Of a DNA stretch of 64,000 nucleotides, positions 1 through 64,000 are shown in pieces. The position numbers and the translations under genes were made by a program. How positions within the stretch are numbered: the first letter of the stretch is position 1; every line of letters begins with the position of its first letter. This DNA comes from Nemania diffusa (lineage: Eukaryota; Ascomycota; Sordariomycetes; Xylariales; Xylariaceae): positions 1,612,001 to 1,676,000 of the forward strand of contig JBBPUQ010000002.1 of assembly GCA_038501195.1 (NCBI GenBank), read 5' to 3'. A model generated the notes under the pieces. The model had not been told where the DNA came from, ran no database searches, and was given only the letters and a program-made list of their open reading frames with translations.

Positions 1-2604
1 TATACAGCCAAGAGGAGGAAAGTTGTAACTATAACAGAGATGCCTTTTTATGTTTCGCACGGGAATTCCGGTCACTCCTTTTGCAGTTCGGCTTCTGTGT
101 GTCTGAGTTAGTACTTAAAGCTGCATGAGCTCAAGAACTGGGAAGATGTTCAATTAAATAAATAAATTAAACCATGATTCCAAGCCACACCCCTCCTCTT
201 TCAAGCAGTAACCAGCTATAGTCGGTGTTTCTAGATTCTCCACGATTGTCACAAGCTCATGGTTGCATGCCCATGTATGTATGTAAGTCAGTATTTGTCA
301 ACTCAGTATTCAGGCTCTTTTCAACAAGCTTACCGAAGGGCAACCCATGGGGTACCAGCGCGACAACGAGAGAGACAAAAACCCAGCAACCAGCCAATCG
401 CGCAGCAGATCCTGGGTGGCGACGCCAACTCGCTACCGGGAAACGCCAGGGTCCAGGTTAGGTCGTGTGCTATTGGGACTATTTTCCACCAAAGACGTGC
501 GTCCCAGTCGTCGGCGGTCGATGTAACCGGTCTTCCCCCCTCGCACCGCGATATTACCAATGCTTTTTCAGCAAATCGTAAAATAAAAAAAAGCAAACCC
601 AAAAAGAAAAACCGGTGTCCCTTATCCTTGAGCGACAGGCCACGCAAGATAAGGAGGGATATCATAACTGGGTTTCGGAGTGTCGCTCGAGGAGGGTTTC
701 TAAACGCGTCCAGCTTGCGCAATATGGACGGCGCTTGACGCACCGTCGGAAAGGACAGGGCTGGCCTGCTTTTTGTCATGCTTTCAGTGAAAGAGTAACC
801 ACACCAAAGTGACTCGATAAATTAACTTGGCCTGGCTCCGAGGATCTGATATCTCTGGGCTCCGATAAGCGTCGACGAGATGTATGCAGTCCTAGTCTTC
901 GCAGTTTCGCGACGGCGAATTCTCTCGGCCCTAGCTATGACTTTATCATTATAAAAACTCGCTACTACGATATAGAGAGAAATCCCTCTAATTTCCCACA
1001 TCTGCCCTCTATCTATTTAGCTTTGCTAGTCACTTCCGGGGATAAGAAAGATATCGCAGGGTAGGAAAACCCATGCCGGCCGGAAGGTTTCCAGGAATAG
1101 CGTACACATGAGCGGCGGCATTCTACCCAAACGGACGAATTGAACAGGCATGCTGGCCATGGATTGCGTACTCATCATATGAAAGCGGGGTTTCCCGGAC
1201 ACCAACTTGATAATACTCGAAGCAATAGTGAAAGATAGCAGCTTAGGATAGGGCAGGGGGCGAACGCGTTCGCGATCGTAGTCATGGGCGTGGATTTCAT
1301 TCGTTAGCACAATGCGCATTATAATATATATGAGGTCTATATTTAGCTAAATTAAAAGCCACAGTCCCATTGCGTCATGAGGTATGTCTCTGATCTAGAC
1401 GAATAGCTCGACGCTGCTACCCTATCTGTTTGTCTTTTGATGCTTATTTGTCAGAGCTATCAGATGTGATCCGTAAACCAGGAAGTATGATATGATTATC
1501 ATTTCGGGGAGCGGAGAGTGCGCCGTGGCCGGTTACCCGATTCCGGTGACCGCCATAGATAAACACGCTGCAGGGAGCACATATGTGCGTATAAGTGATC
1601 AAGACTAGCAGCATAATGGGCCATATACAACAGTCTATCGCCTAGCTAGTGATAGAAACCATATTACTGCGTAGATCTCTCATTCATCCCTTATCTCCTC
1701 AGATTATCTATTAATAATAGCATTGTTACCTTTCCCGATTCCTTCATACACTGTCTCTCATCTAACAACTGTTACTCTGTAGTCGGTCTAGACATACTTC
1801 TCATAAACTAATAAATGAATATACCATCACATGCAAGAAAAGCTATTGGAGGAAAAGCCTAATTTCCATGTTTACTCTTTTTTCTTTTTTTCTTTTTATA
1901 ACTCAAGCAAAATATATTTAGTTACCGTACATATGGTAGGTGCACCTATCTATCTGTATTACGCCGACAGGCAGACCCTTCATTCCATTTCTTCCTCGTT
2001 GTGACGCCATACACACGCTTCGAATTCAATTCAACTCATGATAGCGTGTGATATAGGCTAGCGAACAAAGCCAGAAGAACCACGAGATAATGTAGGAGGA
2101 ATGCGCAAGATGGCATGGCGAGTGAATAGAGAAACCCGCAATTCCGGGGGAACGATGGAGCTACCAAGCACAGCAATACAATAAATGTTGACTAAGTAAA
2201 ACTGGGGGTAACTCACTTAGAAGTCGATAACTCTATCCATTGATCTATATTTAGATTGATAAACAAATAGATAGATTACGACTATTCAGCAAATAAAAGG
2301 CGGTCGCTAGGTAACACAATCCCCGGGTAGGAGATGTCCTATCTATAGATTTATAGCTATCTAGATAGGACTTGGCGGGGTAGCTATCTAGTTGCGACCG
2401 GGTCCCTGCAGCAAGCCGATCTCGAGTCACACCGACTGAGGGGTCGAAGTACCTTCATGTTTCTGAGTTCCATCTAGCAGCCTAATCGATAATAAGCGAC
2501 AAAGAAAGATTAACTGAAAAGACACAGAACTTTGATCAACAAGCTAATTGCTGTCATCATAAACACATGCTGAGGCAGGGAGTAGCTCGCCCAAGATTTT
2601 GAGA
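1..2604. other. Gene-free left flank
   Basis: No gene is supported here. Open frames are short and lack recognisable motifs. The stretch at about 2225-2390 is rich in GATA/TATC and TAGATAG-like words. The last 100 bases are the 5' region of the decapping enzyme gene. Confidence 0.6.
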
Positions 2605-3684
2605 ATGACTACCGAAGAGAGCAAAAGACATGCTGAGACGCTAGTTCCCAAGTTTCAATTTGAACGCGTCTTGAACCACGGTAAGCCGCGTCGGACGTCC
2701 CTTAGATAGGGTGGTGGCAAACAAGTCTCTTTTGTCCAGTGCTATATTCATATACAGAGCGAAGCTGACCGTGGCGCAGACGAGGCGGGTCGACGCATCA
2801 CTCTCTATGGCCAGGTGGACTCGCAGCCCGCGCTCCTAATCCTCGAACGAGCCCCCTTCCCCGACGCGCCCGAATACCTATCTGCCCTACCAACCCATCT
2901 GCGGAGTTTAACGAACCTGGGAAATAACGACATTTACGCTTGGTTTCTGGGTTCCGGGGGCCCGATATCGGAGGAAGACGAGACCAAGTTTACCGATTTG
3001 AAGATCAGTCTCATTTGCCCTTGCACCGACAAACATATCAAGAAGCATAGCCGCCAAGGATTTCGTTTCGTGATCGAGACGCCCGAGATATACCGTGACA
3101 AGGTGCGACCGCTCATGCAAGTAAACCGTGAGGAGGGCCGCCTAAATTGGGTCTTTAACATTATCGAGGGGCGGAAGGAAATCAACGATGTGATATATAG
3201 GACGCCATTAGGACGGGATGGCGATGAGGGCTTCTTATTGTTGCCCAATCTGCACTGGGATCGGAAAACTATTGACGCATTGCATTTGCTGGGTATCGTC
3301 GAGCGGCGGGATCTCTGGAGCTTGCGGGACCTGAAGAAGAAACATATACCTTGGCTCAGACACATGAGAGCCAAGCTGATCGACGCAACAGTCAAGACAT
3401 ATCCACAGATCGAAGAGGACCAGCTTAAGCTGTTCTGCCACTACCAACCCACCTACTACCATCTCCACATTCACGTCGTTCACGTCATGTTAGAAGCGAA
3501 CTCGACACAGTCGCTGGGCAAGGCGGTCGGCCTAGATAGCATCATCGAACAGCTCGAGACTATGACAGGAGACGAGGAGACAGGTATGGACAGTATTTCG
3601 ATAGGTTATACAGTAGGCGAGGCGTCAGATCTGTGGACGGACATATATGAACCACTCAACGATAGAGCTTCTCTATCGCGATGA
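2605..3684 (+). CDS. DCS1: Scavenger mRNA decapping enzyme (DcpS/Dcs1, HIT family)
   Basis: The product hydrolyses the residual m7GpppN cap left after 3'-5' mRNA decay. The large exon (to the TGA at 3682-3684) carries the histidine-triad motif HLHIHVVHV near residue 267 and the family's N-terminal segment GRRITLYGQVDSQPALLILE. Exon 1 is 2605-2680, encoding an N-terminus with KFQFERVLNH, and ends at a clear GTAAGC donor in phase 1. The usable acceptor in the right phase is GAAG at 2761-2764, giving exon 2 as 2765-3684 and a 331-residue protein of normal family length. The better-looking CAG at 2755-2757 is in the wrong phase, so the junction is the weak point. The 3' end overlaps the convergent GILT-like gene. 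Confidence 0.88.
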
Positions 3685-4515
3685 CCAGGTCGTTAACCGC
3701 GGAGCCGCCGGGGCAATCTTTCCACTCTCCGCCATCGCGCACGCAATATGTCTCGTCGTTTAAGCGGACCGTGCAGCTCACCTTCACCCCTAGCTGTAGC
3801 GCCAATACAAATTAGTGACCAGTGTATGTCTCGATGAGAAACTAGATAGGATGCAACGTACATTCGCAGATCTCTTGACGCTCTGGCGCAGCATGGCCAT
3901 ACCGAAGGCGCCGTCGTCTCTGGTGGCGCATTCGTTAATCTTCTCAAAATCGACGGCATGTTCCAGCGCGCAATCCTCCACTAACTCGCGTTGGGGGATG
4001 GCTTTGTAATCCTTCGTTAAGCACATAGTGAACCCCAACCAGATCTTAGGGTCCGGGTATAGTTGGTGAGCGCATAGCTCGATGATATTGCCCATGCACT
4101 CGCCGGGTCCGTGTTTGCATTCGACGCCGTCGTTTTCAGTCGGGGCTCCGATATAGGTGAGCGTGAAGTTCACCTTGTCGTGTACTTGGATCATAGCTGG
4201 GAGAAGCAGCTCTCTTAGGCAGTCCCTTGTGTCTGGGCACTTGCTTATGATATGCGCCTCCAAGGGAACCAACTCCCTGCTGGTGACGGGTGATACGGCA
4301 TGTTCAGAGCCGCTGGGGCTCGCGGCGGGAGAATTAGAGGCTGGGACGGCTTCGTTATAGGATGGTAGCGATGCGCTCGTCAACGAGGAGAACAAGCCAA
4401 AGGCATAGAGCCCGTAGACAGTTGCGGCGACAACCAAGAGCAGGAAAAGCGGTCGGTGTCGTCGGCGAGTTCGGTTCCGGGTCGATCGTTTCTCCTCCAC
4501 TACAACCGTATGCAT
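3656..4515 (-). CDS. GILT-like (gamma-interferon-inducible thiol reductase family) membrane-anchored protein
   Basis: Two exons (3862-4515 and 3656-3793) are joined in phase 0 through a GTACGT donor and a TACAG acceptor, giving 263 residues. The start is the first ATG of the open frame. The N-terminus is short and basic (RRRHRPLF), followed by one hydrophobic segment at about residues 23-44, so a type II signal anchor is likely and the rest would be lumenal or extracellular. The GILT core is visible: KCPDTRDC, LTYIGAP, a CxHGPGEC-like segment (CKHGPGECMGN), and further paired cysteines to the C-terminus. The usual CXXC redox pair is not present at the CPDTRDC site, so reductase activity is uncertain. 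The last coding bases lie inside the DCS1 coding sequence on the opposite strand. Confidence 0.75.
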
Positions 4516-6338
4516 TAACAACTGCTACTTGGAGAGACACCTCAGAGGAGGCCTTAAGCTCGTCCACGCAAGGGGTGAAGGCGGAGCTAAGCTGGGATAC
4601 TACTCACTTAGAGGAAGGGTAATTGTGGCGGCCATGTTGGTTCGATCAATATACACTAGGGATGTCGGAGAGCACTATATTGGATATGCATGAGTCTAAA
4701 CTGCCGCGTCATTCATAGTGCTACGCGTAACACGAGGAAATGATGCAAAACAACCGTCGCAAAGCAAAGTTGTTGATCTATTGACAGTGATGATGAACAC
4801 AAAGGAGTTAGTAATGACAGTCCTCTGTTGATGATAGGTATCATGAGATTAGGATGGATTACTCTATCTTTAGATAGATAGGGATAGGTACCTAATACAG
4901 TCAGGTGAGCTGGTAAATAGCTGAGAAGGGACCCCTTAAACCCGAGATAGGCACTGTAGCAGCTGCCTGATTACGCAGTAGAGGCACCTCTGTATGGATA
5001 CGTAGCTAAGTAGTTAGGTACCTAGCCGTACGTAGCAGGAGATGCAGCTTATTATGTTCCGAGACAGCTACCTAGGTACCTACTTAGAGCTGGCTGGTGC
5101 AGCAGCTGACCCAGGGCGCATCATCATCAGGGTCTCTCCGAGATCTAGAGGGCTCTAACAGACCAATCAGGTGCTGCCTTGTGACTACTAAGCCGCGACT
5201 GATGAGTGCAGGGTGTCTCGGGTGGCTGGACTTACCCTACGCACACTGCAGCCCATTCGCTATAAGTTAAGTAGTGTAATCTTTCTATAACAAAACAAAC
5301 CGACTAAACCCAGCTATTTGCGAAGCTGATTCGTGCCTCTCTGTGCATCTGCGCCCCCTTTGATGGAACCTACGCTGTAGTGTAAGTGCGTTACAGATAC
5401 AGTTTGCTGACATAGGTAAATACTGTGTTTGTGGTTAATACTACCCACCGCAGGTACGTTACTAGCGGTCATATTAGGTACCTGGGTAGGTTGTGGGTAG
5501 GGAGGTAAGTAATCGAAGAGGCCATCTTCATATCGATTGTTCATCACGTACACATTTCCATATCTTGGTATGCACCAGACATAGGATTATTATATCCTTA
5601 CTTTAAGAAGCCAGTTCAATGATTCTCTGGTCTTGATAAAGCGTGACTGATAAACGCTAAAGTCTTTTTTAGAAAAATAGGAGAAGCGGATACGAGGTTT
5701 TGATCAAACTCTTTCTACCTACGTCTTTACATCTGCAAATTGTACAGCCCACTACAGCCAGCCCACCTCTTTTGCATGACCTATTTGTCTACTACATACT
5801 ACCTAACCTATACACCGAGATATATGTATTGTACATATCGAACACTACCTATCCTAACCCACGGTAAGTGTACCTATACGAGATATAACCTGATCTGACA
5901 TATGTAGAGAGGTAACTTCTCCACGTTGATCAGGGTCTGCCTTGCACAATCTTCCCTGCAGCTGCAACGTTCCCATAGGGAGTCGGCAATTCTTCCTTGC
6001 TCTCTCCCTCTACATGCTCATTTCTTGTACCTACATACCTACTTACATATAAACATACCTACATACGTAAACACATAACAAACCAAGCCAGGCTGGACAT
6101 GAACACATAACGCATAACACGTTCATACACATCGGTATAAATGCGTGGTCAAGGCCAGCCGAATTAGCCATTCGTCGGCCGAGTGCTCTAGCCCCTCAAA
6201 AATACTCCAGTAACCCAATCTTCCCTCTTGCACCAACGAACGCCGCATCCCCGTTACCCGTTACACGCCACGCATATGTAGGTACAACAACGTACCTATG
6301 GCAAACGGATGGTGCAGCACAAGGTATCAACAGACAAT
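4516..6338. other. Intergenic region between divergent genes
   Basis: No gene is supported. The region is the shared 5' side of the GILT-like gene and the hexokinase-like gene. It is dense in short TACC/GGTA and TAGATA words, especially at 4885-5090 and 5990-6075. The 79-residue frame near 5314-5553 has no family motif. Confidence 0.55.
4885..5090. repeat. TACC/GGTA-rich palindromic simple sequence
   Basis: This tract has repeated GGTACCTA, TAGGTACC and CTACCTAGG words that can pair with one another. Similar tracts recur between genes throughout the window. Confidence 0.6.
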
Positions 6339-8061
6339 ATGTCGACTCCGGCCCCAGTAGCATCCGAGTTGGAGCGCTTTCTCGAACCCCTCCAGATCGA
6401 TGTGACGAAAGCTCACGTGCTCGCCCATGAGCTGTACCAGGCCTTCCAGCACTTGGCTGCCGAATCGCTGACACAGTTTCTCCCAACTCCCATATCTGAG
6501 TCCATCCTTCGTCCAACAGGGGGACGCGAGAGAGGGCGGTACGTCTCCTTGTTGATTCTGGCGTCGGATCCAGCTTATATATCCTACCTCAAATTGCTAA
6601 CTGCTGTGCTAGATATCTCGCTATAGACATGTATGCCCCACAAGCTTACGTTTTGTGGTATTTTGCTAGCTAACATGAATGAACAGCGGCGGCACGAATT
6701 TAAGAGTTGGATTTATTGAACTCTTGGGCAGCGACAGTGCTCCCACCACGAATGGAGTCACCAGCAACGGGCACTATTCCGACCATCGGACACCGTCCAA
6801 TCTTCGCAGAGTCTTGGAAAAATCATGGCCGATCCAAGAAACTCTGAAGAAGGAAAACCCCGACTCCTTGTTTGCCTGGATCGGCAGCTGCATTGCCGAA
6901 GTTGTGAGAGAGGGAGTCGAAGCCTTTAGCCTGGACCGAGACAGCGAGCTTCCAATGGGCGTGACCTTTAGCTTCCCCATTGTGCAGAATACCTTGTCGG
7001 ATGCTACTATCATGGCGATGGGTAAAGGATTTGCTATCACCTCAAAACTAGATCTTGGGACATTGTTAGTCAATGGATATGAAAAGTCCAAATCTTGTGA
7101 CCTGCCACGCATTAAGGTCACGGCGATATTGAACGATGCTGTCGCCACCTTGGTTTCGTTCATTTATCAGTTTCAAGAAGATCACAGCCACAAAGCAGCA
7201 ATGGGGTTGATATGTGGCACAGGTACCAATGCGACAATCCCCTTACGACAAAGCACCCTCAGCTCTAGGAAATTGCCTGGGAAGATAACGGTTGGGGCCG
7301 AGGATGCAGCCGAGGATGTCAAAGTTGCAGTCAATACGGAATGGAGTATAAACGGGTCTGCTCAACCCCTACGGAAGCTCGGTTTAATAAGCAAATGGGA
7401 CAGTCAGCTCGACGCTGAAGGGGAAGTTCCGGGTTTCCAGCCGTTTGAATACATGACGTCAGGAAGATATTTAGGCGAACTGGGCCGTCTCATGTTCTTA
7501 GACTTCCTGAAATCGCACTTTGGCCTGTCAGACGAAAACATCCCAGGGCAGTTATTACACCGATTTGGGCTCACGACAACCTTCCTAAGCCATTACCACC
7601 CACCGCGCCCAGCCGTCTTACTCCATGAGCTCGAAGTCGAATTTCCACCGTCTACCTCTCAGGTACCCGTCGAATGGACTGAAGAGATGGCCATGTCGTT
7701 ATATCATATCGCCAAATCTATTGAAGTTAGGGCTGCGGCGCTTGTTGCGGCTGCGATTATAGGATTATTAGCCTGTGCTGACGACATACCACTCTCAAAG
7801 TCGCTAGTGGACGGGACAACCCGATACTCAGCAAATGGAAATACTGAAAAGATGAACCTCGTGATTGGTTACACTGGCGGCTGCATTGTACACTTCCAGA
7901 GCTACTTGTCAGATTGCCAGGTGTTCTTGGACTCAATTCTTGAGGCAGAATTTGGGGATCACGCTCCTGTGCAGTTGACATTAAGCCCCTGCCACGATGG
8001 AGGAATAACAGGCGCTGGCGTCTTGTGCGGTGCTTCTCAAACAACCTCTAAAGACATGTAA
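6339..8061 (+). CDS. Hexokinase-family protein, probably an atypical (HxkC/HxkD-like) member
   Basis: Three exons, 6339-6538, 6613-6630 and 6687-8061, encode 530 residues. The 18-nt middle exon supplies YLAID so that the spliced protein reads GRYLAIDIGGTNLRVGF, the canonical phosphate-1 motif. Later landmarks are TFSFP, LNDAVATL with the Asp at the catalytic-base position, GTGTNA, VNTEW and SGRYLGEL. It departs from active enzymes at MGKGF (normally TKGF) and at YTGG where DGS is usual near the C-terminus. Aspergillus has non-catalytic hexokinase paralogs with a regulatory role in protease and carbon control, and this looks like that group, which is inference. The ATG at 6339 has A at -3; an in-frame ATG at 6309 would add 10 residues. 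Confidence 0.85.
6613..6630 (+). other. 18-nt microexon of the hexokinase-like gene
   Basis: The segment is preceded by CTAG and followed by GTATGC. Joined between the upstream CG (phase 2) and the downstream C, it gives R-YLAID-I and restores the family motif that is otherwise missing. Both flanking introns are short, 74 and 56 nt. Confidence 0.9.
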
Positions 8062-8483
8062 GATAAGACGTGTGGTTCATTTCATTGCGTAGTTAGATTG
8101 TACGATGCCATGACGAATGAATACCCGAGATACAGAATAGAAGGAATAGATAGGGTATGTAGCATAGCGCGGTGTGTTATAGGTCGAAATAAGCCTATAC
8201 GATTTGAAGGAGTCTTACCTTGCATGTGTTGCCTAGATAGTCCTGCATACCTACTATCTGCCTTACATGTACCTGCGCCTCAATAGGCTTTCTCTGTACC
8301 ATATACAGCTAGGGAGCGAGCCATGACAGAGACTATCTATAAGAACAATAACTGCAATCACGAGTCGCACAACATTAGTTACTGCATGGTTGAGTTTATG
8401 AGAAATTTCTTAGGTACAAGGGCTCGATCCGTAATCAAGTAAAATCTTGCTTACTAGAGAACCCCAAGGGAGGGGCCGAGGGA
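8062..8483. other. Intergenic, hexokinase-like 3' end to MFS 5' end
   Basis: I see no gene or recognisable repeat here. It holds the 3' flank of the hexokinase-like gene and the promoter of the MFS transporter. Confidence 0.55.
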
Positions 8484-10885
8484 ATGACACAAAACAACGA
8501 GGACCAGCCGGATGAGCACACCGCCCTGCTGCATCATGGTCAACAAACTCAGCACGGAACGGCCGTGACGGGTGTTGGTAGAGTCGACGATGCGGAAAAC
8601 GGCACAGAACAAGACTCGCTGCTCCCACGCAGCCGCCATGGATCAGCGGACTTAGCGACACTCAAGACCGTGCCGCCGGAGTCTATATCCGAAGACGCAG
8701 AGGAAAGGAGAGGAGACCCAGAAGCCGGTGGCGCCCCGTCTAGCAGCAGCAGCGACAGCGACGACGAAGACGGCGACGATCAGGCCGCAAGCACGTTCCT
8801 AGTGAACGCGCAGCCGGGGCGGTTCCGGGTGGTCTTCGCGGGGATCATGCTATCGTACTTCCTCGCGCTCTTCGACGGGACGATCCTAGCGACATCGCAC
8901 CCGGTGATCACGTCGCACTTCGGCGCGTCCAACGCCGCGTCGTGGCTCACGACGGCGTTCATGCTGACCTCGACGGCGACGCAGCCGCTCGTCGGGCGCC
9001 TCTCCGACGCCGTGGGGCGCCGCCGCCTGTACCTCGCCGCCGTGGCCGTGTTCGCGGGCGCCACGGCCGGGTGCGCGCTCGCGCCGTCGATTGGCGCGTT
9101 CATCGCTGCGCGCGCGGTGTGTGGGCTGGGCGCGGGGGGTATGATGACGCTGGGGTCGATTACTGTTAGTGATTGTGTGCCGATTGAGTAGGTTGTTGTT
9201 TGCTTTCGTGTTCTGTCTCTCTGTTGTTTTTACCCTGTCTTGCGTTGAAGTTCTCGGATTCGAGTGGTGTGTTCAAGCGAACGTGGATAAAGCACAGGGT
9301 GATGTAGCTATAGGTAGTATAAGAGAGGACAAAATACTCTAGTTCTACACCTACTTCTAGATAACCTAACTACAACATAAGAAACACCTGCTAACCTCCT
9401 ACCCTGTTATAGACAAAGAGGCACCTACCAAAGCGTTATCAACGTCGTCTACGGGCTCGCAGCCGCCTCGGGCGCCGCGTTCGGCGGCCTGCTGGCGGAC
9501 TCGCTGGGCTGGCGCTGGGAGTTCGGGGTCCAGCTGGTGCCTCTGGCGCTCTGCTTCGGCACCGTGTTCTTCGGCATGCCGGCTGATCTGGGGCTGCAGC
9601 ACGGGCGGGAGAGGCAGACGCTTGCGCAGGCCCTGCGCGGGTTTGACTTCAAGGGCTCGGCGCTGTTGACCACGTCGACTACGTTTCTGATTCTGGGACT
9701 GGTGAGTCGACTTCTTCATCTCTCTCGTTTGACTTGATATCCATGCCCGTGATAGACCTGATAGCTGACAATGGGAACGCGTATTGTAGAACCTCGGTGG
9801 TAATATCCTGCCATGTAAGTGAACCCGGTTATCTCACACGAAAGACGACTAGCTAACTCACCTCAGGGTCGCATCCATTCATCATCGCCTCACTGGCTAT
9901 ATTCGCCGTCTGCTTCCCAACATGCCTCTACGTCGAGAGCCGCGTCGAGCGGCCCATCATGCCCCTCGTCCTGCTGCACAGCAGTCCGCGGGCCAACATC
10001 ATCTTCTCAAACTCCATAGCTTCGTTCCTGCTAAACGCTATCCTATTCAACGTGTAAGCTCTCACCCAATCCTTCCTCGTCCACTCCCCTAGCTACCTAT
10101 CTACCTCACCTGGTGAGTAACCCTTCGACTCCCCTCTCCCAGAAATAAGAGTGAAACCAGTAAAAGAGAAGACACAGTCAGCTAACCCCCAACCACAACC
10201 CAGCCCCCTCTTCATCCGCGCCGTCCTCCAAAAATCCGCCACAGAATCCGGCCTCTACCTCGTCGTGCCAACAGCAACAGCCTCCATAGCCGGGACCCTA
10301 ACCGGGCTCCTGATCTCGCGCACGGGGCGGCTCAAGTGGCCGCTGATCAGCGGCACGGCCTGCTACCTCCTGGGGACAGTCCTCCTCTCCTCGCTGCGCC
10401 GCGGCTGGCCGACGTGGGTGTACCTCCTCTGCCTCGTGCCCGCGGCCCTGGGCCAGGGCTTCCAGTTCCCGGGCACGCTTCTCGCCGTGCTCGCCGCGTC
10501 GCCGCAGCGCGACCAGGCCGTCGTCACCAGCACCCTGCAGCTCTGGCGCGCCCTCGGCAACGTCCTCGGCGTCGCCGCCTCCAGCCTCGTTTTCCAAAAC
10601 GCCCTGCTGCGCTACCTCGTCGCGTACGTCTCCGTCGTCCCGGGCGGCGGTGACGGTGGCGGCGGTGGCGGCGGGGGAGGGGAGGAGTGGAAGGCGATGC
10701 TCATCGAGCGTGTTCGTAGCAGTATCGAGGCTGTGTCTGAGCTACCGGATGGGCAGACTAAAAATGAGGTTATAATGAGTTATGAGGCGGCTTGCAGAGC
10801 TACGTTCTTGGTTTGTCTGGTCATTGCGTTTTTGAGCATGTTATTGGTCTTGCCTGTTAAACTGCCGCGCTTGGGTAGGAAATAA
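8484..10885 (+). CDS. DHA2-type MFS transporter, vacuolar basic amino acid transporter-like
   Basis: Five exons, 8484-9187, 9413-9701, 9790-9814, 9867-10053 and 10204-10885, keep one frame and give 628 residues. The first 110 or so residues are hydrophilic with an acidic serine run (SSSSSDSDDEDGDD). Membrane segments then begin with YFLALFDGTILATSHPVI, and the MFS loop motif GRLSDAVGRRR follows. The RGTYQSVINVVYG and GLLADSLGWRW segments are typical of drug:H+ antiporter-2 and fungal Vba/Fnx-type vacuolar transporters. The third exon is only 25 nt (NLGGNILPW region). A glycine run after VPGG comes from a GGC/GGT-rich stretch at 10646-10682. The substrate cannot be read from the sequence; vacuolar amino acids or toxic metabolites are both possible. 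Confidence 0.85.
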
Positions 10886-11090
10886 ACATCGACATTTTAA
10901 ATAGTTAAATATTCGTAGAAATAGGTAGCTAGACCCTAATAGTACTTTAGAGAAACAATATAGATAGGTTCTAAGCCGAGAGGGGGCCTGGGTATCTAAG
11001 TCTGTTCTCTATTCCTTTCTCGAGACCACGATTATACAATTTGTTGGTTATCATACAATCCCTTCCCATGCACCGGCTGATATGTATACA

Positions 11091-13493
11091 TTAATGATAC
11101 CCATTGACACCATCCGTGAAACCGTCCAATTCCTCCTTTGTCCGACGATATGCTTCTTGAGCCTCTCTCTCTCTGCGACTAACATAGTTAACCTCTTCTC
11201 TAAGCGCCTCAAGACGGCTCTTAATAGTAATTTCTTCCGATATAGCTAAGGTCCTGAAGCCCCCTAGCGCAAATGTGGCCTTCTCGAGTGCCTCCGCAGC
11301 TTCTCCCATTTTAGAGCGCAGCGTTTTTGCTCGCTGCTGATAGCCCCCCAAATGCAGGTTCAGCTTCTTCTCTAATTTGGAGCATTTCTCTGCGATAGCT
11401 ATCGTAGATTCTTGCGCGATCTATAAAACCGTTAGTACTGGTGAATGAAGGACCTAGCAGACTCGAGAGGTATAGCTTACATCAAACGCAGACCTCATAG
11501 CGGCCACCTGCTCCTCTTCCCCATCATCCTCGTAGCATCCTAGACCGAGCAACAGCGCATTGCTATTTTCTCTCTCCCAGACTTTCTGGACCTCTTCTGG
11601 CTTGGGCTTGTTTTTGACATCCATTAATATTTTGAGACGAGCCTCGGCTAGCGAGGCATCGTCTATCTGTTGTAGACGGGTTGGATTGCCCTTAACCTTC
11701 GAGCCTGCAATCGGGTATTTCACAGCGTCGTGGGCAATTAGAAGAGCAGCTTCTTTTGCGATCAGCGCCTCTATTGGATCGGGAATTGCCGATACCTCGC
11801 GTGTCAGAGCCTCAATGTCCACGAAATCCGGCCGAGGCAAGTCTCTTTGCATCACCTGGGTCCGTCTCTTCAATTCTAACTGTTCCTGGGCTTCCCGAAT
11901 AGCACGTTCCCGTTGGTCTCGTAATTCGGAGTCTTCTTCGAGCTCATCTGAAGCAGCAACTTCTTGTTGATCTTCGGGAAGCTCGAGCTCCCATTCAGTT
12001 TCCTTAGGCTTTGGTAGTGAGGCCAACCCCTGTTTAAGTTGGTGTTTCATAGATAGTTCGCGAAGGCGCATATCATTTGCAGCGCCCCCAACCAAAGCCA
12101 TCTCGTTATCACCACTATTGAGGGCAAAGCTGTCCCGAGGCGTCCTCAAAGGTGTTTGCCCAACTCTCTGGGGGGTAGCAGCAACACCGTTCATTCCGCT
12201 TCGCAATGGGGTGGCCATTGGGTTGGGGGTCGCAATAGTCTGCTTCCGGGGCGTAGCACTTTCGAAGCCCGTGGACCCAGATCCCTCGTTGAGGTCGGCG
12301 TTCTCTCCGCCGAGCAAGGCTGATTGGTTCTCGGTGAGTGCGCGAATATTTCTGATCTCCGTAGCAACTCTGTCCTCCTGCGCCGGTGCCATTGGGGTTC
12401 TGATTGGCGTCTGCATGTTCAGACTTGAATATGTGTTGACCAGCCCTCTTGTTGCATCGTTCTCGCTAGATTGTGCGAGAAGATTGGCTCGCTCACCCAT
12501 CATACCCATCTTGACAATATTTTCCAGCTCTCCTTCGCTAACTTGCGGTGACGGTAAGACTAGCGCCCTTCTTTTACTGCTTTGCTCTGCTTCGCGAACT
12601 TTCTGCATCTGGCCAGCCTTAATGGCAGCTTGAGTGGCGGCTGAAGGGCCATCCTTCTCATTCTTCCTCCGTTTCCTATCAGCTTCGTCGTCCTGCTCGC
12701 CCTTACGTTTATTTGCGAGTTGTTGCTTGCGGGGATCGAAGTTGGCTCGTTGGAATTCGTTCCGCTTTTGTTCATCCACAGTATCGTAAAAGCCGGGCGC
12801 CGGGGCTTTTTCGAATGGAATATCCGCATTGTAGTCCATCTGGCCCTGTTTGCGAGTGACAATCTTAATGTTAATGCCGGCAGTCTTGAGTTCGCGACGC
12901 TTCTGCAAGGCGGCCAAGCGGCGCGATTCCTCTTGCTGACGCTCGCGAGCTTTCCGCTTTGCCTTCTTTCCTTGTGTGTTCGCTAAACGGGCTCGAGCCT
13001 CACTTAGCATCTCCTTCTCATCTTCGTCGAGATCGATGGTGTCAGGCCTCGCAGGCTTAGTTTCGGGATCGGGATCGACTTCACCGGGGCGCAACCTTCG
13101 GACGTCGTCGGCTGTGGGCGCCTGAGTCTCGCCACCTTCGGGGCCAGTGAGGCCGAGGCCGGACGATTCGCGCTGCTCAGCCTCATCAAGAAGCTTCTGA
13201 TAACGCTCGAGACATTGGTTCGCAGTACGACCGACGATAGGGGCGATGGTTCTCCATTGCGTGGGCATCAACTTGGCCAGATGCAGCAGCTTCTCATCCT
13301 CCTCCTTGCTCCATTCAATCTTCTTGATGCTCGGGTCTAGCCACTCGCTCCATCTCGCCTTACACTGCTTGGGGGTTTTTCGTGGTAGCAGAGATGACAC
13401 GCGAGCCCACTGGTTTAGGCCATACTTGGAGACTGAGGCCTTGAGGATCTCGTCCTCGATATTTGTCCACACTCCTCCCTTGACGACCGGCAT
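11091..13493 (-). CDS. CEF1: Pre-mRNA splicing factor Cef1/Cdc5 (Myb-domain, NineTeen complex)
   Basis: The protein is a core subunit of the Prp19/NineTeen complex that activates the spliceosome. Exons 11481-13493 and 11091-11420 join in phase 0 across a 60-nt intron with a perfect TACTAAC branch point, giving 780 residues. The N-terminus has two Myb repeats: the first runs from about residue 5 ([20 protein letters not shown]) and the second is marked by [14 protein letters not shown] and [11 protein letters not shown]. The Cdc5/Cef1 nuclear segments follow ([20 protein letters not shown], then a [11 protein letters not shown] helix). The start lies in an ACCGGCATTG context on the minus strand with no competing upstream ATG. 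It transcribes away from the DUF7730-like gene. Confidence 0.95.
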
Positions 13494-14467
13494 TGTTACT
13501 TCCTCTGGTCTGTCGGTACTTTAATGTGTGTAGGGCGGGGAGGAGTGGTGAGCGGACCAGGTTGGGTTGTGAAGGTGTTTGTAGATTGATTAGGTATGTA
13601 GAAGGCTTGGTTAGTAAACCAGTCGCGATGCGCGCAGGTGTCTCTGAAAGCTTAGTGCTAGCAATTTGCTAGCAGTATCAGCCACATCTTTTTCTCCCGT
13701 CGCCCCACTCACATAGCTACCTATGTAGATACATATATCCGCTCTTCCCCACTACCACATGTGGCTGTGCAGAAACGACGTCAGCGTCTACATACCTAAC
13801 CTACATACATACATGTATGTATGTACTCTGTATGACCCCGAGTATTATTGTACAGTACATATGTAAGTTACCTAGGTAGGTACTATACCTCTCACCTGCA
13901 GTGTTCCGTCTATCAGTGTTAATACTTACTCTACCCATTTAATACAGTATTTTGGCATTGTAGCTGATTATGTGATAAATAAGGACTAGTGCGATCCACT
14001 CCCGATCCATCTCAATACGACATAGACATCATCGCCTATGGGAGAAATGTATCGACCAGATTCATGTTAATATAAGTAACAAGAAGAAGAATTGCTCGAA
14101 CCCCCCCCAGAATCTGGGGATGTTCTATCTAAGACATCAATTTATATCACCGTACACATATAAGTTTTTATGTAACAATCCAACCTGCGATCATTATCCA
14201 ATTATCGTCAACCCATTGCACCGCTGCTATTGCTGCCTAAAGCACTAAGCTGCAGATCGTACTCTGTAGGTGTCTACCTACCTACATTGTATCTAAACTG
14301 GTTACGCAAACAAAAGCAATAGCAACCAACATCTAGCACCCCTGATATTCTCGCGACCTCTCTCACGCCCCAAAACCGGGAAGCCAACGAACGTCTTATT
14401 GTTTTATTCTGCTTTGCTTTGTCCAGTTTTCTTTTATCATAATAATACTATTTTCAATTGTACCTAC
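13494..14467. other. Divergent intergenic region
   Basis: This is the shared 5' side of CEF1 and the DUF7730-like gene. No gene is seen. It includes a TACC/GGTA tract at 13716-13890 and a poly-C run at about 14101-14109. Confidence 0.55.
13716..13890. repeat. TACC/GGTA and TACA/TGTA simple sequence
   Basis: Alternating CTACCTATG, CATACATACATG and CCTAGGTAGGTAC words form overlapping short palindromes. Confidence 0.55.
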
Positions 14468-15823
14468 ATGATGGATGGGTCGGATCTTAATTTAGTCATG
14501 GAGAGCACTATCGATCAATACCTATGTGAACGTCTTGAAACGAAAGAAATCAATCCCCAGCTCACATGTCCCTTGTTCAATGGTCGTATTCCCGCCGAGA
14601 TCAGAACTCTCATCTTTAAATTTGCGGTTACGGAATTTCCATCTCCTAGGGCTCGAATCATCAAGACCGATGCCCATGTTCAGCAATCGCACGAGCCGAT
14701 ACCTATGCCCGAACTTCCTAGTTCATCCGTGATTGAAAGCGTGGTTGAGAGTGTCAGAGGTCAAATCGAAGGGGTTGTTCGCCCACGTCATCGCAGTTAG
14801 TCACACCTCATCCAGTTCAATGTAAAGCCGAATGGCCAGTGTCGTGAGCTTTCTGATATTGCGCCTCATTCATACAACCCACTCACCTATAAATCGCTAA
14901 ATATGACCGTAACAGTGCGCCCCTTCATCTTGACTCATAGTCGGCAGCCACAGGGCGGCTTCGACTGGCTTCGTTTCGATAATACCGAGCCTATGAGGGT
15001 CGGCACAGCCTTGCTGCTGACATGTCGACGAGCCTACCTCGAAGCGCACTCCTTCCCATTATTACAGATAGAGCAACGCTTCTACTGTCATCGTGGTCCT
15101 TTCAGCGGTATTTCAGAGGGATTGCGTGCCGACATAGGCAAGTTTATCACGGAGCGGTTAAGCAATCCCTCTCCAACGCCGGGCCTGAAACAGAAAGATC
15201 TGGTGCGGTCGGTTCGCCTGTTCACCCAGCAATACTGGCTCGAAGATGCATTTCTTTCGCTCGTGGTGAGAAGCAGTACTTGGTTCACGAATCTCGAGCA
15301 TCTCCGAATCACGCTGCGCCGTAGCGACTGGTGGGACTGGGAGCATAATGCAGCTCTGAGAATCAATCCATTCAAAGGCAACTGCCACCATGGGCATACT
15401 ATAGATTTCATGCGCCGCGACATGTCCTCGGAGACCGGGAATGTCGAGTTCGAGGGCGGTGCATGGGGAAAGGCGTTCTTGCATATGTCGAAACTCAAGA
15501 CCCTGACCATCGACTTCGAGACGTCTGAAGACAAGCGTGCCGAAATGGAGGCCATCGTTGCCTGGGCCTTGAAGTGGCGATTCCCTCTACTCGGTGGCCG
15601 GCATCTTTCTACATGCGGTCAACCTGCTAGTAAGACGAGTTGGCGAGGTCTCGCACACCACTGGAGCGACCACTGCGTGTCATGCAGCCGTTATCTCTGG
15701 AATAACCCTCGAGGAGATAAATGCCCTAAGTGCAGCGAAACAAGGCTGCTCGTTTCACAACGCTACGGGCCGCAACTTTTGATTTGGACGTGTGTTTGGA
15801 AACCGACACAGGACGCTAGCTAG
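14468..15823 (+). CDS. DUF7730/F-box-like fungal protein of unknown function, interrupted by one in-frame TAG
   Basis: Two segments in the same frame resemble the large fungal DUF7730 group. The first has LFNGRIPAEIRTLIFKFAV, an F-box-like helix. The second has GTALLLTCRRAYLEAHS, a long mid-region, WALKWRFPL and a C-terminal zinc-ribbon-like CVSC...CPKC pair. A TAG at 14798-14800 separates them, and the frame stays open from 14801 to 15823. A 48-nt phase-0 intron (14753-14800, GTCAGA donor, TTAG acceptor) would remove it, but the signals are weak. The alternative is a nonsense mutation in a decaying paralog. Function is unknown. Confidence 0.6.
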
Positions 15824-16589
15824 AGGATCTTATTGTCTATTTCTATAGCTCGTTACAGTGACGGTGAGGTCTTTTAGTTCATGGCTATGACCATCTGCTT
15901 ACTGTGAAATAACCTTGCGATGCAAAGATGATTTGCATATACTCCACTTGCACACACCTTAAACAGGTACTAAGTCGCCCATTTATAAGATGTACTAAGT
16001 AGCTCGTTTCATCACTAAGTGTTGCAGTTGAGTTTTAGCTGGGTATATATAATACATAAAGACGAAAACTCTTGGCAAACTAGCTCTATTGATCATGGTG
16101 ATCAATCCACCCACACTGGCTCGGTCGTAACTTGACTTTTATCATGATATGATGTTTTAACGGCAAGTAAGCTGCCGACTTAAGGAATGCATTAAGGGAA
16201 ATGGGCACTACATATTATGAACGCCCTGTATTAGCTCACAAGATAAAAGCTCAACTTCATAGGAAACCTCTTTATGAATAGTAATGCCTATTATATATAC
16301 AGTATGTCTGAAAATAATTAGAATTAATGAGCCTAGGGCTCACGTAATTTTTGGAGAGGCGATACCTGCCGGTATACAGCGGTCACGCATAAGTAGAACA
16401 GCCATCACTCACTTCAAACCCTCCACTGTATTAGTTGATCCCAAAGAACTCTAGTATTTTAATATTGTTGAATTACCTATCAAACATAGAGAACATCGCC
16501 GAGCGCTACTCCGCCCCACTAGTTCGTGTAGTTACATAGAGTATCCCTACACCCCCTAGCTTCTTGGCGCTCTCCAAGCGGCGGCTCCT
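15824..16589. other. Intergenic, AT-rich
   Basis: This is the 3' flank between the convergent DUF7730-like and FAD-oxidoreductase genes. No gene, RNA or clear repeat is recognised. Confidence 0.5.
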
Positions 16590-18242
16590 CTATTTGATAT
16601 CGAACCAATTGCTGAAGTGGTTGCCGGGGTCAACGCGACGCTTGACTGTCTTCAGTTTGCACAGGCTTTTGCCGTAGATGGTTTCCAGAGGCTCGTCGCC
16701 ATGAGCAAAGTTGATGTACCTATGCATCCATGTTAGATAGTGCGCAGCGGGTAGGCGAGAATAAATAAAGAGATGTATATAAATAAAAAAGCAAAACTTA
16801 CGTAGCATCCTGGGTGCGGCCACTCGTGGACCTCCACAGCTCACGGGCAGCAACGCCCAAGGCCTCGGCGTCAGCGTCGAGGGCCGGGTCGTCGTACCAG
16901 GGGATAACGAAGGCGTTGAAGTTGACGTCGCGGTGGGGGAAGGAGGCCGAGTTGGGGTCGATGGAGCGCGCCTTGGTCCACGAGTACGTCTCCATGAGCA
17001 CGCCGCTGTTCTCGGCGCCGGGCTTCTGCTGGAACTCGACGTACTTGTCCCAGACCTGGCGCCAGGTCGCCGGCACCATGGTCTGGAAGCCCGCGCTCCA
17101 GCCGGGCTTGCGCGAGCCGCGCGCGCAGAGCGCGTCGCCGCCCGAGTTCCACTGGTTGTACGGGATCACGGCCGTGGTGTCGGCCACGGGGCCGATGGCG
17201 TAGAGGCTCGCGTACGCCGCGCGCCCCGTCGTCGCGTTGCCCCTGTACATGAACGGCGACGCCACCACCACTGGCGAGTTCGTGGGTGGCCCGCCGGAGA
17301 GGAAGTACATGAAGACGACCATGTCGGGCCCCAGCGTGAGGTCCTGGATGGCCTGCACGACCTGCTCGAGCTTGTCGGGCGTGAACACGAGCATGCCGGC
17401 CCAGGCCATCAGGTCGGCGTCCGACTTGGCCGGGTACGCCTTGACGGTGGCCGAGGTGACGATGCCGAAGTTGGCGCCCGCGCCGCGCAGCGCCCAGAAC
17501 AGGTCCGGGTCCGAGGCCGCGGTCACGGTGCGCACTTGGCCGTCGGCCGTCACGACGCGCAGCGAGAGCACGTTGTCGATGCCGTAGCTGTACTCGCCCA
17601 TCAGGTTGCCGTAGCCGCCGCCCAGCACGGCGCCGAGCGCGCCCACGCAGTTGCAGTTGCCCGTCACCACCAGCGCGCCCGCGGCGTACGCGTGGTCGAT
17701 CGTGTTCTTGATGCTGGAGCCCCCGCCGATCGTGGCCTGGGTCTTGTCCGCGTTGAAGGTCACCTGGTCCAGGGCTGCCAGGTTGATCACGACGCCGTTG
17801 GTGCCTAGAGGGGACGTTGCCCATCCACTGCCTCCGTTCTGAGCCACGAACGGGATGTTCTTTCTCGAGAGGTACTTGACCTACGTAGTTTCAAAGGTTG
17901 TTAGTGAATTTTTCCTTTTTCTCTTTTTCTGATTTTTTGGGGGGGTTGCTTCTCATCTCCTTTCGCCAAACACGATATTTTGAGCGCGTGATAGAAAAGA
18001 ATGTAAGATCAATATCTCACCGTAGCTGCAACATCGGCCTCAGTCTGCACGTTTACAACAGCACCTGGGTTCGGCTCCTCGTAAGTGCTCCATCGTAGTG
18101 GTACCGTCGTGTTGATGAGATTACTGCTCGACAACAGAGGGCTTAATTCAGAGTGCAGGCGCTGGGAGACAGTGATATTGTCGGCGGCTGCTGTTAGGGC
18201 TGCCATGGCGAGGCCTAACATAAACTGAACGTTGAGCTTCAT
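16590..18242 (-). CDS. Secreted FAD-linked oxidoreductase (PCMH-type FAD domain plus berberine-bridge C-terminus)
   Basis: Exons 18021-18242, 16802-17880 and 16590-16719 join in frame to 476 residues. Residues 1-20 form a signal peptide (MKLNVQFMLGLAMAALTAAA). The FAD-binding domain follows, with FVAQNGGSGWA, a TGNCNCVG segment, and GALGAVLGGGYG. The C-terminus YINFAHGDEPLETIYG and NHFSNWFDIK is the berberine-bridge (BBE) tail. The histidine that carries covalent FAD in classic members (GGH) is replaced by Ser in GGSGW, while Cys residues are kept in NCNC. Members oxidise alcohols, sugars or alkaloid-like intermediates and are common in secondary-metabolite loci. The codons are very GC-rich compared with the flanks, so all frames are open here and the reading rests on motifs. 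Confidence 0.87.
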
Positions 18243-19227
18243 GGAATCGGCGGGTGTCGATGACGGAGTAGCCTTTTGTGCCCTTAAATTCGAGTCGCGT
18301 TGTGTCCCCCAAGCAGCTTGGCGGGATGTGCAGTCCTAGATCTAGTACTCACGCACGTTGGGTGGCAGTTGGCGATGGAACTCTGCAAGGGAACATACCA
18401 CACTTCATAAGACCATTCATAGGACGCGCTCACCACACGAAAGAAACAACATGTGGAGCCGGTCACCAATAGTTGCTTAATCCTGATCATACTAGATTAC
18501 TAAATAGGTAGCATTCGTTGTTAGATGCCGGACACCGACCTCCAGCTCCGCCTGAGACATGCAGGCTTCCCCTCTCACTCTCCCCTCACGGATTCCGTCC
18601 TAACGTCCCTGACCCCTTTAATGTGCAGCCACGAGCATGCTTGTTGCCATGAGCTAGAGAGTTGATCACCCTAATCCCTACCTATTCTACACAGACTTAT
18701 ACGCCATAACACGAGACATGGCTTTCCCACGTGGGAGATAACCCTTTGTGTCCCTCACCTCATGGCATGTTCCACAGATCTGTGGCGGAAGAACGCTCGA
18801 ATCTAGTACTAAGTATGCGGTTCTGCGGCACACCACACAGGCGAAAGCCGGCCAGACCGCGCGTATTACCAAAGAACCCCAGACGCCTTAATTCCTTCTT
18901 CTATGCACGTACGTACACTATCGATGTTGCGCTTCGGCAGTTTTCCTCAAGTTACACTACATGTGCGAAAAGCCCTCATCGGACCATATCCGTTTAAGTC
19001 ATAATATCCGGTGCGAGATTAATATGCAGAACTATAGTATATTTGTAGTGACTTCGCGATAAACTCAAACAATCCCCTCAGGTACACTTATCATACCTGT
19101 TTCCAAGCTAAATCATCGCGCCAATATAGATACATACAGTTGTCATATATTACACTAACTACTAGAACGTTACTCGTATCAAATCAAACACACCTCCTAT
19201 TGCCCCCAGGAACAAGGTATAGAGGGC
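18243..19227. other. Intergenic region
   Basis: This is the 5' side of the FAD oxidoreductase and the 3' side of the 7TM gene. No coding sequence is supported. Confidence 0.5.
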
Positions 19228-20444
19228 CTAGACAGCTGTTCCTACGTAGTTCTTATCAATATTCTCGCGATTTGTCAGCGGTATAGCATCGCCTGAGCGG
19301 ACTGTATCAGAGATCTCGATGTAGTCGGTCGCTTTCGAGTTCGTCTTCGTCTGAGGTGTAGGAAACACGAAGATCCATATAGGTCGCATCGTCGGGAGAC
19401 AAGCAGACACTATAGAAACAGCCAGTTCAATATTGGCCCAGTAGAACGCTGGTGAGGTATAGTCTGTGAGGGTCAACTGGTTAGTCTTAACGCGACACAT
19501 ATTTTTTTGGCATCAAGACATACAAGTTTCATCATTGTAATGGAACGGATACTCTCTAGCCACTTCCAACAATGCGGAAAGGCGAGCGCTGCTGATGGCC
19601 ACAACACTATAGAAATCGGTTAGTAAGTGATCCTTTTTGTCTTTGTATGCATAGGTACGATGGTTACTTGCCTTGCACCAAGAAAGAACATCCCGAGCAC
19701 ACCTAGTCTGTCTCTCAATGGCAGATGTAGGCGTAGAACCATGGGGATCGGCATGAGCAAAATCAAGATGTCAACTATCAGATTTGTGACGAGACCTGAC
19801 AGGAACACGGCTGTCTCATCGATGCATTTGTTATTGTAGAAGAATTCCAGAAAAGGCGTAACTGGAAAGCAAATGAACAGGTTGGAAAAGGCGAAGGCTA
19901 AGGCCAAGCTCGCGACAATAAAAAGCATGAAATAGACGGTCCAGCGGAATGGGCGAACATGGCCGAATATGCTGAGGTAAAGGACAAGAACTGCCCCTTT
20001 CACGAAACCGGAACCAACGGGGCTGATGATGTTGACAGCGAATTTCGTCTAATACAATGGTTAGGCTTATCATCTTGACATCGTCTTCTATCTTGTATTA
20101 CTCACCTCCTCGTATATCGCAAATCGAGGATCATCTAAGATAGGTTGGCCATTAGCATCAATGGCTTGATGCTGGCCCAATTCGCCATCGATAGCAGCTG
20201 TGATGGTGTTAGCAACCAAACATGATGATAATCTGGGTAGGGTGGTCAGAAACTCACCATAGAGCTGAAGACTACAAGTCGTGTACCCGATAAGCAACGC
20301 CGTCAGGCATAGCCAGTCATCAAGCTGTAATCCGCGGCCCTTCAATCTTTTCGACCATACCCTGAGTGCGACAAAGATCGTGGGTATGATGATGAAGGCG
20401 ACGGCGAGGCCAACCATCAACTCTTTGCTATAGGAACCCGCCAT
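19228..20444 (-). CDS. Fungal rhodopsin-domain seven-transmembrane protein
   Basis: Five exons (20258-20444, 20106-20197, 19672-20048, 19524-19606, 19228-19463) give 324 residues. The first helix (GLAVAFIIIPTIFVALRVW) is followed by the signature GLQLDDWLCLTALLIGY of the fungal rhodopsin domain. Five more hydrophobic segments follow, with the EE-TKFAVNIISP junction, CIDETAVF, and the final LAVSIVSACLPTMRPIW. The third intron uses a GC donor (AG|GCAAGT), which is the only choice that keeps the frame. These proteins are numerous in plant-associated ascomycetes, and some are PTH11-related receptors. Ligand and role are unknown. It is divergent from the tryptophanase-prenyltransferase gene, 2.4 kb away. 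Confidence 0.82.
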
Positions 20445-22836
20445 AGCGATTGTCTGTATCGAAGAGCCTCCGTGCGACCGTAACGTCCCCGGGCGGCGTA
20501 CTGCATAAAATACTTGAATAACGCACTCTTGACAGAACCAGGGGACCAGGGGGTGATCAGGAGTGCTCGGTGGTAGTGTTACGTTTTGGGTTTCCGTAGA
20601 GCGTACACTGGGGAGTGAATGCTACCCAAGTTATGTTTTGCATTCCCCTCCATCCCCGTATAGTGTCCGACTGTTACTGGAAGTGGGATGGAAGCGCAAT
20701 CCGGTCCTGAGGGGGGTGTGGAGGTGCTTACAACTGATTATCAGATACCTACATATCGGCACCGACTCTGTATGAGGGGCTAGAAGCGCGGCCACCGTAT
20801 CGCAACTACAGTGGATTGGCAATCCACTGTCACGGGAACAGATAGGGAGAGGAAGCTGCTTCGTCTGCCCTGATGTCTTCGCAGGATTCCGTGTCGCTGG
20901 CCAGATTTGCCGAGAATGGAAATGTTGGGCCGTAGATAGAGGGGCGGCCGAGGTAGCATCGCAGGCCTTCAGCTATGAATTCAGGTCCCAACTATAATAT
21001 AACATCGCTCTCCTCGCCACACCGTTGCAATGCTACGACACTGCGAACACTTGAATACACTGTAGAGTCTGCAGACATAGTAGACACTGTAAACATCGCA
21101 AACACTGTCGATATCGCAAATACCGTGATACTGTAACACTCGACCCCTCCTTCACCGCCCCCTACGTACATTACTACGATGTGCGGTACTGGGTGTGCTC
21201 TGCACTGGTAGGGACCCTTGGATCGCATACGCATAGGGTTGCATAGGGTTGCATAGCATTTCAGTTGATACCCAGGACTTCCAATGCTACCCAGCCAGAT
21301 AGTCTAGGCTTACCTTCTAGATGAAGAATAGGTGTTCTGTTGCGCCGATGTAACTTGCAATGGGCATCCGTCATCCTGCTTCTCCATGTTTGCTGTAAGT
21401 GGTTCGTTTTTTCAGCCAGTCAGCTATATATACTTGTGTTAGTGTAGCATCCTGCGCAGCGTGCATACTTGGCAAGAATGTGAGGATACGCGTAACATAT
21501 TGTAGTGACAGACACAATCCTTTTAGATAGATTTTAGAATGCATAGGTGTACCATTGAATCGTTTCGGAGAATGGCTGAGCACCACGAGCGCTTTTTAAT
21601 ATTACCTATATTAAGACTTAGACGATCGCTTCCCGTCCGCAAAAGTTAGCGAAAGCTAGGAGCAGCAAGGTGTCCGTGTGTAAGCGAATCAGATGCCTCT
21701 TTCATTTATGCGCATGCAAATAAGAGGCGCCTGCGCATAAGCAATATATGTAAGGCATTGTGCGCCCTGGTTATATGCGATATGCGCTAACTATAATCGT
21801 CCATGTTCTCCCTGAAAGTCCCTCACATGCTGCAGTGGCACTAACGCACGGCATTTGTTCTGTGTACCGGACCGGATTAAAGGTGAGAAACGTTAGGTCT
21901 TACTAACAATGCTATAACCGTCGAGCGACTTCGATATCGGACGACTTTCCGATAGCTATAATGCAGAATATATAACTAGATAACTGTCAGCACGAAATAA
22001 ATGGCTCTTAAAGTCTAATTAATCATAGAGACTTAAGTAGTTGAAAAGAGCAGTACCTAGACTATCTAATCCCTACGACTATTACAGCTAATATGACTAA
22101 TGACACGATGGGAACCGAGGTAGGTAGGTTTCCAAGGGGGTGACAGGATCTCATGACTTACGTATCCTGCGTTCCTATCACAAACCATTGACGACCTAAG
22201 ACCTTCATGTACCTTGAAATAACCCAACCCTGTTTCGTAACTCTGCGCTATAACGTCAAGTAACGCTTTCGGAATTCGAAACAAGCCAGATTCCTATTTG
22301 TCATAGGATCGCTTCGCCTCGAGGTCACAGCGATACTTCCGATCAGTTGTTCTTATAATAATGGGAAATATCACCGAGAGACTAGGTTGGTGGAATATAC
22401 GGCCGTTCAAAGAATTAGAATGGGGCCTCGACTTGGAAAGGATGCCGTGCCTCGATTGCAACCAAAGGGATTGGCCGGAAACAATCTCACAATAACGAGC
22501 TGGTTATGTTAGCATGCCCACGCTATGTGACTTGCCTCGACAGTAACGAATCACCCGCGTTGTATTTGGTGTGGATGCAATGCCGTGGAAAGGGAGATGG
22601 TACTTTTCATGAATCCGCAAGCCGTTGAAGGACTTATGTCAAGTCTGGTGACATGTAAGCTGAAATCTCTATCAACGCTAGCTTTAGTTAATGCTATAAA
22701 TGAGGCCGTACAGTCTTGACATGTCGTAATCACTGCCACCGTACCATCTCATTGACACTACATACCAACACAGATACCTTTGAGGGGGCCCTCATATTAA
22801 CTAGGAGTCCAGTTTCCATATTATATATGGTCAAGA
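20445..22836. other. Long gene-poor region upstream of the fusion gene
   Basis: The 2.4 kb separates two divergent genes. Only short frames without motifs are present. AT-rich stretches alternate with normal sequence. A small direct repeat (GCATAGGGTT, twice) lies at about 21230-21255. Confidence 0.5.
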
Positions 22837-25759
22837 ATGACGCCCTCGTTAATATCATCAGAGGCTCCACTTCGCCCTCCGTCTCATCAAGCTCTCACAG
22901 TCAGGTCTCTCCTGAACACTACAGCAGAAGAGCGTGAAAAAATCCTTGAAGATGTTGAATACAACATTTTCTCCTTTCCTGCTGGTCTCGTCACCTGTGA
23001 CTATCTCTCCGACTCGGGGACTTCGGCGATGACAGATGTTCAATGGGCCGCAAGTAAGTTGCCAAAAACTGCTTCACTCTCAGTTTTCGCATCCAAAAAG
23101 CCCCTTCCTGTCTAAATAGGAGTCAGATATACAATTTCAAGTCAATTTGATTCTAACATGATACAAACTTATAGTGATAAGAGGAGATGAAAGCTATGGC
23201 CGTAACTGGGGTTACTATTGCCTCCTTGAGGCATTTCGGGATGTGTTTGAGCGAGGCAATTCTCGCCAATATGCATTCCAGAGTGTCCTAACAGGAACTG
23301 CCGATGTTGAATTCTACAAAAACACTTTATTAAAGGCCCACGAAGGTGGCTTTGTGAATGGTGGGATTTACCAGCTTGAAGACCCAAATTTCTTCATCGT
23401 ACCGCAGGGTCGCTGTGCGGAGTTTCTACTCTTTTCCACACTAAGGGGTGTGAGAGCTGAGATTATGCACGAGAAAGCCTCTATACCGCCCATAATCATC
23501 AGCAACGGTTTTTTTGACACTACTGGTGCCAACGCTGCTGCGGCGGGGTTTCGTCTGGAGACGTTCACTCAGCCCGGGCTGACCGATCCTTTCCCCGAGG
23601 AGCTGATTGGTAAACAAAATCCCTTCAAGGGAAATCTGGATGTAGCTGCCACCTCTACGTTCTTGGATAAGCATGCAGGTCAGGTGGCGTTGATATTGAT
23701 GACCATCACAAACAACTGGGCAGCCGCGCAACCCGTATCAATGGCCAATATCCGAGCAGCCTCCGAACTAGCCGGGCGAAAAAAGATACCGCTATTTTTT
23801 GATGCGTGCCGATTTGCGGAGAATGCCCTGTTCATCCAGGACTTCGAAGCAGGATACTCGGACAAGTCCATCGCCGAGATCGTCCAAGAGATGTTCTCGT
23901 ATGTCGATGGCTTCACCATCAGTCTGAAGAAAGATGGCCTCTCAAATATGGGTGGTGTCTTATGCTTCCGTGACAAGTCGTTATTCGCCCAACTGTACGA
24001 AGGCATAGGGAACCACCTAAAGGAGCGGCAAATTTTATCATATGGAAACGACTCCTATGGAGGAAGTAAGTTGTTTTAAAAGTTTGTGGATGGTTGGTTA
24101 CGACGTCTAATAGGGATCGAATACTAACATAAATATGTAGTGAGTGGGCGTGATACGATGGCCAGTGTGGTCGGGTTATACGAAGTCACAAAAGAGCCCT
24201 ATCTCCGCAACCGTATCTCCCAAGTCCGCTCTTTCGCCCAAAAACTCTTGGCCAACAATATATCGGTGCTCTCACCACCGGGGGGCCACGCAGTATACCT
24301 TGATATGGACGACTTCTTTTATGGCTGTGACAGGTCTCCAGGTGACTTTGCTGCTGTGGGGTTTACTCTAGAACTTCTCAAAGAGTACGGCATCCGAGCA
24401 GCTGAGTCTGGTCCATTTGGATGGCAATGGGACAAGAAATCCCCTGAGGAGCAGAATAAGATCCCTAATCTAGTCCGGTTTGCTGTTCCTCGCCATGTCA
24501 TGTCCGACGAGCACATCAACTATACAGTAGGGGCTATTAAGAGGCTACACGATCGCAGACACACGATGCCAAATGTTACTATTACTAGAGGCAAGGACAT
24601 GCGACTTCGACACTTTGCATGCGGCATGAAACCTGTTCCTGTAGATAAAACACTTACAGGGACATATCTTAGTGAGGCTAGCCGACAAATATCTCACCTC
24701 TCAAGAGCAGTTGGACAAGATGAGGCCATCACAGCGCAACTACTCAGTGCTCTTAGCTTGGCAGCGAGTGGATGGGGCCAGTCATCGATTCCTGAATCTA
24801 TCAATACATCAAGCTGGGTTTCTTCTGTGAGCAACGACCATGCCCCCTTTGAGTACTCGGTCGTACTAGATCAGGGTACGGGGGAAGCCGAGTTAAGGTT
24901 TCTGATCGAAGCCCAACCAGAAGGAACCAGCATTGAGCAAGTACAAGAGAGCGCCCTCAAGCTCAACGAAAGCATTGCAGCAGAATATAGCGCAAGGGTC
25001 TCGCTATCTCGTTTCGAACTTGTTCGGGATATCTTCATGCCGAACAAACCTGATGGAAACTTTGCCGCATGGCATAGTTACGCGGCAACGAAGAACGGGC
25101 CCGAGTGGAAGATCTACCTCTCTCCCCGTGCGTCTGGGACAGCCAAGTCCTTGTCGTCAACCCGTATGGCGTTCAAGCGTCTCGGCATGAGCAGCGACTG
25201 GGATCTTGTGGAGAAAACCATGACATCTGCCGACTACGTCGTGTACATTTCACTGGACCTGTCTTCAGAGGCGGACAACGCCCGCGTCAAGGTGTACATT
25301 GCCCACGACGCAGCATCCGCACTTACAATCGCACAGAAACATGAGGCGATATGTCCCTACGCATCCGCGTTCGAGATCCAACGGTTCTGCGAATCCATGT
25401 CTGGGGGCTCGCTTGGCCCCTATACGGGAAAGCCGCTTTTATCCTGTTTTGCCTTCACGAGCAAGGCGCCAGGCCGACCCGTAGGGACAGTACACTTCCC
25501 GATCGACGCGTATTCCGAGAATGACGGCGAGGTCCAGGAGCGTGTTGAGCGATACATGCTCGTGAAATCTGTCCCATCTCTCTACAAGCAACGCTACAGA
25601 AAAGTCATCGCCGCAGTGCAACGTAGACCCCTGGCCGAGAGGCCTGGAATTCATAGCTGGGTGAGCCTAAAGCAATCCGCGGGAGGTGCCCTGTCAAATG
25701 CCTTCTATCTTTCGCCAGAACTCTTTGCCCCAGTGCAGGTACCCACAAACCTTGGGTGA
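22837..25759 (+). CDS. Tryptophanase-like lyase fused to an ABBA indole prenyltransferase
   Basis: Exons 22837-23053, 23175-24065 and 24141-25759 give 908 residues. Residues about 20-536 are a PLP beta-eliminating lyase: DSGTSAMTDVQWAAMIRGDE, PQGRCAE, DACRFAENA, SLKKDG with the PLP lysine at K325, PPGGHAVYLD and VRFAVPRH. D187 (FFDTTG) matches the Asp that marks tryptophanase rather than tyrosine phenol-lyase, and S459 sits where phenol-lyase has Arg. Residues about 540-905 are a DMATS-type prenyltransferase: PFEYS with E607, ELRFLIEAQ, WKIYLSP, ISLDL...ARVKVYIAH, TVHFPIDAY and SWVSLKQS...FYLSPELF. These blocks resemble bacterial IptA, CymD and LtxC. Inferred reaction: Trp plus an allyl diphosphate gives prenyl-Trp, then prenylindole, pyruvate and ammonia. 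No signal peptide is seen, so it is probably cytosolic. Confidence 0.9.
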
Positions 25760-26571
25760 GTGACTTCCTCCCATATGGTGTCATCGAATACCTATGTAAT
25801 GTGCAAGTAGGCAACAGAGCCCGTGGTGTTGATATTGTACGAAGGGTGAAGACTTATGAGTAGATTACGACGGAGGGGTGAGAATGTACCGTTAATCCTG
25901 TCAAGGAATCAATAGTATTTGTACGCAGGGTAGATTTTGCATACAAATGTTGTAGTATTGGTATAGAAGCCTCGAGGACTGGAAGTTGTGGCATCGAGAA
26001 ATAAAGTCCTCCATACCACACTCGCCCCACAAAATATTGACCTTCAAATGACCCACACTTTACGAAACCTAAACAAGCTTACAGATTATCTAAAGTCAAT
26101 GTCATAACAATTACCGCATAAAAAAAAGGTTAAATTCTAAAAAATATGCTTTATTAAATCTTAATAGTATTAATGTCACTATATTAAACTCTTTGATGCA
26201 AAAATAAAGTAAGTAAATGCGAGTAATTGCTATTAATAGACGGCGATAACTGTAGCGCGAGGTGTAGCAAGGGTAACGGTCGGAAACCGTGACAAACGGT
26301 CGGGCGTGTGCACCTTGTATTTCAGTGGAACGCTAGTCGCGGCCGAGGACCAAACGCGTAGCATCATACTGAGCTCCAGTGTCAGGCAAAGCGTATTCAT
26401 TGACAGACTCAACTTGTCTTGTGCCGATTTAGTTATAATGTGTAAAGTCGATGTTAAATGTGTTGACCGTTTTAGATAGGCACTTCAATTGCAGCGTTTA
26501 CAACTTTGGGGCCGATTTTATCGGCCAGTATTGACGCGATGCTATAAAACTGGGAAATAGCAGCGGGAAAC
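25760..26571. other. AT-rich intergenic region
   Basis: No gene is supported. The stretch 26090-26240 is strongly AT-rich with poly-A and TTAAT words. It separates the fusion gene from the HNH gene on the same strand. Confidence 0.5.
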
Positions 26572-27803
26572 ATGATGACTGGACGAGTGCAGTACATGAA
26601 ATGGTTTGATTTTCCCTCGACTGAGGCACTCAGTCCGGCTCAACGGGATGATGCCAAGCGCCGATTCTACCGCATCGTCAACCACTTTCTCCTCGCCTCC
26701 GAAATCGACAGCAGCGCGCGCAGCCAAACCTACAGCCCGCCTCGCCTCATTAGCCTTACATACAAATATGCCCTCTCTAACGAGGCACGCGACAATTTCC
26801 TACGGGCATTCTTCGAAGCCATCGATGTCCCCATCGCGAGAGATGGCACTGGAGATGACGATGGAGATCCCGAGACCTTGCGCTCCTCTGTTTTCGCCTT
26901 TGCCGACTACTTGATGGATCAGTTTTTCCTTCCTTGTCAGTCCGTTCGCCGCTTTGCTACGGACATCCCGCTTCCGCATCATAGCTAATGCTTCTTTCCG
27001 CGGACATAGTAAAAGCATCGGCCAGGAAGACGCCGCAGCCGTCGCCTGTTTTTCATTCCGGTGTCGAGAGAGTACAAGGCGGGCCGCAGAGCTTTGCCGG
27101 CACACCGGACCGGCTCTCGGCTTTACGAGGAGCCTGTCTTGTTCGCGACCACCACCGCTGCGTCGTTTCACATAGCTTCGACAGTTCTGAAGCACAAGCT
27201 CGTATGGACAAGGCAGGCGAGACGAACGCTCTGGATGACGATGGTCATCTGCTATACCAAGACCCGATTCGCCCTGAACCGTTGGAAGTGGCCCATATTA
27301 TTCCCCATTCCTTGATGAAAGTTGACGCGAGTTCTGAGCTTAGCCCCTCTAAGCGAGCAGCTCTCGCAATTCTAAACATGTTCGATACCGAAGTTGTACA
27401 CCTGATTGAAGGTGGCGATATCGACAGGCCACGGAATGCCCTCACGCTCACCGGATCTTTCCATGTCCACTTCGGCGAGTTCAAGATATTCTTTGAGCCG
27501 GTTTCGGACTCGCAGCCTCATACTTATCGTATCAACTCATTCTTCTCCCGCTACATGCTACCAGAGTTTCCTCTCACCCGGACACTCTACCTGAGCGAAA
27601 ATAGGACCGTAGACCCTCCCTCGTCTCGACTGCTTGCTCTCCACTGTGCCTTCGCTCATATTCTTCACCTTTCTGCAGCTGGTGATTACATCGACAAGCT
27701 ACTGCACGAGATGGAGGGGCAGGGCGTGTGCGCGACAGATGGTTCAACCGAGTTGGATCGTCTGTTGAGGCTTGGATTACGAGGGTGGTCCGTTAGTACC
27801 TAG
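26572..27803 (+). CDS. Fungal HNH-domain (HNH_2 type) protein
   Basis: Exons 26572-26935 and 27010-27803 give 385 residues. The junction (GTCAGT donor, ATAG acceptor at 27006-27009) restores FFLPLKASARKTPQPSPVFH, a segment typical of this fungal family. The HNH-like core is CLVRDHHRCVVS, then LEVAHIIPHSL, then NMFD and a downstream LTLTGSFHVHFGEFKIFF. The N-terminal 120 residues are a helical region with no known role. Such proteins are multi-copy in ascomycetes and their biological function is not established; nuclease activity is only a fold-based guess. It lies just downstream of the fusion gene on the same strand, with an AT-rich gap between, so co-regulation is possible but unproved. Confidence 0.8.
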
Positions 27804-29125
27804 ATTATTGGTCAGGTGCTCACCATTCTTGTGTTAATTTTGCCACCATTAATGGCATAACTATGCGGCCATACGTCGCTCATATTTTACGTTGCCTGGG
27901 CCAATTCCTTGTCCATCTTGGGCGCTTTGGAAAATCATTTGCCGAGTCTCTCATGTCAGCGGCCTAGTGGCAAGATTTGCGGGGAACGGAAGGTGTACTT
28001 TTTCGGAGACGATCAGCCATTGCCAATATATATATAAATGTGGTCAATGAAAGTGTAAGGTCCCCTCACCAGGGCGCCATCGCCATCGCCGTTGTGCATT
28101 CGGGATGGTCCTCTATATCGAAAAGATTCGTGTATACTTGCTTCTCGAAAAGCAATGGAATTATCTACACTGCTTTATAGACAATAAGGAAGCTGATACG
28201 GTCAGAGCCCGAGGGTTTCTTCGGCGCCAAGGTTAAGATTGCTCGCTCCAGCCAATAGCTCGTCGTAAAGCTTAAATTTTTCCTTGAACGTAAAGTCTTC
28301 ATTATAGTGTTACAGCTTGGTGGCAGGTTGGTTAATCAAAGAGTGAGTAGATAAGGAGTCGAAGATAGGCGATACGTAAGGGGTAATTTTTGAGGGCTCA
28401 ATAGAATAACCAATTAACCCTAATTTGATCGCAAACACCCCTTATCTCTCTTATAGTTGTACTTTTATAATATATCATATCCGGTCTTGTTTGTTTCGAC
28501 CTCAGTTGTACCTAGGATAACCTGGAACACAAAATCGGTTGGCCTTCTTATTAATGCGAAAAGAACCGAGGTGTACAGAAACGTAAGCGCGTTTCTCTAG
28601 ATTTTCCGCAGTATACTTCACTAACTAAAGATAATGGTACACCGCTGTTCTTGTTGTATTGTGAGCGGAAATATAGGGGGATCTAAGGGTTCATAATCGT
28701 CTGCGATTTGTCTAACTTGGCCGTGTAGTAATTTAGGGTAACTTAGATCACACATCCTTGTGTTTTATTTAGTATTCTTATCTCTTCTCTCCGGTGGTTG
28801 CGCAGGTATAGGTTAGCCAGGCCGACAGAAGTGACTTGTAGTAATCTCACTATATCAAACAATTCAAATTATAGTGCCCTAAGCAGCTTTCCCTCGACAG
28901 TGGCTAAAGAAGGTAGGATGGGTAGATATAACTATAATACTGCTACTATAAGCTAATAGGGGCTTTCGTACTAAGTGTTTAGTATTTCATACTACAAAAG
29001 AGGTAATGAAATCAAGCCCTGGGGCCAGAACCATACTCTACGGGCCATATCCCGTGTTATATAAGCTACTAAAGCAGTACCCTAATATTTCAGGAGCTTC
29101 AATTCCTTTTCCACCTCTCCTATTG
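27804..29125. other. AT-rich, gene-poor region
   Basis: No coding sequence is supported on either strand. AT content is high at 28260-29000. It could hold decayed mobile sequence, but I recognise no transposase or reverse transcriptase remnant and no terminal repeats. Confidence 0.45.
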
Positions 29126-30149
29126 TTAATAGGGAATCTCACTGCCATCCCACTTAAAAAACGCTCCATTATGGTCATGGGTGATGCTATCGATCACTTT
29201 TATGACTCCACTGATGCATGTCTCCATGTCATCTTCGCCATCGAAATTGGTCAGTCGAGTAGATAGGAAGCCAGGTTCGATGCAGACAATAGTTAGATCT
29301 CGGCCTTCTTTTTCCCATTCCCTGGCTAATGTGACCGAGTTCTGGTTTAATGCCGCCTTCGCAGCTCTATATGCCATACAGGTTCCAAAGGCATTGGCTT
29401 GATCCATATTAGCGTTGAAATTCTAATCTCTATGATTGGGCCGATACTTACTACTCAGTGATCCAAAAGCGGAGGATATATTCACAATCCGGGGTTGCTT
29501 AGCCAGCTCCAACTTTGGAAGGAAGTGCTTAATAGCGAGGAAAGGACCCTAGATAGAGCCAACCCTTTTCAATAAATGCCAATAAGCGCGTGGAAGATAG
29601 TTTACCTACTACTGCCATGACACGAAACTTCTCAACCATCATTTCATTGGTTTGTTCATGCCAAGGTTTTGGGGACGGTGGAAGGCCTATGAGTAATCAG
29701 GGTGTCTTCTGTTATGAATCCTATGATGTTAAATTGGTGAATGAGGCACTGACCCCCAACGTTCACGAGAATATCTAAAGGCCGATCACCATATTCGGCG
29801 GCAGCCTTCTCGATGGTGTTCTCGTCGAGGTAGTCAAGTTCGAGGACTTTAGCTTTCGTGCGCTTTAGCTACAGCAGGGTCAATAGGGTGAAAGGGGAAA
29901 TAGTAAGTTATGCTACTTGCTGAGATATTACATACATCCTCATAGCTTTCATCATTCGTGGAGTGTGGCCGTATAGTGCCAGTAACATCCCAAGACCGTC
30001 CCTTGAAGGATGTCAGGATTTTGAGGCCTATGCCTCGATTTGCACCTAAAGTAATCCATTCAGTCAGCCTCCTAGGGTTTAATATTAATAAATATGATAG
30101 TGATAAGGTTAAAATCTCTACCTATAACTAGAACGTTAGGGTTTGTCAT
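29126..30149 (-). CDS. Short-chain dehydrogenase/reductase (C-factor-like)
   Basis: Six exons (30122-30149, 29936-30045, 29754-29868, 29610-29686, 29452-29548, 29126-29397) join to an intact 232-residue SDR, although no single exon exceeds 272 nt. Visible motifs are the NAD(P) loop VIGANRGIG at residues 8-16, VNVGG in the NNAG position, the catalytic ISS plus YRAAK pair, and EPGFLST. The last intron (29398-29451, 54 nt) must use the CAAG acceptor; the closer TTAG would leave a 29-nt intron. Small classical SDRs reduce or oxidise carbonyl or hydroxyl groups. It shares a 796-bp 5' region with the M20D gene, so joint regulation is plausible. A tailoring role for the fusion-gene product is inference. 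Confidence 0.82.
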
Positions 30150-30945
30150 TTCACTTTCTACGGCTGGCCTGCAAACTAGCGACGTTGCTAAGTGGTGTTG
30201 ACGAAGCAAAATACAGGCATGAGCGGAGAAACCCACTACCTTAGACAATAATGTTGAGTAAAAAAGAGTAGGTCAGACGGGCGGGATCTATCAAGTGTCA
30301 TATTCAGTAGTATGAGACACTGACATGCGCAAGGGATTGTGTAAGACTCGCCTATTACGTGCGACACCATAATCCACTACCTCTCTATTCATCGAATTTT
30401 ACTATCAAGCTCCTGAAGCAAACGATCTTGCCATCAGTGTCTGCTTCTAGCTTAGGTTTGAAGAAAGATACTAGCTTCGCAACCTTCTATTAAACAACGT
30501 CTCTCCATGGCTGCCTTTCACCGATCGGGCCTGCCTCAAGATACTGTGTCCCACCAGTCCATCTCACCGGTATCTCTTACCGGTGTATGTCACGGACACG
30601 TTGAACATGTGCTACCCCTGCGGTGCCTCAGTGCCTGTACGACGACGAGGCTCTCTGAGCTATATGATATATGATCAACACTTCTCGGGGTGAAATCTTA
30701 TCCCCACCATCACTCCATCCCTGTTTTGATAAAGTGTGGCGCGATTAAATCTGAGAACAATTATAAATATGTTCCCAATCACTAGTGGTAGCGCCCGGCT
30801 TCTGGCGAAACTCGTAGTGTCAATTGTGACGTTTGTGATTATTACGGCGAATGGTAAGACGTTAACCATTTCGATAAACCACCGAAGGCACACGCAAATT
30901 AACATGACTGTAGTATTTGGGGAGAACCTCGAGAAACCTCTCACC
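30150..30945. promoter_or_regulatory. Divergent promoter region of SDR and M20D amidohydrolase
   Basis: The region is flanked by oppositely directed starts. A TATAAATA word lies at about 30762-30769 on the M20D side. No defined operator is recognised. Confidence 0.4.
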
Positions 30946-32205
30946 ATGGAGCAACCATCACTACTATCTATTAATGATGGTTTACTACGATCCATAGTGG
31001 ACCAATATAGGCCCGACCTAGCAACATATGAAGACTTCTACCGCCAGGTTCATCAAGACCCGGAGATCTCTGGCATGGAATCAAAAACTGCAACGCTTGT
31101 CGCTCAGCGTCTGAGAGAACTTGGCTTTCAAGTCCATACCGGCATCGGGGGACATGGTGTGGCCGCCGTGTTCCACAACGGCCCAGGCAAAACAGTTCTG
31201 ATGCGAGCCGAGCTCGATGCTTTACCTATTCTCGAAGAAACAGATCTTCCTTACAAGAGTACTAAGAAAATGATCGATCGCTATGGAAATGAGCGCCCGA
31301 TCATGCATGCATGTGGCCATGACATGAATATGGCGACGCTGTTAGGGGCATCCGCTCTCCTAAAGGCAGCTGCACAAACCTGGAGTGGCACAGTGGTTGT
31401 TATATTTCAGCCCGACGAGGAGGAAACAGGTGGCGCACAAGCAATGGTTGATGAGGGACTGTATAAAAAAGTCCCTGTACCTGATATAATGCTCGGTCAG
31501 CACCTCGTCCCAACCAAGAGCGGAACAGTGGCTATCCGGTCTGGGCCCGTCCTAGTCGCTGCCGATTCTGCCAACGTCAGAGTCACGGGAGGTCCTTGTC
31601 CGGGAGTCAACCCCCAGCAATGCATCGATCCGATCCCTGTTGCCATGAAGATTGTTTTGCAGCTGGAAAACCAGGTACGGGATGCCGTAGGACCGCATGA
31701 AGATATCACTATCGCATGTTGGGGTTTTCATGCAGGTATACCCGGAAACGACTATGTCGCATATGCCGACATCTTGCTAGACATAAAAACAGTCAAGCCC
31801 ACTATCCGGGAGAAGGTTCACGATGCGATCAAGCGTATCATTGAGGATGAATGCAAGGCAGCAAACACTCCACAAAAGCCCGTTGTCAACTTCACAGTTC
31901 GTGCGCCCCTGACTACAAATGATCCTTCCGTGTCGGAAGCCATCAGTCGCGTGTTCACGGGGTATTTCGAGGCCAATGCCGTCGAGATGCAATTCACACG
32001 TGCCTGTGAAGATTTCTCAACGCTCGGCGCAGAACACTCTATCCCATATGCATATTGGAATTACGGAGGGAGCGAGACAATGGAAGGGCCAGTGCTAACA
32101 AATCATTCCCCATTCTTTGCGCTAGCTATTCAACCGACTTTGCAGGTTGGGACTGATGCCATGGCCCTCGCAGCTTTGACATTTTTGGTGAAACAGATTT
32201 CATAA
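30946..32205 (+). CDS. M20D-family amidohydrolase (IAA-amino acid hydrolase/aminoacylase-like), intronless
   Basis: The ATG at 30946 sits in a strong CACCATGG context and gives 419 residues; an in-frame ATG at 30904 is possible. The metal-binding motif HACGHDMNMATLLGAS, the FQPDEEETGGA acidic pair, RACEDFSTLG and TNHSPFFA are all present in M20D order. The dimerisation-domain motif that normally reads GGH(G/A)S.P is changed to GGPCPGVNP, so the family histidine there is missing and two cysteines appear nearby. Family members cleave N-acyl or indole-acetyl amino acid conjugates. In this locus, a substrate carrying an indole amide would fit, but this is speculation. It is divergent from the SDR. 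Confidence 0.87.
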   Translation: MEQPSLLSINDGLLRSIVDQYRPDLATYEDFYRQVHQDPEISGMESKTATLVAQRLRELGFQVHTGIGGHGVAAVFHNGPGKTVLMRAELDALPILEETDLPYKSTKKMIDRYGNERPIMHACGHDMNMATLLGASALLKAAAQTWSGTVVVIFQPDEEETGGAQAMVDEGLYKKVPVPDIMLGQHLVPTKSGTVAIRSGPVLVAADSANVRVTGGPCPGVNPQQCIDPIPVAMKIVLQLENQVRDAVGPHEDITIACWGFHAGIPGNDYVAYADILLDIKTVKPTIREKVHDAIKRIIEDECKAANTPQKPVVNFTVRAPLTTNDPSVSEAISRVFTGYFEANAVEMQFTRACEDFSTLGAEHSIPYAYWNYGGSETMEGPVLTNHSPFFALAIQPTLQVGTDAMALAALTFLVKQIS

Positions 32206-33471
32206 ATCATCCCCAAGAAGAGTACCAGGGCGGGGAAAGTTATTACTTGTATTAGTTGTCCTCGCAAGAGGAGGTCAATTGTGTGGTAGTCTAGACCCGG
32301 GTAGGTATTTGTAAAGGAGACAATAAATAATCATGAGCCTTGCTAGCCCTATTTAACTTGTGTGTTACGCGTAGTATATAATTTTTCTTTTTAGATTTAT
32401 ATAAAAAATAAGACGAAGCGGCTAGATACGTAGCTAGCATGGATATATTGATATCATGATCCCTAGAATCTTTGCTTTGAGACATAAAGTTAGTAGCCAA
32501 TGATACATAATACTATTTTATAATAAACTCATCGTCACTCGCCTGATACTTGTTAGTTCGAGGTCACAGATCCCATTGCGAAAACCTTTACAACCAACCC
32601 GGTAAAAATGAGTGACTCAAAAATAGGACCGGCTTATGCAAGTGTTAGTGTTATGACTTGTCCGACATAGGATTAGACAATAATGTGATTTCTTAGGGCT
32701 TTACGTAGCCTTGAAGACTTACTCACGTGGACGAGCTAGAAGATTAAAAAAATGTCGCGTACAAAATATATACCGTTAATACTGCAGGAGTATTAACGGC
32801 GTCGTTTTTCCTCCGTCACAAAAAACCATTGCTCAGTTAATGAAAAGATCATCGAATCCCTTGGGAAAGTTACATCACATTGGAGGTTCGCAAATACTGC
32901 CGATATTATAAACTCATAGGTCACTGGATTCTATGTTTTCTAGAAACTTGCGGTCGAGGTTATCGCGGGCATGGCGTTTCTTGAAACCACTTAGACTTTC
33001 AGCCAACATTGTGATAGCTTTATGGAGATCCCAGTTTTTCCGGGCCAAGATTTCCGTGTGCACTCGAAAAGCGCGCATAGCGGTCATCTTATTAACTGCT
33101 AATGACTGTTCATCGAGGATTTCATGACCTTCTGACACTCAACCACTTGCAAATGGTCATTATGACTAGTTGATTGTGGACACTGGTCTGTCTACTAAGC
33201 TTCGAAATATTCTTACAATAAGAGGCTTAATAATTATTCATGCAGCATTTATAGCACGAGTTGAAACGATTCAGAGGTCTCGACACGGCAAAATTTGCAG
33301 ATATTATTTTTGTGATTAGTTGTGTATGTGTAGTAGCTAAGAAGTAGGAGAAGGCATCACTCCCCCCCTATTTCTAGACAACATATCATCCCTTCTTGAC
33401 CAAGCCGTGGAACCACGGCAGCAGCCACTCCATCCTTCATGATTTCAAAATCCGGAAACCCTTTGATACCT
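32206..33471. other. Intergenic region
   Basis: No gene is firmly supported. A 74-residue minus-strand frame at 32914-33138 begins with ATG and looks compositionally protein-like, but it has no recognised motif or visible exon partners. Confidence 0.45.
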
Positions 33472-34322
33472 CTAAACTGAACTAGGTGGGACCTGGTCGT
33501 CTCTGAGGCACCCGTGGGGGAAAATTGGTGTCGTATCCAGATCATCCTAGAAATCATAAGATGCACATAATTAGTCAACACATCCGCTAAACCATCCAGA
33601 AGACACAAAGATCTGCGCCGCACTCACCTGATAACGGGGAGCCCGCCACAAGACCGGAAGACACCGGAGCCCCATGCGCTGGCTCACGCCGTCGCAGGTG
33701 ACGTCGCTGATGGCTTCGGCAACGCACTTGTGGTTGGCGTCGGCATACCAGGTCTTGGTGAAGTCGAAGCGGACATTGATGCCCTGCATGACCACCACCC
33801 TGCCCTTCCAGCTGTCGTAGGCGTACGTCTCGAGGCCCGTGTCGAGGGGTGCGCGGCCCGTGTTGCAGTCGAAGACGTCAGGCTCGCCTACGTTGCACTT
33901 GAACATGAGTCTGCGCTTGAAGTTCTCGCACCAGGAGTCGAGGTCTTGGCCGTTTCCAGACATCATGCTGTGGATTGTTAGCTTGTGTAGCAGCTGTATA
34001 GGAGCTGAGTGGTGGTTTGTGGTGTGAGTGATTCGAGTGCTTACACGTGGTACTTCAGTCGAGCTTTGTCCCCCTTGAGGCCGGCGACGCAGTATTCGGT
34101 GCACGAGGTCGCGACGATAGGGTAAAACTGTCGTACCCAATAACACTCCTCCATGTCATACTGCCAATTATCACCGCGTATCGGGATGGCGCGGGGCTCG
34201 ATGGTGGTGTTGTAGGAATCATAGGCCGGCGTCGTATTCATGAAGACTAGATCTGTGCTCGTGGGAAGGGGGCTGGCCACATGCCCAAGCACGGGCAAAA
34301 TGAAGAGAATTAGAGCCAGCAT
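33472..34322 (-). CDS. Small cysteine-rich secreted protein
   Basis: Exons 34045-34322, 33628-33967 and 33472-33546 give 230 residues. The first about 17 residues (MLALILFILPVLGHVAS) are a signal peptide. The mature part has nine or more cysteines, including ECYW, TSCTEYC, WCENF, FKCN, DCNTG, KCVAE, TCDG, RCLP and GCLRD, and several possible N-glycosylation sites near the N-terminus (MNTTPAYDSYNTT). The last exon is short and ends at TAG after a phase-0 junction with a TGACTAAT branch point. Size, signal and cysteine content fit an effector-like or cell-surface protein of a host-associated fungus. No named family is recognised. Confidence 0.72.
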
Positions 34323-35256
34323 CGTCCTAGCTGCTGGGAGCACCTTGTACTTTACAGTTATACAGTATAACGTATAAGGGTGATCTCGATGAGAGGAGCT
34401 CCTGAAAGGTGAAGCTAGATCCGAGGAAGAGGACTTGATCTAGAGGGGAAAATGTTAGATTTAATAGCTAGGTCTTCTATTGATTCACTTGGAAATTGCG
34501 CACCTCCTAGGTCTAACAACCCGTCAAGTGTTTATTACTTTTCTTGGACTTCAAATATCTTATTCTATGATTATTCTATTCCATCGACCATATATCCTCC
34601 CGTAGCTACTCGCTTCACAGGTTGCAAGATGTACTCATGTACATTCCAAATATTTATCTACTTCATCCGTATTTATGTACCTTAAGCATATTTTCTAATA
34701 GCATGTCTGTGTAAAACTGAGCACCGGAGTGTACTTTTGTCTTGTGTGTATTAAGCAAGTGTTCTAGATAACCTGGAAGAGGACTGATGAAACCCAATGA
34801 ATGCTAGCCGGTCACCTAACGAGCATTATAGCACATACCTAGCAAAATTTCCTTGAATTAAATGCAACACCAGATAGTAATTTGGTTTTATCGAAAAGGT
34901 ATAACCTTGAAAGCCTAGGTTAGAGCAGTTGACGCGCGTAGCATAGGAGGTATTTGGTACCACTTCTATCTATGAAGTCGCTGAATATTCAGTTCTTCCT
35001 AGACAATATTCTAATAAATTTAGTAGCCTACAGCTACACAAGTTAAGTACCTTACGTTTAAATACAATCTACAAAAGCCTCGCATATAGTTAGGATATAG
35101 CTCCCATGATAAATGTATTGCTATCTTTTCCGTCATAGCTCATGTCATATCACACATCTCTCACAGAAACCATCAGTGCTAGAACTCTATTCAAACCCAT
35201 CCGACTATGGTCATATAGCGACGAAATACAGCTACTCAGAGTCCGTACGCATCAGC
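34323..35256. other. AT-rich intergenic region
   Basis: The region between the cysteine-rich protein and DAP1 holds no supported gene. Short frames at 34452-34685 and 35113-35295 have no motifs. Confidence 0.5.
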
Positions 35257-35842
35257 TCACTTCTCACCCTGAGCTACAAGCTTGCCCACAACTAGGTACT
35301 TGCTAAGGAACCTCTCCTCCCACCCTTGCAAGCTCTCCATCTCTTCGTCTCCAAGTCCCTCGAGTGTATCGAGCGGACCATCGAGGTCCTTCGTCAGCAT
35401 GTCCTCGTCGAAGCTGTGACACGCGAGGCCGCGGCTAGCATCGCGGCCGGCGAAGTTCTGATAGGGGCCCCCAGGCCCGTAGAAGTTGCGACCACTCGTG
35501 ACGTCGAAGACGCGGCCCCGCACGGCCATGTACACGGGCATGTTGTTCGTGCCGTCGTAGGGCAGCAGCGTGCGCGGCACGAAGGTGCGGAAGACGACGG
35601 CGGGCGGCTCGCGCGGGAGCGTTGCTGGCGGCGTGGGCTTGTAGAGGAGGTATGTCGTGTACAGGGTTATAGCGGCGAGGATGAGGTTCAGCGGTGTCAC
35701 TAGTCCGGCGCTGTGCTTGTTGTTAGCTGACCAAAGTTGGGAATGGGAGCTGTAAGAGAGGAAGGGTGGAAGGGACTACGGACTAAAGTTCGGCTGTATC
35801 CTTAGCGGCCTCTTGGACCATGCGCTCCTGAACGTAGTCCAT
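35257..35842 (-). CDS. DAP1: Dap1/MAPR: membrane-anchored cytochrome b5-like heme protein
   Basis: Exons 35784-35842 and 35257-35749 give 183 residues. The N-terminal exon starts MDYVQERMVQEAAKD and the second begins before a membrane anchor (LVTPLNLILAAITLYTTYLLY). The cytochrome b5-like domain has VYMAVRGRVFDVTSG and FYGPGGPYQNFAGRDASRGL, the progesterone-receptor-type heme site with the axial tyrosine region. Dap1 binds heme and supports P450 enzymes of sterol synthesis (Erg11) in the ER. The donor of the first intron reads GTCCGT, which is unusual, but the phase and resulting protein agree with the family. ORF start by GTG at 35700 was rejected in favour of this spliced form. Confidence 0.88.
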
Positions 35843-36844
35843 ATTGCAGTGATAAACTAGTAGCTTATTTCTCGCCAGCGATAAAGGAAAGTGTTTTAGC
35901 TTTTGCGAAGGTTGATGATTCTGCAATTAAGAAATGGACTGGCAGAGACAGGTCAGATCAACCATGAGTCCCGGCATTTCTATCTAACAGTCGGAGGAAG
36001 TGGGGTAAAGTTCTCCGGCCGACCCGTAATCTGTCTAGTGGTCCAAGCACTACCGGTCCAGGCTAGTTACCTAGGTACATATGCTTATTTCTGGGGAACG
36101 TAAAATTACGTCAATGATGTTTATTTAGATCAATATGCTTCTTCTACAATGGATCTTTTAAATCTGAAAATATTTCATTTTACCTAAGCAGAACATCCTA
36201 CTTAAAAAATCACCCTATCAGTTACTCAATGGGTACAAGATACATGTATCCTGCAGGGTATAGGGTACCTAGGTACTTACAGCTAGTCCAACCTATCCGG
36301 TACTACGGTGCACCTTAGGTCGATGACGCTAGCCGGTTTTAAAATGACGACCTGAAGCTAAGAATCTTGACGCCAAAATGCGCCTGCCTAGGTAGACAAT
36401 CTGCATGCATAGGTAACCTAGATGGCAATCAGATAACACCTCCTAAAAGTTCGCTGGCGAGATCTGCGCCTCACTTTTACTTCTCTACGGAACCTGACAC
36501 CTTGAAGCACGAAGAAGCACGAAGAAGGCAAGGCCTTAGGGTTTATTTCATTAAATATGAGCAGCTTCGTATTGTTTCTCTGCAAGTTTGCTCTACTACC
36601 GCTTTTCTGAAACATGTAACCTGGTTAGTTGTATACCAGCTTCGTGTTGATTCGCGATAAATTACACAAACATTCACATGCTGTGTATATCACTCCATTT
36701 CCTTAAAACAGCCTCATTGCACTCCACAGCGCGTTAAATCGATCTCTAGTGTCTATTACGGCGGTCTATCTAGCCAATTGCAGCGTCCTGCCAAGTGATG
36801 CTTTGAACCTACAACGCGCCAGATTCAACTATATACCCAGCATC
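35843..36844. other. Divergent intergenic region
   Basis: This is the shared 5' side of DAP1 and the mannosyltransferase gene. No gene is supported. It carries scattered CCTAGGTAC words and AT-rich stretches. Confidence 0.5.
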
Positions 36845-38255
36845 ATGCTATTGAGGCGCATCAACCGCGCAGCGCGACGGATACCTTCCTCGCTCATACT
36901 AGTTATATCCATAGCTATAATTCTAGAAGTCCTGATACACGTACGGCGATACAAGGTTCCGCGACCGACTGTCGAGCTCGACGCTCCCTTCTTCACCTCG
37001 TGCCAAGAGCCCGATGTTACTGCAGAGCGCGAGAATGCCGTCTTCGTCATGTTGGCGCGAAATAAGGAGCGCTATAAGGCAAAGAAGACGGTCCAATCCA
37101 TCGAGGCGCATTTCAACAAGTGGTTCAATTACCCCATCATGTTTCTCAATGACGAACCTTGGGACCCCCGCTTCATAGCTGATCTGAACAAGACTGCCGG
37201 AGGAAGGGGCATATTCGAGGTTATCCCAAAGGAGCAGTGGTCCTTTCCAGACTGGGTCGACCAAGACTCTGCCAAGAAAAGTATAAAAGCACAGGGCGCT
37301 GTTGATACTCCACATGCTGGGCTGGAAGGTTACCACCACATGTGTCGGTTCTACTCGGGGTGAGTCTGAGAATGGTAGTGCGCGCGAACAAAATATCGGA
37401 ATTAACCTACTGACCTATTACGTCGTGCATGGCAGAAAGTTTTACCAACTCGATGTCCTCAAGAAATACAGATGGTACTGGCGACTGGAGCCGGATGTGG
37501 ACTTCACCTGCGCCATCACGTATGACCCTTTCGTTCAGATGGCCAAACATAAAAAGGTGTATGGCTATACAATTGCACTATGGGAGGTCGGCAAGTCATG
37601 TCCTGGTCTTTTCCGCGCCACGGCGGACTGGAAACAGTTGAGGGGTGTGTCCTCAAGTAAACTATGGAACGCCATGATCGAGGCATCTTGGATGCCGCTT
37701 CCTTTCCGCTGGTTCCTCAGTTGGGTGTCTCATCGTGATGCCTATGGCGATGCCTGGAGTCTGTGTCATTACTGGAGTAATTTTGAGATCGCCGACATGG
37801 ACTTCTTCCGCTCGCAGGCGTACCAAGACTACTTTGACTACTTGGATAAGAAAGGTGGTTTCTACGATGAAAGGGTATGTCTATACGAAGATGAATACTA
37901 CATCTAAGTCTCGCCCCAACTAATTTTAATAATGCTAACTCTATCATCTTGGCAACAGTGGGGTGACGCAGCCGTGCATTCATTGGCTGTTGCTATGCTA
38001 GCAGACCCTCAGCAGGTGCATCATTTTGAAGATATCGGATACCGGCATGCTAAATTCTACCAATGTCCGGCGAACGCGCCCGGCGGACAGCTGCCCGGCT
38101 CGTCATCGCTGGGGAACAAGGCGTGGTCACCTGAGATCGCAGGCGGTATCGGGTGCCGATGTGAATGCAACGGCAAAAAGACACGCAATTATCAGTCCTA
38201 CTGTCTCGACAGGCTCAAGCAGCCGAACACCCCCAAGAGAGGATGGTTTTCTTGA
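36845..38255 (+). CDS. GT15-family alpha-1,2-mannosyltransferase (Kre2/Ktr-like)
   Basis: Exons 36845-37359, 37436-37874 and 37959-38255 give 416 residues. It is a Golgi type II protein, with a short basic N-terminus (MLLRRINRAARR) and one anchor (SSLILVISIAIILEVLI). The catalytic region contains FVMLARNKE, FLNDEPWDP, YHHMCRFYSGKFY, and WRLEPDVDFTC, in which the Glu is the GT15 nucleophile-region residue. Later landmarks are SNFEIADMDFFRS, FYDERWGDAAVHS and HFEDIGYRH. The family uses GDP-mannose to extend O- and N-linked glycans of secreted and cell-wall proteins. Length and domain order are typical. The start at MLLRR is preferred because upstream frame is not signal-like. Confidence 0.93.
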
Positions 38256-39070
38256 AGAGAAAGTTCACTCGGTTACGAAAAGACAACAAATAGGTCTCTT
38301 TCGATGACCTTTTCCGACACGTATAGCTTGCCCTATCAAAGAGGGAAAAGTCTTAGAGAGCATATCGAGAAAGCAGGCTTATATAGTCTGTACGAATTTC
38401 CTGCTACTCTATATATCGACACTACCAAGGAAATGGATTAACTGCCTAACGCCACCAGGTGGCTTACCCTCACGATCCTCTTAGCAATAACTAAAATGCT
38501 CAGGTCGCCCGACTAAGTCAAAGGAACAGAGGTTTAGGCTCGGGCGATCGAAGGCTACCTACCGAAACATATAATGAGAAATATGCCTCTGCAGGGAGTG
38601 GCTAGACGTGAGGTATTGGTTTACGGCCAAGCAATATGATGTATACCCATCTTATGAATTCTATTAGACGGACTTCGAAAGGGGCATTGTATACTGACGG
38701 CCCTGGGTGATGGCCATTCATGCGCTGCTGTGGCGACTGTATACACGTCTTATAAATTAATGTTCAAGCCCATGCCAAGAATTGCAAAGGCCAGACTGTG
38801 TCTATTTGTACATGATTGATACGAACTCAACAATGCATTACATAATATGGCCTTCGTAGTTGGTCCCATCTATACAAACGCCCCAATAAATGCATCAAGA
38901 ACGCCGATGTAATCACCTAGCTATAAGCGCTTGAGCCCTTCTAAACCGTCCCCTCATGATATGCGTACAACATCAACATCAACTACGACCGCCGGGACTG
39001 AACGGGAGCAAATTAAATCAAATCATCATACTCTCTTAATACCAGGAGCCGGGCTCGGACGGGGTCCTCT
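38256..39070. other. Convergent intergenic region
   Basis: The 3' flanks of the mannosyltransferase and ERD1-like genes meet here. No gene or distinct repeat is seen. Confidence 0.5.
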
Positions 39071-40389
39071 CTAATCCTCGTCCTCGTACCTGCCCTGGTA
39101 GTCGCCAAGCAGGATATCATCGATACCGAGGCCAATAGGCTGGCTATTATTGCGAATCCACTCCGTCTCAACGCGGAAGAAGATCCAGATCCAACGGCGC
39201 ATGACCTCGAGAAGCTCGACGATGAAAATCGAGCTCTCAAAATCAGCAATGCGGTCCAGGTGCGGGCTCAGCTTGAGGCTCCACGTGCACCGCAGTACGA
39301 GGTCGAGTGCGATGACGCCGTAGTACAAGCTCGGGGCGCCGAGGCGCAGGGTACGGCGCAAGCCAAAGGCGTGCTCGGGGTTATTACGGGCGCGCGCGCC
39401 GTCGAAGAGCGTGAGGTCCCAGTCCTTGGCGACGTCCCAGTAGAAGCTATACAGCGAATTGACCGTGCACGCGGCGACCCAGAGGCGGTAGATTGGCGCC
39501 GAGCCCGGCGCCCAGTTGCGCTGCAGCGCGCTCAGCAGGATCACGGGGAACGCCGTCGAGTACTTGAGCGCGTTGGCGAGGTGCTGGCCGCCCCAGCCCG
39601 TGGCCTCCTTGCGGGGCCCGCGGCGCACGCGGCCGTACTCGATGAGGCACTGGCGCAGGCGCGCGAGGGAGGGCAGCGCGAGGATGAGCGGGATGACGAC
39701 GACGCCGCCGCAGCCGCGGTCCGGGCGCGCCGTCGCCGAGCCCCCGCTGCGCAGGAACATGCAGAGCGCCACGTACAGGTCCGCGAGCACCTTGGCGTAG
39801 CTCGTCAGCACGTCCGCCAGCAGCACGTCGCCGAACTTGCCGTCCTTGGCCTCGGCCAGGCCGCCCAGCGCGACGCGGCGCAGCATCGCGCGGAGGCGCG
39901 CGCGGCCCGCGTGCGGGAGCCCTGCTGCGCGCAGCGGGAGGGGGAGCGCGAGGAGCGCGAGGAGCACGACGAGGTACGTGAGAGGTAGCCAGTCCCACGC
40001 TAGCACGAGGCCTGGGTTGCGGTGCGTGAAGGCCCAGAAGACGAGCAGGGAGAAGCCGAATATGAGGGAGAGCGCGCTCGCGAGGCGGTAGGCGGAGCGG
40101 TGGTGCGGCGGGTGGTGAGGCGACGGCCGCCCGGGGTAGCGGATCAATGCCGGCACGTCGATCTTGAGGAGGTAGAGGTAGTGCAGGTTGAAGCCCCAAC
40201 CCCAGACCGCTGCGACGGGGTTTCGTTAGCATTTACAGGTATATAATATCCCAGGGAGAAGGGGGATGGCGAGGTTGCATGGCCAGAATGCCACGTACCT
40301 AGTACGACAATGAAAGCCACGCGGTACGGTAAAGGAAAGGTTAGACTGAAGGAGTCGAGCTCCGACTCGACTGCTGGATCACCGTCCAT
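39071..40389 (-). CDS. ERD1: EXS-domain membrane protein, Erd1-like
   Basis: Exons 40299-40389 and 39071-40209 give 409 residues. The phase-1 junction restores VVLAVWGWGFNLHYLYLLKIDV, the start of the EXS/Erd1 family. Several hydrophobic segments follow, with NALKYSTAFPVI, SLYSFYWDVAKDWDLTLF and the C-terminal VELLEVMRRWIWIFFRVETE and NNS motifs diagnostic of EXS. Erd1 acts in the Golgi in phosphate recycling and retention of lumenal ER proteins and glycosyltransferases. Unlike Syg1/Pho81-type proteins, there is no SPX domain. The middle of the gene is very GC-rich, so alternate frames are open but lack motifs. It lies next to a GT15 enzyme, which is compatible with a Golgi role but may be chance. 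Confidence 0.9.
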
Positions 40390-42262
40390 GATTTCGAGGT
40401 TTTATAAAAATGCGCATTGAGTCGCTCGACGGACCTCGTCTGTATGAGGTGCCAGGGACGGTGATTAGGCGAATAATAGGATTGGATGCGGTAAGTTTTG
40501 GGAGAGTTTTTGAACGAGTGTTAGGCCAACAACCGGCGTCGGTTATCTAAAAGCAGAACTTTGAAGTTAATTGCAATCTGGACGAAATATTGTTTTAGGA
40601 GAGATCTACGTCACGCAGGATCCCTGTCGGCTTTGAATCACGCTAGTACCGTATCGTACAGGATAGGTACCGAGGTACCTCTGTAATTGGAAATTGGCCC
40701 TACGTTTACCAAAAAAGCACAGCCTGCTCTGAGAATGCAGGTGAGTATGTAAAGCTTCTGAGATAGAAATAAGCCTTTTCTGATAGTATTATAGTGCTAA
40801 TCTTAGGCAGATGTAAGAGATGCATTGGTATAAACGTCGGCGAGAGCCTACATAGAGTTATTAGTGTTGTTATAATTGTATTTTCGTCGAGGAGTCGCTT
40901 ACATAGTTGACAGGTTTTAATAAAATATGTCAACCCTGCCTCACATGACGTAGGCATATATATAGTACCTAGATGCTTGCGCCTGGATCGAGCTGGGGTT
41001 CTAAGCTAAGTTGGAAGCATTTTGAGACTTATCAAGGAGTTACTCATCGAGGGAGCCATCCCACTAACCCAACCGAACTCCCGTAGATGACCCTTTACTT
41101 TTCATCCACGTTGTCCAATATAAAATTCTTCTCTTTTACTGATGTGATAATATACGCGTTTCTTACCTCGGGTTCCTTCGTGCGCTAGTGCGGCATCTAA
41201 CCAATATCTAGTTTAACTCAGTACGGTCCCTAAGTCTTTCGAATTCCTCTCATACTATCCCGGAAACCCGCACAGCATCACCAGTAGACTCAGGGAATTC
41301 GTGTGCTTCGTTCGTTTCAACTACCTCCGGGATAGAAGGCAGGTCCGTCAACGTCTGCAGCTTCTCGGAGTTGTCGACAGGACCGTCGCAACTGATCACT
41401 ACGCGCCGGCGCAGCTCAGGCGGCCCAGTCCCTGCGTGGAATTCTGCGATTGCGATATTTCAAACCTCGGGCGTCCAGTGACTACAGAGGTCGCCTCGGT
41501 GTTGGGACTCGATTTGAGACTTGCCGAGCTTGACTCTCAAGTCTTCAGCCATTTTAATGCTATAAATAATTTAGGATAGAAGGGGCGCAAGCCAGAATGT
41601 GTGGTGCACGGAATTTGGCGGTTCTTTGGCCAGACTCGTTCAAACCCGTAATTCTCCTCGCCGTAAAGTCTAATCTTATACTCTAGGTTACGCTTTCTGT
41701 GTTGGTACTGGTCTCGATATCGATTATAGATGGCCCGGAAGCCAGCTTTATTCTCCTCACCACCCAATAGTTCTCCCTCTCTAGGGGAAGATTGTAGATG
41801 TTGAGTGTAGAGCTGAACGAGGGCGAAAAGAGTGGATGGAAGTAGCCGCCCTTCAACTTACTTTAGTTAGCCATTATATAGAACATTATATAGAACGTAT
41901 TAGTTTCGAAGACTATTTTAATATCTATCATTCCTCAATCCCTTGCTTGAGCGAGGTGAGCCTGAGCAAAGGCAGCGAATACGCTAAGCCCGATTTGTCG
42001 TATAGCTCAAATGTAGCCTAGCCTAGCCGCTAAAAGGACAGGACTGGGTCAGTGACTTGTGATGCTTGCTTGCGCCGAGGTTTAACGTTAAAGCTTCAAA
42101 CGAACTTCCTCTCAAACCAATTATCTATACAAGTTCAACTAGCAACATCCTTGATAAGTCTCTTTCTTAAAAACTCTACAAGTTTACATAATACCCCGTT
42201 ACGTTCATGAATAATTGAAAATGCCACCGTGACCCTGAAATTAGGTGATCAGTAATGCAACC
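40390..42262. other. Intergenic region
   Basis: The 5' sides of ERD1 and PEX10 lie here. Short frames at 41301-41579 and 41537-41767 overlap on opposite strands and have no known motifs. A TATA/GAACATTATATA direct repeat occurs at about 41875-41900. Confidence 0.5.
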
Positions 42263-43606
42263 ATGACAACTCTATCCTCCTCGACTTCCTCACCCGCAGC
42301 CTCGCTCGCCAGCGCGCCGTACCCATACGCTTCCGCACCCGACATAATCCGCGCACACCAAAAAGATGCCTACTTCCAGGGCCTTCTCACAAACCAACTC
42401 ACAGACCTGCACCGGCGTCTCCTAGGAGCGCGGTCCGCGCACGGTTGGTCCACCGAATCGCGCACGCTCGCCGACCTCATATACCTATGTCTCACGACGC
42501 TCCTGGGGAACCGCACCTTGGGGGAGGAGTACTGCGGCCTAGTACAAGTCGAAGCACCATCCTCCTCACATTCAAACCCCGACCAGGCCCGTCGCCTCCC
42601 TTCCATACAGCGACGCGCCGCTTACATAGCCGGGAGCATCCTGCTTCCATACGGGCTCGCAAAGCTGTTGCCGGCACTCCGAGCACGGATCCGGGCCCGA
42701 CTGCAGAGGAATCTGGCGCGGGCCGAAGCCCGCGCACACTCACACTCGTCGCCCTCAGACGCGAAGTCTAGCCCCCCGAAAGCAAAGGGCAAGTCACCAA
42801 CACAAACCTGGTCCTACAAGCTCCAGACCTACCTCCTGACGAACCTCTCGACCCTCACATCCCCAGCCCCGGTGCACGCCCTCAGCCTAGCACTCTTCTA
42901 CTTCAGCGGCTCATACTACGAGCTCGCGAAGCGCCTCACGGGGCTGCGGTACATCTTCACGTCGCGCGCGTCATCGGCGGAAGCAGGCGAGCCGGGCTCG
43001 GCCCCGGCCGGCGACCGCGCCGGCTACGAGCTGCTCGGCGTGCTGCTCGTCGTGCAGATGAGCGTGCAGACCTACCTGCACATCCGCTCGACCCTCGAAT
43101 CCCTCTCCCCCTCGCTCCGCTCATCCCGCGCGAGCGGCGCCGAGCGGCCCGCCGGCGCCGCCGGCTTGGACGTCTCGCTCGACGAGCACGCGTACAGCGC
43201 GAACAACGCCATCCTACTCACCGAGATGGGAACGCCGGGCGCCAGCGCCGGCCAGGCCGCGCGCGTCGACATCGCCGCCGTGACGCACACGCCGGCGCCG
43301 GCGGCGCTGGCAGCTGCTGCCTCGGAACACGGTGCCGGAGGAGGAGGAGGAGGAGGAGGAGGAGCAGGCAGCGGTGATGGCGTGCGCTACGACCTCGCCG
43401 ACGGAGGCGCCATGCGCTGGATCAAGGGCGCGCAGCAGCGCAAGTGCACCCTCTGCCTCGAGGAGCTCAAGGACCCCGCCGCCACGCAGTGCGGCCACGT
43501 CTTCTGCTGGGCCTGCATCGGCGACTGGGTCCGCGAGAAGCCCGAGTGCCCGCTCTGTCGGCGCGAGGCCATGGTGCAGCACATCCTGCCATTGCGGGCA
43601 CTCTGA
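42263..43606 (+). CDS. PEX10: Peroxisome biogenesis factor 10 (RING E3 ligase), intronless
   Basis: The product is the RING component of the peroxisomal Pex2-Pex10-Pex12 ligase that ubiquitinates the import receptor Pex5. The first ATG is at 42263; the frame extends upstream only from a GTG. The 447-residue protein begins with the family motif SAPDIIRAHQKDAYFQGLL, continues with hydrophobic membrane segments (AAYIAGSILLPYGLAKLLPA and later PVHALSLALFYFSGSYYELA), and ends with a C3HC4 RING: CTLCLEEL, CGHVFCWACIGDWV and CPLCR. A glycine run before the RING is encoded by nine GGA triplets (43337-43363). The length is slightly above the usual fungal size because of low-complexity inserts. Confidence 0.96.
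   Translation: MTTLSSSTSSPAASLASAPYPYASAPDIIRAHQKDAYFQGLLTNQLTDLHRRLLGARSAHGWSTESRTLADLIYLCLTTLLGNRTLGEEYCGLVQVEAPSSSHSNPDQARRLPSIQRRAAYIAGSILLPYGLAKLLPALRARIRARLQRNLARAEARAHSHSSPSDAKSSPPKAKGKSPTQTWSYKLQTYLLTNLSTLTSPAPVHALSLALFYFSGSYYELAKRLTGLRYIFTSRASSAEAGEPGSAPAGDRAGYELLGVLLVVQMSVQTYLHIRSTLESLSPSLRSSRASGAERPAGAAGLDVSLDEHAYSANNAILLTEMGTPGASAGQAARVDIAAVTHTPAPAALAAAASEHGAGGGGGGGGGAGSGDGVRYDLADGGAMRWIKGAQQRKCTLCLEELKDPAATQCGHVFCWACIGDWVREKPECPLCRREAMVQHILPLRAL
43337..43363 (+). repeat. (GGA)9 microsatellite inside PEX10
   Basis: Nine uninterrupted GGA triplets encode a glycine run just upstream of the RING domain. The length is likely to vary between strains. Confidence 0.9.
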
Positions 43607-44414
43607 GCAAGGCGGGTTCAGTTCCAGATGGCGTAACCGTAATTATAGTCGACAGCTACTAGATACTGTGTAATACAGAACGTTGGTTTCCCGCGCATCG
43701 AACACTAGACAAGGCACGTGCAGCGTAATTCAAGGAGCAGACGGGAAATTGGAACAGATTAGTACCTGGTGCGTATATGTATATACCTAGCACAGCTATC
43801 CTACAAATGCGAAAAATCCATGCCGCATTAGGTTGGTTACAAACAAGTCCATGAAAACAGAACAAGGTGGAATAGCGCGTAAACAGATGGTGTACCGTGA
43901 GTATCCGCTCTCGAGTCAAACCGCACAAGAGTAAAACAACGCAAGAACAAAAGGATAGCAGTAAGCAGTTAACAAGTCAATCGCTCGAATTCTCCCATCC
44001 GCTCATAGTGTTCTCCAAGCCGACATCACCGTAAGAAGCGAAGTGCCTCCACGCCATGCTCGCCTGCCCCCCTGATTAGAACCAGACCAAATGAGGCCTG
44101 GTGATGCTTCCCGCCCCTCCCCCTAAATCCTGTACTCCAACAAAACCGTGTGCAGACCTTCCATTTCGCTCTATGAGTAGGGCTCTAAGTCCAGCTTCAA
44201 GAGCAGAAAGGTTGTGATGTGCCGCCTTCCCAGGTTGTGTGTCCACGCAGAAAATGCGTCCGTAAGCCAAGCCGTGCGTCCCCGGTTTCCGCCTCTCCCG
44301 TATCGTACGCTATAGGTAGGTATCATTGATGCTCCCCAGTTCCCTCATCCGCCGCCCAAAAGCAAATCATTAGCAACGCCGTGTCCGATTCTATGTTTCC
44401 GTGCGACTATGCCC
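43607..44414. other. Convergent intergenic region
   Basis: The 3' flanks of PEX10 and the LYAR-type gene meet here. No gene is supported. Confidence 0.5.
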
Positions 44415-46485
44415 CTATTCCTCTTCGTCGAGCGAGAAGAGAACGATTTCGCCCCGATCATTGCGACGCATACGCAGTGACCTCCATAGTTCCTTCTCCT
44501 CCATCCCCTTGCTGAGGCTGGTACCTGATGATGTACGCTCACGGTGGAAGCGCTTCAAAGCTTTATTTACGCTGCAGCCTCGCTCACTCTCCGGCCCCTT
44601 GGTACACAAGCTCAAGAAGAGATCTGACCGAGGGCGGTAGACGATTAGGGCACCGCTCTCATCACCATTTTCATCGCTCGACTTGGCCCGATACTCAATA
44701 AGCTTCGGCGCCTTTTCGGGAGTAGAGTGGCGATGAGTTCGGCGTTTCTTTTCCTGCCTTTCCGACGAGCTCTTCCGCTTCTTGGAGACTTTTGATTTCG
44801 AGTTTCCAGACATGAGCGCTTTCAAGCTGCTTCCAAAACTCTCTGTCCGTCTAGGCTTGGACGACTTGGAATGCTTCTTCTTTTTGATCGAGCCTGTCGG
44901 CGAAGGTTCCGCGACGTCACCCCCAGAATAATCCGGAGACGGCGGGAATTGCGCCGGGCGCATCATACGGTTGAGGCCACCGGTTAGACCACTGTGCAAA
45001 ACCGGAGGTGCATCTGTCATGACCTCGTCGTTACGAATGTCCAGTGCGGCTGGGCTGGTCTCAATATGCAACCGCTTTCGTTTCTTATCCTTCTTAAGCT
45101 CACGCTCAGCATCCTTCGTCTTCTTTCTGTGAGCTTTGGGCGCTGGTGTCTCATAGGTCGTAGCATATTGACCCATCGCACCATCATCAACCATATAACC
45201 AGATTCGTCGGCATCCTGGTCAAATCGTATCAGTTGACGACCTCCTCCGTACCCCGCGGCGGGAGTTTGCTGTGATGGAAAATTAATATTTGAGCCATTT
45301 GGGGTTGCCTCTATCATGTAGCTGAAGACGTCGACATTCGCCTCATCGGCAGCAACTGGAGGCGGCATAGATGCCATAGGCGTCATGATATTGTACGGGT
45401 TGCTGCCATCCACTTCTAATTCACGGACTTCGTAGTCCTGGTACGTTTCGTATTCCTCCGTCGCATCCTCAACGTATGCTCGATGTGCCATATCGTCTTG
45501 ATTTAATGGTGTTTCCGTTTGATTGGGCTTTTGCCGTTTGGGTTTGTAGAGCGCGCCTTGATATTTTTGGTCTTCTGTCATACAGCTCTATATAGGTGTT
45601 AGGAATATAGGAGAATGAGTCGATAGGAGGGTTGTGACTTGATTCGACCTACTGTGTGGGAACGATATTCAATGCCAGGGAAATGGACCATACAATCGAT
45701 GCAGGTAAAAGTTGCGCCTCGACAACGATTTCTATGTGGGTCGAGCTTCTTCTTCGTTAAGACATCACCACATTCCTGTGGATCAAAAGGGCACAGTTAG
45801 ATTAGGTATACAAACGAATGGCAAGAATGATAAGAATGGAACTAAGTATGTATGCAGACAAGCTGGACGAAAGAGATGAATACAATTGGGTTTAAGGGGG
45901 GTGTGAGTCTGTGTTTAGTCGAGTTGGAGGGGCGGAGGGGTGAAATAGGTCAGGAGATGACGACGGTTCAGGTGGTTTGCTTCATGGGACGGGATGGTAT
46001 GGGAAGGCCAAGGGTAGGCTAGGGGCCGGGTCGGGGTAAGGTCACAGCGCCAGTGGCGTTAGCGCGCGAAGAAGGGGACAGGGAAGGGGCCAGAAATGGC
46101 AGATCAATGTCCAGGGGTTTGACGAATGGCAGGTGATCAACACTGGTCAATAAATAAATACTGAAGAGTGGAGGTAGGGATTTGGGGGTGGGTGTGCTGT
46201 GGGTATGGGCGTGTGGGTGCGTGTTCAAGCTTGAGGACGGGGGGTACGGCAAACACGCAACACACAACAAGGCAGTGTTATGCGTGCTGCGCGGTTACGG
46301 AGGTATTGCTTGTGATCAATCATCGATCAATAGAGACAGAGAGAGAGACTGATCAGTCTAGGACTCTACTGCGTACATAGATAGGCGTTGGGTACAGACG
46401 GATAGAAGGGGAGAGAATAGAAGCGTGATGTCAGGCATTCCTTCGGCTTATTAGATCGACGTACCTCGCAAGAAAAGGAAACCAT
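44415..46485 (-). CDS. LYAR-type C2HC zinc-finger nuclear protein
   Basis: The downstream 1.2-kb frame alone looks anonymous, but upstream exons reveal the family. Exon 1 is 46465-46485 (MVSFSCE, 21 nt), exon 2 is 45653-45775, and exon 3 is 44415-45587; total 438 residues in frame. The spliced N-terminus reads CEECGDVLTKKKLDPHRNRC, then FTCIDCMVHFPG and YRSHTSC, which are the two LYAR C2HC zinc fingers, followed by MTEDQKYQGALYKPKRQ. The remainder is disordered and lysine/serine-rich with nuclear-localisation-like KKDKKRKR and KKKKHSKSSKPRR runs. LYAR proteins are nucleolar and linked to ribosome biogenesis. The first intron is 689 nt, exceptional for this window. Confidence 0.85.
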
Positions 46486-48760
46486 TGTTCCTGGATGGTC
46501 TAAGACAGCTGTAACCCTGATTGGACAGAATTCCCTCAGTGCGCGTTGTCTAAGGTCGTGACCGGCTACCTACTACTGTGTAGGTGAAGGCAAGTTTAAT
46601 GTTGATGCACTCGGGTGTGGTGTACGCAGTGCCTAGAGTCGCAGTACGTAGGTAGGTGGTAGGTACAGAATCCCGTGATGGTCAACTGACTTGGGAGTCT
46701 GACGACGACTATACCTACCGATGTGAGAGTACAGGTGCCCCCGTCGCTTTATAACCCTACACCAGAAAGCCAAGGTCCCCGAAACCCTCAATGCCTGAAA
46801 ATAGCCCGTGTCCGTTGGGCTCTAGTGGACTGCCTGCTCTTAATACAGGGTATAGGTAGTAGTAGCCACTGTCCAGAGGTATACTCGGTACCAAGAGATA
46901 GGAAGCTGACGCGGATAGAATGCTTTATCCGTATCAGGTGAAGAAGAAGCCCAAGCAAGGGCGTACGAGTGCCAATCGTGGCGTGTATACTCCGTACGAT
47001 GCGCGTCTTCGCGTCACGCAGCAGGTTAAATTGCACTCGTAGCACGCGAGGTTCTGAGCTTCAGCCCTCTTGGCTGAATATTGCGTTTGGAGCTTTGTAG
47101 CGGGGACTTAGCACATGGGTTTCCTTTTCAGGCCTGGGGTTATTTGTGCAACACAAAAAGCTGGATGAAAATAGGAATAGGAGCGCTGAACACTGGGGTG
47201 CCGTGGGTACAGCTGTGCTGTACTTGGTGGCGTTCTCAGAGCCCAGAAAGCAAGGCCCGATGATAAAAAATGTAAAGTAATTGTGATGAGTGTTAAACTC
47301 AGCAATTGAGTACAAGTGCAGAGTACCTATGCTACCGCTGTAGTAGGAATAGCAAGTGTTTTTGTTTTTGTTTTTGTTTGTGCCTCAATTTTTCATGCTC
47401 TTTTTTTTTCCCCCAGTAGAACCAGCGAGGCGTTCGGTGCAGAGATTTTGCTGGGTTGGGCTTGGGTCTTGGGTCGGGCTGGACCGTCATCCCAGTGCAG
47501 GTGTTGGCAGGTAAACTGGGTGCTCCAACAGACAGATTGTATTCTGTAACAACTTATCCTACCCCACACCCCCCCTGCTAGGATCGCCTTAACACCTCCC
47601 CATACCCTCCAAACTCAAACCAGTACTCAAACACTATTCAAACTACCTACCTAATCAAGAGATACAGTATACGCGTAGTAGAAAGAGTGTGGTATGCTAT
47701 ACCTATATATTTAACCCATGCGTACGTATGTTGTTACGCCGTCAATCAGCCGACCCCAGAGCTCTGCCCAGAGGTTCAGATATTATTCAGGAATTCATAG
47801 TGTACAACACTCAGCCCCGATTGGTTAGGCCATCTCCATATTGTCAGTTCATCTCAATCAAACAGGTGGGAGGACTAGCAACCGCACATGACCTCTTGTT
47901 TGATTTGATGTCATTAACGGACCTTATCTATGTAGTATACCTACTATTTAGTGTTCACATATGTAGAGAAAATTGGCGACGGGGCTCGACGATTGAATTA
48001 CCACAAGTACAGATAGCTATAAAGCCCTCATTCCCCGACTAGAACCCCAACGACGTCAACAGGTTTCCAGCTCTACTTACTGTACATCTTTCGTTGGTTA
48101 GAACTTCGACCCTGCATTATTTTACGAGTTTCAGCCGACAGACTAGTCGAGGGGCACCGCTCGGTTTCCTATTTAAAGTAATGTCCATTTTAGGAATGCG
48201 GGACTAAAACAGCGGGAATCCTACACGTACCTATCTATCGGTAATACCTTAGGTACTTGCTATCTATAAGTACGGGTCAGCTGGGAACGAAATTCAATAC
48301 AGGCATCTAGAGACCAATCTAAATCAACCAAAAGAAATAACACCAGGCGATGAAAGGATGGAGAGATGTCTATTGTGAAACAATGGGATAGATGTGAACG
48401 ACACGCCCTTGGCAAAATACCTGAAGCGGAGTGATGCACGAAGGAGGCCAATCAAAACGGTTCCCAACTATTTCTAATTTAGCACGGTACGAAGGATCAC
48501 GAACTGTCGCGCGCGACTATTTCTCTATCCTCGACGAGTGTGCAGACGTGCCTACATAAGTAGGAAAACATATAAACTGGCAGGTCTCGGTGATTTCCTC
48601 TTAGTAACTCTCCATATATTTCGCAACCTACATTATATACAATAAGTATATTTCAAGTGACTCTTAATAAATAAACATAAAAGAAAACTACCCCTGTTTT
48701 TTTTTTCCGATTCACACTCTATTGAACCAACCCCTTACTTTAGCCAAACAACTAAGCTCA

Positions 48761-49010
48761 AGGTACATATAGAGGTACCACCTGCTCTTACAAGATCAGA
48801 TGCCTACATATGTATATAATAACCAATTTACACCTTTTATGTAAGCATTGACTCTATAGGATTCGATATTTCATGACTTCCACTAAAAGTGACCCAGTCG
48901 AACAGCTGTAGACGTACGATAGGCTCGCTATGTAAGCACATAGACATACCTACCTAGCTAGGTGCTCCAGGGTGTCCTAGGTACCTACCTCCTATCTATC
49001 CATGATAGGT
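48761..49010. repeat. TACC/GGTA palindromic tract
   Basis: The words CCTACCTAGCTAGGTG and CCTAGGTACCTACCTCC form overlapping inverted repeats. Confidence 0.55.
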
Positions 49011-49639
49011 TCCCACCCGCTTAGGGCGCATTCTCGTACAAGCATAACAATCCTGGTCAATCGCATTACAAAGTATAGATAGCTCCCGCAACCCCGTTTC
49101 ATCGACATGGATCGCTTCCGCCTCCGAGTTTTCTGTTTTCTTCAACACCTAGACATACATACTTAGATATAATGTGGGTAATTAATTAGGTGTATTAAGA
49201 CGACCAAGACCACGACTTCAAACGTTCCGCAGCAGTCTACCAGTGACAATTCACCCCAATATTGGATCCAATTTCTACTCCTCTTTTCCCGCATGAACAC
49301 GTACACGTGTCGAAGTGCTGTATCTGGAGAGTGAAGTCGGGATTGGTGCCAAGGTGGGTTCCATGGTTGTTGTTCCCTTGCTAGCCCTGCCCGTTTCCAT
49401 TCTTGCCTCCAGCTTCAACCGATGGAGGCAGGGTACCTGCTCCGTACAGTACCTACTGCATAACGGCCTGTTGGGCAAGGGGAGAGAGAGAGCTGACTTC
49501 AATGGAAGGGTTTCCCGTTGCAGGCAGTATTGCTGCACAGCAGATACTGTATCAGCTTGTACAATACAATAAATACTCTGTACAAGTAAGCCAAGCACTT
49601 GCACAACTGGGACATAGGCATAGGTCCATAGGAGCCAAC

Positions 49640-49740
49640 TCGAGACACCCACCTACCCGCGATACCTACCTACCTGCAGGCTAGGTTTCTACCTACCTAG
49701 CCTAGACTGGTAGCGTACTATACCTACGTATAGGCTTACC
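49640..49740. repeat. TACC/GGTA tract upstream of bem46
   Basis: Runs of ACCTACCTACC and CTACCTACCTAGCCTAG occur about 100-160 bases before the bem46 start codon. Confidence 0.55.
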
Positions 49741-49801
49741 AGGTTCCTCCTATTTCCTTCTAGTAGTCCTCTTTTTTTTTCTTTCTCTTTGGTACTCAGA
49801 C

Positions 49802-51204
49802 ATGTCTCCTCCGGGAGCCTCAATGTCACAGCAGACCTATCTGCAGCAGACCGTCTCGCTGCTCAGCACCGTCGCCGGCTACATGCGTCTACCGGCGTTG
49901 GCGACTTCGGTATGCCTCTACGCTCATTGTCTTTCCGGTCAAGAACAGCCTCTACACCAGCCTCGTCCCGTAGTTCGTCCTTGACTCGGGTCTACCACCG
50001 CGCCCAGTCCGCCATTGCAAGTCGTCGCCGTGCCGCGGCTGAGCTAACTGAGGTCGCCCAGGGTATTGCTGCTGTTTTGACATCGCTCCTGTATTTCAAG
50101 CAGAAGTAAGTAGTCTGCCCACTGTCGTACAGCCCCTGGTGCCGTTTGTGCCATATGACATCAGAGAGAGACAGCATAAGCTGACCAGTCTTATCCCGTC
50201 ACCAGGACTTTAATCTATCCCTCTCATATACCCACGAATGCTCGAACGGAAGTGCCTCGACCCTCGCAATTTGGTCTCAAGGACTTTGAAGAACTATTCA
50301 TACCAACCAACGATGGCGAGAAGTTGTCCGCTTTCTATATCCGCGGGCCGAGGCGTAGTCGGTTCGCCGACTGTACCGTCATAATGTTCCACGGTAATGC
50401 AGGCAATATTGGCCACCGGCTGCCAATTGCTCGCATGCTCATCAATTCGATTGGTTGCAATGTATTCATGCTCGAATATCGAGGCTACGGCCTATCTACA
50501 GGGGAGCCCGACGAGAAAGGCATCACGTTGGACGCTCAAACCGCTCTAGACTATCTGCGAAGCCGAGCGGAGACAAGGAGTCACAAGCTCATAGTGTACG
50601 GGCAGAGCTTAGGAGGAGCTGTTAGCATTAAGCTTGTTGCAAAAAACCAGCACGCGGGTGACGTTGTCGGGCTCATCCTGGAGAACACTTTTATCTCGAT
50701 GCGAGCCTTGATACCGTCGGTCATTCCGCCAGCCAAATACCTGACTATGTTGTGTCATCAGGTATGGCCCAGTGAGTCTGTATTACCAACCATTACCGAA
50801 GTCCCGATCTTATTTTTGAGCGGCTTGCAAGACGAGATCGTCCCGTAAGTCGTCATCCTTACCTGTCCCACAGCATACGGAGTGTGCCTGCTCTTATGAT
50901 GACTTAAACAACCATCCACAAAACCTGAGTCCTATTTTGGACATGGATTATATTTTTGTTTCCTGATTTATGGGCATACCATTACATATTAGATGCATCT
51001 CTTACGTGAGCCCGACTTATATACTAATCAATCATGCGATCTAGACCTTTCCACATGCGAAGACTATACGAGGTTGCCACGGCCCCAACCAAAATTTGGA
51101 AATCCCTGCCGAGTGGCGATCATAACTCTAGTGTTCTAGAGGAGGGTTACTTCGAGGCTATATCCGACTTCATCTCCAACGCTGCCGGGAGCGAGAAACT
51201 ATGA
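49802..51204 (+). CDS. bem46: Bem46-family alpha/beta hydrolase, membrane-anchored
   Basis: Exons 49802-49909, 50062-50105, 50206-50844 and 51045-51204 give 316 residues. The short 44-nt second exon completes a hydrophobic N-terminal anchor (GIAAVLTSLLYFKQK) followed by TLIYPSHIPTNARTEVPRPS. The hydrolase core has VIMFHGNAGNIGHRLP (oxyanion region), EYRGYGLSTGEP, the nucleophile elbow YGQSLGGA with the catalytic Ser, FLSGLQDEIVP with the acid, and PSGDHNSS with the catalytic His. Bem46 is conserved from fungi to animals (ABHD13); in Neurospora it is linked to the plasma membrane, ER and ascospore germination. The last exon was not evident without splicing the 200-nt third intron. Confidence 0.92.
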
Positions 51205-52983
51205 TCACATTGGCGTTACGGACAAAGGGTAAACAAAGTTGCATAATATGGGGTGTACTCTTGGCTTTTGTTTTTCCCTTTGTTTTGGCAAGCATGACAA
51301 GTCTCAGCATGGTTAATAGGATGACCTAAGTGCATGAGCGTTTTTCACCCTAAGATACCCTTCCTACCACGTCAATGACTTGGTTTGGATTTTATCCTGT
51401 AGAAAAAAATGATTATCTTTGTACTCGCTTTTGTATGCTCATGACTGTAACACCATCGAAATGTCGAGCGCACACCACAGGATGGTAACACTTCTACAAT
51501 CATTTGTGAGATATTCATTTTTAATAGCAATTTAAATAATTTATGTAATTAGACCACACCATCCTCTATTATCAGCCCACCAGGACACCAACAGAGAAAA
51601 CACCATCTACGCAATACGTTACCCGCGTCAAGTTCCTCATAGTCAAGTTTTGATATCTATAGATTTGAAACAGCCACCTTAGCACAGGATTTGTAAGGTG
51701 ATGAGGTCAAGTAGAGAAGTATGCAGCGCATTAAAAGCCTAGCGCATGGAGTGGCGCTGAATAGGTCCTTCTTCACAAGGATTATTGTTTAACTAGCTGA
51801 GACTATTCGATTTATTAGGCGATAATTAAGCGATAATGGTGTAATTATAGATATGCATGTGTTACAACAATAAATAGATGTCAGCACGGATTCACAGCTC
51901 GGGCTCTATTCACAGGGATGAAGGTAGAAACACCTGTATAACTAGCTAGTCAGTAGAATCATGGGAGAGTAGCGTTTTGTATACAACAGAAGTAGGGTAT
52001 GGTATTATGAGGAAAAGCCACAAGAGAATAAACCCTATTTCCTTACTGCAATGAATATCTTAAGACTAAGAACTAAAGGAAAGCGTAAGGGAGTTTATTG
52101 GGAAGCCTACTAATTATGCTGAGAAGAGCTCTGAAGTCTCGCTGCGACGCAAGGAGTCGGCGGATCGTCTTATTGTCTGCGTCTTCCCGATATAAGCCAA
52201 TTCTCGATGCCTGACTCGTGTCTAGCTCAGCTAGAATTATTTCCCCGCGTGACATCTAGGAGCTCTTTAGTATATTTGTCGACACTATGGTCTCTCTATG
52301 AGGGGTCATATCTAAAGACCTTGTGTCAAGGTCAAGTGGTAACCATATTTAGGCCTGTTCGAACCACTAAGTGAATTCGCTTCTACTTCTTCAAGATTAT
52401 TGTCCACCGTAGCAATTTCGGCACAAAAGATCTAAGTGCTGGTTGTAGCACGTCCGCTTCTATAAACGAGTCTCCCGAGCTGCGGCGTTTGCTACAGATA
52501 ACGCCATGTAACCATATAGGCTCGCCCCCGCCCTATGTTTAAATATAATCCCCAAGAGACAAGGCAATGACAAAGTTGTTAGCAATACTATATCAAACGA
52601 TGGCTGATCCCATGCTGAGGTGGGACTAAAGAATTACATGAGAAAAGCGCGAGCGTCAATTGATGTACACTGACTAGAGCGAGAATGAGAATGCGGATAC
52701 TGTTTTACACAAACTTCGTCTTTTTTTGCGATTCTCGCCGAATTCGGCTCAACCAACAACTCCCGCTAGCTAAATCCACGAAGAAAGAGAGAGACTTCTC
52801 ACGCATTCTGATTCTTTTTGGTATGAGCTCCCCCTTGTATGCGGATTTAATGAGTAGGACTGATGATCCACCGGGATAATTACGTTGATGCTGAACCTGC
52901 CATTTCAGACCCGCGTTCCGTATGTATTCGTATGCATGTATGTGTATGTTTATGTCCCGTCGTGATGAAAAAAGAAAAACCCT
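51205..52983. other. AT-rich gene-poor region
   Basis: The 3' flanks of bem46 and the mitochondrial-type gene lie here. The 60-residue frame at 52073-52255 and others have no motifs. No repeat family is recognised. Confidence 0.5.
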
Positions 52984-53844
52984 CTATTTCCGTTTCCGCT
53001 CCGCGGCGTCCATTTTATCCTCCAGCGTCTTCACATAAGCATTCAATCGTTGGCAAGCCGCCTGCAGCGCCTGTTTTGCAGTCATTCGTTAGCAAGAATT
53101 CCGACCGGGTATATCGCTTGCGATGGACGACAAGGGATTTTGTCGAGGGGTAGAGAAGGAGCAGATGGCGATGATGTGCTAAGTGTGCGAAGGATGTGAA
53201 TGGGTAAGGATTCTTCACTGAAAAACATCGCAAAGAATTGGGAACCGGCGCCGGTTGAATGACGCGAGGTCCCCTTTCCTCCTCCCTCTCCAAAATCAGG
53301 AGGCCAGGCAACGACAAAGCGGATTAATCAAATGCAATAACGCACATAGATGTCTTCCGTCAATAGCTCGTTCGAGGCCTTGTAGTCTCTCCTGTGTGGA
53401 ATATTCGTTAGCGACGGTTCAATGGAAACAAGTCTAGCGATGATAGAAAGTTCGGGTTGTCCCTCCCAGTCCAGCTCACGCCCAATTTGCGCGGTGAAGA
53501 GAATAACCAAAACAACCCGGAGAAGAAAAGGGGAAATATGTAGGTTGGACTAACAGGGTGTAGCCGTAGACACCGCCGCCGGCGAGGGTGGAGCCTAAGA
53601 GGAAGCCGAAGAGGCTACGCAGAAGCAAGGCATTAGTTAGCTGATCGTACGTTTGCTCACGTTTCTTCAAAACTCACCCTCCGCGAAAGGCACCAATGGG
53701 TTTGCGAACTGGCAACGCCGCGGTGGCATCAACAAGATTTCGTGGCGTCGCGTGGAAGTTGCGGGCTACAAGACGCATAGGGATGGAGGTCGTGGAGGCC
53801 GCGAGCACACTTCGGGCCCCCGTAGATACGATCCGCGCAGCCAT
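52984..53844 (-). CDS. Small mitochondrial single-pass protein conserved in ascomycetes, four exons
   Basis: Four exons (53678-53844, 53555-53614, 53346-53391, 52984-53070) join to 119 residues. The N-terminus is Arg/Ser/Ala-rich with no acidic residues until about residue 41 (MAARIVSTGARSVLAAS...RNFHATPRN), a mitochondrial presequence, with a likely cleavage near NFHAT. One glycine-rich hydrophobic segment follows (GLFGFLLGSTLAGGGVYGYTL), then the conserved helix DYKASNELLTEDIY and a C-terminal coiled-coil-like helix ending in ERKRK. I have seen this layout in uncharacterised fungal proteins, but no function is established. Two middle exons are 60 and 46 nt, and the third intron is 275 nt. 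Confidence 0.8.
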
Positions 53845-54559
53845 TGTGTTTTGGTGGTAGAGTTTGGTCGATGTTGGGTCGGAGGCAGGAATGGTGGCGA
53901 GGAAGAAATGGGGAATCGAGGCGCCGACGAGGTGGCCAGAAATTGAAATCAGATCAACGTATGTTGCTGACAGGTGAATGTATACTGCCTACTTACATAT
54001 ACCGTACCGCACCTTTGTACATAGACTGCCTACCTACATATATACCTTAAGTTATGTACTTAACCTACCTAAAGAGTACCTACATTGGATTGCCCCTGAT
54101 CGGTAAACCCGACACCCCAATCAGCATCGCCTCACAGCGCATTTACTAGATACCTACATACTCTGTGTACATAGTACTACATAGTACTACAACATTAGGT
54201 AAATATCAAGTATTACTATACATCACGTTACATTGAAAATCTCTGTTGTCCCTCGAGGTTGCAATTGACCCTGCTTATGCATGCAGACACTTGTATTCAC
54301 ACTGCATTCTTAAATTTACCTACATGTAGGTACAGAGTATACCTTAGACGCCAAACCAGGCTTAGCGTATCCGCCTCTTTTTGGTCCTATTCGTTGTTCC
54401 GCCACAATCAAGACTAACCATATTCCGTACTTTGTTTACCCTTGAGTATTGAGATACTTACTTATTGCAAGGCCTGCGCACGGCTGCCCGAATAAAAAGT
54501 ACGCGGCCCCCGGCTTAACATATTTGCCTCAAATACAGTAGATCAATGATATATGAATT
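53845..54559. other. Divergent intergenic region with TACC tracts
   Basis: No gene is supported. The stretch 53984-54345 is filled with ACCTACATA, TACCTACC and TAGGTAC words and a duplicated ACATAGTACT. Confidence 0.55.
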
Positions 54560-56857
54560 ATGGATGGTTCAAGTCAAGATATGGAGAGCCGGCTAAGAGA
54601 GGCCAAACGACGCGTCGAAGAAAGGGCAGAGGCGCGACTGAAGAAATTCCATGCACGGTTAAAGAAGCAGCTAGAAGCAATGGACAAGCAGCTAGAGGAA
54701 AGGGACAAGGAGCTGGAGGAAATGGATAAGCAGCTAGCGGAAAGGGACAAGCAGCTAGAGGAAATAAACAAGCAGCTTCGATCCACGAATCTTGACGAGT
54801 ACATCGAAGCTTGCCACAACCTTGTCTACACCAAGTTGAAGGTCGAGCCAGACCTGAACAGGAGCACAACTGGAACCATCCCTCTACACTATGACAAGTT
54901 ATTTCCTCGTCGCCTCATGCCGTGGACCGAATTCTATGACCAGCAGAGCGAGATATTTTCAACTGTCTATCAACACTTTGAGTTTGAGAAGCGGCTTTTC
55001 GACAACATCGCCTATCTCGAGACCGTTGGGAAAAAGACACTAAACGCACCCATTGTTAGCGAGAGGATGCTAAGAATGTTTCTCGATACCTGTGTCGAGG
55101 ATCCAGTTCGTTGCATTGTCAAGGAACTTAGCAGGTCCAAGAGGTTTCAGCGCGAGTTTAAAATCGGGCATGGCATCGCATTTGAGCACCACGTCAAAGT
55201 CCTTGACGATTCTTCCTACACAGGTATCAATCAGCAGCTCCGACAGTCACCATCAACTCCACAAGAACTAGAGAGAGTAGAGGAGCGCCCAAAGACGCGT
55301 GATCCCGTCGAAGACTCTCCCAGATTGGACACTAAGAAAATCTGTGTCTATTTGTATGAAGAGGAGTGGACACGAAAAAGAAGGCCCATTGCCATCTTGG
55401 AGCACAAACCACCACACAAGCTCTCCCTTCCCCTGCTGCGTGCCGGCTTGAGAGAAACGGATATGATGGAAGTTGTCACAGGTTCTAAGATTACGAATGA
55501 CGAGGAAGCCACATTTAACCACTACGCAACCGAGCTGGTTGGCTCGGCTATTACAGAGGTATTCCATTATATGGTAAAGTCTGGTCTCGCATATGGGCTC
55601 TTAACAACGGGCGAGGGAATCGTTTTTCTCAAGCTCGACTGGAACAACCCCCAGACGGTCTACTACCATCTTGCCGAGCCTACCGAAGAGGTTTCCAGCC
55701 ACGAAAATGATCTCTCTTACTCGGCAGTGTCTCAACATTTAGGCTTCCATCTCCTTGCTCTCCGCGATTACGTGTATCACGGACAAGACGTCCGGAAGAA
55801 GGCGATTGGAAGATTATCTACCTGGACCACCGGATCTCAAAAAGGGGCAAGTACGGCTCGAATAGACCAGCAGAAACCTCCCCTAACCTCGCCCTCGGAC
55901 AAACCAAGTCCTAGCGAACGACAGACCAGTCGACAGAGCGCGAGGATTGCAGAACGGTATTCAGATGGTAGATGGAGTCCGGACGCTAGCGCAGGTCAAG
56001 GTAGTAACCGGAGCGAATTTGAAGGGCAGTCTCATCAAGACCTGGAGTACTGCACTCAGAGATGCATCCTCGGGCTGGTCAAAGGAGATATTCTCGACCC
56101 TGATTGCCCCAATCTCACACTACACCAACACCAAAACAACCAGAGCGGTGTTATCAACACCGATGAGAGGCATCCTATTAGTCACTCCAGGTTTCTTGAG
56201 CTACTCTTCTACCAGCTAGAGTGCACGCTCGACTACGGAATCACCTCTCTGGGCATTACCGGAGCCCGCGGGGCTCTATTTAAAGTTACCCTCCTTGCCT
56301 ACGGGTACACCTTTATTAGCAAAGGCACAATACAAGCCTTTATCCCAGCTCTACAGCACGAAGCCCGGGTCTACGAGCAGCTCGAGAACATACAAGGCGT
56401 TCACGTCCCCGTCTTCCTCGGCGCTATCAATTTGCAGTCACTAGGCAAGACGTATTACTACGACTTTGACGTCGATATCGTGCACCTATGTTTCATGTCC
56501 TGGGGCGGTCTCAGCTTAGGGGATGCCCAGCATCCAGATTGGCGCACCTTACAGCCCATGGCGGTAAAAGCCATGAGCGCAATCCACCAGGAAGGGGTGG
56601 TGCATCGAGACCCCCGCTACGAGAACATACTTTTTAATCCGCAGACGGAGCAACTTATGCTGATCGATTTCGAGCGCTCGGAGCTCGTCAACATGTCTCG
56701 GCCAACCCTAGCTCCCGTGACGCCTAATAAGCGACAGCGGGACCAGGACTGGAAAGGACAGACAGAGTCGATTAGTGACTCTCAGAGCCGCGATCTGCCA
56801 CGTCGGGTACAGATCGGCTTCTCGGAAGATCTAGAGAGAGTCAAGGCAAATTTCTAG
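54560..56857 (+). CDS. Fungal-type protein kinase-like protein with N-terminal heptad repeats, intronless
   Basis: One uninterrupted frame of 765 residues. Residues 1-75 are a charged coiled coil; five tandem heptads (MDKQLEE-type) are encoded by a 21-nt repeat. Residues about 76-420 hold the conserved region of the fungal kinase-like group, with RRPIAILEHKPPHKLSLP and GLLTTGEGIVFLKLDWNNP. Residues about 540-700 carry the kinase C-lobe: HRDPRYENILFN, where Asp and Asn of the catalytic loop are present, and LIDFER where DFG would be. These proteins (FunK1-like in style) are multi-copy and often intronless in ascomycetes, and their substrates are unknown. Activity is plausible but not assured. 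Confidence 0.82.
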   Translation: MDGSSQDMESRLREAKRRVEERAEARLKKFHARLKKQLEAMDKQLEERDKELEEMDKQLAERDKQLEEINKQLRSTNLDEYIEACHNLVYTKLKVEPDLNRSTTGTIPLHYDKLFPRRLMPWTEFYDQQSEIFSTVYQHFEFEKRLFDNIAYLETVGKKTLNAPIVSERMLRMFLDTCVEDPVRCIVKELSRSKRFQREFKIGHGIAFEHHVKVLDDSSYTGINQQLRQSPSTPQELERVEERPKTRDPVEDSPRLDTKKICVYLYEEEWTRKRRPIAILEHKPPHKLSLPLLRAGLRETDMMEVVTGSKITNDEEATFNHYATELVGSAITEVFHYMVKSGLAYGLLTTGEGIVFLKLDWNNPQTVYYHLAEPTEEVSSHENDLSYSAVSQHLGFHLLALRDYVYHGQDVRKKAIGRLSTWTTGSQKGASTARIDQQKPPLTSPSDKPSPSERQTSRQSARIAERYSDGRWSPDASAGQGSNRSEFEGQSHQDLEYCTQRCILGLVKGDILDPDCPNLTLHQHQNNQSGVINTDERHPISHSRFLELLFYQLECTLDYGITSLGITGARGALFKVTLLAYGYTFISKGTIQAFIPALQHEARVYEQLENIQGVHVPVFLGAINLQSLGKTYYYDFDVDIVHLCFMSWGGLSLGDAQHPDWRTLQPMAVKAMSAIHQEGVVHRDPRYENILFNPQTEQLMLIDFERSELVNMSRPTLAPVTPNKRQRDQDWKGQTESISDSQSRDLPRRVQIGFSEDLERVKANF
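54680..54784 (+). repeat. Five 21-nt tandem repeats encoding coiled-coil heptads
   Basis: Five units of the form ATGGACAAGCAGCTAGAGGAA, with variation, lie head to tail and keep a seven-residue heptad. A weaker sixth unit precedes them at 54659-54679. Confidence 0.85.
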
Positions 56858-57554
56858 AAGACTATAATGGAGATGGACCCTATTAAATAGAATGGGGGCA
56901 ACTCGCTTCCAGAATCCACAAGGCACCTAAATATACACAAGACTCCTTTGTAGGAGTAGGTAAGTAAGCAGCAGTAGGGTTCTTCCACTGCAGCACAGGG
57001 CAACACATAGGGACAGGTTCCCGCAGCAACAACCAACTATTCTAATTCTAGACTCTGAGTGTCGTCTCAGCGTAGCAGCGCTTTGTGTTGCGGTTAGAAA
57101 GGGGGTTAGAACGGGGTTTATGGCGCTGGGGCTTAGGGTTGTTTTTGCTAACGATTATGTGGACAATTACCTCTTAAAGAGAGGTAGGTTTTAAGGTAGG
57201 TTGGCTCGTAAGGTAGTTCTTTCCATTGATGATACCCAGCTAGCGACCGCTATCAAAGTAGCTAATGATGATTGCTCTCCTCATGTTCTCTTGTCTGCCT
57301 GGGTCTCTAGGTCTCGAAATTAATGTAGAAAGTGGCGGTTAAATGTAAATGGCGTCACCAAATCTAAGAGGTACTACCCAATCACATGCCAATAATTCAT
57401 GCAGACCATATAAGAAATTCATTATGCCTATGCTAGCTACCCGAAGCCCGCATTTTTACCAGAATCCCGCAGAGTGATGTTCATAGGACAGTCGATTGAA
57501 CTGCCCGAGGAGTAGCCGTGACCACGTAAAGAAAAAACTATCCAGGTATACAAT
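56858..57554. other. Convergent intergenic region
   Basis: The 3' flanks of the kinase-like gene and PDI1 lie here. No gene is seen. Confidence 0.5.
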
Positions 57555-59187
57555 CTATAGCTCGTCATGCTCCGTCTCCTTAGCAGCCTCGCTGCTTGTT
57601 GTCTCAGTTGCGGCAGGGGCAACAGGTGTCTCCTCCTCCTTCTTCTCCTCGACCTCGGCCTTGTACTTTCCGTTCTCCTTGATGAAGGTGATCAAATCCT
57701 CAACGGTTCGAGAACCACCGTATGTTACGGCCTCACCCTTAGCGCCAGCAGGGTACATTTTGATGGTGGGGAAACCTTTAATCTCATCAGGGACATCGTT
57801 GGTAGTAGCATCTACCTTGGCGATGACAACCTTGTCCTTGAATTCACTGTTGGCGTATAGAGCAGCAAGTTCGTCATACTTGGGGGCCAAGGCCTTGCAG
57901 TGACCACACCAAGGGGCGTAGAACTCGATCAGAACATCCTTGGTGTCGTCAAGGACGATTTCCTCGTAGGTCTTACCAACGACGACAGTGACAGGACCTT
58001 CCTGAGTCTCCGGGATAGGCTCGGACTTGAGGCTAGGCTCGATCTTGCCTGCAGAGAAGTCCTCAACAAACTTGCTGATAGTCTCAAGAGTAATCTCCTC
58101 CTCGGTGCTGAAGGGGAACTTTTGGTTCTTAACAGTCTCCTGGATAGCAAACGAGGGGAACTTATCGGTGGGCAAGTTAAGATTACCGGCGTGAGCGCCG
58201 AATGACTTAGCATCGATGGTAGCAAAGTTAATCTTGCCACGGTACTGCTCGGCAAGGGGCTTAAGAGCATCCCCAAGCTCCTTTCGCTCCTCGGGGGTCT
58301 CGGCGAATATGTAGGCAAGAGGAATACCGGCAGACATGTAGTCGGAGTAGGTCTCGGGACCAACCTCGCCAACTAGTGGAGTAGAGGCAGTCTTGGTGAA
58401 GCTTGCAATGGCCTCCTCGTCGAACTTCTCGGAGAACACAGCTTTGCCTTCATCGAACTGTTTGTATAGAACGAGGGCAGGGGCAGTGACACCCTCAGCC
58501 TCAGCCAGAGCAGCATCGTTCGTGGCACCGAAAAGGTAGTTATCTCTGTACTTCTCGGCAACGGCGTTGTAGACGTCGTTAGAGGACTTGTCGGAAGCAT
58601 CGACGTAGGCGACTAGAACGACCTTATCGGCAGTCTTGAAGTCCTCAAGAGTTTCTGCGCTCAGTAGGGAGACGGCAGGGAGAGATTGCTTGATCATATA
58701 CGAGGTGATGCTAGAGAGAGCATTAGCACGACGGAGATATAGCAGTTGCGTAAGGGAACTCACGCAGCGGCTTTTCGCTGGCCAGAGTAGGGTGTGATGT
58801 TATCGGGACCTCGGAAGATCTTGAGGGTTGGGTAACCTTCGACACCGTAACTCTGGCACAGGTCCTGCTCTTCTGTGCAGTCAACCTTGACCAATTTGAT
58901 GTCCTTTTCCTTTAATGTGGTAGCAGCCTCTTCGTATTCTGGGGCAAGGGCCTTGCAGTGGCCACACCAGGGGGCAAAGACTGGTGGAGGCAGATGAGTT
59001 AGCTGCGTGCCGGAAAGCATTGCTCTTCTTGGGTCGACTTACACTCTGCTAACACCAGGCTGTTTTCTTTTACGAAGGCATCGAATTCATCCTTCTTAAG
59101 TTGGACAACATCAGAAGCCGCGTCGGCTGCAGATACGACGGCAGCGGCGGCGAGCAAGCCGAGGGCAATGTTCCGTGCCGAACGCAT
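57555..59187 (-). CDS. PDI1: Protein disulfide isomerase
   Basis: Exons 59043-59187, 58764-58980 and 57555-58710 give 505 residues. A signal peptide ([20 protein letters not shown]) leads into two catalytic thioredoxin domains, each with [12 protein letters not shown] (residues about 50-58 and 380-390), separated by two non-catalytic b/b' domains, and a glutamate-rich tail ending in the ER-retrieval signal HDEL. It forms and rearranges disulfides in the ER lumen. The a-domain CGHC is split from the signal exon by an intron, as is common in fungi. It is a standard full-length PDI. Confidence 0.97.
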
Positions 59188-61785
59188 ATTGGCGGGCTCT
59201 GTTTATTGCAGCAAATCAGATTAGCAGCTGACCTCCCTCAATGTCAAAGTGCAGAAGGGCGCCTGTGTGATGCGACGAGATCAAACGACTGGTCGAGCGT
59301 GTAGATAAAGCACCAGCACGCATAAGACGGACGAAGATAAGAGGGTGCTAGATAGATAGGCAAGGGCAGGTTTACCTTTTAATAAATGTAACGGAACTGA
59401 AGGAGGGGGACTGCAACTTCAGAGTACTCTCTCTGTAAAGTATGTAGAATGGAAGAGGGAGTACAGTACACGAGAATTGCAGGGCAAAGACTTTATTCAG
59501 CAGTGGCTATAATGTCTGAAGCTAATGGAGATGTGTCCCTTTTACGTGCCTTCGATCAATGGGGAAAGAAAGCTGATGCTCCGAATATAAATCTGTCCAC
59601 ACCGTCACAAAGAGCTGAATTGAATGCTGTTCCCCCAACAGCACCACCAATAGTAGGTGCATGTGGCGGGGAGTGGAGGGGGTGGGGAGGGGCGCAACAG
59701 GCCGATTTCTAAGCTCCACCAGCACTCTGGGTCGCTGTGAGCGACGTTCCGGCCCAGATGACAGGTGTTCTCTTTCCGTGCCCGCCGCCCAGTGCGTAGG
59801 TATGCACTGTAGGTACCTGGGTAGGAGGTACAGGCAACTGGGTCAGTGGCGGCGGTGTCCAGCCGCTAGCCGCCCTGCCCAGCCCCAACATCAACAAACC
59901 TGTATGGCGAATACAGAGTATGCAGAGCCGTAGCCAGAACTTATCCCTGTACTTATCTTAAAGTGGGGCGCTCGCCTTCTTGTTGGTCAATGCCTGTTGA
60001 CCCTTTCAATAGGCTATCGAAAGTGCTGAATCAACCGAGCTCCCTCTTGTTACGAATTCGGAACGTTTATACAAGTAAATAATCTATTTATTCACTCAAT
60101 GGCCCTCTCTGCGTCAAGCGATCGTCAATGGTTAGGTATGTAGATTGAGATGACCTTATTGTCTCTAACGAATCATTCGCCCCCTAAAACATCAATTATA
60201 TGATCAGTCATCATCATATCTTGTAGCACCAAACTCTGTAGGTTACCTACCTACATTAAGCTATGTCGTCCTTCTTAACCCTATTACACAGTAAAACGGT
60301 CAACTCGAGATATTCCATATCTCACCTACCTGTGTCCTTTGAGGGATCCTATTGATGTCTATGTACTCACGCGGACTGTAGCGGCAGCTTTCACTTAGAC
60401 CGTAATAGGCGTCAGGAGACACATGGCCTCCTACAGGATCCCGTTCATCCGAAGGCGTGAGATAATCTCCGTAGCTAATTCCAGTCTAAATTTATTGATA
60501 CTAAGTAGTCGAACTGCAAATGAGCATTGTTGGGCTACCATATAATAAAGTTAGGTTAGCCATAGGGACGAATGAAAATGATGGCTGGTCTACACAATCC
60601 CATATTCATTGATGTAGGTATATTCAAAGGCCTCTGTACCTATAGGCGCGCGCCTACCTACCAGGGTAGAGGTAGTTTTTCTTATTAGAATCAACTCACG
60701 TGAGAGATGGGTCACTTCTGTTAAGATACTATACCTAATGCACACTCGAAGCTAAGTTTGAAACTTTACCTATATATATCTTCGCTTCGGCCAATTGATA
60801 TAAAAGTAACTCCAAATTCACATGCTTGGTCATCACAGGGTTATTCCAAAGCTATAAGTCATTCACCACCACGAATATACATGCGTATCGATGGTGGCTT
60901 TTACCTTGCTTTCATTCCTGGCATAGCTACTAGGTAGTTGTTGGTCATAATTCTTGCTTAGGAAACGATTTTAAAAAACATGAGAATCAAGCGGCTATGA
61001 TATTTATGACCTCTATATATTCGGACGTCCTTGGTGTAAAAGCATGTATAAAGTTCAACGTTTGTTTGGTGGAGGAGAACTATGTATAAGTAATGAACCT
61101 GAACCTGCGCATTACGATAGTTTATTCGGTAGACACATACCTAGGTAAAGGGACTACAGCTGTATGGAGTGATATATTTTAACTTCTTGCCATCGATACC
61201 GAATACCCGCGGTATGTAATGAGTCACCTAGGAATCAACCTGGTGGGCAACAATACACGACCCTTTTGGCAGTAACAATGGAGGCATCACTTAGGTACCT
61301 CCTCTCAATTGTATACCACCATATATGGCATTACCTGCCTACTTACACCTACATGTAGGTAGTCAACTCGACTTGAGCCTTCCTACCTCATGCTTTATTC
61401 AAACCAGGGTGTTGCCCCTTCCTCGGAATCATAGGGGGCACGCCACTGCTCTAGATACTCATTATTCATCGAGCTAACAATAGGTAGCTCCTCCGCTCCT
61501 CTTCTCCCCCTTATTCTAACTCATCACCCAATATCGTACTCAAACCACGGGCTGCTGTCAATGCCGCTGGCTTCTGTCCCAGTGCTTGCTCGTTGACGAG
61601 GCCATCGACGGCGAGTAGAATCCAACTGAAGCCCCTGTTTTATTGGCCCATCGTCTTTCTTACCCATTTCTGTACCATTTTATTTCATTTTATGCTCCCC
61701 TCTCTTCCCTTTCTTTTCTCTTCTCCTCCCCGGATACTGTTGAGCTTGCATCACTCACCCAATCCTCGACACTCTTGCTTCCACC
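59188..61785. other. Long divergent intergenic region
   Basis: The 2.6 kb separates PDI1 from the next gene. No gene is supported. The PDI1 promoter lies at 59190-59500. TACC/GGTA words cluster at about 60236-60262, 60640-60675 and 61290-61395. A pyrimidine-rich leader (61700-61735) precedes the next start codon. Confidence 0.5.
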
Positions 61786-64000
61786 ATGGAGCAGCATCGC
61801 TTTCCTCGGCGCAGTGCAAGTCATGGCATGCTACGAAGCACTTATTCGCCTCATGGCGGTCCAGGTATCGGCCTATCTCCTGTACGGCCTCTTCACAAGC
61901 CTCTTCGCAGTGTCAACGAAAACTCCGTTCTTTTGCATTCTCCTGGCGCCCTTGAGAGCATGCTCAAGACCACTACAGAAACTGGGGATATTGGGGTATT
62001 CAGTATCAAATCCGTACCACCTTCACCCCTTAGACCAAGAGACACACTCTCAGAAGTCGGTCATCCGCACCCAAAGTCGCGGCGTTCCGTTGACAATTTA
62101 TACCGTCAAAACCCACCAATGCGGCCATCATCCCACCGGGACACCACATCTGAAGTATTTTCCGTTTATGGATCAGACAGTCTCAAGTCAGGCACGAGCA
62201 CTCTTTCTCCGAACTCGACAGAGGATTTGGGACAGCGCTCCTATTCCATAACGACTTGTGGTTCTCGGCACTTGTCCCATCATAGGTCAACCAACACTTT
62301 GCAGAGCCAGGCAAGCGGTGGAAGCCATCTTCAACGTCCACGCTCTCCTTTCCCGTATCCAACACGTTTAAGGCGTCCAGGGGTTCGTCCTGCATCTCCG
62401 GCTATCACAGAGAATGGCAGGATCGATTACAGCCGCATGGTGGAAATCGATAGGGTCTCTTATGTGGGTATTCACACTTTCTCCTATAAGTGGCTGAAAA
62501 GGGCTGACAGTTAAATCCAGCGAACAATCCACGGCCACTTCAAGTGTGGATATCCTCCGATGTCAAGGAGGCCACACCCCTTGGAACTGAGAGCGGACGT
62601 AAATCGGTCGACTCCCTCGCTTGCTCCTCCTGGGCCACCCCCAAATTTTCATGGTCCCCCTCGTCCACCATCGATTCGAACACATTCGCCTGCGTTGATT
62701 GCATCGTGGAATCCTCCTCCCCACGAGAGATTTGATAGTACATCATCACGAACCTTCAGCCTCACTTCGATTACAAACATGTACCGCCGAATGCCGCATG
62801 GCCTTAGGACCGGACAAAGTATCCCTGCGGAACCTATACCACGCTACTACGATTACACCGAAGAGTTTGAAAACAAGCCTCCGCGGTTGGCTTCTTTGAC
62901 CCAAGCGCCTTTGCCGCCACCAGTTCGATACCATCATCCAATGATGGTTCGAGAGGACGATGACCATCTCACTCCACGCCACCTCGCTGCTGTTTTTGGG
63001 GAGGGGGACTCGGCTTTTTTTGATTGCGAAAGTCAGGTGGTTGATGAGCAAGATGTACTTCCAGTTTTGACAGCATTCCCAAAACGAGGCCAGAACTGTG
63101 TAGAGGCACCGGTAGGACCAGCGTCCTCTCGCCGTCCAGGCTCTGCGCTATCACAAAGCAGCACCATCGACCTTGACGCCTCAGAAATTGGTACCAGAGA
63201 TGCGAGAATCAGCGACATAGACCTACTGCCATCACAAATTGGGCGGGATTCAATTGACACGTTCAATCCGAGCCTCGACCTGGAATCTAGGGACGTACAA
63301 CCTGCGTACAACTACGTCACCTACCATGCCAATACTGGCCCGAAGACGAAGACAAAATCTCCTGAAAGGCACGTACAAGTATTAGGAGGCCGAGCCCTCA
63401 CTATTCGAAGCGAACAAGGTGTTATTCTTCGCGAGGACACTCACTATGAAGCAACCGGTAGGGAAACCCCAGAGCCTTGTCGGTCTCATGCCGAGACTGG
63501 AGCAGACGATTCACATTCACCAAACCAACACGACCAGTCACTCATGAATCATGACTCCGAAACTCAAGAATTTCATGAAATCCGTGTATCCTTTGTTCAG
63601 GACGACCCACAACATAATACACTATCGCCTGACTGTGATGAAGAGCAGACTCTTGATTCATCTAGTTCTAGACGACCAAAGAGTCTTTCCAATGTAGAGA
63701 CAACTGCGGAATCAGATGAAGTGGTAAAACAGGAGGCCGGGCAAAGAGAAGAGGATAGAAAGCCCGAGACTGGCTACAATCCGCAGTTTCGCCGTCATAG
63801 GAGGAACCATGCTGTGTTGAGAATTAGCACCACAAACTTGCCCCGGAAGGATAATGAAGGCCACCCGCACATCACCCCAAAATGCTCTACAGTCCCTCTC
63901 ATATCTCCAAAACCAATTTCTCCTGCTCGCCACCTGAAGGTTAAGAATAGCATTCCCCAGCTTATGAAAGCTCTACCTCCATTGCCGGGTGTTTTAGGGT
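61786..64000 (+). CDS. Large disordered fungal protein of unknown function, partial at the right edge
   Basis: The ATG at 61786 has a strong CACCATGG context after a pyrimidine-rich leader. Exon 1 (61786-62463) and exon 2 (62521 onward) join in phase 0 over a 57-nt intron (GTGGGT donor, CCAG acceptor). Exon 2 stays open to the last base, so the gene continues beyond the window; at least 719 residues are visible. The composition is rich in Ser, Pro, Arg and acidic residues, without membrane segments. Segments such as PPGPPPNFHGPPRPP and LKVKNSIPQLMKALPPLP suggest scaffold-type short linear motifs. I do not recognise a domain. Confidence 0.75.

Follow-up and report, generated by a model that had tools for sequence, protein, structure and literature searches.

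Does one fungal gene encode both a tryptophanase and an indole prenyltransferase in a single chain, and if so, what would such a protein make? The question is raised by a locus in the window (the whole 64,000-nucleotide stretch of DNA that was analysed, drawn from a 55.6-Mb Nemania diffusa genome), in which a first-pass annotation had read a PLP-dependent tryptophanase-like lyase followed directly by a DMATS-type prenyltransferase (PT). As set out below, the reading frame confirms a single gene with both halves, and we infer its function on good grounds. If the proposed function is correct, one two-in-one enzyme turns tryptophan and an allyl diphosphate into a prenylindole. The pairing of a PT with a tryptophanase is itself known; what is new here is one chain in place of two genes, and a lyase from a different lineage.

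One reading frame holds two complete domains

The gene model is given in Table 1. Once spliced, the three exons give a frame of 908 amino acids with no internal stop. Two further in-frame acceptors are possible for intron 1, yielding a protein 3 or 4 residues shorter; the 908-residue form, used here, matches in length a protein annotated in Hypoxylon argillaceum (P0001, also 908 aa), to which it is 98% identical. Exon 3 is open from about residue 370 to the stop, so that the join between the halves lies well inside a single exon, as the first-pass annotation had stated, and codon arithmetic places it upstream of the 25,000–25,100 region that the annotation had named in its refuting condition of two separate transcripts. 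The domain search that it had proposed returned for each half the expected family, both above the curated cut-offs.

Table 1. Features of the fused gene in window coordinates
Feature	Position	Strand	Details
Exon 1	22837..23053	+	Encodes residues 1-72 plus one base of codon 73; tryptophanase half begins
Intron 1	23054..23174	+	GT-AG (GTAAGT ... TATAG)
Exon 2	23175..24065	+	Core of tryptophanase half, including PLP lysine
Intron 2	24066..24140	+	GT-AG
Exon 3	24141..25759, stop included	+	End of tryptophanase half, join, entire prenyltransferase half
Tryptophanase domain	22882..24637, introns within span	+	Residues about 16-535
Domain join	24638..24667	+	Residues about 536-545, within exon 3; domain borders mapped onto exons
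DMATS-type (ABBA) prenyltransferase domain	24653..25756	+	Residues about 541-908
K325 codon	23930..23932	+	Aligned to K270 of E. coli TnaA
E607 codon (FEYS motif)	24851..24853	+	At DMATS catalytic glutamate position

In the N-terminal half, Pfam Beta_elim_lyase (PF01212) matches residues 55–498 (E 3e-50, 171.6 bits against a cut-off of 27), and the NCBIfam tryptophanase model PRK13238 (NF009709) covers residues 16–535 (E 1.3e-140, 469.3 bits against 285). The best sequence match in the PDB is the tryptophanase 8sl7 (455 bits), followed by other tryptophanases and by tyrosine phenol-lyases. Alignment to E. coli TnaA (L006) pairs Y80, D187, K325, Y367, R482, H527 and F528 of the window protein with Y74, D137, K270, Y307, R419, H463 and F464. 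K270 of TnaA is the PLP-binding lysine, and D137, R419, H463, Y74 and Y307 likewise have roles described for tryptophanases. Its score, the PLP lysine and the checked residues together assign this half, as far as sequence can tell, to the PRK13238 tryptophanases. We rejected a tyrosine phenol-lyase identity, as the equivalog model TIGR02618 reaches 262.4 bits against a cut-off of 720.7. S459 of the window protein aligns with E. coli I396, a position that is Arg381 in tyrosine phenol-lyase. The two TnaA equivalogs also stay below their cut-offs (TIGR02617, 273.5 against 825.8 bits; NF053783, 305.6 against 750 bits). Some 50 residues inserted around positions 100–148 are shared with 8sl7 and the Asgard archaeal proteins examined, and are lacking in the aligned E. 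coli, Streptomyces, Nostoc and Polyangiaceae enzymes.

In the C-terminal half, Pfam Trp_DMAT (PF11991) matches residues 591–763 (E 1.1e-11, 45.2 bits against a cut-off of 25), and TIGR03429 (arom_pren_DMATS) falls below its curated cut-off (92.2 against 163.85 bits), so the half is not filed there; with TIGR02617, NF053783, TIGR02618 and TIGR03429 all under threshold, both halves are filed under broad families only. The motif positions are occupied by E607, R622, K693, Y695, R751, K753, Y755, Y827 and Y892; of these, E607 corresponds in DMATS structures to the catalytic glutamate, and R622, K693, R751, K753 and Y755 to the diphosphate-binding Arg, Lys and Tyr residues. Among solved PT folds, the top scores include the tryptophan complexes of PriB, 6-DMATS, 5-DMATS, IptA and CymD. 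The PDB matches to this half are presumably bacterial prenyltransferases, with one weak exception, GliD1 (9iia; E 0.17 in one search and 0.01 in another), a fungal enzyme. Family score, fold and motif residues together place this half in the Trp_DMAT/ABBA-fold family.

The fusion is widespread in fungi

A database search with the whole protein returned 675 proteins at E <= 1e-10, and the following counts refer to the best 120 of these. Both halves are matched at least in part by 106 of the best 120, and in 78 the match extends over most of each; the tryptophanase half alone is matched by 14 and the PT half alone by none. Among the other 28 that match both halves, many are fragments of some 530–550 aa comprising the PT and the last part of the lyase. 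Truncated gene models seem to account for some of the records with the tryptophanase alone; the tail of P0084, for one, reads like the start of a PT.

The sources among the matches listed include Xylaria, Hypoxylon, Biscogniauxia, Podospora (PODANS_4_1090), Triangularia, Colletotrichum, Metarhizium, Diaporthe, Corynespora, Lentithecium and Mycena, as well as the liverwort Riccia sorocarpa. On these sequence matches, the predicted fusion is spread across Ascomycota and Basidiomycota and is widespread in fungi. The same architecture was thus found when looked for in other fungi, as the first-pass annotation had recommended, with 78 of the best 120 of 675 near-complete. That two adjacent genes were read as one through an error of gene model or assembly is very unlikely: we found nothing that supports it, the join is spanned by an uninterrupted exon and also by single metagenomic proteins (for example P0082, 530 aa), and the near-complete fusion recurs in those same 78 proteins. 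A gene-model error as the source of the fusion is accordingly rejected.

The first-pass annotation had also stated that it knew of no described fungal enzyme of this architecture. Among the open-licence PMC papers listed on the subject, which for two broad queries were the top 20 of 166 and the top 15 of 604, none describes a fungal tryptophanase–prenyltransferase fusion, and the accessible parts of two near matches, PMC9876896 and PMC3870968, do not deal with one; the architecture is widespread, however, and not unique to this genome. Among the records listed the fusion is not named as such, and the fused proteins among the matches listed are mostly called ‘tryptophanase’, ‘beta-eliminating lyase’ or ‘PLP-dependent transferase’, so that possible fungal indole metabolites may sit under a primary-metabolism label.

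Searching with the PT half only gave 99 proteins, including lyase-less PTs from Penicillium, Aspergillus, Daldinia and Monosporascus. Two relatives of this half, P0181 and P0188 (about 600–640 aa), have an iron-containing redox domain (PF14518) in addition to the PT domain, and open frames of similar length occur at L009 (Chamaesiphon), L015 (Myxococcales, where the frame runs off the contig) and L017 (Deltaproteobacteria). In this genome, no tryptophanase match at E <= 0.001 lies outside the exons of the fusion, and canonical DMATS are found elsewhere as three near-full-length matches and a partial one. A scan of viral contigs matched 37 stretches, none of them a relative.

Conservation of the two active sites and the proposed function

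Over the 79 near-full fusions (the window protein and 78 others), K325 is kept in 79 and E607 in 76. At 16 checked positions, 36 of the 79, the window protein included, are identical to it, and part of the other differences are gaps from cut gene models. The position equivalent to H463 is Val in 10 of the 79, Leu in one and a gap in one more. The 11 proteins with Val or Leu belong to a Colletotrichum-type group, and in those with Val (P0061, P0062, P0064, P0066, P0067, P0069, P0075, P0077, P0080, P0088) the replacement may alter the substrate range of the lyase. Four Xylariales proteins (P0014, P0023, P0025, P0043) have lost PT motif residues, the glutamate in three of them, and keep the lyase positions. 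Pairwise distances of the two halves are strongly correlated (r 0.86 over 79 sequences; none of 2000 permutations reaches this value, the maximum being 0.20), as expected where a fusion is inherited as one unit, although this is no proof by itself of coupled reactions.

We propose that the gene probably encodes a single-chain bifunctional prenylindole synthase in which prenylation comes first. The C-terminal DMATS-type half would transfer an allyl group from its diphosphate to L-tryptophan; dimethylallyl is the most likely group, attached at some position of the indole ring. The N-terminal PLP half would then cleave the prenyl-tryptophan by beta-elimination, giving prenylindole, pyruvate and ammonia, and the prenylindole might serve as an antifungal or signalling indole. 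Behind this proposal stand the single frame with two complete domains, the intact catalytic residues, the conserved fusion and the halves that diverge in step; the substrates, the step order, the coupling, the product and its use are put forward by analogy with the same chemistry in the bacterial clusters called Type A (see below).

The same domains and residues would also fit the opposite order, in which the lyase frees indole from tryptophan and the PT prenylates the free indole, the product being the same and the tether serving to retain volatile indole. Sequence leaves the PT substrate free, and the Val (10 of 79) and Leu (1 of 79) replacements at the H463 position indicate that the lyase pocket varies. 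We nevertheless consider this order unlikely, given that the best-scoring PT folds include tryptophan complexes (those of PriB, 6-DMATS, 5-DMATS, IptA and CymD) and that the characterised bacterial counterpart prenylates tryptophan first (PMC3617294, as far as its accessible part goes).

Several results weaken a reading in which the two reactions are coupled. Constraint on the PT half is looser than on the lyase (mean identity over the fusions 46% vs 69%). The replacements at the H463 position, the rarity of a neighbouring tryptophanase at the bacterial PT loci (see below), the narrower family models that stay under their cut-offs and the lack of a recognised pathway gene among ten flanking frames also count against it. 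Because there are PT-only proteins in Penicillium, Aspergillus and Daldinia, and PT-motif losses with the lyase kept, the halves can exist apart. A general tryptophanase might therefore share a chain with a PT for another aromatic compound, each running its own reaction, or the PT half might be disappearing; the lyase-less PTs that branch inside the fusion clade and the motif losses in the four Xylariales proteins fit such a picture. But the fusion is kept across Ascomycota and Basidiomycota, near-complete in those 78 of the best 120, and both sites are intact in the window protein, which make it a rather improbable account.

Tryptophanases are reversible and catalyse beta-replacement, so the lyase half could also run in the synthetic direction, joining prenylindole to serine, or to pyruvate and ammonia, to give a ring-prenylated tryptophan or an analogue. 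This we hold to be very improbable, since canonical DMATS enzymes make prenyl-tryptophan directly and this genome contains, at other loci, three near-full-length matches to them.

Ten flanking frames, chosen from 64 listed, were searched, and match hexokinase, MFS (two frames), Cef1-type Myb, FAD_binding_4, fungal rhodopsin, HNH, M20 peptidase and the Pex2/Pex12 RING; the tenth has no match. Among these ten we recognised no further core biosynthetic enzyme or co-clustered pathway gene, and the neighbouring frame 26548–26988 has no Pfam match. The FAD_binding_4 oxidoreductase frame (16801–17880, minus strand) lies about 5 kb upstream of the fusion; its product could act on the indole product. 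The window also contains a 766-aa open frame at 54557–56857 on the plus strand.

Evolution of the two halves

Trees were built from rows hand-picked among the listed proteins and the loci with a long enough match. In the PT tree (56 rows, duplicates L029 and L035 dropped), all fused PTs fall into a single clade (100/100) that lies among bacterial-type PTs, and the branch between it and this genome's canonical DMATS rows is 3.71 changes per site long; the reading of the PT half as an ordinary fungal DMATS is thereby rejected. Any kinship to the IptA clade is read from a tree that does not hold the IptA sequence itself and whose backbone lacks resolution. Six standalone fungal PTs nest within the fused clade, and holding the fused PTs as a clade without the standalone ones (including Monosporascus) is rejected (AU p 1.7e-7, the group having been chosen after the tree). 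The standalone PTs are therefore probably derived by loss of the tryptophanase part: going by these sequences, those of Penicillium, Aspergillus and Daldinia probably lost it, with a cut gene model possible for any single record.

In the first tryptophanase tree, the fused half groups with Fusobacterium (100/100), away from the E. coli-type, Streptomyces, Nostoc and Polyangiaceae enzymes. Querying with the Riccia protein brought up Asgard archaeal tryptophanases 55–58% identical to the Riccia tryptophanase half, and P0197, P0199, P0201, P0209, P0212 and P0217 are the closest named standalone non-fungal relatives among the matches listed. With Asgard sequences added, and seven rows of the first tree omitted (duplicates L029 and L035; long branches L032, L033 and L046; P0054 and P0097), fungi, Riccia and the metagenomic P0115 form a clade (100/99) within a group of long-type enzymes (100/100). 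Fusobacterium L042 was flagged as a long branch in both tryptophanase trees. Whether the standalone fungal tryptophanases come out as ancestral or derived shifts between the trees: P0109 and P0118 are basal in the first tree, and P0109, P0118 and P0200 are all nested once Asgard is added; holding the fused rows as a clade without these three gives AU p 0.034, with groups chosen after the tree.

Riccia sorocarpa carries a complete fusion, R1sor_026645 (P0050), and a second copy, R1sor_001468 (P0083), with the tryptophanase half in its gene model and 85% identity to the first over 60%. The records that bear them are 31.9 and 52.3 Mb long, and for this genome the accessible part of the source gives eight chromosomes from Pore-C scaffolding and, as to contamination, names only a bacterial filter (PMC11735767). 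The best fungal match of the Riccia protein is 61–62% identical, and this value, together with two divergent copies on two large scaffolds, argues against recent contamination; the copies are either a plant gene related to the fungal ones or contaminant DNA that has become integrated. The trees prefer to nest Riccia inside the fungi without reaching significance (tryptophanase half, AU p 0.0515; PT half, AU p 0.229; groups chosen after the tree), and no other bryophyte appears among the best 120 relatives of the Riccia protein listed. According to the accessible part of a review (PMC4491368), 6-prenylindole, an antifungal Streptomyces compound, was first reported from a liverwort (species not given). 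The liverwort copies are thus a candidate gene for an old natural-product question, and a link between the Riccia fusion and liverwort 6-prenylindole is a conjecture.

We offer tentatively, as a possible history that we think on the whole doubtful, that the fusion was assembled once from two prokaryotic genes, one for a tryptophanase of the long type found in Asgard archaea and Fusobacterium and one for a bacterial-type tryptophan PT, independently of bacterial pairs with another tryptophanase, and then spread through Ascomycota and Basidiomycota, reaching the liverwort as a candidate source of 6-prenylindole. The same pairing with a different tryptophanase lineage, as two genes in bacteria and one chain in fungi, would be a convergent assembly of a pathway.

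Comparison with known systems

In the stretches examined from 14 loci of named bacterial genomes, a tryptophanase lies near the PT, on the same strand, in two: upstream in Nostoc (L008) and downstream in Polyangiaceae (L014). A tryptophanase above the PRK13238 cut-off is present in 7 of the 14 PT-bearing genomes and absent from the other 7, several of the genomes being MAGs. Eight plasmid records have a PT match, and one of the five examined has a tryptophanase (L023, Streptomyces NBC_00470), with the PT followed by the tryptophanase behind a conservon-like cassette and a P450; a further pair, from the tryptophanase query, is L043 (Streptomyces CL7), like L023 on a Streptomyces plasmid. Adjacency of PT and tryptophanase in bacteria is thus the exception, not the rule. 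At the Calothrix sp. PCC 7103 locus (L016), the PT match falls into two pieces (6175–6648 and 7755–8084) about 1.1 kb apart, and the gene looks interrupted from its sequence.

The closest functional parallel is the Type A cluster of Streptomyces (Ozaki et al. 2013), which in the accessible part of that paper contains iptA and a tryptophanase gene and belongs to a 6-dimethylallylindole-3-carbaldehyde pathway, IptA prenylating C-6 of tryptophan (PMC3617294). The first-pass annotation had drawn this parallel, with a neighbouring tryptophanase ‘IptB’ that releases prenylindole. The cluster bears it out; the name IptB does not occur in that part of the paper, where the tryptophanase only ‘may explain’ 6-prenylindole, itself an inference there (PMC3617294). 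Both systems pair a tryptophan prenyltransferase with a tryptophanase, with the same predicted chemistry. Unlike the fusion, however, Type A clusters encode the two enzymes as distinct genes within a conservon cluster, which in some cases also contains a P450; the L023 and L043 tryptophanases are set apart from the fused ones by 100/100 branches, and that of L023 is without the long-type insertion. A captured Type A operon is rejected, the tryptophanase coming from a different clade in both tryptophanase trees, and the fused protein would work like the Type A system without being a member of it.

For the separate halves, the long-type tryptophanases (among them Butyricicoccus 8sl7, Fusobacterium L042, Asgard P0197 and P0199) share fold, active site and insertion with the fused half, which is 45% identical to 8sl7 and to Fusobacterium, but they are standalone and have no prenyltransferase. 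PriB, Micromonospora 6-DMATS, S. coelicolor 5-DMATS, IptA and CymD are standalone enzymes with 22–27% identity to the PT half by structural alignment, and canonical fungal DMATS are represented by DMATS1, presumably a Fusarium enzyme, with 16–17%. The PTs of Penicillium, Aspergillus and Daldinia, several of them annotated ‘aromatic prenyltransferase, DMATS type’, are about 49–55% identical to the PT half and have no tryptophanase half in their records.
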